Shown: positions 1-64,000 of the stretch, in pieces | How positions within the stretch are numbered: the first letter of the stretch is position 1 | How the letters are laid out: the number at the start of each line of letters is the position of its first letter | NCBI RefSeq assembly: GCF_028807635.1 | Contig: NZ_JARBAX010000001.1 | Coordinates: 3,831,501-3,895,500, forward strand | DNA length: 64,000 nucleotides | Reading direction: 5' to 3' | Source: Streptomyces spiramyceticus | GTDB lineage: Bacteria; Actinomycetota; Actinomycetes; Streptomycetales; Streptomycetaceae | Program-made: the position numbers and the translations under genes | Notes under the pieces: model-generated | What the model was told of the DNA's origin: nothing | Databases searched by the model: none | The model's input: only the letters and a program-made list of their open reading frames with translations

Positions 1-1154
1 TCCCGGCGCTCGCCGACTCGGGCGACCCGGATCTGCCGAAGATCACCGCCCAGCAGCTGATCGAGAAGATCGCGGCGTCGGACACGGAGCAGCTCTCCGG
101 CACCGTGAAGATCAACACGGACCTGGGCATCCCGTCGCTGGGCGGCCTCGCCGAGGGGCTGATGCCCAAGGGGGAGGGCGAGGGCAGCGGCGCATCGGCC
201 GACCCTCAGGCCAAGCTGATGGAACTCGCCTCCGGCACGCACACTCTGCGCGTCGCGGCGGACGGTCCGGACAAGCAGCGGGTGTCGATCCTGGACGACG
301 CGGCGGAGTACAGCCTCATTCACAACGGCGACGACGTGTGGGCGTACGACAGTGCCTCGAACGAGGCGTTCCACAGCAAGGGTTCGTCGGACGCGAAGGG
401 CTCGGACAAGGGTTCCGCCAAGGGCCGGGACAAGGGCCCGTACAAGGGATCCGCCCCCACAACTCCCAAGGAGCTGGCCGAAGAGGTCCTGAAGGCCGCG
501 GACGAGACCACATCGGTGACCGTCGACGGCACCGCGCAGGTCGCAGGCCGGGATGCGTACCAGCTGCTCATCAAGCCCAAGCAGTCCGGTACGACGATCG
601 GGTCCATCAGGGTCGCGGTCGACGCGGAGAACGGCGTACCGCTCAAGTTCACGCTCTCGCCGAGCAGCGGCGGCAAGGCCGCGATCGACGCGGGCTTCAC
701 CAAGGTCGACTTCGCGAAGCCGTCCGCGGACACCTTCGACTTCAGCCCGCCCAAGGGCGCGAAGGTGACCGAGGAGGGCGAGGTCAAGGCCCCGGAGAAG
801 GGCGAGAAGGGCCTGGAGGGCCTGGAGGGCCTGGAGGGCTTCGAGGGCTTCAAGGGCGGCGAAGAGGACCTGAACAGCTTCGAGGGACTCAACATCATCG
901 GCGAGGGCTGGACCACGGTCGCCGAGATCTCCTCCCCCGGCGGCTCCGACGCCAAGGCGCCCAAGTCGGGCGATGTGCCGCCTGAGGCACAGCAGTTCAT
1001 GGACGCGCTGGGCGACAAGGTCTCCGGCAAGTTCGGCTCGGGCACGGTCTTCTCGACCCGCCTCGTCAACGCCCTGATGACGGACGACGGCAAGATGTAC
1101 GTCGGCGCGGTCACCAAGGACGCGCTGGTGCAGGCCGCCAACGCGGCCAAGTAG
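1..1154 (+). CDS. LolA/LppX-like secreted lipoprotein, 5' end outside window
   Basis: The frame is already open at the window edge (first full codon at base 3) and gives about 383 residues, so signal peptide and lipobox, if present, lie upstream. The Met at 105 is inside the fold and is not a convincing start. The visible part looks like the beta-sheet lipoprotein families related to LolA or LppX, which bind hydrophobic ligands outside the membrane. It starts with a typical 'LPKITAQQLIEKIAASDTEQ' helix followed by 'SGTVKINTDLG'. Two low-complexity stretches interrupt the fold: a Lys/Gly/Ser-rich loop near bases 390-460 and an EGLEGLEGLEGFEGF run near bases 810-860. It ends at a strong hairpin facing a convergent peptidase gene. 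Ligand and role are unknown. Confidence 0.75.
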   Translation, partial: PALADSGDPDLPKITAQQLIEKIAASDTEQLSGTVKINTDLGIPSLGGLAEGLMPKGEGEGSGASADPQAKLMELASGTHTLRVAADGPDKQRVSILDDAAEYSLIHNGDDVWAYDSASNEAFHSKGSSDAKGSDKGSAKGRDKGPYKGSAPTTPKELAEEVLKAADETTSVTVDGTAQVAGRDAYQLLIKPKQSGTTIGSIRVAVDAENGVPLKFTLSPSSGGKAAIDAGFTKVDFAKPSADTFDFSPPKGAKVTEEGEVKAPEKGEKGLEGLEGLEGFEGFKGGEEDLNSFEGLNIIGEGWTTVAEISSPGGSDAKAPKSGDVPPEAQQFMDALGDKVSGKFGSGTVFSTRLVNALMTDDGKMYVGAVTKDALVQAANAAK

Positions 1155-1203
1155 GGCTCGGCGGCCTGGGCGCGCTTCACGGCGAAGGACATCACGGCCT
1201 GAG

Positions 1204-1233
1204 ACGGTCCGGCCCCCGCCGGGGCCGGACCGT
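1204..1233. terminator. Bidirectional hairpin terminator
   Basis: A perfect 13-bp stem (ACGGTCCGGCCCC / GGGGCCGGACCGT) with a CGCC loop lies between two convergent genes. There is no T-run, which is usual in Streptomyces. It could end transcription from both sides. Confidence 0.7.
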
Positions 1234-1240
1234 ACAGGAC

Positions 1241-1289
1241 TGAGCTGAGCTGAAATGAACTGAGCTGGACTGAACTGGGCTGGGCTGGG

Positions 1290-1290
<1 letters not shown>
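1241..1290. repeat. Pentanucleotide tandem repeat (TGRRC)x10
   Basis: Ten consecutive 5-base units occur: TGAGC, TGAGC, TGAAA, TGAAC, TGAGC, TGGAC, TGAAC, then TGGGC three times. The array runs up to the stop codon of the minus-strand peptidase gene. It is probably a slippage-prone spacer. Confidence 0.75.
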
Positions 1291-3341
<2,051 letters not shown>

Positions 3342-3468
3342 TCAGCGCCGGTCCCATGGACCATGCCGTCGGGCGGGCGTGGCGAACCTCGATTTGAGTG
3401 AAGTCAGAGCTTCCCAGGGCTCCTGCGCCTGCTGTCCGCCTGCCGTCAGTCTGCTGCCTCGCCTGCTG

Positions 3469-3918
3469 TCATTGGACGCAGAACTCGTTGCCCTCGGGGT
3501 CTGTCATCACCACCCACTCCCCGCCGGGCTCCTTCACGCGGCGGGCCACGACCGCCCCCACCGCCTCCAGGCGGGCCACTTCGGCCTCCCGCGCGCCCGG
3601 GTCGGCGTGCAGGTCGATGTGGAGCCTGTTCTTGACCGTCTTCACCTCCGGTACGCGCTGGAAGAGGATGCGGCGGCCGAGGCCCATTCCGGTGTCCTCG
3701 TCGTACGGGTCGTCCGGATGCCGGACGGCGATCAGATCGCGCCAGGCGCGGCGGCCGTGGGAATCCACCGTGGCGTCGGGCGGCGCGGCGCCCATCCCGA
3801 CGACACGCTCGATGAGCGCGCTGTTGTCCTCCAACTCGTAGCCGAGGGCGGCTGCCCAGAAGTCGGCCTGGGCGTGCGGGTCGTTGGCGTCGACAACCAG
3901 TTTCCAGTGCAGGGTCAT
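3469..3918 (-). CDS. VOC-superfamily (glyoxalase/bleomycin-resistance fold) protein
   Basis: 149 residues, the usual length of a two-module VOC protein. The first module begins 'WKLVVDANDPHAQADFWAAALGYEL' and the second ends 'GGEWVVMTDPEGNEFCVQ', the pattern of the Glyoxalase-like family (PF18029 type). Substrate cannot be read from sequence. The ATG at 3918 lies 9 bases after a TATAAC -10-like box on the minus strand, so the mRNA is probably leaderless or nearly so. It is divergent from the CGNR regulator gene and shares a 21-base palindromic promoter with it, so the two are likely co-regulated. Confidence 0.9.
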   Translation of the reverse strand: MTLHWKLVVDANDPHAQADFWAAALGYELEDNSALIERVVGMGAAPPDATVDSHGRRAWRDLIAVRHPDDPYDEDTGMGLGRRILFQRVPEVKTVKNRLHIDLHADPGAREAEVARLEAVGAVVARRVKEPGGEWVVMTDPEGNEFCVQ

Positions 3919-3946
3919 GGTAACCAGTTATAGTGGTTACGTGATG
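3916..3946. promoter_or_regulatory. Symmetric divergent promoter with overlapping -10 boxes and palindrome
   Basis: A perfect inverted repeat GTAACCA-N7-TGGTTAC spans 3920-3940. Its spacer is GTTATAG, so a plus-strand -10-like TATAGT (3929-3934) and a minus-strand TATAAC (complement of 3927-3932) overlap on the same bases. Start codons lie 7-10 bases beyond each box, so both transcripts would be leaderless or nearly so. The palindrome could also bind a regulator, possibly the adjacent CGNR protein. Confidence 0.6.
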
Positions 3947-4591
3947 GAGCTCGCAACGGAAACGCCCGGACTGACCCTTCGTACCCCGGAGGGCCGCCCG
4001 TTTCTCTTCGACCCGGGCGCGCTCTGCCTGGAGCTGCTGCCGACCGGCGGGCCCGGCGCGCTCGCCCGGTACGAGGTGCTCCACGAGCCTGCCGACCTGG
4101 TGCGCTGGGCGGCGGAGAGCCGACTGCCGGGCGGTCTCGACCTGACGGTGAGCGCCGACGAGCTGGCGGACGCGCGCATGCTGCGCAACGCGCTCCACCG
4201 CCTCGCCGCAGACCGGGCCCACGGCCGCGCCCTGGCCGCCGCCGACCTGGAGGTCGTCAATGCGCGGGCGGCCGGGGAGCCGCTGGCCACCCGAATAGAG
4301 GTGGGTACGGGCTCGGGCGCTGTACGGAGATGGGTGCCCGGGGCGACCGGGGCCCGCCTGCTCTCGACGGTGGCGCGCGACGCGATCGACCTCTTCACCG
4401 GTCCGTACGCCCATCGCATACGCGAATGCGGCTCGCACGACTGTTATCTGCTCTTCGTCGACACCTCGCGGCCCGGGCGGCGTCGCTGGTGTGCGATGGA
4501 GCGCTGCGGAAACCGTCAGAAGGCGCGCGCGCACCGGGCTCGCCGGAGCGAAACGGAAGGAACCCAAGATCCCAAGGAACCGAAGGAGTGA
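3944..4591 (+). CDS. ABATE / CGNR zinc-finger protein (putative regulator)
   Basis: 215 residues from ATG 3944; the in-frame GTG at 3941 is exactly where a leaderless transcript would begin and is an alternative. The N-terminal two thirds form the helical ABATE domain (starting 'GRPFLFDPGALCLELLPTGGPG'). The C-terminus is the CGNR zinc finger, with 'CGSHDCYLLFVDTSRPG' then 'RRRWCAMERCGNRQKARAHR', the motif that names the family and is thought to bind nucleic acid. It is followed 4 bases later by the SRPBCC gene (GAAGGAG ribosome site in between), so the two are one operon. Confidence 0.88.
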   Translation: MELATETPGLTLRTPEGRPFLFDPGALCLELLPTGGPGALARYEVLHEPADLVRWAAESRLPGGLDLTVSADELADARMLRNALHRLAADRAHGRALAAADLEVVNARAAGEPLATRIEVGTGSGAVRRWVPGATGARLLSTVARDAIDLFTGPYAHRIRECGSHDCYLLFVDTSRPGRRRWCAMERCGNRQKARAHRARRSETEGTQDPKEPKE

Positions 4592-4595
4592 TGTG

Positions 4596-5012
4596 ATGAC
4601 GCCTACCGGACTCACGCAGGACGCGGGCTGGGAAATCGGAGTCTCCAGGACCCTGCCCCATCCGCCCGACGCCGTATGGGAGTTCATCGCGAGCCCCGAG
4701 GGCGTCGCGCTGTGGCTCGGGCCGGGAGCGGAGCTGACCGCCGAGAAGGGGGCGGCGTACCGCACCGCCGACGGCATCACCGGCGAGGTGCGCGGTTACC
4801 GGCCGGGGGACCGTATCCGAGTCACCTACGGGAGTACGACCGTCCAGGTCGCGGTCTCGGTACCGACGTCCGGGTCGAGTTCCGGGGCCGGCGAGAAGGC
4901 CGTACTCCGCTTCCATCAGGAGCGCCTCGCCAACGCCGAGGAGCGCGAGACGCAGCGCGAGCACTGGCGTGCGGTGATGGACGCGGTCGCCGCTGCGCTG
5001 GGGGACGGTTGA
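4596..5012 (+). CDS. SRPBCC (AHSA1-like) domain protein
   Basis: 138 residues. The ATG at 4596 has GAAGGAG seven bases upstream and lies 4 bases past the stop of the CGNR gene. The fold is the START/Bet v 1-like SRPBCC type of the Aha1/activator-of-Hsp90 branch: 'VSRTLPHPPDAVWEFIASPEGVALWLGPG' opens the domain, and the C-terminal helix is 'RETQREHWRAVMDAVAAALGDG'. These proteins have a hydrophobic cavity, but ligands in this branch are mostly unknown. Pairing with a CGNR regulator and a divergent VOC gene suggests a small-molecule response, which is inference. Confidence 0.85.
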   Translation: MTPTGLTQDAGWEIGVSRTLPHPPDAVWEFIASPEGVALWLGPGAELTAEKGAAYRTADGITGEVRGYRPGDRIRVTYGSTTVQVAVSVPTSGSSSGAGEKAVLRFHQERLANAEERETQREHWRAVMDAVAAALGDG

Positions 5013-5041
5013 GGGCAGGGCGCAGCGCGCCGGCCGGCACG

Positions 5042-6040
5042 TCAGCCCGTGGGCTCAACCGGAGCAGGAGCCGCAGCCACCCCACCCGTAGGCACCTGAG
5101 CCTGCGCCTGCGCCTGCCCCTGCGCCCGTACCGCCGCCGCCTGCGCCTCCGCCCGCCCCCGCCGGGCCGTCCGCAGCGCATCCCACGTGAGCAGCGCCAG
5201 CGCTGCCCAGACCAGCGAGAAGCCCGCCCACCGCTCCGGCGGCATCGCCTCGTGGAAGTACACGACGCCCAGGCCGAACTGGAAGACCGGCGCCAGGTAC
5301 TGCAACAGCCCCAGCGTCGACAACGGCACCCGTATCGCCGCCGCACCGAAGCACACCAGCGGCGCGGCAGTCACGATGCCGGTCGCGGCGAGCAGCGCCG
5401 CATGGCCCGTACCCTGCACGCCGAAAGTGGCGTCCCCGTGAGATCCGATCCAGATCAGGTAGCCCAGCGCAGGCAGGAACTGGATCGCGGTCTCGGCGGC
5501 CAGCGACTCCACGCCACCCAGGTTGACCTTCTTCTTGACCAGCCCGTACGTCGCGAAGGAGAAGGCCAGGATCAGCGAGATCCACGGCGGCTTCCCGTAC
5601 CCGACGGCCAGCACGAGCACGGCCGCGAAGCCGACACCGACCGCTGCCCACTGGGCGGGGCGCAGCCGTTCCTTCAGCAGCAGGACGCCCATGGCGATGG
5701 TGACCAGCGGGTTGATGAAGTAGCCGAGCGAGGCCTCGACCACCTGACCGTTGTTGACGGCCCAGATGTACAGGCCCCAGTTGACGGTGATGACGGTCGC
5801 GGCGACGGCGATGAGCCCCAGCCTGCGGGGCTGTCGTATGAGCTCCTTGACCCAGCCCCACCGGCGCAGCGCCAGCAGCGCGATGCCGACGACGGCCAGT
5901 GACCAGACCATGCGATGGGCGAGGATCTCCAGGGCTCCGGCGGGCTTGAGCAGCGGCCAGAAGAGCGGGACGAGACCCCACATTCCGTAGGCACCGATGC
6001 CGTACAACAGGCCTGTCCGCTGGTCGTTGATCGCCTTCAC
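5042..6040 (-). CDS. rarD: EamA-family permease, RarD type
   Basis: 332 residues. The GTG at 6040 is preceded by GGGAGGG. An in-frame extension further upstream has no coding character. Ten hydrophobic helices in two EamA repeats are visible. 'GLLYGIGAYGMWGLVPLFWPLL' at the N-terminus and 'PLVCFGAAAIRVPLSTLGLLQYLAPVFQFGLGVVYFHE' late in the protein are the RarD signature. RarD members are drug/metabolite-transporter superfamily proteins of unclear substrate. The C-terminus has a disordered tail with an (AQ)n tract. It converges on the SRPBCC gene with only 29 bases between. Confidence 0.88.
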   Translation of the reverse strand: MKAINDQRTGLLYGIGAYGMWGLVPLFWPLLKPAGALEILAHRMVWSLAVVGIALLALRRWGWVKELIRQPRRLGLIAVAATVITVNWGLYIWAVNNGQVVEASLGYFINPLVTIAMGVLLLKERLRPAQWAAVGVGFAAVLVLAVGYGKPPWISLILAFSFATYGLVKKKVNLGGVESLAAETAIQFLPALGYLIWIGSHGDATFGVQGTGHAALLAATGIVTAAPLVCFGAAAIRVPLSTLGLLQYLAPVFQFGLGVVYFHEAMPPERWAGFSLVWAALALLTWDALRTARRGRAEAQAAAVRAQGQAQAQAQVPTGGVAAAPAPVEPTG

Positions 6041-6142
6041 TGACCCTCCCGTCCCGCACACATCGTCGGTCGAAGGTACCGCCGCGACAGTGCGCCTGTC
6101 ATGTCCATAGGCCGATACGGTCATGACACGCGGAGTGGGGGC

Positions 6143-6203
6143 GCGGACACACAGAGCGGACGCACAGAGCAGGCACACAGAGCGGACACAGAGCGGACAC
6201 AGA
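6143..6203. repeat. Degenerate 11-13 bp tandem repeat (GCGGACACACAGA)x5
   Basis: Five successive units occur (GCGGACACACAGA, GCGGACGCACAGA, GCAGGCACACAGA, then two of GCGGACACAGA). They lie between rarD and korB, directly next to the korB terminator hairpin. No coding potential. Confidence 0.7.
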
Positions 6204-6205
6204 GA

Positions 6206-6234
6206 GGGCGCCCGGTCGGTGAGACCGGGCGCCC
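6206..6234 (-). terminator. korAB operon terminator
   Basis: A perfect 12-bp stem GGGCGCCCGGTC / GACCGGGCGCCC with a 5-base loop lies 60 bases downstream of the korB stop. Confidence 0.75.
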
Positions 6235-6255
6235 CTCTGAATGTGCTGTATCTGC

Positions 6256-6287
6256 TGTATCTCACGTACGTGTGTATCTCACGTACG
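6256..6287. repeat. 15-bp direct repeat containing ACGTACG
   Basis: TGTATCTCACGTACG is present at 6256-6270 and again at 6273-6287, just past the korB stop. A shorter TGCTGTATC pair lies just before it. Confidence 0.65.
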
Positions 6288-6293
6288 TGCGTG

Positions 6294-7344
6294 TCAGCCG
6301 ACGACGGTCCAGGTGTCATTGCCCGCGAGCAGCGCGGCCAGGTCGCCCTTCCCGTCTCTCTCGATGGCCTCGTCGAGCTGCTCGGCCATCAGCGTGTCGT
6401 AGACCGGCCGGTCGACGTTGCGCAGGACCCCGATGGGCGTGTGGTGCAGCGTGTCCGGGTCGGCGAGGCGCGACAGTGCGAACGCCGTCGTGGGCGAGGC
6501 GGCGTGCGCGTCGTGGACGAGGATCTGCGACTCGTTCTCGGGCGTGACCGCGACGACCTTCAGGTCACCCGTGGCCGCATCCCGTACGACACCCTTCGAA
6601 CCCTCGGCCCCGAAGCGGATCGGCTGCCCGTGCTCCAGCCGGATCACCGCTTCCTCGGCCTGCTGCTGGTCCTTCAGCACCTCGAAGGCGCCGTCGTTGA
6701 AGATGTTGCAGTTCTGGTAGATCTCCACCAGCGCCGTGCCGGGGTGGTCGGCGGCCTGCCGCAGCACGCTCGTGAGGTGCTTGCGGTCCGAGTCGACCGT
6801 ACGGGCCACGAAGCTGGCCTCCGCGCCGATCGCCAGCGACACCGGGTTGAAGGGCGCGTCGAGCGAGCCCATCGGCGTCGACTTGGTGATCTTGCCGACC
6901 TCTGAGGTCGGGCTGTACTGGCCCTTGGTCAGCCCGTAGATCCGGTTGTTGAACAGCAGGATCTTCAGGTTCACATTGCGCCGCAGCGCGTGAATCAGGT
7001 GGTTTCCGCCGATGGACAGCGCATCGCCGTCACCGGTCACCACCCACACGCTCAAGTCGCGCCGCGAGGAGGCCAGCCCGGTCGCGATCGCGGGCGCGCG
7101 GCCGTGGATGGAGTGCATCCCGTACGTGTTCATGTAGTACGGGAAGCGGGACGAGCAGCCGATTCCGGAGACGAAGACGATGTTTTCCTTCGCCAGCCCG
7201 AGCTCGGGCATGAAGCCCTGCACGGCGGCGAGGACCGCGTAGTCACCGCAACCGGGGCACCAGCGCACTTCCTGATCGGACTTGAAATCCTTCATTGACT
7301 GCTTGGCCTCGGCCTTGGGCACCAGCGAGAGCGCCTCGTTCGCC

Positions 7345-7352
<8 letters not shown>
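6294..7352 (-). CDS. korB: 2-oxoacid:ferredoxin oxidoreductase, beta subunit
   Basis: 352 residues. This is the thiamine-diphosphate subunit of the CoA-dependent enzyme that decarboxylates 2-oxoglutarate (or a related 2-oxoacid) and reduces ferredoxin. The TPP site is visible as 'VVTGDGDALSIGGNHL...NN' (GDGD...N). Cysteines in 'WCPGCGDY', 'GIGCSSR' and 'NCNIFND' fit the single [4Fe-4S] cluster of actinobacterial KorB. It overlaps korA by 8 bases in the same operon. Sequence alone cannot separate 2-oxoglutarate from other 2-oxoacids; the name follows the actinobacterial KorAB family. Confidence 0.94.
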
Positions 7353-9306
<1,954 letters not shown>

Positions 9307-9523
9307 TGAACTGGACCTCCCTCGAGGCGGCTGTTCAGGAGTCGCCGGCCCACCGGCGGCCCCATGGCCCACCCTACGTCGGTAAGGGTGGCCTTCCCTG
9401 GACCGATCACATAGTGGTCCTGTATATGAGACGCCATACTGTCCTGGTTTGCCATGGTTCCATCGCCCCCTGGCGCTCTCTTCGAAGACGCTCCGTACTC
9501 GTCCGTCGGTTCTAGGACCGCTT

Positions 9524-10195
9524 TCAGGAATTCAGGTACGTCAGAACTGCGAGGACCCGCCGGTGATCCCCTTCACTCGGCGAGAGTCCCAGCTTCAGGA
9601 AGATATTGCTGACGTGCTTCTCGACCGCACCGTCACTCACCACCAGCTGTTTCGCGACCGCCGAATTCGTCCGGCCCTCCGCCATCAGACCGAGGACCTC
9701 CCGCTCGCGAGGCGTCAGCCCGGCGAGGACGTCCTGCTTGCGGCTGCGGCCCAGCAACTGCGCCACGACCTCCGGGTCGAGCGCGGTGCCGCCCTGGGCC
9801 ACCCGGACCACCGCGTCCACGAATTCCCTGACCTCGGCGACCCGGTCCTTGAGCAGATAGCCCACTCCGCGGCTCGACCCGGCCAGCAGCTCGGTGGCGT
9901 ACTGCTCCTCGACGTACTGCGACAGCACCAGCACCCCGATTCCGGGATGGTCCTTGCGCAGCCGCACCGCCGCCCGTACGCCCTCGTCGGTGTGGGTCGG
10001 CGGCATCCGTACGTCGGCGACCACCACATCCGGCAGCGCACCCTGCGTTGCCAGATCCCCCACGGTCTTGATCAGTGCTTCCCCGTCCCCGACACCGGCG
10101 ACGACATCGTGCCCGCGGTCGGTCAGCAGCCGGGTCAGGCCCTCCCGAAGCAGCACTGAATCCTCGGCGATGACGACCCGCACCCTGTCCTCCAC
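9524..10195 (-). CDS. NarL/LuxR-family response regulator
   Basis: 223 residues. The GTG at 10195 has GGGGGA 9 bases upstream; an ATG 12 codons earlier is possible. The receiver domain has acidic pocket E11/D12 ('VVIAEDSVLL') and phospho-acceptor D61 ('VVVADVRMPP'). The C-terminal LuxR helix-turn-helix is 'LTPREREVLGLMAEGRTNSAVAKQL...VEKHVSNIFLKLGL'. It is downstream of two histidine kinase genes in the same direction (162 and 90 base gaps), the probable partners. Targets cannot be read here. The unusually conserved position beside the second nuo set is worth noting. Confidence 0.93.
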   Translation of the reverse strand: MEDRVRVVIAEDSVLLREGLTRLLTDRGHDVVAGVGDGEALIKTVGDLATQGALPDVVVADVRMPPTHTDEGVRAAVRLRKDHPGIGVLVLSQYVEEQYATELLAGSSRGVGYLLKDRVAEVREFVDAVVRVAQGGTALDPEVVAQLLGRSRKQDVLAGLTPREREVLGLMAEGRTNSAVAKQLVVSDGAVEKHVSNIFLKLGLSPSEGDHRRVLAVLTYLNS

Positions 10196-10356
10196 GACCT
10201 TGTATCCCCCATGCAATCGATCGCTCCCCATTCAACGACCCCAGCATTCCAGCATCCGGACTTGTGCGTGCCCAGGTGATGGGAAGAGTGGCGTACGACT
10301 CGGGTTGCAAAGCAGGGGAGCGGCGGTGCGGGGCCGAAGGGCGCGGGGGCGGCGGG

Positions 10357-11703
10357 TCAGCCGCGCCAGGGCAGCTCCGCCGTGACGGTGGTCGGCCCGC
10401 CCACCGGCGAGTCGACGACCAGGATCCCGTCGACCGCGTCCAGCCGTTCCGCGAGCCCGGCCAGCCCCGAACCGGACTGCGTGTCGGCGCCCCCCTTCCC
10501 GTTGTCGCTCACCTGGAGCATCAGCCGGTCCGCCGTCTGCCACACATCGATCGTGGCCCGGGACGCCCGTGCGTGCTTGCTGATGTTCTGCAGGAGCTCG
10601 GAGACCGTGAAGTACGCGATGCCCTCGATGGCCGGGGCCGGCCGCGACGGCAGATCCACCTCGACCTGCACCGGCACCGTGCACCGCGAGGCCACGGCGG
10701 ACAGCGCCGCGTCCAGACCGCGGTCGGTCAGGACGGCCGGGTGGATGCCACGGGCCAGGTCGCGCAGCTCCTGCAGAGCCACCTTCACCTCGCCGTGCGC
10801 CTCGCCCACCATGCGCGCCGCGGCCTCCGGATCCTCCGTCAGCTTCTCCTTCGCCATGCCCAGGTCCATGGCGAGGGCGACGAGCCTGGCCTGCGCACCG
10901 TCGTGCAGATCGCGCTCGATGCGGCGCAGGTCGGCAGCGGCCGTGTCGACGACGACGCCCCGGTCCGACTCCAGTTCGGAGACGCGGGTGGCCAGCTTGG
11001 ACGGGCCGAGCAGCCCGGCCACCATCAGAGCGTCCACGGTCGTCAGGGCCCGTATGACCCACGGGGACAGGAGAGTGACGAGCAGGCCCAACGCACTGGT
11101 CGCCGCCAGCTCGACAGGGCTGTCGAGGTAGACGCTGTGCGTGCTGTCGCCGTACAGCTGGAGACCGCCCATCCCTGCATAGACCGGGAAAACCCACTGC
11201 CACAGCGGGTACGTGAGCATGCCCCAGCCGAACGTCCAGAGGATCACCGAGAGTGTGAAGGCGAAAATCCCCCAGGGCAGATGCAGCACGGCGTACAGCA
11301 GGTGACGCCAGGACGCCCCGTTGTTGAGCATCGCGCCCATCCACGACATCGCGCCGCCACCGGGCTTGGGCCGCACGGGCGCGGGAGCCGCGACGTCGAC
11401 CTTGAGCAGCGCCCGGGCGCGGGCCCGTTCCATCGCCCCGAAACCGCGGCAGCCCGCCAGGCCCGCCGCCAGGACCGGTACGCCGAGGAAGGTGATCAGC
11501 AGGGCCATGCCTATCGACGACATGGTGATCGCGAAGGTGAAGAGCACGATGCTGATCGGCAGACTGAGTATCAGGTAACCGAACTCGCGCCACGTACGGG
11601 CCTCGATCGGGGCGCGCAGCGCCGGGGGCAGGAAGTGGCGCCTCGGGGGGCTGCCCTCGGGCTCCCACTGATCCCGGGTCTGCGGTGCGTACTCCGTGGC
11701 CAT
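10357..11703 (-). CDS. Sensor histidine kinase (HisKA_3 type), copy 1
   Basis: 448 residues. The N-terminal membrane sensor domain (PF13796 type) has about four to six hydrophobic segments, for example 'FGYLILSLPISIVLFTFAITM' and 'GIFAFTLSVILWTFGWGML'. The phospho-acceptor His lies in 'RIERDLHDGAQARLVALAM'. The ATP-binding domain ends with 'MLQVSDNGKGGADTQSGSGLAGLAERL'. It is closely related to the kinase gene just upstream: the DHp to HATPase part is nearly the same sequence, while the N-termini and loops differ. The DHp is of the type that phosphorylates NarL-like regulators, so the response regulator downstream is the likely target. Confidence 0.93.
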   Translation of the reverse strand: MATEYAPQTRDQWEPEGSPPRRHFLPPALRAPIEARTWREFGYLILSLPISIVLFTFAITMSSIGMALLITFLGVPVLAAGLAGCRGFGAMERARARALLKVDVAAPAPVRPKPGGGAMSWMGAMLNNGASWRHLLYAVLHLPWGIFAFTLSVILWTFGWGMLTYPLWQWVFPVYAGMGGLQLYGDSTHSVYLDSPVELAATSALGLLVTLLSPWVIRALTTVDALMVAGLLGPSKLATRVSELESDRGVVVDTAAADLRRIERDLHDGAQARLVALAMDLGMAKEKLTEDPEAAARMVGEAHGEVKVALQELRDLARGIHPAVLTDRGLDAALSAVASRCTVPVQVEVDLPSRPAPAIEGIAYFTVSELLQNISKHARASRATIDVWQTADRLMLQVSDNGKGGADTQSGSGLAGLAERLDAVDGILVVDSPVGGPTTVTAELPWRG

Positions 11704-11793
11704 CGCTGCCGTCCGTTTCTGCTCTGGTGCTGCTGCTGATTGGTTGCGTATCTCAAGAATGCTGGGACGGGCAGGCCGGGACCATGAGGCCGG

Positions 11794-13086
11794 TCACCGT
11801 TTCTGACCGGGGGTTTTCCCCACCCCCGCACTGTGCTTCGCACCACCGCCGGGCCGCTTGTCCCGGTCCCGCCACGGCAGTTCGGCCGTCACCGTCGTCC
11901 CCGCACCGGCGGGGGAGTCGAGGACGAACAGCCCGTCGACCGCGCCGAGCCGGTCGGCCAGACCGGACATGCCCGTGCCGCCGTCCAGCCGCGCCCCGCC
12001 CCGTCCGTCGTCCTGGACCTGTATCAGCAGCCTGTCCCCGGACCGCCACACGTCGACGGAGGCGGAGCGCGCCCTGCTGTGCTTGCTGACGTTCTGCAGG
12101 AGCTCGGAGACCGTGAAGTACGCGATGCCCTCGATCGCCTCGGCCGGGCGGGCCGCCAGATCGACCGTGACCCTCACCGGGGCGGTGCAGCGCGACGCGA
12201 TGGACGACAGCGCCGCGTCAAGGCCGCGGTCGGTCAGCACAGCCGGGTGAATGCCGCGCGCCAGATCACGCAGTTCCTGAAGGGCCAGCTTCACCTCGCC
12301 GTGCGCCTCGTCGACCATCGCCGCCGCCGCGACCGGGTCCTTGAAATCGCCGGTCAGTTTCTCCTTCGCCATGCCGAGCCCCATCGCGAGGGCGACGAGC
12401 CTGGCCTGCGCACCGTCGTGCAGATCGCGTTCGATGCGCCGCAGATCGGCGGCGGCGGTGTCGACGACCACGCCACGGTCCGACTCCAGCTCGGCGATCC
12501 GGCGCTCCAGCTCGTCGGACGGGCAGAGCAGCCCACGCACCATCGCTCGGTCTGCGTTGGCCATCGCCCGCGCGAGATACGGCAGCACCGGCCACAGCAC
12601 GAAGAGACCGACCAACGTGACCGCGAAGGTCAGGACGCCCCAGGGCAGCCGGATGAACGCGTACAACGCTGTCCGCCAGCCCACCGGATCCTTCAGACCC
12701 GCCCACAACCAGGCAAAGAAACCGCCCGCGCCGGGCCGCCGCTGCCCGGCATGGGCGTGCGCGGGGCTCGGCTCGTCGACGTACACACCGAGGAAGGTCC
12801 GCGCACGCGCCCGCTCGATCCTGCCGAGCTGTCTGGCCCCCAGCAGCCCTACGGCCAGCAGCGGAAGGCCGATCACCGTGACCGACAGCCCGCCGCCCAG
12901 GAGCAGGACCACCACGGTGAACACGAAACCGAACAGCGCCATCGGCAGATTCAGGAGAAGATGCGCCACCTCCTTCCAGGTGTGCCGGCCGTACGGAGCG
13001 CGCACGGGCGGCGGCCGGTCGGAGGCGTCGGATGCGTCGGACGGGCCGGACAGATCGGACTGGAGGTCGCTGGCAATGGCGGTCAT
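11794..13086 (-). CDS. Sensor histidine kinase (HisKA_3 type), copy 2
   Basis: 430 residues from ATG 13086; a longer reading of 12 more codons is possible. The architecture matches the neighbouring kinase: PF13796-type membrane sensor ('LNLPMALFGFVFTVVVLLLGGGL', 'GVLTFAVTLVGLFVLWPVLPYL'), His in 'RIERDLHDGAQARLVALAM', and ATP-binding motifs ending 'VQDDGRGGARLDGGTGMSGLADRL'. It is the first gene of the kinase-kinase-regulator set and is divergent from nuoA (180 bases). Clear tandem duplication: two sensors for one regulator, which may heterodimerise or sense different signals. Confidence 0.93.
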   Translation of the reverse strand: MTAIASDLQSDLSGPSDASDASDRPPPVRAPYGRHTWKEVAHLLLNLPMALFGFVFTVVVLLLGGGLSVTVIGLPLLAVGLLGARQLGRIERARARTFLGVYVDEPSPAHAHAGQRRPGAGGFFAWLWAGLKDPVGWRTALYAFIRLPWGVLTFAVTLVGLFVLWPVLPYLARAMANADRAMVRGLLCPSDELERRIAELESDRGVVVDTAAADLRRIERDLHDGAQARLVALAMGLGMAKEKLTGDFKDPVAAAAMVDEAHGEVKLALQELRDLARGIHPAVLTDRGLDAALSSIASRCTAPVRVTVDLAARPAEAIEGIAYFTVSELLQNVSKHSRARSASVDVWRSGDRLLIQVQDDGRGGARLDGGTGMSGLADRLGAVDGLFVLDSPAGAGTTVTAELPWRDRDKRPGGGAKHSAGVGKTPGQKR

Positions 13087-13180
13087 GGTGCAAGCCTGCC
13101 GGGCCCGGACCGCGCATGCCATGGGGTAGCTACGGTGTCAGGAGGTAGGGATAACCCCACCCTCAGTGCTACGCGGCTGC

Positions 13181-13208
13181 TTACCGAGTCTTTACCAGGG
13201 CCTACACT
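13181..13208 (+). promoter_or_regulatory. Candidate promoter of the partial nuo operon
   Basis: TTACCG (13181-13186) and TACACT (13203-13208) are separated by 16 bases, a plausible housekeeping-sigma promoter about 60 bases before nuoA. Confidence 0.4.
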
Positions 13209-13265
13209 CGCGTGCGTACAGATCGTCGAACAGGGCGCAACGAGGTCAGGGAGCGAGGGGCGGAC

Positions 13266-13658
13266 GTGCCGGAACGGACTGTTCTCGCGGCCGAGTACTT
13301 CCAGAGTTACTCGGTCGTCGGGCTGCTCGCGCTCATCGGTGTGCTCTTTGTCGCCGTGGCCTTCGGGGCCGGGCGGCTGCTGCGGCCGGTGATGCCGACG
13401 CCGGAGAAAATGCTGACGTACGAGTGCGGAGTGGACCCAGTAGGAGAAGGCTGGGCTCATACACAGGTCCGCTACTACGTCTATGCGTTTCTGTACGTGA
13501 TCTTCGCCGTGGACTCGATTTTCCTGTTCCCGTGGGCGACCGTCTTCGCCGCGGCCGGATACGGCGCGACGACGCTGGTCGAGATGTTCATCTTCCTCGG
13601 CTTCCTGGCCGTGGGACTGCTGTACGCATGGAAGAAGGGCGTCCTCGAATGGACGTGA
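13266..13658 (+). CDS. nuoA: NADH-quinone oxidoreductase subunit A
   Basis: 130 residues. The GTG at 13266 follows GAGGGG by 5 bases; an in-frame GTG at 13212 is less likely. Three membrane helices are visible. The conserved core is '[44 protein letters not shown]', read here in two parts, with the matrix-loop Cys ('YECG') and the acidic residue in helix 2. It is the first of ten nuo genes on the plus strand and overlaps nuoB by 10 bases. NuoA forms part of the quinone-channel entrance with NuoH and NuoJ. Confidence 0.95.
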
Positions 13659-14251
13659 CCCCTGTCGACCTCCCCCTGCCGACGCTCCCCGAGCCGAAGC
13701 GTCTGGGAGCTCTCGCCCGCCTCGCACCAGAACCCATGAAGGTGGTCCTCAACTGGGGCCGCCGCTACAGCCTGTGGGTCTTCAACTTCGGCCTCGCCTG
13801 CTGCGCGATCGAGTTCATCGCGGCGTCCATGGCGCGGCACGACTTCATCCGGCTCGGCGTGATCCCCTTCGCGCCCGGCCCGCGCCAGGCCGACCTGATG
13901 GTCGTCTCGGGCACGGTGACGGACAAGATGGCCCCGGCCGTGAAGCGTCTGTACGAGCAGATGCCCGAGCCCAAGTACGTCATCTCCTTCGGTGCCTGCT
14001 CGAACTGCGGCGGCCCGTACTGGGACTCGTACTCCGTGACAAAGGGCGTCGACCAGATCATCCCGGTCGACGTGTACGTACCGGGCTGCCCGCCCCGCCC
14101 CGAGGCGCTGCTCCAGGGCATCCTCAAGCTCCAGGAGAAGATCGCCCGCGAGTCGCTGAGCGAGCGCTACGGCCACGCACGGCCGTCCGCCGCGGCGCTG
14201 CAGAGCGGCCTCGTCGCCCCGCCGCCGGTTCCGGGGGAGGGCCCGAAGTGA
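13649..14251 (+). CDS. nuoB: NADH-quinone oxidoreductase subunit B
   Basis: 200 residues from ATG 13649. This subunit carries the terminal N2 [4Fe-4S] cluster. All four ligands are present: adjacent C51-C52 ('GLACCAIEF'), C117 ('GACSNCGG') and C147 ('VPGCPPRPE'). The C-terminus (about residues 165-200) is an Ala/Pro-rich tail. It overlaps nuoA by 10 and nuoC by 4 bases (GTGA), so translation is probably coupled. NuoB normally pairs with NuoD to form the quinone site, but no nuoD is in this cluster. Confidence 0.96.
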
Positions 14252-15378
14252 CCAACAGCGACACCAGCAGCAACACCGGCACGGACACCACCGCGTACAC
14301 CACGGCGTACGACAGCCTCCCGGATGCCGCCTCCGAGATCTTCGGCGAGGAGGCCACCGCCGAGCGCAGCTACGACCTGCTCACCGTCGACGTCCCGGTC
14401 GGCTCGTGGATCGCCGCCCTGGAAATCGCGCGGGACAAGCTGGCCTGCACCTATTTCGACTGGCTGAGCGCGGTCGACGAGCCCGGCACGGGCTTCCGGG
14501 TCTGCGCACACGTCGTAGCTCTCGAAGGCCGCACGGTCCGCCGCCTCCTGGTCCGTACGACGGTCCCGCACTCCGCGCCTGCCCTGCCCACCGCCGTGGA
14601 GATCTACGCGGGCGCGGCATGGCACGAGCGCGAGACGCACGAGATGTTCGGCATCGACTTCACGGACCACCCCCACCTGGTTCCCCTTCTCCTCCCCGAG
14701 GGCTTCGAAGGCCACCCGCTGCGCAAGGACTTCGTCCTCGCGGCGCGCGTCGCCAAGGCGTGGCCGGGCGCGAAGGAGCCGGGAGAGTCGGACCACGGTG
14801 GACCCAAGCGCCGCCAGATGCTGCCGCCGGGCGTGCCCGACCCGAACGAGTGGGGCCCCCAGAAGGGCCAGCTCCCCCCTGCCCCGGCCCGCGCGGCGCG
14901 AACCCCACGCGCCGCAGGCGCCGCAGCCGACCGCCCGCCGCGCCGCGCGCGCAGCGTGACGGAAGGCTCGACCAGCCAGGCGCAGGCCACCGACACGCCG
15001 CCCGTCACCGAGGCCGCCGCTCCCGCCGCTGCGGAGGGCACCGCTCCTCCCGCAACCGAGAGTGCTGCTCCCGCGACGCCTCCGGTACGCCGTACCCGCA
15101 CCGCGTCCGAAGGCTCGGCGAGTCAGGCGCCTGCGCCCCCGGCGCAGCCTCCCGCAAAGACGGAGGCCGAGACGCCCCCGGCGCAGCCCGCCGCGCAACC
15201 GGAGGCCGAGACGCCCCCGGCCGACGACTCCGCGCCGCGCCCCGCGCGCAGCGCTGACGCGCCCTGGCACCACCCGCGCCCCGCGTTCGAGGACGCGAAC
15301 GGCAACGGCGACGGCAACGGCGAGGGCAACGGCAGCAGCGACGAAGACACACCCACCGACCGAGGGAGCGACGCGTGA
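14248..15378 (+). CDS. nuoC: NADH-quinone oxidoreductase subunit C with long disordered C-terminal tail
   Basis: 376 residues from GTG 14248 (GGGGGAGGG upstream). The 30-kDa-subunit core covers about residues 40-200, with the family signature '[19 protein letters not shown]' at 125-143 and '[12 protein letters not shown]'. From about residue 203 to the end lies a roughly 170-residue Pro/Ala/Glu-rich tail with repeated 'EGSTSQAQ'/'EGSASQAP' and 'AETPPAQP' blocks and a final run of Gly/Asn. Such a tail is far beyond the family's usual length. A GTGA overlap joins it to nuoB and nuoH. The tail may tether partners or simply fill solvent; its function is unknown. Confidence 0.93.
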
Positions 15379-16343
15379 ACGACGTACTCGATGTCGCCCT
15401 CCGGCTGGCCATCGTCTTCGCCGTGTTCATGGTCGTGCCGCTCGTCGTGGGGCAGACCGAGCACAAGGTGATGGCCCACATGCAGGGCCGCCTCGGTCCC
15501 ATGTACGCGGGCGGCTTCCACGGCTGGGCGCAGCTCGTCGCCGACGGCGTGAAGTTCGCGCAGAAGGAAGACATCGTCCCGGCCAACGCCGACCGCCGTA
15601 TCTTCCAGCTCGCCCCCGCCGTCGCGCTCCTGCCGTACCTCCTTGTGATCGTCGCGATCCCGATCGGCCCGAGCGAGGGCGCGGTCGGCCAGGTCGTCGA
15701 CGCGGGTATCTTCTTCGTGCTCGCCGTCATGGGCGTCGGCGTGCTCGGCTCGCTCATGGCGGGCTGGGCGTCGGCCAACAAGTTCTCCCTCCTCGGCGGC
15801 CTCCGTACCGCCGCCCAGCTCCTCGCGTACGAACTGCCGATGCTGCTCGCCGCCGCCTCCGTGGCGATGGCGGCCGGCACGGTCTCACTCCCCGGCATCC
15901 TGAACGCCTTCGAGTGGTGGTGGCTGCCCTGGCAGATCGTCGGCGCGATCGTCTTCTTCGTCGCCGGTCTCGCCGAGCTGCAGCGCCCGCCGTTCGACAT
16001 GCCGGTCGCCGACTCGGAGATCATCTTCGGTGCGTACACCGAGTACACCGGCCTGCGTTTCGCGCTCTTCCTCCTCGCCGAGTACGCCGGAATCGTCGTC
16101 CTCTGCGGCCTGACCACCGTCCTCTTCCTCGGCGGCTGGCACGGCCCCTGGGGTGCCGACGGCCTCGGCTGGGTCTGGACGCTCCTCAAGACCGCGATCC
16201 TCGCTTTCGGCATCATCTGGCTGCGCGTCACCTACCCGCGGCTGCGCGAGGACCAGCTCCAGAAGCTCGCCTGGACCGTGCTCATCCCGCTCGCTCTCGC
16301 GCAGATCGCGCTCACCGGAATCGTGAAGGTGGCGATCCAGTAA
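15375..16343 (+). CDS. nuoH: NADH-quinone oxidoreductase subunit H
   Basis: 322 residues from GTG 15375 (GTGA overlap with nuoC). This polytopic subunit forms the quinone chamber and the link between the peripheral arm and the proton channels. The conserved matrix loops are clear: '[25 protein letters not shown]' (seen in two parts), '[16 protein letters not shown]' and '[18 protein letters not shown]'. The last is the highly charged E/D loop. '[15 protein letters not shown]' follows. Its end overlaps nuoI by one base (TAATG). Confidence 0.96.
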
Positions 16344-16936
16344 TGGCTCCGATCCCAGGGTCAGGTCTCGCCAAGGGCCTGGCCGTCACGCTTCGCACGA
16401 TGACGAAGAAGACCGTCACCGCGCAGTACCCGGACGTCCAGCCCGAACTCCCGCCGCGTTCGCGCGGCGTGATCGGCCTGTTCGAGGAGAACTGCACGGT
16501 CTGCATGCTCTGCGCACGCGAATGCCCCGACTGGTGCATCTACATCGACTCCCACAAGGAGACGGTCCCGGCCGCGACGCCCGGCGGCCGCGAGCGCAGC
16601 CGCAACGTCCTCGACCGTTTCGCCATCGACTTCTCGCTCTGCATGTACTGCGGTATCTGCATCGAGGTATGTCCTTTCGACGCGCTCTTCTGGTCGCCGG
16701 AGTTCGAGTACGCCGAGACCGACATCCACGAACTCACGCATGAGCGGGACAAGCTCCGCGAGTGGATGTGGACGGTGCCCGCGCCGCCCGCGCTGGACCC
16801 GGGCGCGGAGGAGCCGAAGGAGATCGCGGCGGCGCGCAAGGCCGCCGACAAGCTCGCGGCCGCGCAGGAGCAGGCCGCGCAGGAGCAGGCCACCGAGCAG
16901 CAGGCCGAGCAGCAGGGCGAGGGGTCCGCCGAATGA
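16343..16936 (+). CDS. nuoI: NADH-quinone oxidoreductase subunit I (2x[4Fe-4S])
   Basis: 197 residues from ATG 16343. Two ferredoxin-type motifs are complete: '[12 protein letters not shown]' (about residues 53-64) and '[12 protein letters not shown]' (about 96-107). They carry the N6a and N6b clusters that pass electrons to NuoB. The C-terminus from about residue 150 is an Ala/Gln/Glu-rich charged helix ('[19 protein letters not shown]') not needed for the fold. In a complex without NuoEFG this subunit is a natural entry point for ferredoxin electrons, which is inference. It overlaps nuoJ by 4 bases (ATGA). Confidence 0.96.
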
Positions 16937-17550
16937 ACCACCTCGCAGCCGCCGCAACGGCCGAGCACGGCTTCCTCTCCCCGACCGGCGTCGAAATCGC
17001 CTTCCTCCTGGTCGGAATTGTCACCCTCGGCGCGGCCGTCATCACGGTCACGACCAAGCAGCTGGTGCACGCCGCCCTCTGGCTGGTCGTGGCGCTCGGC
17101 GGCCTGGCCGTCGAATACCTCCTGCTCACGGCCGAGTTCGTCGCCTGGGTGCAGGTCCTGATCTACGTCGGTTCCGTGGTCGTCCTCCTTCTCTTCGGGC
17201 TGATGCTCACCAAGGCCCCCATCGGGCGCTCACCGGACGCCGATTCGGGCAACAGCTGGGCCGCTCTCACGGTGGCCGTTGCCGCAGCAGCCGCTCTCGT
17301 GTGGGTGGTTGTGGACGCGTTCCGTACGACCTGGATCGATCTCGACGGCCCCACCCAGGGCTCCACCAAGGTGACCGGCGAGATCCTTTTCCAGCACTGG
17401 GTCCTGCCCTTCGAGGCACTCTCGGTCCTGCTGCTGGCCGCCCTCGTCGGCGCGATCGTCCTCTCCCGCAAGGACCTCAAGGCAGCCAAAGACCCCAACG
17501 CCGCCAAGGCACCCAACGACGCCACCACTTCCGAGGAGGGGCCGCGCTGA
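16933..17550 (+). CDS. nuoJ: NADH-quinone oxidoreductase subunit J
   Basis: 205 residues from ATG 16933. Five membrane helices are visible, with the core motif '[48 protein letters not shown]' (described in parts). TM3 includes the pi-bulge region 'IYVGSVVVL'. The C-terminus is a short Lys/Ala/Asn tail ('[14 protein letters not shown]'). It overlaps nuoI by 4 bases and nuoK by 1 base. Confidence 0.95.
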
Positions 17551-17921
17551 TGCACCTCGCCTATCCCGCTGTGCTCTCCGCTCTCCTCTTCTCCGCCGGC
17601 TTGTACGGAGTGCTCGCGCGCCGCAACGCGATCCTGGTGCTGATGTCCGTCGAGCTGATGCTCAACGCCGTCAACCTCAACCTCGTCGCCTTCGACGTCT
17701 GGCTCCGCGACACCCTCCACACCGGCCAGGCGCTCACCCTCTTCACCATCGCCATCGCCGCGGCCGAGATCGGCATCGGCCTGGCGATCGTCCTGATGGT
17801 CTACCGCAACCGCGGAACCTCGGACATCGACAAGCTCCGCGACACCGCCGAGGGCCCGGCCGACGACGAAGCTTCCGCCATGGCACAGAAGGCCGAACAG
17901 AAGGCTGAGGCCGCCGCGTGA
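17550..17921 (+). CDS. nuoK: NADH-quinone oxidoreductase subunit K
   Basis: 123 residues from ATG 17550 (one-base TGATG overlap). Three membrane helices hold the conserved buried glutamates: E in '[20 protein letters not shown]' and E in '[20 protein letters not shown]'. The family is usually near 100 residues, and here about 20 extra charged residues form a C-terminal tail. It overlaps nuoL by 4 bases (GTGA). Confidence 0.95.
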
Positions 17922-19912
17922 CGACCACGACCCTCGCCGTCCTCGTTCCCCTCCTTCCTTTCCTCGGTGCCGCGGCCGGGCTGCTGCTCGGCCGCACCGC
18001 CCCCGGTTTCGTCCGGCCCCTTGCCGTACTGCCGACCGTGGCCGCCGCCGTGCTGGCCGCGCTCGTCGCCGTACGCCAGGGCGGCGGCCGGGCGATCGAC
18101 GCATCGACCCAGCTCACCCCGACCGGCTCGGTCCCCATCGACCTCGCCCTGCACCTCGACGGCTTCGCTGTCCTCGTCGCCGTCCTGGTCGGGGTCGTCG
18201 CGACCTGCGTGCAGCTCTACTCGACGGGCTACCTGCGCGACGACCCGCGCTACCCCTCGTACGCGGCCCTCATCTCCCTCTTCACCTCCGCGATGCTGCT
18301 CGTCGTCTACTCGGGCGACCTGATGGTGCTGCTGGTCGGCTGGGAAATCATGGGCATCTGCTCGTACTTCCTGGTCGGCCACTACTGGGAGACGCCCGAA
18401 GCCCGCGCCGCCTCCCTCAAGGCCTTCCTGGTCACCAAGCTCGGCGACATCCCCTTCCTGTTCGGCCTGTTCGCGCTCGCCGCCGACGCCGGTACGTTCC
18501 GGATCAACGGCATCCTGGGCGCCGTCGCGAGCGGCGGAATCGACCACCCCACGCTGATCGCCCTGCTGCTCCTCGCCGGAGTGGCCGGCAAGTCGGCGCA
18601 GTTCCCGCTTCACACCTGGCTGCCCGACGCGATGGCGGGTCCCACACCCGTCTCCGCGCTGATCCACGCAGCGACGATGGTCGCCGCGGGTGTGTACTTC
18701 GTCGCCCGCCTCCTTCCGGTCTTCGCCGCCTCCGCCGCGGCCCTGACCGTCCTCGCCGTGATGGCCGCGGTCACCATGGTCGGCTCGGCACTCGCCGCCC
18801 TGGCCCAGGACGACATCAAGCGCGTCCTCGCCTACTCGACGATCGGTCAGCTCGGCTACATGACCGGCGCCCTGGCCGTCGGTGACCGCGGCGCCGCCGT
18901 CTTCCACCTCCTGTCCCACGGCGCCTTCAAGGCACTGCTCTTCCTCGGCGCCGGCGTGATAATCCACGCGGCCGGCACCAACTCCCTCGCCGCCATGTCC
19001 CGCATGAGCGGCCTGCCCAAGCGCATCCCCGACGCGTACTGGACGATGACGATCGCCCTGTTCGCACTCGCCGCGATCCCGCCCTTCGCCGGCTTCTTCT
19101 CCAAGGAAGCCGTCCTCGTCGCCGCCGAACACGCTTCCCTCGGCGACACCCAGGGCGTCCCCTCCGGTGCCGGCTGGACCGTGCTCGTCGCGGGCCTGCT
19201 CACCGCCGTCCTCACCGCCGCGTACGCCATCCGCCTCTGGCTGCTGGCCTTCCGCGGCCGGGGTGCGGCGGCCCCCGACCACGGCAAGCAGCCCATCGCC
19301 ATGAACGGCGTGCTGTGGCTCCTCGCCATCCCCTCGCTCGGCCTGGGCCTGACCGCCGGCTACCTCGCCGACTGGTTCGACGGCGACGCACTCACCCCGA
19401 CCGTCACCACCGCGGTGCTCGGCACGGGTGTCGCCCTCGTCGGCGGACTGGTCACCTACGGCGCCTGGCGGCACACGACAGCGCTCGCAGCCCGCTTCCC
19501 CATGGGCGCCGTGGCCGCACACCCCGAAGCCGAACCGGCCCTCTCCGAGGCGGAAGCCATCGCCACCCACGCGCCCGCCTACGGCGACATCGCGTCGGCC
19601 CCCGACCCCGCCGACCCGGGTCGGCTGCTGCTGGGACCGCTGCACCGCCACGCGGCCGCCGGCTTCCACCTCGACGCCGTCTACAACACCCTCTTCGTAC
19701 GGCCCGTACTGGCGGCCGCCGAACTGGTCCGCTTCCTGGACCGCGAGGTCGTCGAGACGTACGTACGAGGTGCGGGCACCGCCCCGCGCCTGCTCGGCAC
19801 GGTCGTCCGCCGAGCCCAGACCGGCAATGTGCAGACCTACCTCAGCGCGCTGCTCGCCGGTTCCGTCGTCCTGGCGATCGCCGCCGTCATCGTCGCCGCC
19901 GTCGGAGCGTGA
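17918..19912 (+). CDS. nuoL: NADH-quinone oxidoreductase subunit L (antiporter-like)
   Basis: 664 residues from GTG 17918. This proton-pumping subunit is homologous to Mrp antiporters. The N-terminal part reads '[54 protein letters not shown]' in order, with the key E of 'GWEIMG'. Then follow '[31 protein letters not shown]' with its conserved K and H, and '[17 protein letters not shown]'. The C-terminal region has the long amphipathic helix and final membrane anchor. It is shortly followed by nuoM (3-base gap). Confidence 0.96.
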
Positions 19913-19915
19913 GCC

Positions 19916-21529
19916 GTGATCGATATCAGCCCGTCCGTGATGCAGTTCCTTCTGGCGTTCGTCGTCGTCGGCCCGCTCATCGGCGCCGCAGCGGCTCTCC
20001 TCCCGGCCCCGCCCGGCCTGAAGGGCAAGAGCCCCGACCAGGCCGTGCTCCGCCACGGCGTGACCGTGACCGGCGCGGTCCTCGCCGCAGCGATCGCCCT
20101 CGCGATCGGCTTCGACCTTCCCCAAGCTCTCGACCCCGCTCGAGCAGGGGAGACCCCAACCAACCCGTCGAGGATGCAGGCCACGACCGACATCAGCTGG
20201 ATCCCGGCGCTCGACGTCAGGATCCACCTCGGCATCGACGGCATCTCGCTCCCCCTCCTCGTCATGACCGCGCTGCTGACCTTCCTCTGCGCGCTCTACA
20301 GCTACTTCAAGATGCCCGCGGGCCCGTCCCCGAAGGCATTCGTCGCACTGCTGCTCGTCCTTGAGTCCGGCATGCTCGCGACCTTCGCCGTCCTCGATCT
20401 CCTGCTGTTCTTCCTGGCGTTCGAGATGGTCCTCATCCCGATGTACTTCCTGATCGCACGCTGGGGCGGCGACCAACGCCAGTCGTCCGCCTGGAAGTTC
20501 ATCCTCTACACGCTGCTCGGCTCCGTCGTCATGCTGCTCGGTCTCCTCCTCATCGGACTGAATTCGGGCACATTCGACATGGTGGCACTCGCCACTGACA
20601 ACGGCCGTGGGCTGACAACATCCGTGCAGGTCATCGCCGTTCTGGCGATCGGTCTCGGCCTCGCGGTGAAGACTCCGATGTGGCCGCTGCACAGCTGGCT
20701 GCCGGACGCCCACACCGCCGCACCCACCGTCGGCTCCGTCCTCCTCGCGGGCGTCCTGCTGAAGATGGGTACGTACGGATTCGTCCGCCTCGTGCTCCCC
20801 ATCGCACCCGACGGGATGCGCACCTTCGCGCCGTACCTCGCAGCCTTCGCGGTCGCCGGCATCATCTACGGATCCCTGGCCTGCCTCGCTCTCACCCGCA
20901 AGGGCGCCAAGGGCGACCTCAAGCGCCTGATCGCGTACTCCTCCGTCGGCCACATGGGCTTCGTACTCCTCGGCATCGCGTCCATGACACCCACCGGCAT
21001 CAACGGCGCGCTGTTCGCCAACATCGGCCACGGACTCATCACCGGCCTGCTCTTCTTCCTGGTCGGAGCCCTCAAGGACCGCTACGGCACCGCGGACCTC
21101 GACACCCTGGCCGGCGCCACCGGCGCAGCGCTCTACGGCCGCGCCCCCCGCCTCGGCGGCCTGCTGGCCTTCGCCGCGGTCGCCTCACTCGGGCTTCCCG
21201 GCCTCGCCGGATTCTGGGGCGAGATGCTCACGATGTTCGGCGCCTTCGACCCCGCCGAAGGCCTCAGCCGCCCCGCCTTCCTCACCTTCATGGCGATCGC
21301 CGGCATCGGCACGCTGCTCACCGCCGCATACCTGCTCGTCGTCGTACGCCGCGTCTGCATGGGCGTGCCGCAGGAATCGCCCGAGCCGATCGCCGACGTC
21401 CAGAGCTACGAATTCGCCGCCTGGACGCCCCTCGTCGCCCTCACTGTCCTCGCCGGACTCTGGCCCGCGGTCCTCCTCGGCCTCACCGACCCGGCCGTGC
21501 AGCAGCTCCTCGCAGGAGGCAAGTCGTGA
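19916..21529 (+). CDS. nuoM: NADH-quinone oxidoreductase subunit M, with in-frame repeat insertion
   Basis: 537 residues from GTG 19916. It is an antiporter-like proton-pumping subunit. Typical motifs include 'LFFLAFEMVLIPMYFLIARWGG' (key E), 'KTPMWPLHSWLPDAHTAAPT' (key K) and 'DLKRLIAYSSVGHMGFVLLG'. Between residues about 69 and 82 ('PQALDPARAGETPT') the DNA matches a dispersed Streptomyces repeat also found at 36522-36565. It is therefore probably an in-frame insertion in the periplasmic loop before 'RMQATTDISWIPALDVRIHLGIDG'. The rest of the frame is intact, so the protein is likely functional. It overlaps nuoN by 4 bases. Confidence 0.95.
   Translation: MIDISPSVMQFLLAFVVVGPLIGAAAALLPAPPGLKGKSPDQAVLRHGVTVTGAVLAAAIALAIGFDLPQALDPARAGETPTNPSRMQATTDISWIPALDVRIHLGIDGISLPLLVMTALLTFLCALYSYFKMPAGPSPKAFVALLLVLESGMLATFAVLDLLLFFLAFEMVLIPMYFLIARWGGDQRQSSAWKFILYTLLGSVVMLLGLLLIGLNSGTFDMVALATDNGRGLTTSVQVIAVLAIGLGLAVKTPMWPLHSWLPDAHTAAPTVGSVLLAGVLLKMGTYGFVRLVLPIAPDGMRTFAPYLAAFAVAGIIYGSLACLALTRKGAKGDLKRLIAYSSVGHMGFVLLGIASMTPTGINGALFANIGHGLITGLLFFLVGALKDRYGTADLDTLAGATGAALYGRAPRLGGLLAFAAVASLGLPGLAGFWGEMLTMFGAFDPAEGLSRPAFLTFMAIAGIGTLLTAAYLLVVVRRVCMGVPQESPEPIADVQSYEFAAWTPLVALTVLAGLWPAVLLGLTDPAVQQLLAGGKS
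20118..20160 (+). repeat. Copy of a dispersed Streptomyces repeat inside nuoM
   Basis: About 44 bases starting CTTCCCCAAGCTCTCGAC and ending AGCAGGGGAGACCCCAAC are roughly 80 % identical, by eye, to the core of the MITE-like element at 36522-36565. It is in the same orientation and keeps the nuoM frame. Confidence 0.7.
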
Positions 21530-23037
21530 CCGTGGCCGCCGAAAGCGCCGCCAACCTCGTCCAGTCCGTCGACTGGCTGGCGATCGCCCCGCCTACGATC
21601 ACCGCGTCCGTCGGCCTGATCGTCCTGGTCGCCGACCTCTTCGTACCGGAGAGCAGGAAGCAGCTCCTCGGGTGGCTCTCGATCGCCGGTCTCGCCGCCG
21701 CTCTCGTCACCCTCCTGCCGCTGCTCGACGGCGACCGCTCCACCTTCTGCCTGACCTCCGACACCGACGTCTGCAGCTACACCGCCGACCACTTCGCCCT
21801 GGTCATCCAGTTCCTGGTGCTCGGCGGCGCGCTGCTCACGGCCCTGCTCTCCATGACCGAGACGAAGGAGAGGCTCCCTGCGGGCGAGTTCTGGTTCCTC
21901 CTGATGTCATCGGCGGCGGGCGCGGCCCTGCTCCCTGCCTCGCGCGACCTGGCCACCCTTGTGGTCGCCCTCGAAGTCGCGTCGCTGCCCGCCTTCGCCC
22001 TGGTCGGCATGAAGCGCGGGGACCGCCTGTCCTCCGAAGCGGCCCTGAAGTTCTTCCTGTCCTCCGTGGCAGCGACCGCCGTGATGCTGCTCGGCGTCAG
22101 CTTTGTGTACGCGACAACCGGCACCCTGCACCTCACCGAAGTCGCCGCGAACCTGGACGACGTACCGGGGCAGCTGGACACGCTCGCAAAGGCGGGGGTC
22201 GCCCTGACCCTGGTCGGCTTCGCCTTCAAAACGGCCGCTGTGCCGTTCCATTTCTGGGTCCCCGACACATACGTAGGGGCGCCGCTCCCCGTCGCCGCCT
22301 ACCTGTCCGTCATCGGTAAGGCGGTCGGTTTCTCGGGTCTCATCCTCGTCACGGTGGTCGCTTTTCCCTCCTACGCGGACGTATGGGGTCCGGCGATCGC
22401 CGTGCTGGCCGCACTCACCATGACCGTCGGCAACGTCGCCGCCCTGCGCCAGTCCGCGACCCGCTCGTACAGTGCGGTCCGCCTGCTGGCCTGGTCGTCG
22501 GTAGGGCAGGCCGGCTACATCCTGGTCCCGATCGCGGCAGCCGCATACTCCAGCGACGACCAGATCGGCTCCACTGTCGCGTACGCCCTGATGTACGCCG
22601 TGATCAACCTCGGCGCCTTCGCGGTCGCCGCTCTTGTCGCCCGTACGCACCCGCTGAACCGGATCACGGACTACCGGGGCCTCTACGCGACCCGCCCCCT
22701 CACCGCCCTCGCCCTCGGCTTCTTCCTGCTCTGCCTCGCGGGTCTGCCGCCCGGCATCATCGGCCTCTTCGCCAAGGTGACGGTCTTCTCGGCGGCGGTC
22801 GACGCGGGCCTCGGCTGGCTCGCCGTCGTCATGGCCGTGAACGTAGTGATCGCGCTCTACTACTACCTCCAGTGGACCGCGGTGCTCTTCCGCGCCCCCG
22901 CCGAGGGCGAGCGGCCCAAGCACGCGGTGCCGATGCCCGTCACTGTCGCCATCGTCCTCACGGCCGCACTCGGCATCGTCCTGTCCGGCGCACCCCAGCT
23001 GGTGCTGCGCTTCGCCACGGGCAACCTCTTCCAGTAA
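21526..23037 (+). CDS. nuoN: NADH-quinone oxidoreductase subunit N
   Basis: 503 residues. The GTG at 21526 has a perfect AGGAGG six bases upstream. This third antiporter-like subunit has 'DLATLVVALEVASLPAFALVGMKRGDRLSSEAALKFFLSS' with the key E. 'FKTAAVPFHFWVPDTYVGAPLPVAAYLSVIGKA' and 'SYSAVRLLAWSSVGQAGYILV' follow. The C-terminus 'ALYYYLQWTAVLFRAP' is the family's usual ending. It is the last nuo gene; the protease gene starts 147 bases later. Confidence 0.96.
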   Translation: MTVAAESAANLVQSVDWLAIAPPTITASVGLIVLVADLFVPESRKQLLGWLSIAGLAAALVTLLPLLDGDRSTFCLTSDTDVCSYTADHFALVIQFLVLGGALLTALLSMTETKERLPAGEFWFLLMSSAAGAALLPASRDLATLVVALEVASLPAFALVGMKRGDRLSSEAALKFFLSSVAATAVMLLGVSFVYATTGTLHLTEVAANLDDVPGQLDTLAKAGVALTLVGFAFKTAAVPFHFWVPDTYVGAPLPVAAYLSVIGKAVGFSGLILVTVVAFPSYADVWGPAIAVLAALTMTVGNVAALRQSATRSYSAVRLLAWSSVGQAGYILVPIAAAAYSSDDQIGSTVAYALMYAVINLGAFAVAALVARTHPLNRITDYRGLYATRPLTALALGFFLLCLAGLPPGIIGLFAKVTVFSAAVDAGLGWLAVVMAVNVVIALYYYLQWTAVLFRAPAEGERPKHAVPMPVTVAIVLTAALGIVLSGAPQLVLRFATGNLFQ

Positions 23038-23184
23038 GCGGAGGCCCGTACGGCCCAACGGGCGGCCGGTGCACAAGGGAACTAGCCCCTCTCGCCTGGC
23101 GTTGACCAGTAAGGGAGGGTCCACTGGACGTGGAAGCACCTCCCAGCAAGGGGTTCCCCTGCCGCACCTTTTGGAGGGCGTACC

Positions 23185-24048
23185 GTGCACCGCCGGCACA
23201 ACGGGCTCAGGACCGCCGTACTCCTCGGGGGACTGTCCGCACTCATCATCGTCATCGGCAGCTTCTTCGGCCGTACGGGCCTGATCGTCGCGGTCCTCGT
23301 CGCGCTCGGAACCAACGCCTACGCGTACTGGAACAGCGACAAGCTGGCGCTGCGGGCCATGCGCGCCCGCCCCGTGAGCGAGTTCGAGGCGCCGCAGCTA
23401 TACCGCATGGTCCGCGACCTCTCGACCCAGGCCCGCCAGCCGATGCCCCGGCTGTACATCTCGCCCACCCAGGCCCCCAACGCCTTCGCGACCGGCCGCA
23501 ACCCGCGCAACGCCGCGGTCTGCTGCACCGAGGGCATCCTCCAGATCCTCAACGAGCGGGAGCTGCGCGGCGTCATCGGCCACGAACTGAGCCACGTCTA
23601 CAACCGCGACATCCTGATCTCCTCGGTCGCCGGCGCCCTGGCCTCCGTCATCATGTTCCTGGTCAACTTCGCCTGGCTGATTCCCATAGGCCGGTCCGAC
23701 GACGACGAGGGCCCCGGCATCTTCGGCATACTGTTGATCATGATCCTTGGCCCGCTGGCAGCATCTGTGATCCAGCTCGCCGTGAGCCGCTCCCGCGAGT
23801 ACCAGGCGGACGCCTCCGGCGCGCAGCTCACGGGCGACCCACTCGCCCTCGCCAGCGCCCTGCGCAAGCTCGACGCCGGCACGAAGCAGCTGCCGCTGCC
23901 GCCCGAGCCCCGGATCGAGACCGCGAGCCACATGATGATCGCGAACCCGTTCCGGCCCGGCCGGGGCATGTCCAAAATCTTCTCCACGCACCCGCCGATG
24001 GCGGAGCGCATCGCCCGACTCGAACAAATGGCAGGTCATCGCCCATGA
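23185..24048 (+). CDS. htpX: HtpX-like M48 membrane metalloprotease
   Basis: 287 residues from GTG 23185, with TTGGAGGG upstream. Two N-terminal membrane helices precede the zinc site '[17 protein letters not shown]' (HExxH-type, with H-E-L-S-H). Two more hydrophobic segments follow, and the third zinc ligand Glu lies in '[15 protein letters not shown]'. The C-terminus '[18 protein letters not shown]' is typical. HtpX proteases degrade misfolded membrane proteins. Its place right after ten membrane-protein genes is suggestive, but it has its own spacing and ribosome site. It overlaps yccF by 4 bases. Confidence 0.95.
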
Positions 24049-24437
24049 AGACAATCCTGAACGTCATATGGCTGGTCCTCAGCGGCTTCTGGCTCTTCCT
24101 GGGCTACCTGCTGGCGGGCATCGTCCTGTGCATCACGATCATCGGCATCCCCTTCGGCATCGCGGCCTTCCGTATCGGCGTCTACGCGCTCTGGCCCTTC
24201 GGCTACACAGCGGTGGAACGCCGCGACGCGGGAGCCCCGTCCTTCGTCGGCAACGTGCTGTGGCTGATCCTGGCGGGCTGGTGGCTGGCGCTGAGCCACA
24301 TCGTCACCGGCATCGCCCTGTGCGTCACGATCATCGGCATCCCGTTCGGCATCGCGAACTTCAAGATGATCCCGCTCTCGCTGCTGCCCCTGGGCCGCGA
24401 AATCGTCCCCACAGACCAGCCGTTCGTCTCCAGGTAG
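24045..24437 (+). CDS. YccF (DUF307) domain membrane protein
   Basis: 130 residues from ATG 24045, overlapping the protease stop (ATGA). It contains two YccF repeats: '[39 protein letters not shown]' and '[39 protein letters not shown]', both read as consecutive hydrophobic blocks. The family's function is unknown. Overlap implies co-translation with the HtpX-like protease. Confidence 0.92.
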
Positions 24438-24488
24438 TACGTCGTTCCGTACGCCGAGGCGCCCCGCCCCCGAGCCCCCGGACGCACC

Positions 24489-25733
24489 TCACCCCGCCGC
24501 AGCCCCGGCCCTGAACCGCCGCACCCCGTACGCCCCGGCCCCCAGCGCCAGCACACCCGCCCCAGCCAGCACCGAAGACACCGGCAACGCGAGCGCCAGC
24601 GCCACACAACCGGCAAGGCCGCCCACCGCCATGACCCGCACCCGGAGCGAACCGAGCGTCCAAGCCGAGGCGTTGGCGATCGCGTAATAGACCAGCACCC
24701 CGAAGGACGAGAAGCCGATCGCCCCGCGCACATCCACCGTCGCCGCCACCACCGCGACCACCGCACCGACCGCCAGCTCCGCCCGGTGCGGCACCTGGAA
24801 TCGCGGGTGCACGGCGGCCAGCGCACCCGGCAGATGGCCGTCACGAGCCATCGCCAGCGTCGTACGCGAGACCCCGAGGATCAGCGCCAGCAGCGAGCCG
24901 AGCGCCGCCACCGCAGCCCCCACCCGCACCACGGGCGCCAGCTCCGGGACGCCCGCCGCCCGTACCGCATCGGCCAACGGGGCCGTCGCCGCCCCCAGTC
25001 CGCCGGCCCCCAGCACCGAGAGCACCGCCCCCGCCACGCATGCGTACACCGCCAGGGCGATCCCCAGCGCCAAGGGAACCGCGCGCGGAATCGTACGGGC
25101 CGGATCGCGCACCTCCTCGCCGAGCGTGGCGATCCGCGCGTACCCGGCGAACGCGAAGAACAGCAGCCCCGCCGCCTGAAGCACCCCGCCGACCCCCGAA
25201 CCGCGCCCACCCGAACCGACCGACGGCCCGTCCGCCCCCACCACGCACACCACGACGACCGCTGCCAGAACCGCCAGCACCACCGCCACGATGGCCCGCG
25301 TCAGCCACGCCGACTTCTGAACGCCCCCGTAATTGACGGCAGTCAGCGCCACCACGGCCGCGACGGCCACCGCATGCGCCTGCCCCGGCCATGCGTAGGC
25401 ACCGACCGTCAGCGCCATCGCCGCGCACGAAGCGCTCTTCCCGACGACGAAGCCCCAGCCCGCCAGGTAACCCCAGAAAGGGCCGAGCCGCTCCCGCCCG
25501 TACACGTACGTCCCGCCCGAAGCCGGATACAGCGCGGCCAGCCGCGCCGACGCCATCGCATTGCAGTACGCCACCACAGCGGCCAGCGCCAGCCCCGCCA
25601 GCAGCAGCTCGCCGGACCCTGCCGCCTTCGCCGCGGGGGCGAGCGCGACGAAGATCCCGGCCCCGACCATCGACCCGAGCCCGATCACCACGGCGTCGAA
25701 GACCCCGAGAGTCCGCCGCATCTCCTGTGTCAT
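24489..25733 (-). CDS. APC-superfamily amino acid permease
   Basis: 414 residues from ATG 25733. About twelve membrane helices are visible. The start 'RRTLGVFDAVVIGLGSMVGAGIFVALAPAA' is the classic APC TM1 with its unwound G-S/G-G region. 'YVYGRERLGPFWGYLAGWGFVVGKSASCAAMA' and 'FFAFAGYARIATLGEEVRDP' follow in order. The last is the conserved loop of the family. Substrate cannot be assigned. It lies alone between the YccF gene (convergent) and alkB. Confidence 0.9.
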   Translation of the reverse strand: MTQEMRRTLGVFDAVVIGLGSMVGAGIFVALAPAAKAAGSGELLLAGLALAAVVAYCNAMASARLAALYPASGGTYVYGRERLGPFWGYLAGWGFVVGKSASCAAMALTVGAYAWPGQAHAVAVAAVVALTAVNYGGVQKSAWLTRAIVAVVLAVLAAVVVVCVVGADGPSVGSGGRGSGVGGVLQAAGLLFFAFAGYARIATLGEEVRDPARTIPRAVPLALGIALAVYACVAGAVLSVLGAGGLGAATAPLADAVRAAGVPELAPVVRVGAAVAALGSLLALILGVSRTTLAMARDGHLPGALAAVHPRFQVPHRAELAVGAVVAVVAATVDVRGAIGFSSFGVLVYYAIANASAWTLGSLRVRVMAVGGLAGCVALALALPVSSVLAGAGVLALGAGAYGVRRFRAGAAAG

Positions 25734-25775
25734 GCGCCGCACCCTACTGACCGGCTGCCGCACCCTGCTGATCGG

Positions 25776-26468
25776 CTACGTGAGCCCGGTCTCCCGCAGT
25801 GTGATGTTGAGCCGCCCACCGGCCATCCCGATCGCCGGATCACTTGTCCCCGGCAGCACTTTCGGCACCCCGTGATACGCGAAACGCGAAGGTCCGCCGA
25901 ACACAAAGAGGTCCCCGGACGCCAACTCCACATCTGTGTACGGCCGTCCCCGCCCCTCCGTATTGCCGAAACGGAAGACGCACGTATCGCCCAGACTCAG
26001 CGACACGACCGGCGCACCGGACCGCTCCTCCTTGTCCTGGTGCATGCCCATCTTCGCCGCGCCGTCATAGAAGTTGATGAGCGCGGTGTCAGGCGCATAC
26101 CCACCGGCCGCATACGCGCCACCCGCGTATCCGCCGTCCTCCCCACAAGCACCGGCATAAGCCTCGGCCACCCCAGCCCGCCCCAACGCCACCAGCCACT
26201 CCGGCACTTCCGCGACCCGCGCGCCATTCACATCGTCAGCGGTACGGACATACCGGTACGGCCTCCAGTGCCACCCGAGGCACACCGTCTGTACGGACAT
26301 GACACCCCCGCCCGGCAGCACTGTATGGCGAATAGGCACCGGTCCCTGCGCCCACTCCCGGCACGCCGAGACCAGCTCCCGCTGCTGCTCCAGCGACAGC
26401 CAGCCCGGTACATGTACCGCCCCGGGCGCGACAACAGCCCGCTCGCGGGGGCCCGGAAACAGCATCAT
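25776..26468 (-). CDS. alkB: AlkB-type 2-oxoglutarate/Fe(II) DNA dealkylase
   Basis: 230 residues from ATG 26468. This dioxygenase removes methyl groups from N1-methyladenine/N3-methylcytosine. The iron and co-substrate residues are in place: 'ALINFYDGAAKMGMHQDKEE' (HxD), the distal His in 'FAYHGVPKV', and 'GGRLNITLRETG' (RxNxTxR). A Gly/Ala/Tyr-rich insertion (about residues 110-130) separates the nucleotide-recognition lid from the core. It overlaps the upstream ogt gene by 4 bases, so one transcript encodes both direct-reversal repair enzymes. Confidence 0.93.
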   Translation of the reverse strand: MMLFPGPRERAVVAPGAVHVPGWLSLEQQRELVSACREWAQGPVPIRHTVLPGGGVMSVQTVCLGWHWRPYRYVRTADDVNGARVAEVPEWLVALGRAGVAEAYAGACGEDGGYAGGAYAAGGYAPDTALINFYDGAAKMGMHQDKEERSGAPVVSLSLGDTCVFRFGNTEGRGRPYTDVELASGDLFVFGGPSRFAYHGVPKVLPGTSDPAIGMAGGRLNITLRETGLT

Positions 26469-26971
26469 GCCGCCGTCAGTGCCCCTTCGAGCCCAAGCAG
26501 CCGCTCCTTGCGCTCCAGTCCGCCCGCGTACCCGCGCAGCGCCCCGTCCGCCCCGATCACCCGGTGGCACGGCCGCACCACCAGCAGCGGATTGCGCCCG
26601 ATAGCCGTCCCTACGGCCCGTACTCCGGCGCCCGCCGAGCCGATCCGCCCGGCGATGTCCCCGTACGACACCGTCACGCCGTACGGGATCTCCTCCAGCG
26701 CTCGCCACACCCGCTGCTGGAACGCCGTCCCCCCGCTCACGTACTCCACGTCGAAGCGGGTGAGCTCGCCGGCGAAGTACGCTCGCAGCTGCCCGGCGAT
26801 GGCGTCGAAAGCCTCCGGCGCGAGCCGCCATCCGTCCCGGACGACCGCCCCGCCCTTCTGCCCCGGCACGGACAACGAGGCCAGTGCGGTGCCACCGGGC
26901 GCGGTCGCGGACTCCTCGCCGACCAGCAGCAGCTCGCCCAGTGGGCTGTCCATGGTTGCGTAGACCGTCAT
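26465..26971 (-). CDS. ogt: Methylated-DNA-protein-cysteine methyltransferase
   Basis: 168 residues from ATG 26971, with GGAAGGAA upstream. It repairs O6-alkylguanine by irreversible transfer to its own Cys in 'VVRPCHRVIGADGALRGYAGGLERK'. The N-terminal RNase-H-like domain begins 'YATMDSPLGELLLVGEE'. The helix-turn-helix 'GVTVSYGDIAGRIGSAGAGVRAVGTAIGRNP' and its arginine finger are complete. First gene of an ogt-alkB pair. No Ada-type regulator is adjacent, and no operator was recognised. Confidence 0.95.
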   Translation of the reverse strand: MTVYATMDSPLGELLLVGEESATAPGGTALASLSVPGQKGGAVVRDGWRLAPEAFDAIAGQLRAYFAGELTRFDVEYVSGGTAFQQRVWRALEEIPYGVTVSYGDIAGRIGSAGAGVRAVGTAIGRNPLLVVRPCHRVIGADGALRGYAGGLERKERLLGLEGALTAA

Positions 26972-27135
26972 GGCGCGTTCCTTCCCTCGCAGTACGTCCC
27001 GTGTACGCCCCGTCTACGACGAGTCTGCGACGCCGCGCCCACCGGAACCGGCGGTATTCGGACATCGCAACGGGCAGTGCGGGGGTGCGGCCGGCCGCGC
27101 CGCCTCCACCCCCGCTCTCGTACCGGACCGCCAGG

Positions 27136-27624
27136 TCAGCGGTAGTTCACGAACTGCAGCGCGAACTCGAAGTCCTTGCCCTTCAGCAGCGCCTGCACGG
27201 CCTGCAGGTCGTCACGGCTCTTCGAGCTGACCCGCAGCTCGTCGCCCTGGACCTGCGCCTTGACGCCCTTGGGGCCCTCGTCGCGGATGATCTTCGCGAC
27301 CTTCTTGGCGTTGTCCTGGGAGATGCCCTCCTCGATCGACGCGAAGATCTTGTACTCCTTGCCGGACAGCTGCGGCTCGCCGGCGTCCAGCACCTTCAGC
27401 GAGATCCCGCGCTTGACCAGCTTGGTCTCGAAGACGTCGAGGATGGCCTTGACCCGGTCCTCGGAGTTCGCCTGCATAAGGATCTTCTCGCCGGACCAAT
27501 CGATCGAGGCGCCGACGTTCTTGAAGTCGTAGCGCTGCGAGATCTCCTTCGCGGTCTGGTTGAGGGCGTTGTCGACCTCCTGCCGCTCGACCTTCGAGAC
27601 GATGTCGAAACTGGAGTCGGCCAT
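27136..27624 (-). CDS. YajQ family nucleotide-binding protein
   Basis: 162 residues from ATG 27624, with AAGGAG upstream. The match to the family is full length: '[34 protein letters not shown]' at the start and '[27 protein letters not shown]' at the end. Members fold as two ferredoxin-like domains, and some bind cyclic di-GMP or act in RNA biology. It is adjacent to tRNA-Tyr, as in other Streptomyces. Confidence 0.95.
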
Positions 27625-27844
27625 GTCCTGTGGCTCCTTGTATTGGGGGCTGCCTGGTGTTGGAATGCCTTGGTCGGCGGGGTGCGCGGCCGGGCCTGCC
27701 CGGACCGCTCCCGTAAAGCCTAGCCACCCGCACCCGCCCCGAGCGCTGATCAATCCGGTGGCGGAGCACCCCCGGGTATCAGGTATCGTTTACGGCGTTG
27801 CCACGGAGCACCGCCCCAAGCGGTCATCCGGAGCGACATCCCAT

Positions 27845-27926
27845 GGCGGTGTGCCCGAGTGGCCAATGGGAGCGGACTGTAAATCCGCCGGCTTAGCCTT
27901 CCCAGGTTCGAATCCTGGCGCCGCCA
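27845..27926 (+). tRNA. tRNA-Tyr (GTA)
   Basis: The acceptor stem GGCGGTG pairs with CGCCGCC (one G-U) and the discriminator is A. The anticodon loop reads CTGTAAA with a GTA anticodon. There is a long class II variable arm and a T-arm with GTTCGAATC. No CCA is encoded. In S. coelicolor a tRNA-Tyr gene is the chromosomal attachment site of the integrative plasmid SLP1. Here the gene is intact, and no phage or plasmid gene flanks it. Confidence 0.95.
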
Positions 27927-27935
27927 CAGGTAGGG

Positions 27936-27978
27936 AAACCCCCTCCGGACTGCAGAGATGCAGCCCGGAGGGGGTTTT
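27936..27978 (+). terminator. tRNA-Tyr terminator
   Basis: The stem AACCCCCTCCGG / CCGGAGGGGGTT carries an inner CTGCA-GAGA-TGCAG hairpin and is followed by TTTT. A textbook intrinsic terminator, rare in its T-run for this organism. Confidence 0.9.
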
Positions 27979-28035
27979 CTCGTATACGGAGGCTTTCGCC
28001 TCGGACCCGGGAACTCCCGGACAGGCGCCGGGCGT

Positions 28036-28692
28036 TCAATTACCGGCGACGTCCTTCACCGCGACCGTGACCGGCACCGAGCCGCTGATCAGCTCCAGCG
28101 TCAGTCCCGCTGTCGACGGAGTCTCCAGCAGCTCTGCCAGGACCGCCGCCACATCGTCGCGCGCCACGGGACCGCGCCCCGTAGAGGCCCCGAGGTGCAC
28201 GAGCCCCGTGCCCGCGTCGTTCGTCAGGCTGCCCGGCCGCAGGATCGTCCAGTCCAGGCCTGCCCGGGAGCGTACGTCCGCGTCCGCCTCACCCTTGGCG
28301 CGCAGGTACGCGTCGAAGACCTCGTCGCCCTGCCGCTGCGGATCGGCGCCCATCGACGACACGACGAGGTAGCGGCGTACGCTCGCACGCTCCGCGGCGT
28401 CCGCGAAGAGCACGGCCGCGCCCCGGTCCACCGTGTCCTTGCGCTCCGTGCCGCTGCCAGGTCCAGCGCCCGCCGCGAAAACCGCGCCGTCGGCGCCGGC
28501 GAGCACTTCCGTGACCTGCTCCACGGAGGCCGTCTCCAGGTCGAGCACGACCGGGTCGGCGCCCGCCGCCCGCAGATCCTCGCACTGCTCGGGATCGCGG
28601 ATGATGCCCGCGACTTCGTACCCGCGCGCGGCGAGCAACCGCTCCAGCCGCAGCGCGATCTGACCATGTCCACCTGCGATGACAATGCGCAT
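28036..28692 (-). CDS. NAD(P)-binding SDR-like protein (NmrA/atypical SDR)
   Basis: 218 residues from ATG 28692. The Rossmann motif is 'RIVIAGGHGQIALRLERLLAARG' (GGxGxxA). Later come 'RRYLVVSSMGADPQ', 'AYLRAKGEADADVRSRAGLDWTILRPGSLTNDAGTG' and 'VARDDVAAVLAELLET', the typical order in the NAD(P)H-binding family (PF13460). It lacks a clear YxxxK catalytic pair of classical SDRs: the Tyr and Lys are in 'AYLRAKGEA', four apart, so activity is possible. Substrate unknown. Confidence 0.88.
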   Translation of the reverse strand: MRIVIAGGHGQIALRLERLLAARGYEVAGIIRDPEQCEDLRAAGADPVVLDLETASVEQVTEVLAGADGAVFAAGAGPGSGTERKDTVDRGAAVLFADAAERASVRRYLVVSSMGADPQRQGDEVFDAYLRAKGEADADVRSRAGLDWTILRPGSLTNDAGTGLVHLGASTGRGPVARDDVAAVLAELLETPSTAGLTLELISGSVPVTVAVKDVAGN

Positions 28693-28732
28693 GATTCCGA
28701 CCGTACGCCCACCCGCCCACGCGCGCGTGCGT

Positions 28733-30007
28733 TCAGGGCCCGGGTCCGCCACCTCGTCCCTGGCGCGGCAGATCGAGCGCGACGGCGACCGCCGAGTCGC
28801 AGTACTCGCGCACCGCGCTGGTCCGGGCCACCACCCGCCCGCGGTGGATGACTACCCGGCTGTACGCCAGGGACAGCGCGCCCGCGATCCGGTCCCCGCG
28901 TACGGCAAGCAGCTCGGCGGGAAAACCGGCCTCCACCCGCACTTCGGGCAGCCCCATCGCCTGCCGAGCCGCCGAACTCACCGTCCCGTACGCGTCCGGA
29001 GCGCGCATCCCGCCCTGCGAGGCCAGCAGATAGGCGGCCTCCAGCGGATCCCCGCGCCCCACCGGATTCGCCACGTCCCGCAGCGCCCCGCTGCCCGCCG
29101 CGACCCGCACCCCGGCCGCCCGCAACAGCCGTACGGGAGCGGGCCCCGCACCCCGCCGTTCGACGCCCACGCAGTCGCCCTGAGGCAGGCAGACCACCGT
29201 CACCCCTGCCGCGGCCAATTGGCCCGCGGCGCGCGTCGCGGCGTCCAGGGGCAGCCTGGAGATCCCGGCGCACGGCCCGATCGTGACCCCGGGCCGCAGC
29301 CCTCCGACCATCGCCGCGAGCCGCGCGAGACGCGCCGGATCGTCACCCTCCGTATGGAGGTCCACGGGGCAGCCGTGCTCGGCGGCGACCTCCAGGACCG
29401 CTTCCGTGTACCCGGCCGGGTCGGGATCCAGGTCCGGGCAGCCGCCCACCACACCCGCGCCCATCTTCACGGCGTCCCGCAGCATCGCGAGCCCGTCCGC
29501 GCCCGCGATGCCGGTCAGCAGCCGGGGCACGGCGACGGCGGTGAGATCGGCGAGACCGCGCAGCGAGCGCCGCGCCTGGAGCACCGCCTCCATGGAGCTG
29601 AGCCCCTGCACATCCCCGATGCGTACGTGCGAGCGCAGCGCCGTGGCGCCGTGCCCGAGCTGCAGCAACGCGGCCTCGGTGGTGCGGCGCTGGACGTCCT
29701 CCGTGCCGTACGAGATCGGGCCGCCGGTGTCGGCGGTCAGGGCGGTGTCGCTGTGGGCGTGCGGTTCGGCGGGGGCGGGGAGCAGGAGATGCCCGGCGAG
29801 GTCCACGCGCGCGCCCACCGCGGAGAGGCTGCCCGCGGTGCCGACTGCCTCGATACGCCCACCGCTGAGCCGTACGTCCACGATGCGGCCGTCGGTGAGA
29901 CGGGCGGCGCAGAGCAGCAGCGTGGCGGCATCGGTGGTCGACGCGCCGTCGCTGTTTCCAGAGCTGCCACCGGAGGGAAGGGGCGGCTGCGGCTGGCTGT
30001 CGGACAT
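28733..30007 (-). CDS. Amidohydrolase / cytosine-deaminase-like protein with altered metal site
   Basis: 424 residues. After an N-terminal Ser/Gly linker the composite beta-sandwich and TIM barrel of the amidohydrolase superfamily appear. The first metal motif is kept ('PAPAEPHAHSDTALTA', HxH), as is the mid-barrel His in 'PVDLHTEGDDP'. Where cytosine-deaminase relatives have 'SHA' the sequence here reads 'IGPCAGISRLP'. Where they have the catalytic 'GSD' it reads 'AAGSGALRDVANPVGRGDPLEAAYL'. Two expected active-site residues are thus substituted, so it may be inactive or may bind rather than hydrolyse its ligand. Confidence 0.8.
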   Translation of the reverse strand: MSDSQPQPPLPSGGSSGNSDGASTTDAATLLLCAARLTDGRIVDVRLSGGRIEAVGTAGSLSAVGARVDLAGHLLLPAPAEPHAHSDTALTADTGGPISYGTEDVQRRTTEAALLQLGHGATALRSHVRIGDVQGLSSMEAVLQARRSLRGLADLTAVAVPRLLTGIAGADGLAMLRDAVKMGAGVVGGCPDLDPDPAGYTEAVLEVAAEHGCPVDLHTEGDDPARLARLAAMVGGLRPGVTIGPCAGISRLPLDAATRAAGQLAAAGVTVVCLPQGDCVGVERRGAGPAPVRLLRAAGVRVAAGSGALRDVANPVGRGDPLEAAYLLASQGGMRAPDAYGTVSSAARQAMGLPEVRVEAGFPAELLAVRGDRIAGALSLAYSRVVIHRGRVVARTSAVREYCDSAVAVALDLPRQGRGGGPGP

Positions 30008-30206
30008 CGGGCTCCTGGCGAGGCTCGGGCGTGCAAGATCGAGATCACGCAGCGTGAGTAGAGCCTAGGGGCCCTGAATCCAGCCTTCGAGGAGGAGCGA
30101 AATAGTCGTACCGGTGTAGGCACGAGTGGCGTACGGGACGGTTGGGGCTGGGCAGTGAAACGGATTTGGGCGATCGGCGGGCGACCGTGTAATGTCTTCA
30201 TCGCTC

Positions 30207-30279
30207 GCCCCAATAGCTCAGTCGGTAGAGCGTCTCCATGGTAAGGAGAAGGTCTACGGTTCGATTCCGTATTGGGGCT
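30207..30279 (+). tRNA. tRNA-Thr (GGT)
   Basis: 73 bases. The acceptor GCCCCAA pairs with TTGGGGC and the discriminator is T. The anticodon stem TCTCC / GGAGA holds loop ATGGTAA with GGT anticodon. D-arm GCTCAG...GAGC and T-loop TTCGATT are normal. No CCA is encoded. A hairpin (30292-30317) separates it from tRNA-Met, so both may be cut from one precursor. Confidence 0.95.
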
Positions 30280-30326
30280 CTGGTGATCGGTGATCCCCGC
30301 CTTCGGGCGGGGGGATCCGGCATCAA

Positions 30327-30399
30327 AGCGGTGTAGCTCAGTCGGTAGAGCAAGCGGCTCATAATCGCTGTGTCACCGGTTCAAGTCCGGTCACCGCTA
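30327..30399 (+). tRNA. tRNA-Met (CAT), elongator type
   Basis: 73 bases. The acceptor AGCGGTG pairs perfectly with CACCGCT and the discriminator is A. The anticodon loop is CTCATAA. The paired A1-U72 and the lack of three G-C pairs in the anticodon stem argue for elongator rather than initiator. It lies 88 bases before rpmG. Confidence 0.93.
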
Positions 30400-30487
30400 C
30401 ACACGGTAGCCGATTGTGGGGTCGGTCCTTCGATCGGCTACTCTTTTATGCGTTCATCCGTCAACCGTCCGTCCAAGGAGCACTCAC

Positions 30488-30652
30488 GTGGCTGCCACCG
30501 ACGTCCGCCCGAAGATCACGCTGGCCTGCGTGGAGTGCAAGGAGCGGAACTACATCACCAAGAAGAACCGGCGTAACAACCCGGACCGACTGGAGATGAA
30601 GAAGCACTGCCCGCGCTGCAACTCGCACACTGCGCACCGCGAAACCCGCTAA
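30488..30652 (+). CDS. rpmG: 50S ribosomal protein L33
   Basis: 54 residues from GTG 30488, with AAGGAG upstream. The sequence '[19 protein letters not shown]' is followed by '[21 protein letters not shown]'. Both CxxC pairs are present, so this is the zinc-binding (C+) form of L33. The order tRNA-Thr, tRNA-Met, rpmG, then two dehydratase genes is the same as in mycobacteria. Confidence 0.97.
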
Positions 30653-30667
30653 ACACAGGCTCGTATG

Positions 30668-30698
30668 CGAGGCCGTCCCCACTTCGGGGGCGGCCTCG
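30668..30698 (+). terminator. rpmG terminator
   Basis: The hairpin CGAGGCCGTCCCC / GGGGGCGGCCTCG (one G-U pair) with a short loop is followed by TGTCGTTGTTT. Confidence 0.8.
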
Positions 30699-30720
30699 TG
30701 TCGTTGTTTCCGTCAGGCAA

Positions 30721-30748
30721 TTCACAGGCATCAGTTCACAGGCATCAG
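30721..30748 (+). repeat. 14-bp perfect tandem duplication before the dehydratase start
   Basis: TTCACAGGCATCAG occurs twice back to back (30721-30734, 30735-30748), ending at the GGAGG ribosome site of the next gene. Confidence 0.8.
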
Positions 30749-30761
30749 GAGGTACGGGCCC

Positions 30762-31214
30762 ATGGCGCTCGACCAGTCCTTCGTGGGGCGGGCCTATCCG
30801 CCCACCGCACCGTACGAGGTCGGCCGGGAGAAGATCCGCGAGTTCGCCGAGGCAGTGGGCGACACCAATCCCGCGTACACAGATCCGGAAGCCGCCAAGG
30901 CGCTCGGTCACTCCGATGTGATCGCTCCGCCGACCTTTGTCTTCGCCATCACATTCAAGGCGGCCGGAGACGTCATACAGGACCCGCAGCTGGGTCTCGA
31001 CTACAGCCGCGTGGTGCACGGCGACCAGAAGTTCGCGTACAAGCGCCCGGTGCGCGCGGGGGACCGGCTGTCGGTCACCTCGACGATAGAGGCGGTCAAG
31101 TCGCTGGCCGGCAACGACATCGTGGACATCCGCGGGGACGTCCACGACGAGGCCGGCGAGCATGTGGTGACGGCGTGGACGAAGCTCGTCTCGCGCGCGG
31201 CCGAGGAGGCGTGA
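30762..31214 (+). CDS. MaoC/FAS1-like dehydratase, HadA-like subunit
   Basis: 150 residues from ATG 30762, with AGGAGG upstream. It is a single hot-dog domain of the N-terminal MaoC dehydratase type: 'GREKIREFAEAVGDTNPAYTDPEAAKALG', 'APPTFVFAITFKAAGD' and 'VVHGDQKFAYKRPVRAGDRL'. It lacks the catalytic Asp/His hydratase motif and by analogy with HadA is the substrate-binding partner. Length and position after rpmG match mycobacterial hadA (fatty-acid synthase II 3-hydroxyacyl dehydratase). It overlaps the next gene by one base. Confidence 0.9.
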   Translation: MALDQSFVGRAYPPTAPYEVGREKIREFAEAVGDTNPAYTDPEAAKALGHSDVIAPPTFVFAITFKAAGDVIQDPQLGLDYSRVVHGDQKFAYKRPVRAGDRLSVTSTIEAVKSLAGNDIVDIRGDVHDEAGEHVVTAWTKLVSRAAEEA

Positions 31215-31642
31215 TGACGGCGAAGATCTCCTACGCGGACGTCGAGGTCGGCACCGAGCTGCCGCCGCAGTCCTTTCCCGTGACGCGGGCCATGCTCGTG
31301 CAGTACGCGGGCGCTTCCGGCGACTTCAATCCGATCCACTGGAACGAGAAGTTCGCCGCCGAGGTCGGACTGCCCGACGTCATCGCGCACGGCATGTTCA
31401 CCATGGCCGAGGCGATCCGTGTCGTCACCGACTGGGTGGCCGACCCGGGCGCGGTGGTGGAGTACGGCGTGCGCTTCACCAAGCCCGTAGTCGTACCGAA
31501 CGACGACAAGGGCGCGCTGATCGAGGTCAGCGCCAAGGTCGCCGCGCTGCTGGACGACAACCGGGTCCGGGTGGACCTGACGGCCATGAGTGCGGGCCAG
31601 AAGGTGCTGGGCATGTCCCGCGCCGTGGTCCAGCTCGCCTGA
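31214..31642 (+). CDS. MaoC-type (R)-hydratase, HadB-like catalytic subunit
   Basis: 142 residues from ATG 31214 (TGATG overlap); the GTG one codon earlier is possible. It carries the hydratase-2 motif 'AGASGDFNPIHWNEKFAAEVGLPDVIAHGMF' with catalytic Asp and His. The rest is the hot-dog core 'VVEYGVRFTKPVVVPNDD'. This is the equivalent of mycobacterial HadB (142 residues). Streptomyces has no mycolic acids, so the acyl substrate must differ. Confidence 0.92.
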   Translation: MTAKISYADVEVGTELPPQSFPVTRAMLVQYAGASGDFNPIHWNEKFAAEVGLPDVIAHGMFTMAEAIRVVTDWVADPGAVVEYGVRFTKPVVVPNDDKGALIEVSAKVAALLDDNRVRVDLTAMSAGQKVLGMSRAVVQLA

Positions 31643-31659
31643 CTTCCGGCTGTTGTAAC

Positions 31660-31684
31660 GGGCGCCCCGTAATTGCGGGCGCCC
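31660..31684 (+). terminator. Terminator after the dehydratase pair
   Basis: GGGCGCCC is repeated on both sides of a 9-base loop; it is self-complementary, so it also pairs within each arm. It lies 18 bases after the stop. Confidence 0.65.
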
Positions 31685-31692
31685 CTTACCGC

Positions 31693-31722
31693 TTGACGTG
31701 ATTAGTGATTGGCCACTAACTT
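31693..31722 (+). promoter_or_regulatory. tetR promoter with embedded TetR operator
   Basis: -35 TTGACG (31693-31698) and -10 TAACTT (31717-31722) bracket the palindrome TTAGTGATTGGCCACTAA (31702-31719). The ATG of the regulator is 8 bases past the -10, so the mRNA is probably leaderless. The same palindrome type occurs before the MFS gene. Confidence 0.75.
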
Positions 31723-31729
31723 CAGCCTC

Positions 31730-32290
31730 ATGGTCAGGATGAGCGCAGACGAGCGACGCGAGAGCGTCATCCGCGCGGCGATCACCGAGTTTGCCCGCGG
31801 TGGCTACCACGGGACCTCCACCGAGGCGATCGCCAAGCGCGTGGGGGTGTCGCAGCCGTATCTCTTCCGCCTCTTCAAGAACAAGCAGGAGCTCTTTCTC
31901 GCGGCGGCCCTCCGTGGCCTGAGGGAGACCCGGGAGGCGCTGGCTGATGCGGCGAGCGCCGTTCCGGCCCAGGATGCGCACATGGCCATGGCGACCGCGT
32001 ACAAGAAGCTCCTCGCCGACGACCCCGACCGGCTGCTGATGCACATGCAGACGTACGTCGCCGTCGCGTCGGCCGAGGCGGCCGGGGATCACGAGTTCGG
32101 TGAGCCGATCCGTGCCGAATGGGCGGAGCTCTGGGACTCCACACACCTCACTCTCGGTGCGGACATCAAGGAGACCACCTACTTCATGTCCTACGGGATG
32201 CTGATCAACGTGCTTGCGTCGCTGGGCTTCGCGTCAAGTCACAGAGTGTGGTCGGGCTTCGACATGTCTACGGTTCCGACTACGGAGTAG
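31730..32290 (+). CDS. TetR-family regulator of the adjacent MFS exporter
   Basis: 186 residues from ATG 31730. The DNA-binding domain is 'RRESVIRAAITEFARGGYHGTSTEAIAKRVGVSQPYLFRLFKNKQELF', read in consecutive parts, with the HTH at about residues 27-47. The C-terminal ligand domain shows no recognisable family. Matching operators overlap its own promoter and the MFS promoter region, which strongly suggests autoregulation and repression of the exporter. Confidence 0.93.
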   Translation: MVRMSADERRESVIRAAITEFARGGYHGTSTEAIAKRVGVSQPYLFRLFKNKQELFLAAALRGLRETREALADAASAVPAQDAHMAMATAYKKLLADDPDRLLMHMQTYVAVASAEAAGDHEFGEPIRAEWAELWDSTHLTLGADIKETTYFMSYGMLINVLASLGFASSHRVWSGFDMSTVPTTE

Positions 32291-32341
32291 TCGGGAGTGG
32301 GGCGGGCTGCCGTTGTCTCGTCGAATTTTCTGTCCAAGAAA

Positions 32342-32361
32342 GTTAGTAATTAATAACTAAC
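32342..32361 (+). promoter_or_regulatory. TetR operator before MFS gene
   Basis: GTTAGT-AATTAATA-ACTAAC. Its central 18 bases TTAGTAATTAATAACTAA align base for base in the arms with the operator at 31702-31719 (shared pattern TTAGTNATTNNNNACTAA). Confidence 0.75.
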
Positions 32362-32377
32362 CTCAGCAGGGGGAGTC

Positions 32378-33814
32378 GTGGAAGAGCAGGCAAAAGAGCC
32401 AACAACAGGCCGCCGAGGAGCCACCTGGGCCCTCGTCATCACCAGCGTCGCCGGCTTCGTGGCGGCGCTCGACAACCTCGTCGTCACCACCGCCCTCCCG
32501 TCCATCCGCAAGGACCTCGGCGGCGCGCTGGAAGACCTCGAATGGACAGTCAGCGCGTACACCCTCACCTTCGCCGTCCTGCTCATGCTGGGCGCGGCCC
32601 TCGGCGACCGGTTCGGCCGCCGCAGGCTCTTCCTTGTCGGCCTCACCGTCTTCACCGGCGCATCGGCGGCGGCCGCCCTCGCCCCCGGCATCGACGCCCT
32701 GGTCGCCGCCCGGGCAGTCCAGGGCGTCGGCGCCGCGATCATGATGCCGCTCACACTCACCCTGCTCACCGCGGCCGTACCCGCAGCACGCCGCGGTATG
32801 GCGCTCGGCATCTTCGGCGCCGTGACCGGCCTCGCGGTCGCCAGCGGCCCGCTCATCGGCGGCAGCCTCACCGAGCACATCTCCTGGCAGTGGATCTTCT
32901 GGCTGAACGTCCCCATAGGCCTGGTGCTGCTGCCGCTCGCCCGGCTCCGCCTCTCGGAGTCGTACGCCCCGGACGCCCGGCTCGACATCCCCGGCACGCT
33001 CCTGGTCAGCGGCGGCCTCTTCGGGATCGTGTACGCCCTGGTCAACGGGCAGTCGGACGGCTGGAGCAGCGCTCCGATCCTCACTGGACTGATCCTCGGC
33101 AGCGCGCTCATAGGTGGCTTCGTCCATCACGGCTTCAACAACAAAAACCCCATGCTCCCCATGCGGCTCTTCCGTAACCGAGCCTTCTTCGGGATCAACA
33201 TCGCGAGCCTGCTGATGTTCCTGGGGATGTTCGGCTCGATCTTCCTGCTCAGCCAGTTCCTGCAGAGTGTCCTCGGCTACTCGCCCACCGAGGCCGGCCT
33301 GCGGATGCTCCCCTGGACCGGTATGCCGCTGATCGTGGCGCCCATTGCCGGTTATCTCTCCGACCGCATAGGCGGCCGCCCGGTCGTGGTCACCGGACTT
33401 GCCCTCCAGGCCGTCGGTCTCGGGCTCTTCGCCCTGGTCCTCGGCCCCGATGTGTCGTACGCCGCCCAGCTCCCGGCGCTGATCCTCGGCGGCATCGGCA
33501 TGGCCCTGTACTTCGCCCCCGCCGCCAGCCTGGTCATGTCCAGCGTCCGCCCCGGCGAGCAGGGCATCGCCTCCGGCGCGAACAACGCACTGCGCGAGGT
33601 CGGAGGAGCCCTCGGCGTCGCGGTCCTGGGCGCGGTCTTCGCCGCCCGCGGCGGCTACGAATCCGCCGACACCTTCACCGACGGCACCATCCCCGCGCTG
33701 TGGATCGGCGCCGGTGTCGTGGGCCTTGCGGCGGTGGTGGCTCTGCTGATCCCGTCCCGGCACGAGGCGGCGGCCCCTGCCCCGGCGGAGGGCGAGAAGG
33801 TACTCGTCCACTGA
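32378..33814 (+). CDS. MFS drug exporter, DHA2 (14-TM) family
   Basis: 478 residues from GTG 32378, with GGGGGAG upstream. It begins 'WALVITSVAGFVAALDNLVVTTALPSIRKDLG', the TM1 motif D1 (with L-D-x-x-V-V) of the EmrB/QacA branch. Motif A is 'LGDRFGRRRLFLVG'. Motif C-like 'GAVTGLAVASGPLIGGSLTEHISWQWIFWLNVPIGL' follows. Fourteen hydrophobic segments are expected. These proteins export hydrophobic drugs using the proton gradient; specificity is unknown. Controlled by the TetR protein encoded 87 bases upstream. Confidence 0.93.
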   Translation: MEEQAKEPTTGRRGATWALVITSVAGFVAALDNLVVTTALPSIRKDLGGALEDLEWTVSAYTLTFAVLLMLGAALGDRFGRRRLFLVGLTVFTGASAAAALAPGIDALVAARAVQGVGAAIMMPLTLTLLTAAVPAARRGMALGIFGAVTGLAVASGPLIGGSLTEHISWQWIFWLNVPIGLVLLPLARLRLSESYAPDARLDIPGTLLVSGGLFGIVYALVNGQSDGWSSAPILTGLILGSALIGGFVHHGFNNKNPMLPMRLFRNRAFFGINIASLLMFLGMFGSIFLLSQFLQSVLGYSPTEAGLRMLPWTGMPLIVAPIAGYLSDRIGGRPVVVTGLALQAVGLGLFALVLGPDVSYAAQLPALILGGIGMALYFAPAASLVMSSVRPGEQGIASGANNALREVGGALGVAVLGAVFAARGGYESADTFTDGTIPALWIGAGVVGLAAVVALLIPSRHEAAAPAPAEGEKVLVH

Positions 33815-33879
33815 CGGACCGGTGCGCGGCCAGAGCATGCGGCCCGGGCATGCGGCCCCGGGGCACGGACCTGGGTACA

Positions 33880-33906
33880 GGGCGCCTCTGCCTGTCAGAG
33901 GCGCCC
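33880..33906 (+). terminator. Terminator of tetR-MFS, abutting murB promoter
   Basis: A perfect 11-bp stem GGGCGCCTCTG / CAGAGGCGCCC with loop CCTGT. It ends 3 bases before a TACGCT -10-like box used by murB. Confidence 0.75.
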
Positions 33907-33921
33907 CGTACGCTTGTCCCC

Positions 33922-34977
33922 GTGCAGGAACTCCACGATGCCCCCCTCGCCCCCCTGACCACCTTCCGGCTCGGCGGCCCCGCGACCCGTCTCGTCACGG
34001 CCACCACCGACGACGAGGTGATCGCCACCGTCCGCGAGGCCGACGAGAGGGGTACGCCGCTCCTGATCATCGGCGGCGGCAGCAACCTGGTCATCGGCGA
34101 CAAGGGCTTCGACGGCACCGCCCTGCGCATTGCCACCACCGGCTTCCGCCTCGACGGCGTAAAGCTGGAGCTGGCCGCAGGCGAGGTCTGGACGGACGCC
34201 GTCGCCCGCACCGTCGAGGCCGGCCTCGCGGGCATCGAGTGCCTCGCGGGAATCCCCGGCTCGGCCGGGGCGACCCCGATTCAGAACGTCGGCGCGTACG
34301 GGCAGGAAGTCTCCAGCGTCATCACCGAGGTCGTCGCCTACGACCGCCGCGCGAGCGAGACGGTGACGATCCCGGCCGCCGAGTGCGAGTTCTCGTACCG
34401 CCACAGCCGCTTCAAACAGGACCCGGACCGCTTCGTCGTCCTGCGTGTCCGCCTCGCGCTGGAGGATGCGGGCGGGATGTCCGCGCCGATCAAGTACCCC
34501 GAGACCGCACGGAGCCTGGGCGTCGAAGCCGGCGACCGCGTGCCCGCCGCGCTCGCCCGGGAGACCGTGCTGAAGCTGCGCGCGGGCAAGGGGATGGTCC
34601 TGGACCCCGCCGACCACGACACGTGGTCGGCGGGCTCCTTCTTCACCAACCCGATCCTGACGGGCGAGGAGTACGCCGCCTTCCTGGCCAGGGCGCAGAT
34701 GCGGCTCGGTGCGGATGTTGCGCCGCCCGCGTTTCCGGCGGGGGACGGCCGTACCAAGACCTCCGCGGCCTGGCTGATCGACAAGGCGGGCTTCACGAAG
34801 GGCTACGGCGTGGGGCCTGCCCGTATCTCCACGAAGCACACGCTTGCCCTCACCAACCGTGGGGAAGCGACCACCGAGGACCTGCTGGCGCTGGCGCGCG
34901 AGGTTGTCGGCGGGGTGCGGGAGGCGTTCGGGGTGACGCTGGTGAACGAGCCGGTTACGGTCGGCGTCAGTCTTTAG
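33922..34977 (+). CDS. murB: UDP-N-acetylenolpyruvoylglucosamine reductase, type I
   Basis: 351 residues from GTG 33922. It makes UDP-MurNAc using NADPH and FAD. FAD-binding parts are 'TTFRLGGPATRLV' and 'LLIIGGGSNLVIGDKGF'. Active-site parts are 'GIPGSAGATPIQNVGAYGQE', 'SYRHSRFKQ' and 'WSAGSFFTNPIL' (the type I signature with its Ser). The final 'TLVNEPVTVGV' fits the family C-terminus. The -10-like TACGCT (33909-33914) ends 7 bases before the start, so the transcript may be leaderless. Apparently a lone gene here. Confidence 0.96.
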   Translation: MQELHDAPLAPLTTFRLGGPATRLVTATTDDEVIATVREADERGTPLLIIGGGSNLVIGDKGFDGTALRIATTGFRLDGVKLELAAGEVWTDAVARTVEAGLAGIECLAGIPGSAGATPIQNVGAYGQEVSSVITEVVAYDRRASETVTIPAAECEFSYRHSRFKQDPDRFVVLRVRLALEDAGGMSAPIKYPETARSLGVEAGDRVPAALARETVLKLRAGKGMVLDPADHDTWSAGSFFTNPILTGEEYAAFLARAQMRLGADVAPPAFPAGDGRTKTSAAWLIDKAGFTKGYGVGPARISTKHTLALTNRGEATTEDLLALAREVVGGVREAFGVTLVNEPVTVGVSL

Positions 34978-35034
34978 TGCGGGTGCGGGTGCGGGTGCGG
35001 GTGCGGGTGCGGGTGCGGGTGCGGGTGCGGGTGC
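34978..35034. repeat. Hexanucleotide microsatellite (GGGTGC)x9
   Basis: Nine perfect GGGTGC units fill 34981-35034, directly after the murB stop. The frame it creates on the minus strand (alternating His-Pro) is not a gene. The region to 35122 also holds a GGGGGCAAGCCCCC hairpin and 'AACGCCGGACGGGCTGG', a phrase common between Streptomyces genes. Confidence 0.9.
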
Positions 35035-35122
35035 CTGCGGCGCTTTCCCCTCCCCGCCCCTTCCCGAAACTGGGGGCAAGCCCCCAGACCCCCAAACGCC
35101 GGACGGGCTGGAGCCATCCCAG

Positions 35123-35755
35123 CTAGTACGCCACCCCGACCCCCTGCCCCACCGTCGCCGGGTCGTCGATCATCTTGAGCATCGCGTGCGCCACATCGGC
35201 CCGCGCGATGGTCCTGCCGCTGGGCGGATTGCCGCCGATCACCGTCCGGTACGTCCCCGTCACCGGCCTGTTCAGCAGTTTCGGCGGCCGTACGGACGTC
35301 CAGTCGGTCGCCGAGCGCGCCAGCTCGTCCTCCATGACCCGGAGGTCGGCGTACACGTCCTTCAGGACCGTGTTGATCACGGAAAGGGTCAGTCGGTCCA
35401 CGAGCGGCTGACGCCGGGGGACTGGGGCCAGCGGGCCCGCGCTCACCACCAGCAGCCGCCGCGTCCCCTCCGCCTCCATCGCCCGCAGCACCGGCCGGGT
35501 GAGCGTCGCGGCGATGCCCGCGTCCTTGCGGGTGCGTGCCCCGAGACCGGAGAGCACCGCATCCCGGCCCGCCACCGCCGGCCGCAGCGCCTCGGCGTCG
35601 GTCACCTGGGCTGTGAAGACCTCCAGGTCGCGCCCCGTCACCGTGAACCGCGCCGGATCCCGGACCACCGCCGTGACCCGGTGTCCCGCCGCCAGCGCCT
35701 GCTTGACGATCTCCTGCCCTATGCCGCCGGTCGCTCCGAAAACCGTGAGCTTCAT
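35123..35755 (-). CDS. NAD(P)-binding oxidoreductase (atypical SDR)
   Basis: 210 residues from ATG 35755, with GGGAGGGG upstream. The Rossmann motif is 'KLTVFGATGGIGQEIVKQALAAGH' (GATGGIG). Then come 'RRLLVVSAGPLAPV' and 'LARSATDWTSVRPPKLLNRPVTGTYR', the flavin-reductase/NmrA-like pattern. It is divergent from a TetR gene; two similar palindromes fill the shared promoter region, so it is the probable target of that regulator. Confidence 0.9.
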   Translation of the reverse strand: MKLTVFGATGGIGQEIVKQALAAGHRVTAVVRDPARFTVTGRDLEVFTAQVTDAEALRPAVAGRDAVLSGLGARTRKDAGIAATLTRPVLRAMEAEGTRRLLVVSAGPLAPVPRRQPLVDRLTLSVINTVLKDVYADLRVMEDELARSATDWTSVRPPKLLNRPVTGTYRTVIGGNPPSGRTIARADVAHAMLKMIDDPATVGQGVGVAY

Positions 35756-35777
35756 AGCCTGCCCCTCCCTGGGGTGT

Positions 35778-35826
35778 GTGAGTGTTCACTCACTCCTGGA
35801 GTCACTAGAGTGGGTAAGTACTCACT
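35778..35826. promoter_or_regulatory. Two TetR operators in a divergent promoter
   Basis: GTGAGTGTTCACTCAC (35778-35793) is a perfect 7-2-7 palindrome. A second copy, AGTGGGTAAGTACTCACT (35809-35826), has one arm mismatch. Both share the pattern GTGRGTNNNYACTCAC and lie between the oxidoreductase and tetR starts. Confidence 0.75.
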
Positions 35827-35854
35827 CACTCGTCAAGTCTGGATGGAGCACACA

Positions 35855-36448
35855 CCCATGAAGCCGGCCCGCGAGCGGATCCTCGACGCCTCCCACGAGC
35901 TGATGCGCACCATCGGCCTGGCCCGCGCCACCACCAAGGAGATCGCCAAGGCGGCAGGCTGCTCCGAGGCCGCCCTCTACAAGCACTTCACCAGCAAGGA
36001 AGAGCTGTTCGTGACCGTGCTGCGGGAGCGGCTTCCCCAGCTCGGCCCGCTCCTCCACCGCCTCGCCGCCCGCCCGGGGGAGCGGTCCGTCGAGGAGAAC
36101 CTCACCGAGATCGCGCGCCAGGCCGCCCACTTCTATGCCGAGAGCTTCCCGATCGCCGCCTCGCTCTACGCCGAGACCACGCTCAAGCGCCGCCACGACG
36201 ACTCGATGCAGGAGATGGGGACCGGCCCCCACATGCCCATCGAGGGCCTCGACGCGTACCTCCGTACCGAGCGCGAAGCCGGCCGGATCAGCGCCGGGGC
36301 CGACACCTTCGCGGCCGCGTCACTTCTCCTCGGCGCCTGCGCGCAGCGCGCCTTCGCCTACGACGCGGTGGTGGGCAAGAAGCCGCCGCAGTCCGTCGAC
36401 GAGTTCGCAGCCGCCCTCGCCCGCACCCTGCTGGCCGGAATCAGCTAG
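35855..36448 (+). CDS. TetR-family regulator of the divergent oxidoreductase
   Basis: 197 residues from ATG 35855 (GGAG 9 bases upstream); an in-frame ATG at 35840 is an alternative. The DNA-binding domain is 'RERILDASHELMRTIGLARATTKEIAKAAGCSEAALYKHFTSKEELF' in consecutive parts. The C-terminal domain resembles the TetR_C family with 'YAETTLKRRHDDSMQEMG'. Its stop TAG is part of the CTAG that borders a MITE-like element. Confidence 0.92.
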   Translation, partial: PMKPARERILDASHELMRTIGLARATTKEIAKAAGCSEAALYKHFTSKEELFVTVLRERLPQLGPLLHRLAARPGERSVEENLTEIARQAAHFYAESFPIAASLYAETTLKRRHDDSMQEMGTGPHMPIEGLDAYLRTEREAGRISAGADTFAAASLLLGACAQRAFAYDAVVGKKPPQSVDEFAAALARTLLAGIS

Positions 36449-36649
36449 GGGGTGTCCGGTCGATCTCCGCGGCGTCGCGGGGCTTGGCACGCACATCTGC
36501 GGCGTTGTCGTCGGTCGCTGACTCCCCCAAGTTCTCGACTGCGCTCGAACAGGGGGGACCCCCATCGCGTCGCCTCCCTCCTCCGCCTTGCAGCTGCACG
36601 CACCAAGCCCCGCTCCTTCTCCCACGGAGATCGACCGGACACCCCCTAG
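36445..36649. mobile_element. MITE-like palindromic element with 25-bp perfect inverted ends, CTAG-bordered
   Basis: The 25-base ends (starting CTAGGGGGTGTCCGG) at 36445-36469 and 36625-36649 are perfect inverted copies. Further inside, GCGGGGCTTGG and CCAAGCCCCGC also pair. The element is about 205 bases with no reading frame, and its core (36522-36565) is the repeat also seen in nuoM. Each end includes CTAG, a target known for some IS5-family elements. Removing one CTAG and the interior leaves the two flanking genes ending on a shared CTAG. Confidence 0.8.
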
Positions 36650-37665
36650 GCGGCCAGCCAGTCGTCGATTCCGGCGAGCATCTTCGCCTGTACGTCGCCG
36701 GGCGCGGCCGACCCCCGCACCGACTGCCGCGCCAGCTCCGCCAGCTCGGCGTCCGTGAACGCGTGATGCTGCCGTGCCAGCTCGTACTGCGCCGCCAGCC
36801 GCGACCCGAAGAGCAGCGGGTCGTCCGCGCCCAGCGCCATCGGCACCCCGGCGTCGTACAGCTTCCGCAGCGGTACGTCCTCGGGCTTCTCGTACACACC
36901 CAGCGCCACATTGGAGGCCGGACACACTTCGCACGTCACACCCTTTTCGGCCAGCTTCCGTAGCAGCCGCGGGTCCTCGGCCGCCCGTACGCCGTGCCCG
37001 ATCCGCGTCGCATGCAGATCGTCCAGGCAGTCCCGTACCGACGAGGGCCCGGTCAGCTCCCCGCCGTGCGGCGCGGCAAGCAGCCCGCCCTCCCGGGCGA
37101 TCGCGAAGGCCCGGTCGAAATCCCTGGCCATGCCCCTGCGCTCGTCGTTGGACAGCCCGAAGCCGACGATGCCCCGGTCCGCGTAACGCACCGCAAGCCG
37201 TGCCAGCGTCCGCGCGTCCAGGGGATGCTTCATCCGGTTCGCCGCGACCAGCACCCGCATCCCGAGCCCGGTCTCCCGCGATGCGCTGTCCACCGCGTCC
37301 AGGATGATCTCCAGGGCTGGAATCAGCCCGCCCAGCATCGGGGCGTACGACGTCGGATCGACCTGGATCTCCAGCCATCCCGACCCGTCCCGTACGTCCT
37401 CCTCGGCCGCCTCGCGCACCAGCCGCCGGATGTCCTCGGGCTCTCGCAGACACGATCGCGCCGCGTCGTACAGCCGCTGAAAGCGGAACCAGCCGCGCTC
37501 GTCGGTCGCCCGCAGCTTCGGCGGCTCCCCGCTGCTCAGCGCCTCGGGCAGGTGCACGCCGTACTTGTCGGCCAGCTCAAGCAGGGTCGTGTGCCGCATC
37601 GACCCGGTGAAGTGCAGGTGCAGATGGGCCTTCGGCAGCAGTCGGACATCGCGAACACTCAACAT
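36646..37665 (-). CDS. Adenosine deaminase family protein
   Basis: 339 residues from ATG 37665; a longer in-frame reading upstream is not supported. It deaminates adenosine or a relative in the purine salvage route. Zinc and catalytic residues are present: 'LLPKAHLHLHFTGSMR' (HxH), 'LLAAPHGGELTGP' (His and the Glu of HxGE), 'RIGHGVRA' (His) and 'MALGADDPLLFG' (metal Asp and second Asp). This group is distinct from classical Add in 'GADDP' rather than 'TDDP', so the exact substrate is open. Its stop lies within the MITE border. Confidence 0.9.
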   Translation of the reverse strand: MLSVRDVRLLPKAHLHLHFTGSMRHTTLLELADKYGVHLPEALSSGEPPKLRATDERGWFRFQRLYDAARSCLREPEDIRRLVREAAEEDVRDGSGWLEIQVDPTSYAPMLGGLIPALEIILDAVDSASRETGLGMRVLVAANRMKHPLDARTLARLAVRYADRGIVGFGLSNDERRGMARDFDRAFAIAREGGLLAAPHGGELTGPSSVRDCLDDLHATRIGHGVRAAEDPRLLRKLAEKGVTCEVCPASNVALGVYEKPEDVPLRKLYDAGVPMALGADDPLLFGSRLAAQYELARQHHAFTDAELAELARQSVRGSAAPGDVQAKMLAGIDDWLAA

Positions 37666-37740
37666 CCCAAGATCCTGCCGTACGCACGGCCCGCCCGGAA
37701 GCGTGTTTGCTCGAACGAGTAGCTGGCCGAACGCAGAAAC

Positions 37741-37766
37741 GGGCCCCCGGCAGCAGCCGGGGGCCC
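37741..37766 (-). terminator. Aminotransferase gene terminator
   Basis: A perfect 11-bp stem GGGCCCCCGGC / GCCGGGGGCCC with loop AGCA lies 18 bases after the stop. Confidence 0.8.
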
Positions 37767-37783
37767 GCCATCGCACAGCCGAC

Positions 37784-39010
37784 TCAGTCGCGGGCCTCCG
37801 CCAGCAGCTTCTGAATCCGCGAGACACCCTCGACCAGGTCCTCGTCGCCGAGCGCGTACGAAAGCCGCAGGTAGCCAGGCGTACCGAAGGCCTCGCCCGG
37901 AACGACCGCCACCTCGACCTCGTCCAGGATCAGCGCGGCCAGCTCGACGGAGGTGGCCGGGCGCTTGCCGCGGATCTCCTTGCCGAGGAGCCCCTTCACC
38001 GACGGGTACGCGTAGAACGCGCCCTCCGGCGTGGGGCAGACCACGCCGTCGATCTCGCTCAGCATCCGCACGATGGTCTGGCGGCGCCGGTCGAAGGCGG
38101 TACGCATCTCGGCGACGGCGTCCAGGTTCCCGGACACGGCGGCCAGCGCGGCGATCTGCGCCACATTCGACACGTTGGACGTGGCGTGCGACTGGAGGTT
38201 GGTCGCGGCCTTCACGACGTCCTTCGGGCCGATGATCCACCCCACCCGCCAGCCGGTCATCGCGTACGTCTTCGCGACCCCGTTGACGACGATGCACTTG
38301 TCGCGCAGCTCGGGCACGAGCGTCGGCAGAGAGGTGAACTTCGCGTCGCCGTAGACCAGGTGCTCGTAGATCTCGTCCGTCAGCACCCACAGCCCGTGCT
38401 CGACGGCCCAGCGGCCGATCGCCTCGGCGTCGGCCTCGCTGTAGACGGCGCCCGTCGGGTTGGACGGCGAAACGAAGAGGACGACCTTGGTCTTCTCCGT
38501 ACGGGCCGCCTCCAGCTGCTCTACGGAGACCCGGTAACCGGTGGTCTCGTCAGCCACGACCTCGACCGGCACGCCGCCCGCGAGACGGATCGACTCGGGG
38601 TACGTCGTCCAGTACGGCGCCGGCACGATGACCTCGTCGCCCGGATCCAGGATCGCGGCGAAGGCTTCGTAGATGGCCTGCTTGCCGCCGTTGGTGACCA
38701 GGATCTGCGAGGCGTCCACCTCGTAACCCGAGTCACGCAGCGTCTTCGCGGCGATCGCGGCCTTGAGCTCGGGGAGCCCGCCCGCCGGTGTGTAGCGGTG
38801 GTACTTCGGGTTGGAGCAGGCCTCGATCGCGGCCTCGACGATGTAGCCGGGTGTAGGGAAGTCGGGCTCGCCCGCACCGAAGCCGATGACCGGACGGCCT
38901 GCGGCCTTCAGGGCCTTGGCCTTGGCATCCACGGCAAGGGTGGCGGACTCGGAGATAGCGCCGATTCGGGCAGAAACCCGGCGCTCGGTCGGAGGAGTTG
39001 CAGCGCTCAT
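37784..39010 (-). CDS. aspC: Pyridoxal-phosphate aminotransferase, aspartate aminotransferase type
   Basis: 408 residues from ATG 39010; an ATG 3 codons upstream is possible. It is a fold-type I, class I/II enzyme. '[19 protein letters not shown]' and '[18 protein letters not shown]' form the N-terminal substrate region. The internal aldimine Lys is in '[17 protein letters not shown]' (SxxK-like position). '[13 protein letters not shown]' carries the PLP-pyridine Asn-region and 'GYLRLSYAL' the carboxylate Arg. By family it transfers amino groups between aspartate and 2-oxoglutarate. The subfamily assignment is inference. Confidence 0.92.
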
Positions 39011-39213
39011 ACGGCCCATCGTCCCAGACCGAAAACGCGCACAGCACACAGATATCGAGGAGCGGACAGGAAGCACACGGGGAGTGGTCAGGAGCTATCT
39101 GTTCGACGCCGGGCCTGTGACCACGTACACTCACTCGTCGTTGGCCCTCAACAGCGGCTTCACCGTGCGCACTCCGTGCACTCGGTCGTATGCGGTAGGT
39201 TGGGGAACCACAA

Positions 39214-39286
39214 AGGGTCGTAGCTCAATTGGTAGAGCACTGGTCTCCAAAACCAGCGGTTGGGGGTTCAAGTCCCTCCGGCCCTG
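39214..39286 (+). tRNA. tRNA-Trp (CCA)
   Basis: 73 bases. The acceptor AGGGTCG pairs with CGGCCCT (one G-U) and the discriminator is G. The anticodon loop CTCCAAA gives CCA. The D-arm is GCTCAATTGGTAGAGC and the T-loop TTCAAGT. It precedes secE, the usual actinobacterial arrangement. Confidence 0.96.
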
Positions 39287-39392
39287 CTACACACACCTTC
39301 GCCAGGATGTGTGCGCATGTACGTACTTCTATGCATAGCCGTGCGGCTCGACCGGGCGCGGCACGGCCACGACCCGGAATCAGGTGAGAAGC

Positions 39393-39680
39393 GTGACGGA
39401 CGCCGTGGGCTCCATCGACATGCCTGATGCCCAGGACGAGACGCCGGAGTCCAAGAAGAAGTCTCGTAAAGGCGGTAAGCGCGGCAAGAAGGGCCCCCTG
39501 GGCCGTCTCGCGCTCTTCTACCGTCAGATCGTCGCAGAGCTGCGCAAGGTCGTCTGGCCCACGCGCAGCCAGCTGACGACGTACACCACTGTGGTGATTG
39601 TCTTCGTCGTCGTCATGATCGGCATTGTGACCGTGATCGACACGGGCTTCGCCCGAGCCGTCAAGTATGTCTTCGGCTGA
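39393..39680 (+). CDS. secE: Preprotein translocase subunit SecE
   Basis: 95 residues from GTG 39393 (AGGTGAG upstream); GTG 39384 is an in-frame alternative. It has a charged Lys/Gly-rich N-terminus, then 'FYRQIVAELRKVVWPTRSQLTTYT' (the SecE amphipathic signature), then a single membrane helix 'VVIVFVVVMIGIVTVIDTGF'. It clamps SecY in the membrane. First gene of secE-nusG. Confidence 0.96.
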   Translation: MTDAVGSIDMPDAQDETPESKKKSRKGGKRGKKGPLGRLALFYRQIVAELRKVVWPTRSQLTTYTTVVIVFVVVMIGIVTVIDTGFARAVKYVFG

Positions 39681-39753
39681 TCCCGCGTAGGGCGTCTCTC
39701 CCGGCGCCCCTTTCGCCGTTCCACCCATATGTATCCAGGAAGAAGCAGCCACC

Positions 39754-40686
39754 GTGTCTGACCCGAACCTGAACGACGCCGTCGAGCCGAGCGAAAGCCT
39801 GGAGTCCGCTGAGGACCAGCTCGACATCGTCGAGGCGGCCGACGAGGACCAGGCGGAAGCTGCTGACGCCGCTGCGGGCGAGGCAGCCGAAGAGGCCGCC
39901 ATGCACGTCGAGGACGAGACGGTCGACGAGACCGCCACCGAGGACGACGTCGCCGAAGCAGTGGGCGCCGAAGCAGAGGGCGAGGCCTCCGACGAGGAAG
40001 CCGCCGTCGCTGAAGCCGAGTCCGCCGAGGCCGCCGAGGAAGAGGCCGAAGAGGTCCCTGCCGAGCCGGTCGACCCGGTCGCGGCCCTCCGCGAGGAACT
40101 CCGCACCCTGCCCGGCGAGTGGTACGTCATCCACACGTACGCCGGGTACGAGAAGCGCGTGAAGGCGAACCTGGAGCAGCGCGCCGTTTCGCTGAACGTC
40201 GAGGAGTTCATCTACCAGGCCGAAGTGCCCGAGGAAGAGATCGTCCAGATCAAGAACGGCGAGCGCAAGAACGTCCGCCAGAACAAGCTTCCCGGTTACG
40301 TCCTGGTCCGCATGGACCTCACCAACGAGTCCTGGGGCGTTGTCCGCAACACCCCCGGCGTCACCGGCTTCGTCGGCAATGCCTACGACCCGTACCCGCT
40401 GACCCTGGACGAGATCGTCAAGATGCTCGCCCCGGAGGCCGAGGAGAAGGCCGCCCGCGAGGCCGCAGAGGCCGAGGGCAAGCCGGCTCCGTCCCGCAAG
40501 GTCGAGGTCCAGGTGCTGGACTTCGAGGTGGGCGACTCGGTCACCGTCACCGACGGTCCCTTCGCGACACTCCAGGCGACGATCAACGAGATCAACGCCG
40601 ACTCGAAGAAGGTCAAGGGTCTCGTCGAGATCTTCGGCCGCGAGACCCCGGTCGAGCTCAGCTTCGACCAGATCCAGAAGAACTGA
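39754..40686 (+). CDS. nusG: Transcription termination/antitermination factor NusG with acidic N-terminal extension
   Basis: 310 residues. The conserved NGN domain starts only at about residue 115 ('[23 protein letters not shown]') and includes '[13 protein letters not shown]'. The KOW domain is '[24 protein letters not shown]'. Residues 1-110 are almost entirely Ala/Glu/Asp. Such acidic extensions are known in Streptomyces NusG but absent in the 180-residue enterobacterial form. It binds RNA polymerase and links to Rho or the ribosome. It follows secE by 73 bases. Confidence 0.96.
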
Positions 40687-40852
40687 CCGTCTCTGGAACA
40701 CATGCCTCCGAACAGGTCAGACCGGCTCTCGTAGCCTGTCTGACCTGCTCGGTTTTAGCTGCACGGTGATACCCGTTATCGTTGTGCGGTATGCCTCCGT
40801 CCGGATCAACGGACGGATGGCTGAAAACTCTCACTAGGACCCGGAGAGAGCA

Positions 40853-41287
40853 ATGCCTCCCAAGAAGAAGAAGGTCACGGGGCTTATCAAGCTCCAGATC
40901 CAGGCCGGCGCGGCCAACCCGGCTCCGCCGGTCGGCCCCGCACTGGGTCAGCACGGCGTCAACATCATGGAGTTCTGCAAGGCCTACAACGCCGCGACCG
41001 AGTCGCAGCGTGGCATGGTCGTGCCGGTGGAGATCACGGTCTACGAAGACCGTTCCTTCACCTTCATCACCAAGACTCCGCCGGCCGCCAAGCTGATCCT
41101 CAAGGCCGCTGGTGTGGACAAGGGCTCGGGCGAGCCGCACAAGACCAAGGTCGCGAAGCTCACCGCCGCTCAGGTGCGCGAGATCTCGACGGTCAAGCTG
41201 CCCGACCTGAACGCCAACGACCTGGACGCCGCGGACAAGATCATCGCCGGCACCGCCCGTTCCATGGGCATCACGGTCGAGGGCTGA
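40853..41287 (+). CDS. rplK: 50S ribosomal protein L11
   Basis: 144 residues, full length. '[33 protein letters not shown]' holds the thiostrepton-region prolines. The RNA-binding C-domain ends '[10 protein letters not shown]'. The 166 bases before it hold no gene and presumably a promoter, not confidently placed. Co-transcribed with rplA. L11 is also the partner of RelA-type stress signalling at the GTPase centre. Confidence 0.97.
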
Positions 41288-41365
41288 CAGTCCCCGTAGC
41301 ACCTCAGTGGTAGGGCCAAGCGCTGGTCCGCACCACGACTCCATCTCCACACATCAGGAGCAGTA

Positions 41366-42088
41366 GTGAAGCGCAGCAAGAACTTCCGCAGCGCGGACGC
41401 CAAGATCGACCGGGAGCGCCTGTACGCCCCGCTCGAGGCCGTCCGTATCGCCAAGGACACCTCTTCCACGAAGTTCGACGGCACCGTCGAGGTCGCCATG
41501 CGTCTGGGTGTCGACCCGCGCAAGGCCGACCAGATGGTCCGCGGCACCGTGAACCTGCCGCACGGCACCGGCAAGACCGCCCGGGTCCTGGTCTTCGCGA
41601 CCGGTGACCGTGCTGCGGCCGCGGAGGCCGCCGGCGCCGACATTGTCGGCTCCGACGAGCTCATCGACGAGGTTGCGAAGGGCCGTCTGGACTTCGACGC
41701 CGTCGTCGCCACCCCGGACCTCATGGGCAAGGTCGGCCGCCTCGGCCGCGTGCTCGGTCCGCGTGGTCTGATGCCGAACCCGAAGACCGGAACGGTCACC
41801 CCGGACGTGGCGAAGGCTGTCACGGACATCAAGGGCGGCAAGATCGAGTTCCGCGTCGACAAGCACTCGAACCTGCACTTCATCATCGGCAAGGTCTCCT
41901 TCGACGAGACGAAGCTGGTCGAGAACTACGCCGCGGCGCTGGAGGAGATCCTCCGCCTCAAGCCGTCCGCCGCGAAGGGCCGCTACATCAAGAAGGCCTC
42001 CCTGGCCACGACGATGGGCCCCGGCATCCCGCTGGACGCCAACCGCACCCGTAACCTCCTCGTCGAGGAGGACCCGGCAGCTGTCTGA
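41366..42088 (+). CDS. rplA: 50S ribosomal protein L1
   Basis: 240 residues from GTG 41366. Signature '[29 protein letters not shown]' and N-terminal '[31 protein letters not shown]' are complete. L1 forms the stalk near the E site and represses its own operon in other bacteria. Ends at a strong terminator. Confidence 0.97.
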
Positions 42089-42124
42089 CCGGGTCGAGCC
42101 TGACGGCTCACACTGAGTGGCTGA

Positions 42125-42168
42125 ATCGGGCCCTGTGCCTTCCTTTTGGAGGCGCAGGGCCCGATTTG
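42125..42168 (+). terminator. rplKA terminator
   Basis: The stem ATCGGGCCCTGTGCC / GGCGCAGGGCCCGAT (one G-U) is followed by TTGCTT. Confidence 0.8.
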
Positions 42169-42195
42169 CTTAAACCGTGCAGGTTCACGTAGTCT
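42166..42195 (+). promoter_or_regulatory. Candidate rplJL promoter
   Basis: TTGCTT (42166-42171) and TAGTCT (42190-42195) have an 18-base spacer just after the rplKA terminator. Confidence 0.5.
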
Positions 42196-42427
42196 CTCCC
42201 AGAAGCCAAAGACCGCTGGTCGTTGCTGTGCCTTCGCAAGAAGGTTCGGTGGCCGAAGGATCCGCTAGGTGCGGACGACCTGCGCAGGTGACCGTGGAAA
42301 GCTCCCGGACGCGCTCTTCCAAGAGCACAGTCGGTCGAGCTACGCCCCGTGCGCCTGCGCCGGGGCGTTTCGTTTTGCCCAGCCCCTTCTGAGCGGTCCT
42401 CATCACCCGGAAGGAGGCCGACGCTCT
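42196..42427 (+). promoter_or_regulatory. rplJ (L10) leader with attenuator hairpin
   Basis: This gene-free stretch of 230 bases has the layout of a ribosomal L10 leader. It contains paired segments (for example GCTCTT-CC-AAGAGC at 42313-42326) and a terminator-like hairpin ACGCCCCG / CGGGGCGT (42342-42368) followed by TTCGTTTTG. L10(L12)4 binding is known to repress such leaders. The hairpin probably tunes the ratio of L10/L12 to RNA polymerase. Assignment by position and structure, not by covariance search. Confidence 0.6.
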
Positions 42428-42988
42428 ATGGCAAGGCCCGACAAGGCTGCCGCGGTAGCCGAGCTTGCGGACCAGTTCCGTAGCTCGAACGCCGCCGTGC
42501 TGACCGAGTACCGGGGTCTCACCGTGACGCAGCTCAAGACGCTGCGTCGTTCGCTCGGTGAGAACGCCCAGTACGCCGTGGTGAAGAACACGCTGACCAA
42601 GATCGCGGCCAACGAGGCCGGGATCAACACGCTGGACGACCTGTTCGCAGGGCCGACGGCGGTTGCCTTCATCACCGGTGACCCGGTGGAGTCGGCGAAG
42701 GGTCTTCGTGACTTCGCCAAGGAAAACCCCAACCTCATCATCAAGGGCGGTGTCCTTGACGGTAAGGCGCTGTCCGCCGATGAGATCAAGAAGCTCGCGG
42801 ACCTTGAGTCCCGCGAGGTTCTGCTCGCCAAGGTGGCCGGTGGAATCAAGGCGTCGATGGCCAAGGCCGCGGCGACGTTCCAGGCTCCGCTGACGGAGTT
42901 CGCCCGCACTGCGGACGCGCTTCGCGCCAAGGTCGAGCAGGGCGGTGCCGGTACGCCGGCTCCCGCCGAGGCCGAGGTGGCGGAGTAA
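42428..42988 (+). CDS. rplJ: 50S ribosomal protein L10
   Basis: 186 residues. N-terminal '[27 protein letters not shown]' and '[16 protein letters not shown]' are standard. The C-terminal helix that holds L7/L12 dimers is followed by an Ala/Pro/Glu tail. The start at 42428 is preceded by AAGGAGG at 42411-42417. Confidence 0.96.
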
Positions 42989-43071
42989 CTCTCCGCCCCT
43001 GGTCGCAGCGGGCGCGTACGCCCGCCTTCATGTACACCCGGCACCTGCCGAATTAGTGGAAGGACGCCATC

Positions 43072-43455
43072 ATGGCGAAGCTGTCCCAGGACGAGCTGCT
43101 CGAGCAGTTCGAGACCCTGACCCTCATCGAGCTCTCCGAGTTCGTCAAGGCCTTCGAGGAGAAGTTCGACGTCAAGGCTGCCGCCCCGGTCGCCGTTGCC
43201 GCCGCCGGTGGCGCTGCTGCCGCCGCCGAGGCCGTCGAGGAGCAGGACGAGTTCGACGTCATCCTCACGGGTGCCGGCGAGAAGAAGATCCAGGTCATCA
43301 AGGTCGTGCGTGAGCTGACCTCGCTGGGTCTGAAGGAGGCCAAGGACCTCGTCGACGGCACTCCGAAGCCCGTCCTCGAGAAGGTCACCAAGGAGGCCGC
43401 CGAGAAGGCTGCCGAGTCCCTCAAGGCCGCCGGCGCGGGCGTCGAGGTCAAGTGA
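43072..43455 (+). CDS. rplL: 50S ribosomal protein L7/L12
   Basis: 127 residues from ATG 43072 (GGAAGGA upstream). N-terminal dimerisation region '[29 protein letters not shown]', then an Ala/Val-rich hinge, then the C-domain '[35 protein letters not shown]' (read in parts). It recruits translation factors to the ribosome. Confidence 0.97.
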
Positions 43456-43488
43456 CTCCGTTGAGTCTCTGACTCAGCTGTTCTCGTT

Positions 43489-43524
43489 CTGAAGGCGATC
43501 ACCCATCCGGGTGGTCGCCTTCAG
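43489..43524 (+). terminator. rplJL terminator/attenuator
   Basis: A 16-bp stem CTGAAGGCGATCACCC / GGGTGGTCGCCTTCAG (one G-U pair) with loop ATCC. It probably limits read-through into rpoB. Confidence 0.8.
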
Positions 43525-43815
43525 GCGTTCCCGGGACGCCTGCCTTGCTCTTGGCGCCGTGACGAGTATCGTGATCTTCGCCGTACGCCCCGGGGTGTCC
43601 AGGTGCCTCTGCGGCGCCGTGGCCAGTGACGATCTCGGCGGAGGGCGAGGGGGCCTTGACGAACCGCACGAGGCGCGCAATTCTCAGGACGCGTCGTCAT
43701 ACCGATCCGGATCCGAGGCATGGATCGGCGACGTAGAGGGCAGTACTGATATGCGCATACAGCGCGTGGCTTGCCGCAGGAGTTGAGTACAGCGAGGGTC
43801 TCAAAAATCCCGCTC

Positions 43816-43844
43816 TGGACATCAGTGGGCCAAGTGGCTACACT
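43816..43844 (+). promoter_or_regulatory. rpoB promoter
   Basis: TGGACA (43816-43821), 17 bases, TACACT (43839-43844): a strong match to the Streptomyces housekeeping sigma consensus. Expected start of transcription near 43851. Confidence 0.7.
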
Positions 43845-44007
43845 GACCCTTTGCGCTGCCTGTTAGCTGCCTCCTGCCCGTCACCAGGGGCATGCCCACG
43901 CTTGAGCATCGATGAGAGAACTTCCATGACCTTGGGATTTCTGTCTCTGTGACCAGCTTGGGACCGGTACGCGCGTAGTGAGTCCGAGCCCTCGGAAGGA
44001 CCCCCTC

Positions 44008-47000
44008 TTGGCCGCCTCGCGCAACGCCTCGACCTCCAATACGAACAACGGCGCCAGCACCGCCCCGCTGCGCATCTCCTTTGCAAAGATCAAGGAGCCC
44101 CTCGAGGTTCCGAACCTCCTCGCGCTGCAGACCGAGAGCTTTGACTGGCTGCTCGGTAATGCCGCGTGGAAGGGTCGCGTCGAGGCTGCTCTCGAGAGTG
44201 GACAGGACGTCCCCACCAAGTCCGGTCTGGAAGAGATCTTCGAGGAGATCTCGCCGATCGAGGACTTCTCCGGGTCGATGTCGCTGACGTTCCGCGACCA
44301 CCGTTTCGAGCCCCCGAAGAACTCGATCGACGAGTGCAAGGAGCGCGACTTCACGTTCGCTGCCCCGCTCTTCGTCACCGCAGAATTCACGAACAACGAG
44401 ACCGGCGAGATCAAGTCCCAGACGGTCTTCATGGGCGATTTCCCGCTCATGACCAACAAGGGCACCTTCGTCATCAACGGCACCGAGCGTGTCGTTGTGT
44501 CGCAGCTGGTCCGCTCGCCGGGTGTTTACTTCGACTCCTCCATCGACAAGACGTCCGACAAGGACATCTTCTCCGCCAAGATCATCCCTTCCCGGGGTGC
44601 CTGGCTGGAGATGGAGATCGACAAGCGCGACATGGTCGGTGTACGCATCGACCGCAAGCGCAAGCAGTCCGTCACTGTCCTGCTCAAGGCTCTCGGTTGG
44701 ACCACCGAGCAGATCCTCGAGGAGTTCGGCGAGTACGAATCGATGCGCGCCACCCTGGAGAAGGACCACACCCAGGGCCAGGACGACGCGCTGCTCGACA
44801 TCTACCGCAAGCTGCGCCCGGGCGAGCCGCCCACGCGCGAGGCTGCTCAGACGCTGCTCGAGAACCTCTACTTCAACCCGAAGCGCTACGACCTCGCGAA
44901 GGTCGGCCGCTACAAGGTGAACAAGAAGCTCGGCGCGGACGAGCCGCTGAACGCGGGTGTCCTCACCAGCAAGGACATCATCGCCACCATCAAGTACCTG
45001 GTCCGGCTGCACGCCGGCGAGGTCGAGACGGTCGGCGAGTCGGGCCGGAACATCGTCGTCGAGACCGACGACATCGACCACTTCGGCAACCGTCGTCTGC
45101 GTAACGTCGGCGAGCTCATCCAGAACCAGGTCCGTACGGGTCTGGCTCGTATGGAGCGCGTCGTGCGTGAGCGCATGACGACTCAGGACGTCGAGGCGAT
45201 CACGCCCCAGACGCTGATCAACATCCGGCCGGTCGTCGCCTCCATCAAGGAGTTCTTCGGCACCAGCCAGCTGTCGCAGTTCATGGACCAGAACAACCCG
45301 CTGTCGGGTCTCACCCACAAGCGCCGTCTGTCGGCGCTTGGCCCGGGTGGTCTCTCCCGTGAGCGGGCCGGCTTCGAGGTCCGTGACGTGCACCCGTCTC
45401 ACTACGGCCGCATGTGCCCGATTGAGACCCCTGAAGGCCCGAACATCGGTCTGATCGGTTCGCTCGCCTCGTACGGCCGCGTCAACGCGTTCGGCTTCGT
45501 CGAGACGCCGTACCGCAAGGTCGTCGACGGTGTCGTCACCGACGACGTCGACTACCTGACGGCCGACGAAGAGGACCGCTTCGTCATCGCGCAGGCCAAC
45601 GCGACGCTCTCCGAGGACATGCGCTTCGAGGAGTCCCGCGTCCTGGTCCGCCGTCGTGGCGGCGAGATCGACTACATCCCGGGCGACGACGTCGACTACA
45701 TGGACGTCTCGCCGCGCCAGATGGTGTCGGTCGCGACCGCGATGATCCCGTTCCTCGAGCACGACGACGCAAACCGCGCGCTCATGGGCGCGAACATGAT
45801 GCGTCAGGCCGTGCCGCTGATCACGTCCGAGGCGCCGCTCGTCGGCACCGGCATGGAATACCGCTGTGCGGTCGACGCCGGTGACGTCATCAAGGCGGAG
45901 AAGGAGGGCGTGGTCCAGGAGGTTTCCGCGGACTACGTCACCGTCGCCAACGACGACGGTACGTACACCACGTACCGCATCGCCAAGTTCTCCCGCTCCA
46001 ACCAGGGCACCTCGGTCAACCAGAAGGTTGTCGTCGACGAGGGTGCCCGGGTCGTCGAGGGCCAGGTCCTCGCCGACGGGCCCGCCACCCAGCAGGGTGA
46101 GATGGCGCTCGGCAAGAACCTGCTCGTGGCGTTCATGCCGTGGGAGGGTCACAACTACGAAGACGCGATCATCCTCAGCCAGCGTCTGGTGCAGGACGAC
46201 GTCCTCTCCTCGATCCACATCGAGGAGCACGAGGTCGACGCCCGTGACACCAAGCTCGGCCCGGAGGAGATCACCCGGGACATCCCGAACGTCTCCGAAG
46301 AGGTCCTCGCGGACCTCGACGAGCGCGGCATCATCCGTATCGGTGCCGAGGTCGTCGCCGGTGACATCCTCGTCGGCAAGGTCACGCCCAAGGGTGAGAC
46401 CGAGCTGACGCCGGAAGAGCGTCTGCTTCGCGCGATCTTCGGTGAGAAGGCGCGCGAGGTCCGTGACACTTCGCTGAAGGTGCCGCACGGCGAGGTCGGC
46501 AAGATCATCGGCGTCCGCGTCTTCGACCGCGAAGAGGGCGACGAGCTGCCGCCGGGCGTGAACCAGCTGGTTCGCGTGTACGTCGCGCAGAAGCGCAAGA
46601 TCACCGATGGTGACAAGCTCGCCGGCCGTCACGGCAACAAGGGCGTCATCTCGAAGATCCTGCCGATCGAGGACATGCCGTTCATGGAGGACGGCACCCC
46701 GGTCGACATCATCCTCAACCCGCTGGGTGTCCCGTCCCGAATGAACCCGGGACAGGTCCTCGAAATCCACCTGGGCTGGCTCGCCAGTCAGGGCTGGAAG
46801 GTCGAGGGCAGCGAGGAGTGGATGGAGCGGCTCAAGGTCATCGGCGCCGACGAGGTCGCCGCCGGCACGAACGTCGCCACGCCGGTCTTCGACGGTGCGC
46901 GCGAGGACGAGATCTCCGGTCTCTTCGAGTCCACGATCCCGAACCGCGACGGCAACCGGATGGTCCAGCCCTCCGGCAAGGCCAACCTGTTCGACGGTCG

Positions 47001-47490
47001 CTCGGGTGAGCCGTTCCCGGACCCGATCTCGGTCGGGTACATGTACATCCTCAAGCTCCACCACCTGGTCGACGACAAGCTCCACGCTCGTTCGACCGGC
47101 CCGTACTCCATGATCACTCAGCAGCCGCTGGGTGGTAAGGCTCAGTTCGGTGGCCAGCGATTCGGTGAAATGGAGGTGTGGGCGCTCGAGGCTTACGGCG
47201 CCGCTTACGCCCTCCAGGAGCTGCTGACCATCAAGTCCGACGACGTGACCGGCCGCGTGAAGGTCTACGAGGCCATCGTCAAGGGCGAGAACATCCCTGA
47301 GCCCGGCATTCCTGAGTCCTTCAAGGTGCTCATCAAGGAAATGCAGTCGCTCTGCCTCAACGTGGAGGTGCTGTCCTCGGACGGTATGTCCATCGAAATG
47401 CGCGACACGGACGAGGACGTCTTCCGCGCAGCGGAGGAGCTCGGTATCGACCTGTCCCGGCGCGAGCCGAGCAGCGTCGAAGAGGTCTGA
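44008..47490 (+). CDS. rpoB: DNA-directed RNA polymerase beta subunit
   Basis: 1160 residues from TTG 44008, chosen because GGAAGGA lies 7 bases upstream and the protein then starts '[16 protein letters not shown]', the known Streptomyces N-terminus; a GTG at 43978 is in frame but less likely. The rifampicin region reads '[20 protein letters not shown]' then '[20 protein letters not shown]', all wild-type (sensitive-type) residues. '[17 protein letters not shown]' is the active-site lysine region. Followed 97 bases later by rpoC. Confidence 0.98.
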
Positions 47491-47587
47491 CGGGCAGGCC
47501 GGGAGTCCTTCACCGGACTCCCGGCCCTCCCCGGACCCGTTCAGACCATTGATTGAGACTCGACCCCGAAAGAGGGATTGACGACAA

Positions 47588-51487
<3,900 letters not shown>

Positions 51488-51502
51488 GCGAAACGCCTGA
51501 CA

Positions 51503-51535
51503 GGGCGGTCATCCCGAAAGGGGTGGCCGCCCTTC
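51503..51535 (+). terminator. rpoBC terminator
   Basis: GGGCGGTCATCCC / GGGGTGGCCGCCC (two G-U pairs), loop GAAA, followed by TTCGGCGTT. Confidence 0.8.
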
Positions 51536-51677
51536 GGCGTTACAGGCCCGTGCGGACCTCCGGTGGGGCCATGCGGCGTTTGCCGGGCCGGCACCCGTCT
51601 CAGTGGCCGGAATGGCGTTGCGGGGGCCGCTGGATCCCTTCAGGAAGTCCGGCGTGTTGGGGTGCACGGCATTTGTT

Positions 51678-51706
51678 TTGACCGAAGTCCATGAGGTAGG
51701 TACGCT
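51678..51706 (+). promoter_or_regulatory. rpsL operon promoter
   Basis: TTGACC (51678-51683), 17 bases, TACGCT (51701-51706). A near-consensus promoter; the mRNA would start near 51713. Confidence 0.75.
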
Positions 51707-51824
51707 CAGACCTTGTGCCTGGGGTGTGCCTGGGCTCCCGTGCGTGCCTATGTCCGCGCGGAGAGCCAGGACAAACACACCGCAATCTGTCTCTTCTCCG
51801 TTTTGGCGGGGGCTTGCAGTGTTC

Positions 51825-51850
51825 GACACACCCGACCGCGTGGGTCGGAG
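51825..51850 (+). promoter_or_regulatory. Conserved leader hairpin, rpsL copy
   Basis: GACAC, then A, then CCCGACC-GCGTG-GGTCGG and AG. The 6-bp stem CCGACC / GGTCGG with loop GCGTG is identical to the one in the rpsJ leader (61184-61209); the 26-base blocks differ at one base. Shared by two separate ribosomal-protein operons, so a regulatory or processing role is likely. Confidence 0.65.
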
Positions 51851-51900
51851 GTGTTCCAGGTTAGTTTCACAGTGATCGGCACACAGAAACCGGAGAAGTA

Positions 51901-52272
51901 GTGCCTACGATCCAGCAGCTGGTCCGCAAGGGCCGGCAGGACAAGGTCGAGAAGAACAAGACGCCCGCACTTGAGGGTTCCCCTCAGCGTCGCGGTGTCT
52001 GCACGCGTGTGTTCACGACCACCCCGAAGAAGCCGAACTCGGCCCTGCGTAAGGTCGCGCGTGTGCGTCTGACCAGCGGGATCGAAGTCACTGCTTACAT
52101 CCCGGGTGAGGGACACAACCTGCAGGAGCACTCGATCGTGCTCGTGCGTGGTGGCCGTGTGAAGGACCTGCCGGGTGTTCGCTACAAGATCATCCGCGGC
52201 TCGCTCGACACCCAGGGTGTCAAGAACCGCAAGCAGGCCCGCAGCCGCTACGGCGCCAAGAAGGAGAAGTAA
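51901..52272 (+). CDS. rpsL: 30S ribosomal protein S12
   Basis: 123 residues from GTG 51901. '[21 protein letters not shown]' contains the wild-type Lys of streptomycin-resistance position 43, and '[16 protein letters not shown]' the wild-type position 88. Sits in the decoding centre. First gene of the str operon rpsL-rpsG-fusA-tuf. Confidence 0.98.
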
Positions 52273-52274
52273 GA

Positions 52275-52745
52275 ATGCCTCGTAAGGGCCCCGCCCCGAA
52301 GCGCCCGGTCATCATTGACCCGGTCTACAGCTCTCCTCTTGTGACGTCGTTGATCAACAAGATCCTCCTCGACGGCAAGCGTTCCACCGCCGAGCGGATC
52401 GTGTACGGCGCCATGGAAGGCCTCCGCGAGAAGACCGGCAACGACCCGGTCATCACGCTGAAGCGCGCGCTTGAGAACGTCAAGCCCTCGCTCGAGGTCA
52501 AGTCCCGCCGTGTCGGTGGCGCCACCTACCAGGTGCCGATCGAGGTCAAGCCCGGTCGTGCGGCCACCCTCGCGCTGCGCTGGGTTGTGGGTTACTCCCG
52601 CGCCCGCCGCGAGAAGACCATGACCGAGCGCCTCATGAACGAGCTGCTCGACGCCTCGAACGGTCTTGGCGCTGCTGTCAAGAAGCGTGAGGACACCCAC
52701 AAGATGGCCGAGTCCAACAAGGCCTTCGCGCACTACCGCTGGTAG
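52275..52745 (+). CDS. rpsG: 30S ribosomal protein S7
   Basis: 156 residues, 2 bases after rpsL. '[34 protein letters not shown]' and the C-terminal '[17 protein letters not shown]' are the family ends. Binds the 3' domain of 16S rRNA and nucleates assembly of the head. Confidence 0.98.
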
Positions 52746-52783
52746 TCGCTACCCACATCGAGACCGAGAGAAGATTGAGCCTT

Positions 52784-54913
<2,130 letters not shown>

Positions 54914-54947
54914 CTCTTCCGAGTCCACGCTTTAGGCTTGACACCGA

Positions 54948-54990
54948 CCGCCGGGGTTTTCCCCGCAACCCGTGAGGGAAACCCCGGCGG
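54948..54990 (+). terminator. fusA-tuf intergenic hairpin
   Basis: CCGCCGGGGTTTTCCC / GGGAAACCCCGGCGG with one bulge, no T-run. May be a partial terminator or RNA-processing site. A TTGACA at 54938-54943 just before it could be the -35 of a separate tuf promoter, but no -10 was convincing. Confidence 0.6.
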
Positions 54991-55061
54991 CCGGCATCCC
55001 AGCAAAGATCACCTGGCGCCGATGAAGTAAGGCGTACAGAACCACTCCCAGGAGGACCCCA

Positions 55062-56255
<1,194 letters not shown>

Positions 56256-56293
56256 TTTGGTGGCTTGACCTGGTAGCTCCTGTACGAGCACCA

Positions 56294-56343
56294 AGAAGGG
56301 CCCCGGCCCCGCCGTTCGCGGTGGAGCCGGGGCCCTTCTGTTG
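56294..56343 (+). terminator. str operon terminator
   Basis: A perfect 14-bp stem AGAAGGGCCCCGGC / GCCGGGGCCCTTCT followed by GTTGTTG. Confidence 0.85.
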
Positions 56344-56370
56344 TTGCGGTGGCGGTGGCGGTGGTTGCGG

Positions 56371-58458
56371 CTACGGCTTCCAGAGCCATGGCGTGGCGTC
56401 CGGGCCGAGGCCCACCACTGCCGGGCCCTCGGGGCCGAGGTGCAGCGTGGGGACCTCAAGGGATGCCGGCGCTCCCTTGCGCCGTATCAGGCGGCCGTCC
56501 GTCAGGAGCTGGACGCGGCCCTTGCGGTCGCGGCCCACCAGGACCGGGCCCTTCGGGGCCGTTACGGCGCCCACCGCCCCGTAACCGTTGAAGCGCAGCC
56601 GCACCGGGCTCGCGCCGCCCACCCGTGCCGTCGTCAGCCGCGCGGTCGCGGGGCCCCGGTACACGAGGTCGATGCCGCCGTCCGGCGCCGCGAGGGCCGT
56701 GGGGGAGCCGCCCGGCGTGGGCAGACCGGTCGCCGGGCGCGGTCCCACCGGCTTGCCGGGTGCGTCCTGCGTCCAGTGGTGGACGGTGTCGTGGCCCGCG
56801 GCGAAGACGTGGACGCGGCCATGGCCGTCCACCGCGGTGGCCAGGCCGTCCTGTATCTCGCCGCCGCCCAGATCACGCCAGCCGGCCCAGCGCCCCGCCG
56901 TGTCCCTGACCCGCGTACTGATGCCCTTGTCCGCGTTGCGTACGAACAGATGGACCCGGCCGTCGGGAGCCGCCACGGCGACGGGCGAGCCGATGCGGCG
57001 CCCCCGGTCCCGGCGCTTCTCCGGGTTGCCGAGGCCGGTCCAGGCGCTGAACTCCCCGTCAGAAGTTCGCTGTTCGAGCAGTACTATCTCGCGCGCATTG
57101 GCCGCGCCATGACCGCCGAGCGCGGCGAAACGCAGCCCGAATATGAGCTGCCTCCCGTCCCCCAGAGTGGCCGAGCCGAGCGCCGGTGCGAGCGGCCCGC
57201 CGCCCAGGTCGTCCGGTGCGCCCCACACGCCGCTGCCGCGCGCCGTCTCGCGCCAGCGTGCGACCCGCAGGCCCAGCACGCCGTACGCCGTCAGGCGCCC
57301 GTCGGTCCCGGAGGTGACGACCGGGCGTGCACCGGGGTAGCGGTAGTGGGTGGATCGGACCCAGCCCTTCCGGTTGGTGAGCGGGCGGTCGCCGCCGACG
57401 TTGTAGTCGCCGCAGCCCGCCGCGTTCCCGCACTCCCAGTCGGGTGCGCCGCCGTACGGGACGAGGTGCGAGGCCTTCTCCCTGAGCACGTCCCGCGGCA
57501 GATTCTTGGGCCAGTGGCGGTTGTAGTAGCCGCGGTACGACGTGGCGACGAAGCCGGGCACGTCACCGCGGTTCTCGGTGGCCTCGGCGACCCGGCGGAT
57601 CATCGCCGCCCAGGCGAAACAGCCGACAGCCGTGTGGTCGGCGTGGTCGGAGTACCCGGGCTGCTCGCTGTCGCGGCGCCGGGTGGCCTCGTCGCTGTGC
57701 TGGATGTCCGGGTCGGGATCGAGGGTCTGCACGACGGTGGGCCGGTACTCGGCCATCAGCCCCGCGAGTACGTCGATGAGCCCGTCGTACGTGTACGAAC
57801 CGGCCTTCTGCAGCGGCGAGTTGTCGGCCACGACGGTACGCAGCGACAGCCCCCTCGCCTCCCACAGACTGGGCAGTCCCATCCGCCCCCACGAGGTGTG
57901 CATGGCGAGGTTGAGGAAGATCAGCTCGACCCGGCGGTCACCGTTCGCGAGTGAGTTCAGCTCGGCCCTGCGGTCCCCGCGCAGCGTGGTGACGGACTTG
58001 TCCCACTCGGTGAAGCGGGGCAGTCCGAGGAGAGTGGCGTACGCCTGGCGCAGCCCCTGATGGCGGGCGGAGGAGTACGCCGTCCTGTCGGCGGCCTGGG
58101 GGCCCGCGCCGGGGATCCGGTTGACACCGTTGGCCTCGCCCGCGGTGACGTACACACAGACCAGCGGGACGCCGGAGTCCAGCGTCCGCTGGGTGTCCGG
58201 GTTCATGAAGTACAGGTCGTCGTCCGGGTGGGCGAGTATCTGCATGAGCAGCGCGTGCCGGGGCCCGGATATCTGCTTGCCCGGCAGCGGATCGGGCGCG
58301 GGGCCCTTACGGCGCGGGGCGGGGACCGAGCAGGCGCTCACGGCGAGGCCCGCCGTGACGGCGGCGGCGGAGGCGACGAGGGTGCGCCTGGTGGGCCCGG
58401 ACGCGGTGGCGCCCTCAGGGCAGGCAGGGGCAGGTCCCCGTTCGGCGGTACTGGCCAC
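56371..58458 (-). CDS. PIG-L family deacetylase lipoprotein with C-terminal repeat domain
   Basis: 695 residues from GTG 58458, with GGGGAG upstream. The N-terminus has a twin-Arg then '[11 protein letters not shown]' (lipobox, Cys about residue 43), so it is exported and probably lipidated. Residues about 70-290 are the PIG-L (LmbE) deacetylase: '[20 protein letters not shown]' (AHPDDD zinc motif) and '[12 protein letters not shown]' (HxxH). Residues about 370-695 show repeated short beta-blade units ('[16 protein letters not shown]', '[13 protein letters not shown]', '[12 protein letters not shown]', '[10 protein letters not shown]'), like a PLL-type beta-propeller. It may act on N-acetylated sugars of the envelope; substrate unknown. 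Confidence 0.88.
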
Positions 58459-58591
58459 GCGTGCTGCTCCCCGTCCACTTCCCCCGCAGCGGGCGGTGCT
58501 TCGCGCTGCGCTCTGTGAAGGGGGACGGGGATTCGGTGACCGGGGTTGCCTCTACGCGGTGGCGTGTGCGTGGGCCTTTGCCAGGCGTGGC

Positions 58592-59179
58592 CTACGGGTA
58601 ACGGGGCAGCTGCTCCGTCGAGATCGTCCACTCGCCGATCGTGACGTCCTCGCCGTAGAGGAAGTCCTTCCGGGTCGCGTACCGGGGACCGTTCGGGGTG
58701 GGGTGGATCTCGGTGAGCACCGCTCCCGCGCCCGTACGGGGATCGAAGATCGCGTATACGGGAATCCCGAGGAGCGGATAGTCCCGCGTCTTGCCCACCC
58801 AGTCGTTGTCCGGGTTGGACCGGGACACGACCTCGATGGCGGCGATCAGGGTGCGCGGATCGAAGGCTCCCTCGACTTCCATGTCCGCTTCGGCAATAAC
58901 CATCACGTCCGGGTGACGCATGATGCCCTCGGCCTGGTCTTCCACGTCGGGAGTCCCCGTGTGGGCCACCAGGTCTTCCGGCATCACCTTCTCAAGGCGC
59001 TTCCGGACGCGCAGCGTGGTCAGCTCGTGGGGGCCGACGGGCGCCATCATGTCGTGAACGATCCCTTCCTTGGTGATCTCGAATTTGCCGGGAAGGGTGT
59101 CGTCCATGGACTGAACGAACTCCCGCATCGCCCCGTAGTGGGAGGCGTCCCGCCGCGCGTCGTCCGGGGCGATGGTCAT
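58592..59179 (-). CDS. Uma2-family (DUF820) putative endonuclease
   Basis: 195 residues from ATG 59179, with GAGGAG upstream. The fold is the PD-(D/E)xK nuclease type: 'FEITKEGIVHDMMAPVGPHE', 'IMRHPDVMVIAEADME' (Asp) and 'RTLIAAIEVVSRSNPDNDWVGKTRDYPLLGIPVYAIFDPRTG' (E...K), read in consecutive parts. Such genes are numerous in Streptomyces; role unknown. It follows the HTH gene in the same direction (52-base gap). Confidence 0.88.
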   Translation of the reverse strand: MTIAPDDARRDASHYGAMREFVQSMDDTLPGKFEITKEGIVHDMMAPVGPHELTTLRVRKRLEKVMPEDLVAHTGTPDVEDQAEGIMRHPDVMVIAEADMEVEGAFDPRTLIAAIEVVSRSNPDNDWVGKTRDYPLLGIPVYAIFDPRTGAGAVLTEIHPTPNGPRYATRKDFLYGEDVTIGEWTISTEQLPRYP

Positions 59180-59231
59180 GGCACTCGCTCCTCGTCGTCT
59201 GTGCCCAGGGGCAGGGATCGTCGCTTTCATG

Positions 59232-60245
59232 CTAGGCGGCCCCCGTAAGGCCCGGGCGGCAGTCGCGGCAGCGGCCCGGTTCGGGCGCGCGGAAGGCGCG
59301 GTCGCAGCCCTCGCAGGTCTGGAACGGGTCCGGCCGTACCACCTTTGGTGCGGGCGGCAGGGGTGGCGGCATCCGCGCGGTGAGGCGGTGTGCGAGCAGG
59401 GCCGCGGGGTGGCGTGGCGGCTCGGGAAGATTCGCGGTCATGGCGGCGCGTACGGCGTCGGGAGCGGCCCCGAGTTCCAGCCACGCGGCGACGGCGGGCG
59501 CGAGCCGCTGCACGTCCCGCTCGGCCAGCAGCAGACGCGGGTCGTCCCGGCGCAGGTCCGCGAGGAGCGCGGCGGCGACGCGGTGGCGCGCCGGGTCCTG
59601 GGTGCGGGGCTCGGGGAGGGGCGGGGGGACGCGTCGGGGTTGCGGGGCGGGTTCCGGTGCGGGTACGGGATCCGATGCCGATGCCGATGCCGATGCCGAT
59701 GCCGATGCCGATGCCGGTTCGGGGGCGGGGGCCGGTGTGGGCTTCGGTGCCGGCTCGGGTGTTTGCGGCGGGGGTACGTCGGCGGGGGCGGGCCGGGGCG
59801 GGGATGCCTTCGGGTGCGGGACCGGGGCTGGGGGTGCGGGCCGCTGCGGCTTGGGCTCTGCGGCGCGGGCGGGGCGGCTCGGCTCCGGCTGGTTGTACGA
59901 CACCGTGTGCGTGACGATCCGGCCGTTCGGCAGCCGCTCCCGGGTGCGCTCCAGGTAGCCGTACGCCTCCAGCTCGCGCAGGGCGGCGGCGATGCGTGCC
60001 TCGCTCTCCGGGAAGCGGTCCGAGAGGCACTTGATGCCGATACGGGCCCCGGCGGGCAGCGACTGGATGTGCGCGGCGAGCCCGATCGCGACGAGCGTCA
60101 GTTCGCGGTGCTGGGTGAGGTGATTGCCGACGACCGTGTAGCGGCTGGTGTGCCGGGTGTTGGCGTGTACGACGCCGGAACGGGCGGCGGCCCGGGGAAC
60201 GCCGGACGAGGCGCGCGAGGGCGCGCTAAGGTGCTGGGGAGCCAT
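59232..60245 (-). CDS. Helix-turn-helix protein with (Ala-Ser) tract and C-terminal zinc ribbon
   Basis: 337 residues from ATG 60245. About residues 40-120 form a winged helix-turn-helix ('RELTLVAIGLAAHIQSLP', 'RIGIKCLSDRFPESEARIAAALRELEAYGYLER'). A Pro/Ala-rich stretch follows with 'ASASASASASAS' encoded by a GATGCC repeat. The C-terminus carries 'CEGCDRAFRAPEPGRCRDC', two CxxC pairs that could bind zinc. Similar proteins are annotated as helix-turn-helix regulators in Streptomyces. Function unknown. Confidence 0.85.
   Translation of the reverse strand: MAPQHLSAPSRASSGVPRAAARSGVVHANTRHTSRYTVVGNHLTQHRELTLVAIGLAAHIQSLPAGARIGIKCLSDRFPESEARIAAALRELEAYGYLERTRERLPNGRIVTHTVSYNQPEPSRPARAAEPKPQRPAPPAPVPHPKASPPRPAPADVPPPQTPEPAPKPTPAPAPEPASASASASASASASDPVPAPEPAPQPRRVPPPLPEPRTQDPARHRVAAALLADLRRDDPRLLLAERDVQRLAPAVAAWLELGAAPDAVRAAMTANLPEPPRHPAALLAHRLTARMPPPLPPAPKVVRPDPFQTCEGCDRAFRAPEPGRCRDCRPGLTGAA
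59674..59715. repeat. Hexanucleotide repeat (GATGCC)x7 inside a coding region
   Basis: Seven perfect GATGCC units; on the minus strand they encode alternating Ala and Ser. Six-base units keep the frame, so length can vary without breaking the gene. Confidence 0.9.
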
Positions 60246-60464
60246 CGGGAAGCCCTTACTTCCTCGGTGGTCAGGCCCTCGTTCGGGATTGGCGTCCCGG
60301 CCGGGGGCCGTCACATGTCTGTGCTTGTCGGGCCGAGCATATGCCCGGCAACCGGCCGAAAATCCAGCCCAGTTGGCGAACGCCACCCGTGTGGGTGACG
60401 GGGAGGCTGGTGGGGTTGGGAGGGGTTTTTGCACTCCGGGATTGAAAGTCTCTGATGTCGTGCC

Positions 60465-60496
60465 GTACCGCGATGCGGCTCACCGCATCGCGGTAC
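60465..60496. terminator. Perfect 14-bp palindromic hairpin
   Basis: GTACCGCGATGCGG / CCGCATCGCGGTAC, loop CTCA. On the minus strand it lies 14 bases past the stop of the ATP-binding remnant and is probably that gene's surviving terminator. Confidence 0.65.
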
Positions 60497-60509
60497 ACCG
60501 CGACCCGGT

Positions 60510-60655
60510 TCAGAGCGCGATCTCGGCCCACACCGTCTTGCAGGGCGACGGGCCCGATGTGACGCCCCAGCGGTCGGCGAGCGCCGCGACGAGCAGCAGC
60601 CCGCGTCCCGACTCCCCGCCGCCGGGCAGCTGTGCGGCCGGGAGCCGGTCGCCGC
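60510..60655 (-). pseudogene. C-terminal remnant of an ATP-binding (RsbW-like HATPase) protein
   Basis: The last about 45 residues of the minus-strand frame, 'ESGRGLLLVAALADRWGVTS' then 'GPSPCKTVWAEIAL', are the typical end of Streptomyces ATP-binding anti-sigma-like proteins. The upstream 2/3 of the domain is missing; the frame runs on into unrelated sequence. Confidence 0.65.
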
Positions 60656-60830
60656 CGAGCAGGAGTGGTCGAAGAGCAGCTACAGCGCCAGCGCCAGCAA
60701 CGACTGCGTCGAGATCGCCACCGGCTGCGGAACCGTCCACGTCCGCGACTCCAAGAACGTCCACGGCCCCCAGCTCGGGTTCACCCCCGGCGCCTGGGGT
60801 GACTTCGTAACGTACGCATCCGGGCACTGA
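60656..60830 (+). pseudogene. DUF397 gene fragment without start
   Basis: The frame 'EWSKSSYSASASNDCVEIAT' then 'GCGTVHVRDSKNVHGPQLGF' and 'TPGAWGDFVTYASGH' is a nearly complete DUF397 domain, but no start codon or ribosome site precedes it. It abuts the ATP-binding remnant, so the HTH gene usually between them is deleted. Confidence 0.7.
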
Positions 60831-61281
60831 GCGCAAGAACCTGAACGGGGGCTGCGAGCCCGCGCTTGACGCGATGGCCCCGGGGGGTAAGATCCTGCGC
60901 CCCGATTGGCCAGTGACGTGCCCGGTATGGCAGACTGTCGGGGTTGCTCGGTTGAGTGCCGATGCTGCGCGCCTCCCGCCGGGAGGACCGGAAGCGAGTC
61001 CCACAGTACTCGTCGCCCAATCTGCCCTCTGGGCAGCGCTGGGGCGGACGTACGGGAATCTTCCGGGAAGCGTCAGTGCGGTGCCGGCCAGGCACCCGGT
61101 GGGTGTTCTCCCCCGGCTTGCGGTCGCGGACCGCATCCCCTGTTAAAGGGAAAACCTTCGGGATTTCTTGCTGGCGGGGATGCGACACGCCCGACCGCGT
61201 GGGTCGGAGCAGAGCGGTGCTTTTCGAGGCAACCCCCTCGGGTTCCAGAGCGTTACGAGAGAACAGGACTACTAGGTAGCC
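60831..61281 (+). other. rpsJ upstream and leader region (no gene)
   Basis: 451 bases with no gene. A promoter-like 'TATGGCAGACTGT' is near 60928. The conserved leader hairpin is at 61184-61209. A T/A-rich AAAGGGAAAACC is near 61146. No clear AGGAGG precedes the rpsJ ATG. Confidence 0.6.
61184..61209 (+). promoter_or_regulatory. Conserved leader hairpin, rpsJ copy
   Basis: GACAC, then G, then CCCGACC-GCGTG-GGTCGG and AG: the same 26-base block as in the rpsL leader (51825-51850), one base different. It lies 72 bases before the rpsJ start. Confidence 0.65.
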
Positions 61282-61590
61282 ATGGCGGGACAGAAGATCC
61301 GCATCCGGCTCAAGGCCTACGACCACGAGGTCATCGACTCTTCGGCGAAGAAGATCGTCGAGACGGTGACTCGCACTGGTGCGTCGGTCGCAGGCCCGGT
61401 GCCGCTGCCCACAGAGAAGAACGTGTACTGCGTCATCAAGTCGCCGCACAAGTACAAGGATTCTCGCGAGCACTTCGAGATGCGCACGCACAAGCGCCTC
61501 ATCGACATCCTCGACCCCACGCCCAAGACCGTTGACTCGTTGATGCGCCTGGACCTTCCGGCCGGCGTTGACATCGAGATCAAGCTCTGA
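61282..61590 (+). CDS. rpsJ: 30S ribosomal protein S10
   Basis: 102 residues. '[32 protein letters not shown]' and '[28 protein letters not shown]' (in parts) are the family core. It is also the NusE transcription factor partner of NusB. First gene of the S10 operon. Confidence 0.98.
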
Positions 61591-61601
61591 GAGGCGCGGA
61601 G

Positions 61602-62246
61602 ATGGCTAAGCAGATTAAGGGCATCCTGGGCGAGAAGCTCGGCATGACCCAGGTCTGGGACGAGAACAACCGGGTTGTCCCGGTGACCGTCGTCAAGGCC
61701 GGGCCTAATGTCGTGACCCAGGTCCGCACGAATGACTCCGACGGCTACGAGTCGGTCCAGATCGCCTTCGGCGAGATCGACCCTCGCAAGGTGAACAAGC
61801 CCCTCAAGGGCCACTTCGCCAAGGCCGACGTGACCCCGCGCCGCCACCTGGTGGAGCTCCGTACCTCCGACGCCAGCGAGTACACGCTCGGCCAGGAGAT
61901 CACTGCCGAGGTGTTCGAGTCCGGCGTCAAGGTTGACGTCACGGGCAAGAGCAAGGGCAAGGGCTTCGCCGGTGTCATGAAGCGTCACAACTTCGCCGGT
62001 GGCAAGGCTTCCCACGGTGCCCACCGCGTGCACCGCAAGCCCGGTTCCATCGGTGGCTGTGCCACCCCCGGCCGTGTCTTCAAGGGCATGCGCATGGCGG
62101 GTCGTATGGGCAACGAGCGGGTCACCACCCAGAACCTGACCGTCCACGCCGTTGACGCCGAGAAGGGTCTGCTGCTCATCAAGGGCGCCGTCCCCGGCCC
62201 CAACGGTGGCCTCGTCCTGGTCCGTACCGCGGCCAAGGGGGTTTGA
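61602..62246 (+). CDS. rplC: 50S ribosomal protein L3
   Basis: 214 residues, 11 bases after rpsJ. '[21 protein letters not shown]' and '[20 protein letters not shown]' are the signature; the latter loop reaches the peptidyl-transferase centre. Confidence 0.97.
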
Positions 62247-62253
62247 GGAACCG

Positions 62254-62910
62254 ATGAGCACCATTGACATCCTTACGCCGGCAGGCGACAAGGCCGGTAC
62301 CGTCGAGCTCCCCGCGGAGATCTTCGATGCCAAGGTCAGCATTCCGCTGATCCACCAGGTCGTTGTCGCACAGCTGGCTGCTGCCCGTCAGGGCACGCAC
62401 AAGACCAAGCGTCGCGGCGAAGTCCGTGGTGGCGGCAGGAAGCCCTACCGCCAGAAGGGCACCGGCCGCGCCCGTCAGGGTTCGACCCGCGCCCCGCAGT
62501 TCGCAGGCGGTGGCGTCGTCCACGGCCCGCAGCCGCGTGACTACTCGCAGCGCACGCCCAAGAAGATGAAGGCCGCCGCTCTGCGTGGCGCCCTCACCGA
62601 CCGGGCCCGTAACGCTCGCATCCACGTCGTCTCCGACGTGGTCGAGGGTGCGGTTGTGTCCACGAAGGCCGCGAAGAACCTGCTGGGCAAGGTCAGCGAG
62701 CGCAAGCACGTGCTCCTGGTCGCCGAGCGTTCGGACGAGGCCGCGTGGCTGTCCGCCCGCAACCTGCCCCAGGTGCACCTCCTGGAGCCGGGCCAGCTGA
62801 ACACGTACGACGTGCTCGTCTCCGACGACGTGGTCTTCACCAAGGCCGCTTTCGAGTCTTTCGTGTCTGGCCCCACCAAGGCCGATGAGACCGAAGGGAG
62901 CGACGTCTGA
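62254..62910 (+). CDS. rplD: 50S ribosomal protein L4
   Basis: 218 residues from ATG 62254. The exit-tunnel loop '[20 protein letters not shown]' and '[20 protein letters not shown]' are intact (macrolide-contacting region, wild-type look). One-base overlap with rplW. Confidence 0.97.
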
Positions 62911-63233
62911 TGGCTGAGGCGACCGTAACCAGCAAGACCTTCACGGACCCGCGTGACGTCCTCGTCAAGCCGGTTGTTTCCGAGAAGAGCTACGCGCTGC
63001 TCGACGAGAACAAGTACACGTTCATCGTCGCGCCCGGCTCCAACAAGACCCAGATCAAGCAGGCCGTGGAAGCGGTCTTCTCGGTCAAGGTCACCGGGGT
63101 CAACACGATCAACCGGCAGGGTAAGCGCAAGCGGACCAAGACCGGTTTCGGCAAGCGTGCCAACACCAAGCGCGCCATCGTGACCCTCGCCGAGGGCAAC
63201 CGTATCGACATCTTCGGCGGCCCGGTCTCCTAG
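62910..63233 (+). CDS. rplW: 50S ribosomal protein L23
   Basis: 107 residues from ATG 62910 (TGATG overlap). '[24 protein letters not shown]' and '[17 protein letters not shown]'-like basic loop ('[11 protein letters not shown]') fit the family. Docking site for trigger factor and SRP at the exit tunnel. Confidence 0.97.
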
Positions 63234-63272
63234 CGGAGTCCGAGTCGTCCGGAATCGGACGAGGACTGAGAA

Positions 63273-64000
63273 ATGGGTATCCGCAAGTACAAGCCGACGA
63301 CCCCGGGCCGTCGTGGCTCCAGCGTCGCCGACTTTGTCGAGATCACGCGGTCCACGCCGGAGAAGTCGCTGGTCCGCCCGCTGCACAGCAAGGGCGGCCG
63401 TAACAACGCCGGTCGTGTGACCGTTCGCCACCAGGGCGGTGGCCACAAGCGCGCCTACCGAGTGATCGACTTCCGTCGTCACGACAAGGACGGCGTGCCG
63501 GCCAAGGTCGCGCACATCGAGTACGACCCGAACCGCACCGCGCGCATCGCGCTCCTGCACTACGCAGACGGCGAGAAGCGCTACATCATCGCACCGCGTG
63601 GGCTCACGCAGGGTGACCGGATTGAGAACGGCCCTGGCGCCGACATCAAGCCCGGCAACAACCTGGCGCTGCGCAACATCCCGGTCGGTACGACCATCCA
63701 CGCCATCGAGCTGCGGCCCGGCGGCGGCGCGAAGTTCGCCCGTTCCGCGGGTGCCTCCGTGCAGCTGCTGGCGAAGGAGGGCACGATGGCCCACCTTCGT
63801 ATGCCGTCCGGTGAAATCCGGCTGGTCGACGCCCGCTGCCGCGCCACGATTGGCGAGGTCGGCAACGCCGAGCAGTCGAACATCAACTGGGGCAAGGCCG
63901 GCCGTATGCGCTGGAAGGGCGTACGCCCGACCGTCCGCGGTGTCGCGATGAACCCGGTTGACCACCCGCACGGTGGTGGTGAGGGCAAGACCTCCGGTGG
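63273..64000 (+). CDS. rplB: 50S ribosomal protein L2, 3' end outside window
   Basis: From ATG 63273 the frame runs off the window: 242 codons of about 278 are visible. It begins '[20 protein letters not shown]' and includes '[16 protein letters not shown]' and '[20 protein letters not shown]', the last holding the conserved His of the peptidyl-transferase region. Preceded by GAGGACTGAG. Confidence 0.97.

Follow-up and report, generated by a model that had tools for sequence, protein, structure and literature searches.

A short conserved sequence ahead of the S10 and str ribosomal-protein operons of Actinomycetes, a candidate cis operator

Why should two separate ribosomal-protein operons of a Streptomyces genome carry nearly the same short block of sequence ahead of their first genes? 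In E. coli, the leader of the S10 operon is the target of control by ribosomal protein L4, and the str operon is under the control of S7 (PMC10931766). For actinobacteria, the control of ribosomal-protein synthesis has hardly been studied, and PMC8470358 states that there is almost no information on it. The window analysed here, a stretch of 64,000 nucleotides, contains the first genes of both operons, and a sequence-only reading of it had described a 26-base hairpin shared by the two leaders and suggested a common regulator. Below, the block is followed through the source genome and the class, and the ways in which it might be read are weighed.

The element in the source genome and across the class

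The block is GACACACCCGACCGCGTGGGTCGGAG before rpsL (51825-51850, plus strand) and GACACGCCCGACCGCGTGGGTCGGAG before rpsJ (61184-61209, plus strand). The two copies of the 26-mer are 9.36 kb apart and agree at 25 of 26 bases, the sole difference being A/G at position 6. The start codons follow after 50 nt for rpsL (start at 51901) and 72 nt for rpsJ (start at 61282). When up to three mismatches are allowed, the 26-mer occurs at just these two places in the whole genome of 7,079,233 bases, both on the coding strand, and a reversed control pattern has no match in the same genome. The near-identity of the two blocks, the first claim of the sequence-only reading, is thus borne out. The same reading pointed to TGGCGGGG shortly upstream of both copies. 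It is indeed there in this genome (51804-51811 and 61172-61179), but of the same-family leaders compared, 12 for each gene, only those of this genome have it within 40 nt of the element, and we therefore regard it as a coincidence. The features are collected in Table 1.

Table 1. Features of the str and S10 leaders in the window
Feature	Position (strand)	Sequence	Remarks
Predicted rpsL promoter	51678..51706 (+)	TTGACC-N17-TACGCT	some 120 nt ahead of the element
Hairpin predicted close to the rpsL transcript 5′ end	51717..51735 (+)	GCCTGGG-GTGTG-CCTGGGC	within 51712-51747
Element, rpsL copy	51825..51848 (+)	GACACACCCGACCGCGTGGGTCGG	24-nt core; conserved C at 51824
Segment complementary to the 5′ arm of the 5′-end hairpin	51851..51861 (+)		just past the element; statistical basis
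rpsL (S12)	51901..52272 (+)		first gene of the str operon
Putative rpsJ promoter	60906..60948 (+)	TTGGCC ... CAGACT	hexamers by eye; GGTTGCT at the presumed transcript 5′ end (60942-60948)
Element, rpsJ copy	61184..61207 (+)	GACACGCCCGACCGCGTGGGTCGG	conserved C at 61183
rpsJ (S10)	61282..61590 (+)		first gene of the S10 operon

A total of 158 genomes of the class were drawn, with rpsL located in 154 and rpsJ in 154. Leaders were compared for 104 of the 158, those omitted being mostly surplus members of well-covered families; one genome, G304, lacks an examinable rpsJ leader, which leaves 103 rpsJ leaders and 207 leaders in all. A 24-nt core, GACACRCCCGACCKCGKGGGTCGG, with a C before it, recurs across the class. 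At five or fewer mismatches in 24 to the consensus GACACRCCCGACCGCGKGGGYCGG, it is found in 90 of 104 rpsL leaders and 60 of the 103 examinable rpsJ leaders, and the antisense strands of the 207 leaders have no match at that threshold. One additional rpsL leader, with six mismatches, equals the best antisense match and is uncertain; it is counted among the 91 element-bearing rpsL leaders. By genome, the element precedes both genes in 49, rpsL only in 42, rpsJ only in 11 and neither in two. Conservation outside the genus, on which the sequence-only reading had made its proposal depend, is therefore seen: in the aligned rpsL and rpsJ leaders, the element is spread over the class.

Over the 151 elements, positions A2, C3, A4, C7, C8, C9, G10, C15, G16, and G18 are invariant, and the preceding C, G1, C5, A11, and C13 are 94-99% conserved. 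Variation at position 6 is between A and G and at position 17 between G and T; position 14 has G or T in most elements. Positions 19-24 are less constrained, with the greatest degeneracy in the rpsL copies of family f3, presumably the mycobacterial family. The second hairpin arm varies, and the 5′ half is almost fixed as a linear sequence. The distance from the end of the element to the start codon is 31-153 nt for rpsL and 51-237 nt for rpsJ. Where a genome has two copies, base 17 is the same in both in 43 of 49 cases, with 27.2 expected; positions 6, 20, and 21 show a smaller excess of agreement, and at positions 12, 13, 14, and 24 the agreement is not above chance. The match at base 17 may reflect one common reader of both copies, and common descent could yield the same.

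The element is also specific to its two sites. Alignment A1 has 103 rows, one per distinct element, family, and gene, taken from the 151 elements, and the sequence-only model R1 was built from these 103 distinct elements of the compared genomes. It matches at least 151 of the 158 class genomes at E ≤ 0.05; many of these supplied training rows, so that matches among the compared genomes are partly by construction. Independent of the model are 12 of 14 complete genus genomes and the exact scan of a public collection. Each of the 14 genus genomes (93-100% complete) has exactly two matches, at 31-39 bits, with the next best at no more than 20.7 bits; a 15th, 79% complete, is without a strong match. 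Many copies in unrelated places of the genome, one of the two outcomes named beforehand as counting against the proposal, did not occur in these 14. An exact search of the public species collection for the variant with G at position 17 returned at least 120 stretches, of which 80 were fetched. All 80 matches precede rpsJ (68) or rpsL (12) and come from records titled as Actinomycetota; the gene was recognised by a script in 79 stretches, 49-173 nt downstream, and by eye in the last. Named mycobacteria (L241, L273) are among the exact matches.

Outside the class, a model scan of 179 genomes from other classes of the phylum did not find the element. Two of them gave weak matches (22 bits), with no rpsL or rpsJ in the stretch read downstream. 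Viral contigs hold no exact match, and plasmids hold nothing resembling the rpsL leader. The comparison with Rfam that the sequence-only reading had called for gives no family for the element, either at gathering scores in the source window or at E ≤ 1 in 20 leader loci. By title and abstract, no published description came up in a search that had subscription papers largely outside its reach, and six letter strings of the element retrieved only Pseudomonas papers, unrelated by title and abstract. Literature on ribosomal-protein leaders, attenuators, and actinobacterial transcripts describes nothing similar in the portions available; a table in PMC7247131 has actinobacterial candidates for L17 and L31 among the entries listed. 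As far as the literature searched shows, the element is undescribed.

Position in the transcript and operon layout

In 69 of the 91 element-bearing rpsL leaders, a promoter of the type TTTGACB-N16-19-TAnnnT lies at most 260 nt ahead of the element, its -10 box ending 22-200 nt (median 119) before the element. In the 91 leaders, this pattern is absent from the antisense control and from the segment between the element and the rpsL start codon, and it is found in none of the 60 rpsJ leaders. In 43 of the 60 rpsJ leaders, against 1 of 60 antisense, GGTTGCY is found no more than 330 nt ahead of the element, and it adjoins a TTGGCC...CAnACT-like promoter read by eye. Since it lies downstream of a predicted promoter, the element should be transcribed in most lineages, the start sites being predictions. 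On these predicted starts, it stands in the transcribed leader of a ribosomal-protein operon, as a ribosomal-protein leader does, with genus g188 as the exception. The source rpsL leader was scanned for an intrinsic attenuator, a hairpin with a U run between the element and the start codon, and none was found; the sole terminator-like match (51653-51668) is upstream of the promoter.

The presence of a copy at rpsJ follows the layout of the two operons. With a tuf-rpsJ gap of more than 335 nt, the rpsJ copy is present in 41 of 42 measured genomes, and with a gap of 335 nt or less in 6 of 47; 15 genomes could not be measured, and between 192 and 335 nt genomes with and without the copy both occur. 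The gap in G082 is 3,710 nt. In the genomes with the element at rpsL only, rpsJ is close behind tuf in all 41 of the 42 that are measurable, so that transcription from rpsL presumably enters the S10 genes. By this rule, a full element lies upstream of the S10 genes in 102 of 104 genomes, the layout of G304 being unverified. The 11 genomes with the element at rpsJ only have a separate str operon without an element within 700 nt of rpsL. In G346, a member of the genus (L327, L328), rpsL and rpsJ are 1.67 Mb apart on opposite strands and the element is at both. Since nearly every S10 unit has the element and str does not always have it, we conclude that it is first of all a feature of the S10 unit, and the layout rule marks the S10 operon as its essential client.

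The interval from tuf to rpsJ in the source genome, at about 56300-60850 of the window, is occupied by some 5 kb of unrelated genes, and in 11 measured genomes of the same family it ranges from 1.4 to 12.8 kb. At 60246-60475 on the minus strand, Rfam gives a match to a small RNA of Streptomyces, scr4677 (RF02673; 107.7 bits, E 7.5e-27), on the strand opposite to the rpsJ element and some 0.7 kb ahead of it.

Hairpins, covariation and likeness to rRNA

The sequence-only reading had taken the 26-base block for a hairpin. A hairpin can be drawn, and the 42-nt fold of the rpsL copy is better than most of 200 shuffles (z -2.07, 5 of 200 as good); for the rpsJ copy, z is -0.57, with 51 of 200 as good. 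However, the hairpin is not conserved. As a conserved feature, the 6-bp CCGACC/GGTCGG stem was rejected, with 82.0% of cells paired over the 103 elements versus 82.2% in shuffled columns; it shows no covariation, its few changes being uncompensated. A smaller hairpin, CCCG-ACCK-CGKG, is built mostly of invariant bases and is for that reason beyond covariation testing. A longer hairpin, CGAC.C.CCCG(ACCK)CGKGGGUCG, in which two purines are bulged, is paired at 89.5% versus 89.3% in shuffles, 23 of 500 being as high. The favoured fold changes with base 17: where it is G, the predicted energy of the long fold is -12.0 versus -10.6 for the CCGACC/GGTCGG hairpin, and where it is U, the latter stays at -10.6 versus -4.8 for the long fold. 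The absence of covariation is explained in part by the 5′ strand of the element, which hardly changes. An outer stem in the flanks was also tried and is too weak, with a helix score of 12.45 versus 11.99 for swapped partners (sd 0.20; the highest of 200 shuffles reached 12.53). Conservation does not single out any one fold, and the main constraint is on the sequence. A covariation-supported structure, a mark of ribosomal-protein leaders, was thus not found, the longer fold being marginal.

Many ribosomal-protein leaders, though not all, resemble a binding site in rRNA. Here, no such resemblance was found at the sequence level: the best sense score, -9.6 bits, is inside the range of 100 shuffles, whose maxima average -16.0 and reach 3.8, in a comparison with one rRNA operon of the source genome in which a mimic in shape alone would be missed. 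A one-mismatch 10-mer in the presumed 5S rRNA is at chance level by estimate, as is a two-mismatch partial likeness, TCACTCCCGATTACGGG (L204:484-500), 24 nt before a 16S rRNA.

A different hairpin is predicted at the 5′ end of the rpsL transcript, often with GUGCCYGGG, in rpsL leaders of about 30 families, with arm sequences that differ between families. Against shuffles, its stability has a mean z of -1.2; the element itself has -0.6, and a control stretch from the same leaders -0.1. The 5′-end arms of rpsL leaders show complementarity to the 40 nt that follow the element, with a score of 18.3 versus 16.5 for swapped partners (p=0.0002, n=30, one per family). For the first 25 nt alone, p=0.0014, and for a reverse-complement control, p=0.07. 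This was one of 14 region pairs compared (z 3.8 in the rpsL leaders, then repeated with one leader per family), the other 13 having no comparable excess; the rpsJ set, at eight leaders, was too small for the test. In the source genome, a long-range or alternative pairing between the arm and the segment just past the element is possible. The complementarity favours an RNA mechanism as a hint, being a single signal among 14 tests.

A proposed shared operator and its alternatives

Our leading proposal, a tentative one, is that the element is a cis operator, of RNA rather than DNA, through which one regulator couples the S10 and str operons, with feedback by a ribosomal protein. The element would be the operator of the S10 transcription unit, and also of str where str is separate, and a single trans-acting factor would read mainly the linear sequence CGACAC-R-CCCGACC. 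Within the 5′ untranslated leader it may act as RNA that has a small local fold, setting the expression level of the operon by way of elongation, translation, or stability. An RNA operator is preferred because the copies are mostly transcribed, are always in the sense orientation, and are free in their distance from the promoter. Since the S10 operon is the obligatory client, the first candidates for a feedback factor among its products would be L4 and then S10; the str operon would share that protein, since it once formed one unit with S10 and in many genera still does. The proposal builds on the observed sequence, specificity, and distribution of the element, its placement, in most lineages, downstream of a predicted promoter, and its dependence on operon layout. 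We infer from these the action as RNA, the binding of a protein, and the identity of that protein. Of the earlier suggestion of a common regulator, the part that stands is an element common to two ribosomal-protein operons; that the regulator is a ribosomal protein is still conjecture. The element is probably a common control point for ribosome making, and its fixed 24-nt sequence, found in Streptomyces, mycobacteria, and relatives, offers a handle as bait for the regulator and as a site to mutate.

Such an operator would have counterparts elsewhere. In E. coli, a leader element before rpsJ likewise sets S10-operon expression through L4 (PMC10931766). That leader is long and structured and has a terminator, whereas the present element is a linear motif of 24-26 nt that also precedes rpsL. 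The rpsL-rpsG-fus-tuf operon of E. coli is likewise regulated, there through feedback by S7. Attenuators in rpsL leaders have been predicted in a study reportedly by Naville and Gautheret. They were found in Listeria, Xanthomonas, Pseudomonas, and Rickettsia, are of the terminator/antiterminator type, and are said to have "no globally conserved feature" (PMC2965389), in contrast to the fixed sequence held in common with rpsJ here; the same source gives Actinobacteria the fewest predicted intrinsic terminators. S7 binds the E. coli rpsL-rpsG intercistronic region and not the rpsL leader (PMC10931766). The rpsJ motif RLC-47-1 is likewise a candidate leader RNA before rpsJ, but it is a structured RNA of three Peptostreptococcaceae genera and not actinobacterial (PMC11109978). 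Judged from sequence comparison, the element would work like a ribosomal-protein leader, but without covariation or rRNA likeness, common to two operons, and dependent on layout.

A broader version is conceivable but doubtful: a class-wide code read as sequence, with no rRNA mimicry, by which one factor couples the two largest ribosomal-protein units, perhaps a new elongation, antitermination, or initiation factor. If so, a joined str-S10 unit would need one element, and a copy at rpsJ would be expected wherever the operon has come apart.

The boxA, ops, and put elements are likewise short, conserved in sequence, and placed where long transcription units begin; the present element differs from them in sequence, and no processing factor is known for it. 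It could thus be an element in the nascent RNA or the non-template strand that loads an elongation or antitermination complex (NusG, NusA, NusB-S10, or a dedicated factor). There is usually one per transcription unit, near its start, almost invariant as a linear sequence and free in its distance to the start codon, and S10 itself is NusE. We nevertheless consider this unlikely, given that no likeness to boxA, boxC, or ops sequences is apparent by eye, that other long operons are without the element (two strong matches per genus genome), that the rrn operon stretch has nothing above shuffles, and that in family f79 the core lies on the promoter side.

That family bears most directly on a third reading, in which the element is a DNA operator for a transcription factor, mostly within the transcribed region and in f79 beside the -35 box. 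The two genomes without the 24-nt element both belong to genus g188 of this family. Five g188 genomes have no full element at rpsL or rpsJ, and all five have the exact 5′ core GACACGCCCG 327-388 nt before rpsJ, doubled in G296. The sister genus g184 has GACACGCCCG too (2 of 2 genomes), besides a full element closer to rpsJ. In all seven f79 genomes examined (G261, G287, G296, G314, and G332, with L128, L162, and L343-L345, and G254 and G269), GACACGCCCGG lies, as read by eye, at the -35 region of the predicted rpsJ promoter or immediately ahead of it, about 20-35 nt before the GGCA-type -10 region, and in G296 the same holds for the second core copy, GACACGCCCGGG. In five of the seven, the 5′ core GCGACACGCCCGG is the only copy and falls outside the predicted transcript. 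Here, unlike the leader element of the sequence-only reading, the core is at the predicted promoter and not in the leader. Unless there is a further promoter upstream, the only copy in g188 sits where a DNA-bound activator would, which suggests that the 5′ core alone may be sufficient.

Because of f79, more weight falls on the DNA operator: its core abuts the -35 box in seven of seven genomes, the usual place of an activator; elsewhere the exact 10-mer GACACNCCCG is rare, occurring in 2 of 208 antisense leaders; and the sequence is conserved without covariation. Against it are the constant sense orientation, with no antisense match at five or fewer mismatches in 207 leaders, and the free spacing, with 22-200 nt between the -10 box and the element, unlike the usual operator. 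Outside f79, moreover, the stretch upstream of the promoter is not enriched for the core at two or fewer mismatches, either for rpsL (4 of 69 sense versus 7 of 69 antisense) or for rpsJ (4 of 41 versus 2 of 41). A DNA operator is, to our mind, rather improbable, and family f79 offers a natural test between the RNA and DNA readings.

A target site in both leaders for RNA processing, stability, or a small RNA would suit a C-rich sequence that is transcribed in most lineages and common to two mRNAs, and 7-mers of the reverse complement of the core do occur elsewhere in 69 of 151 leaders (mean 45 and maximum 61 in shuffles). Conservation on both sides, before different genes, would need a conserved partner, and we know of no class-wide small RNA complementary to the element; we give this reading little credence. 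A conserved leader peptide in the frame ..R-H-A/T-R-P-R-G-S is highly improbable and was rejected as an attenuator, since, although the variable positions 14, 17, and 20 are third codon positions in one frame and an ATG directly precedes that frame in three genus rpsJ leaders (G000, G104, G318), there is no common start, nothing is conserved outside the element, stops lie within 60 nt upstream in 34% of rpsL and 25% of rpsJ leaders and inside the element in 6.6% and 0%, the frame has no fewer stops than other frames overall, and a conserved short ORF with start and stop was not found.

The rpsL leaders of family f79 (L338-L340, L342, G254, G269), which are without the element, have blocks of their own in common, for example CCCCCACGGCATA, and CGCTGTCACCGTGCAGCA just before the start codon.
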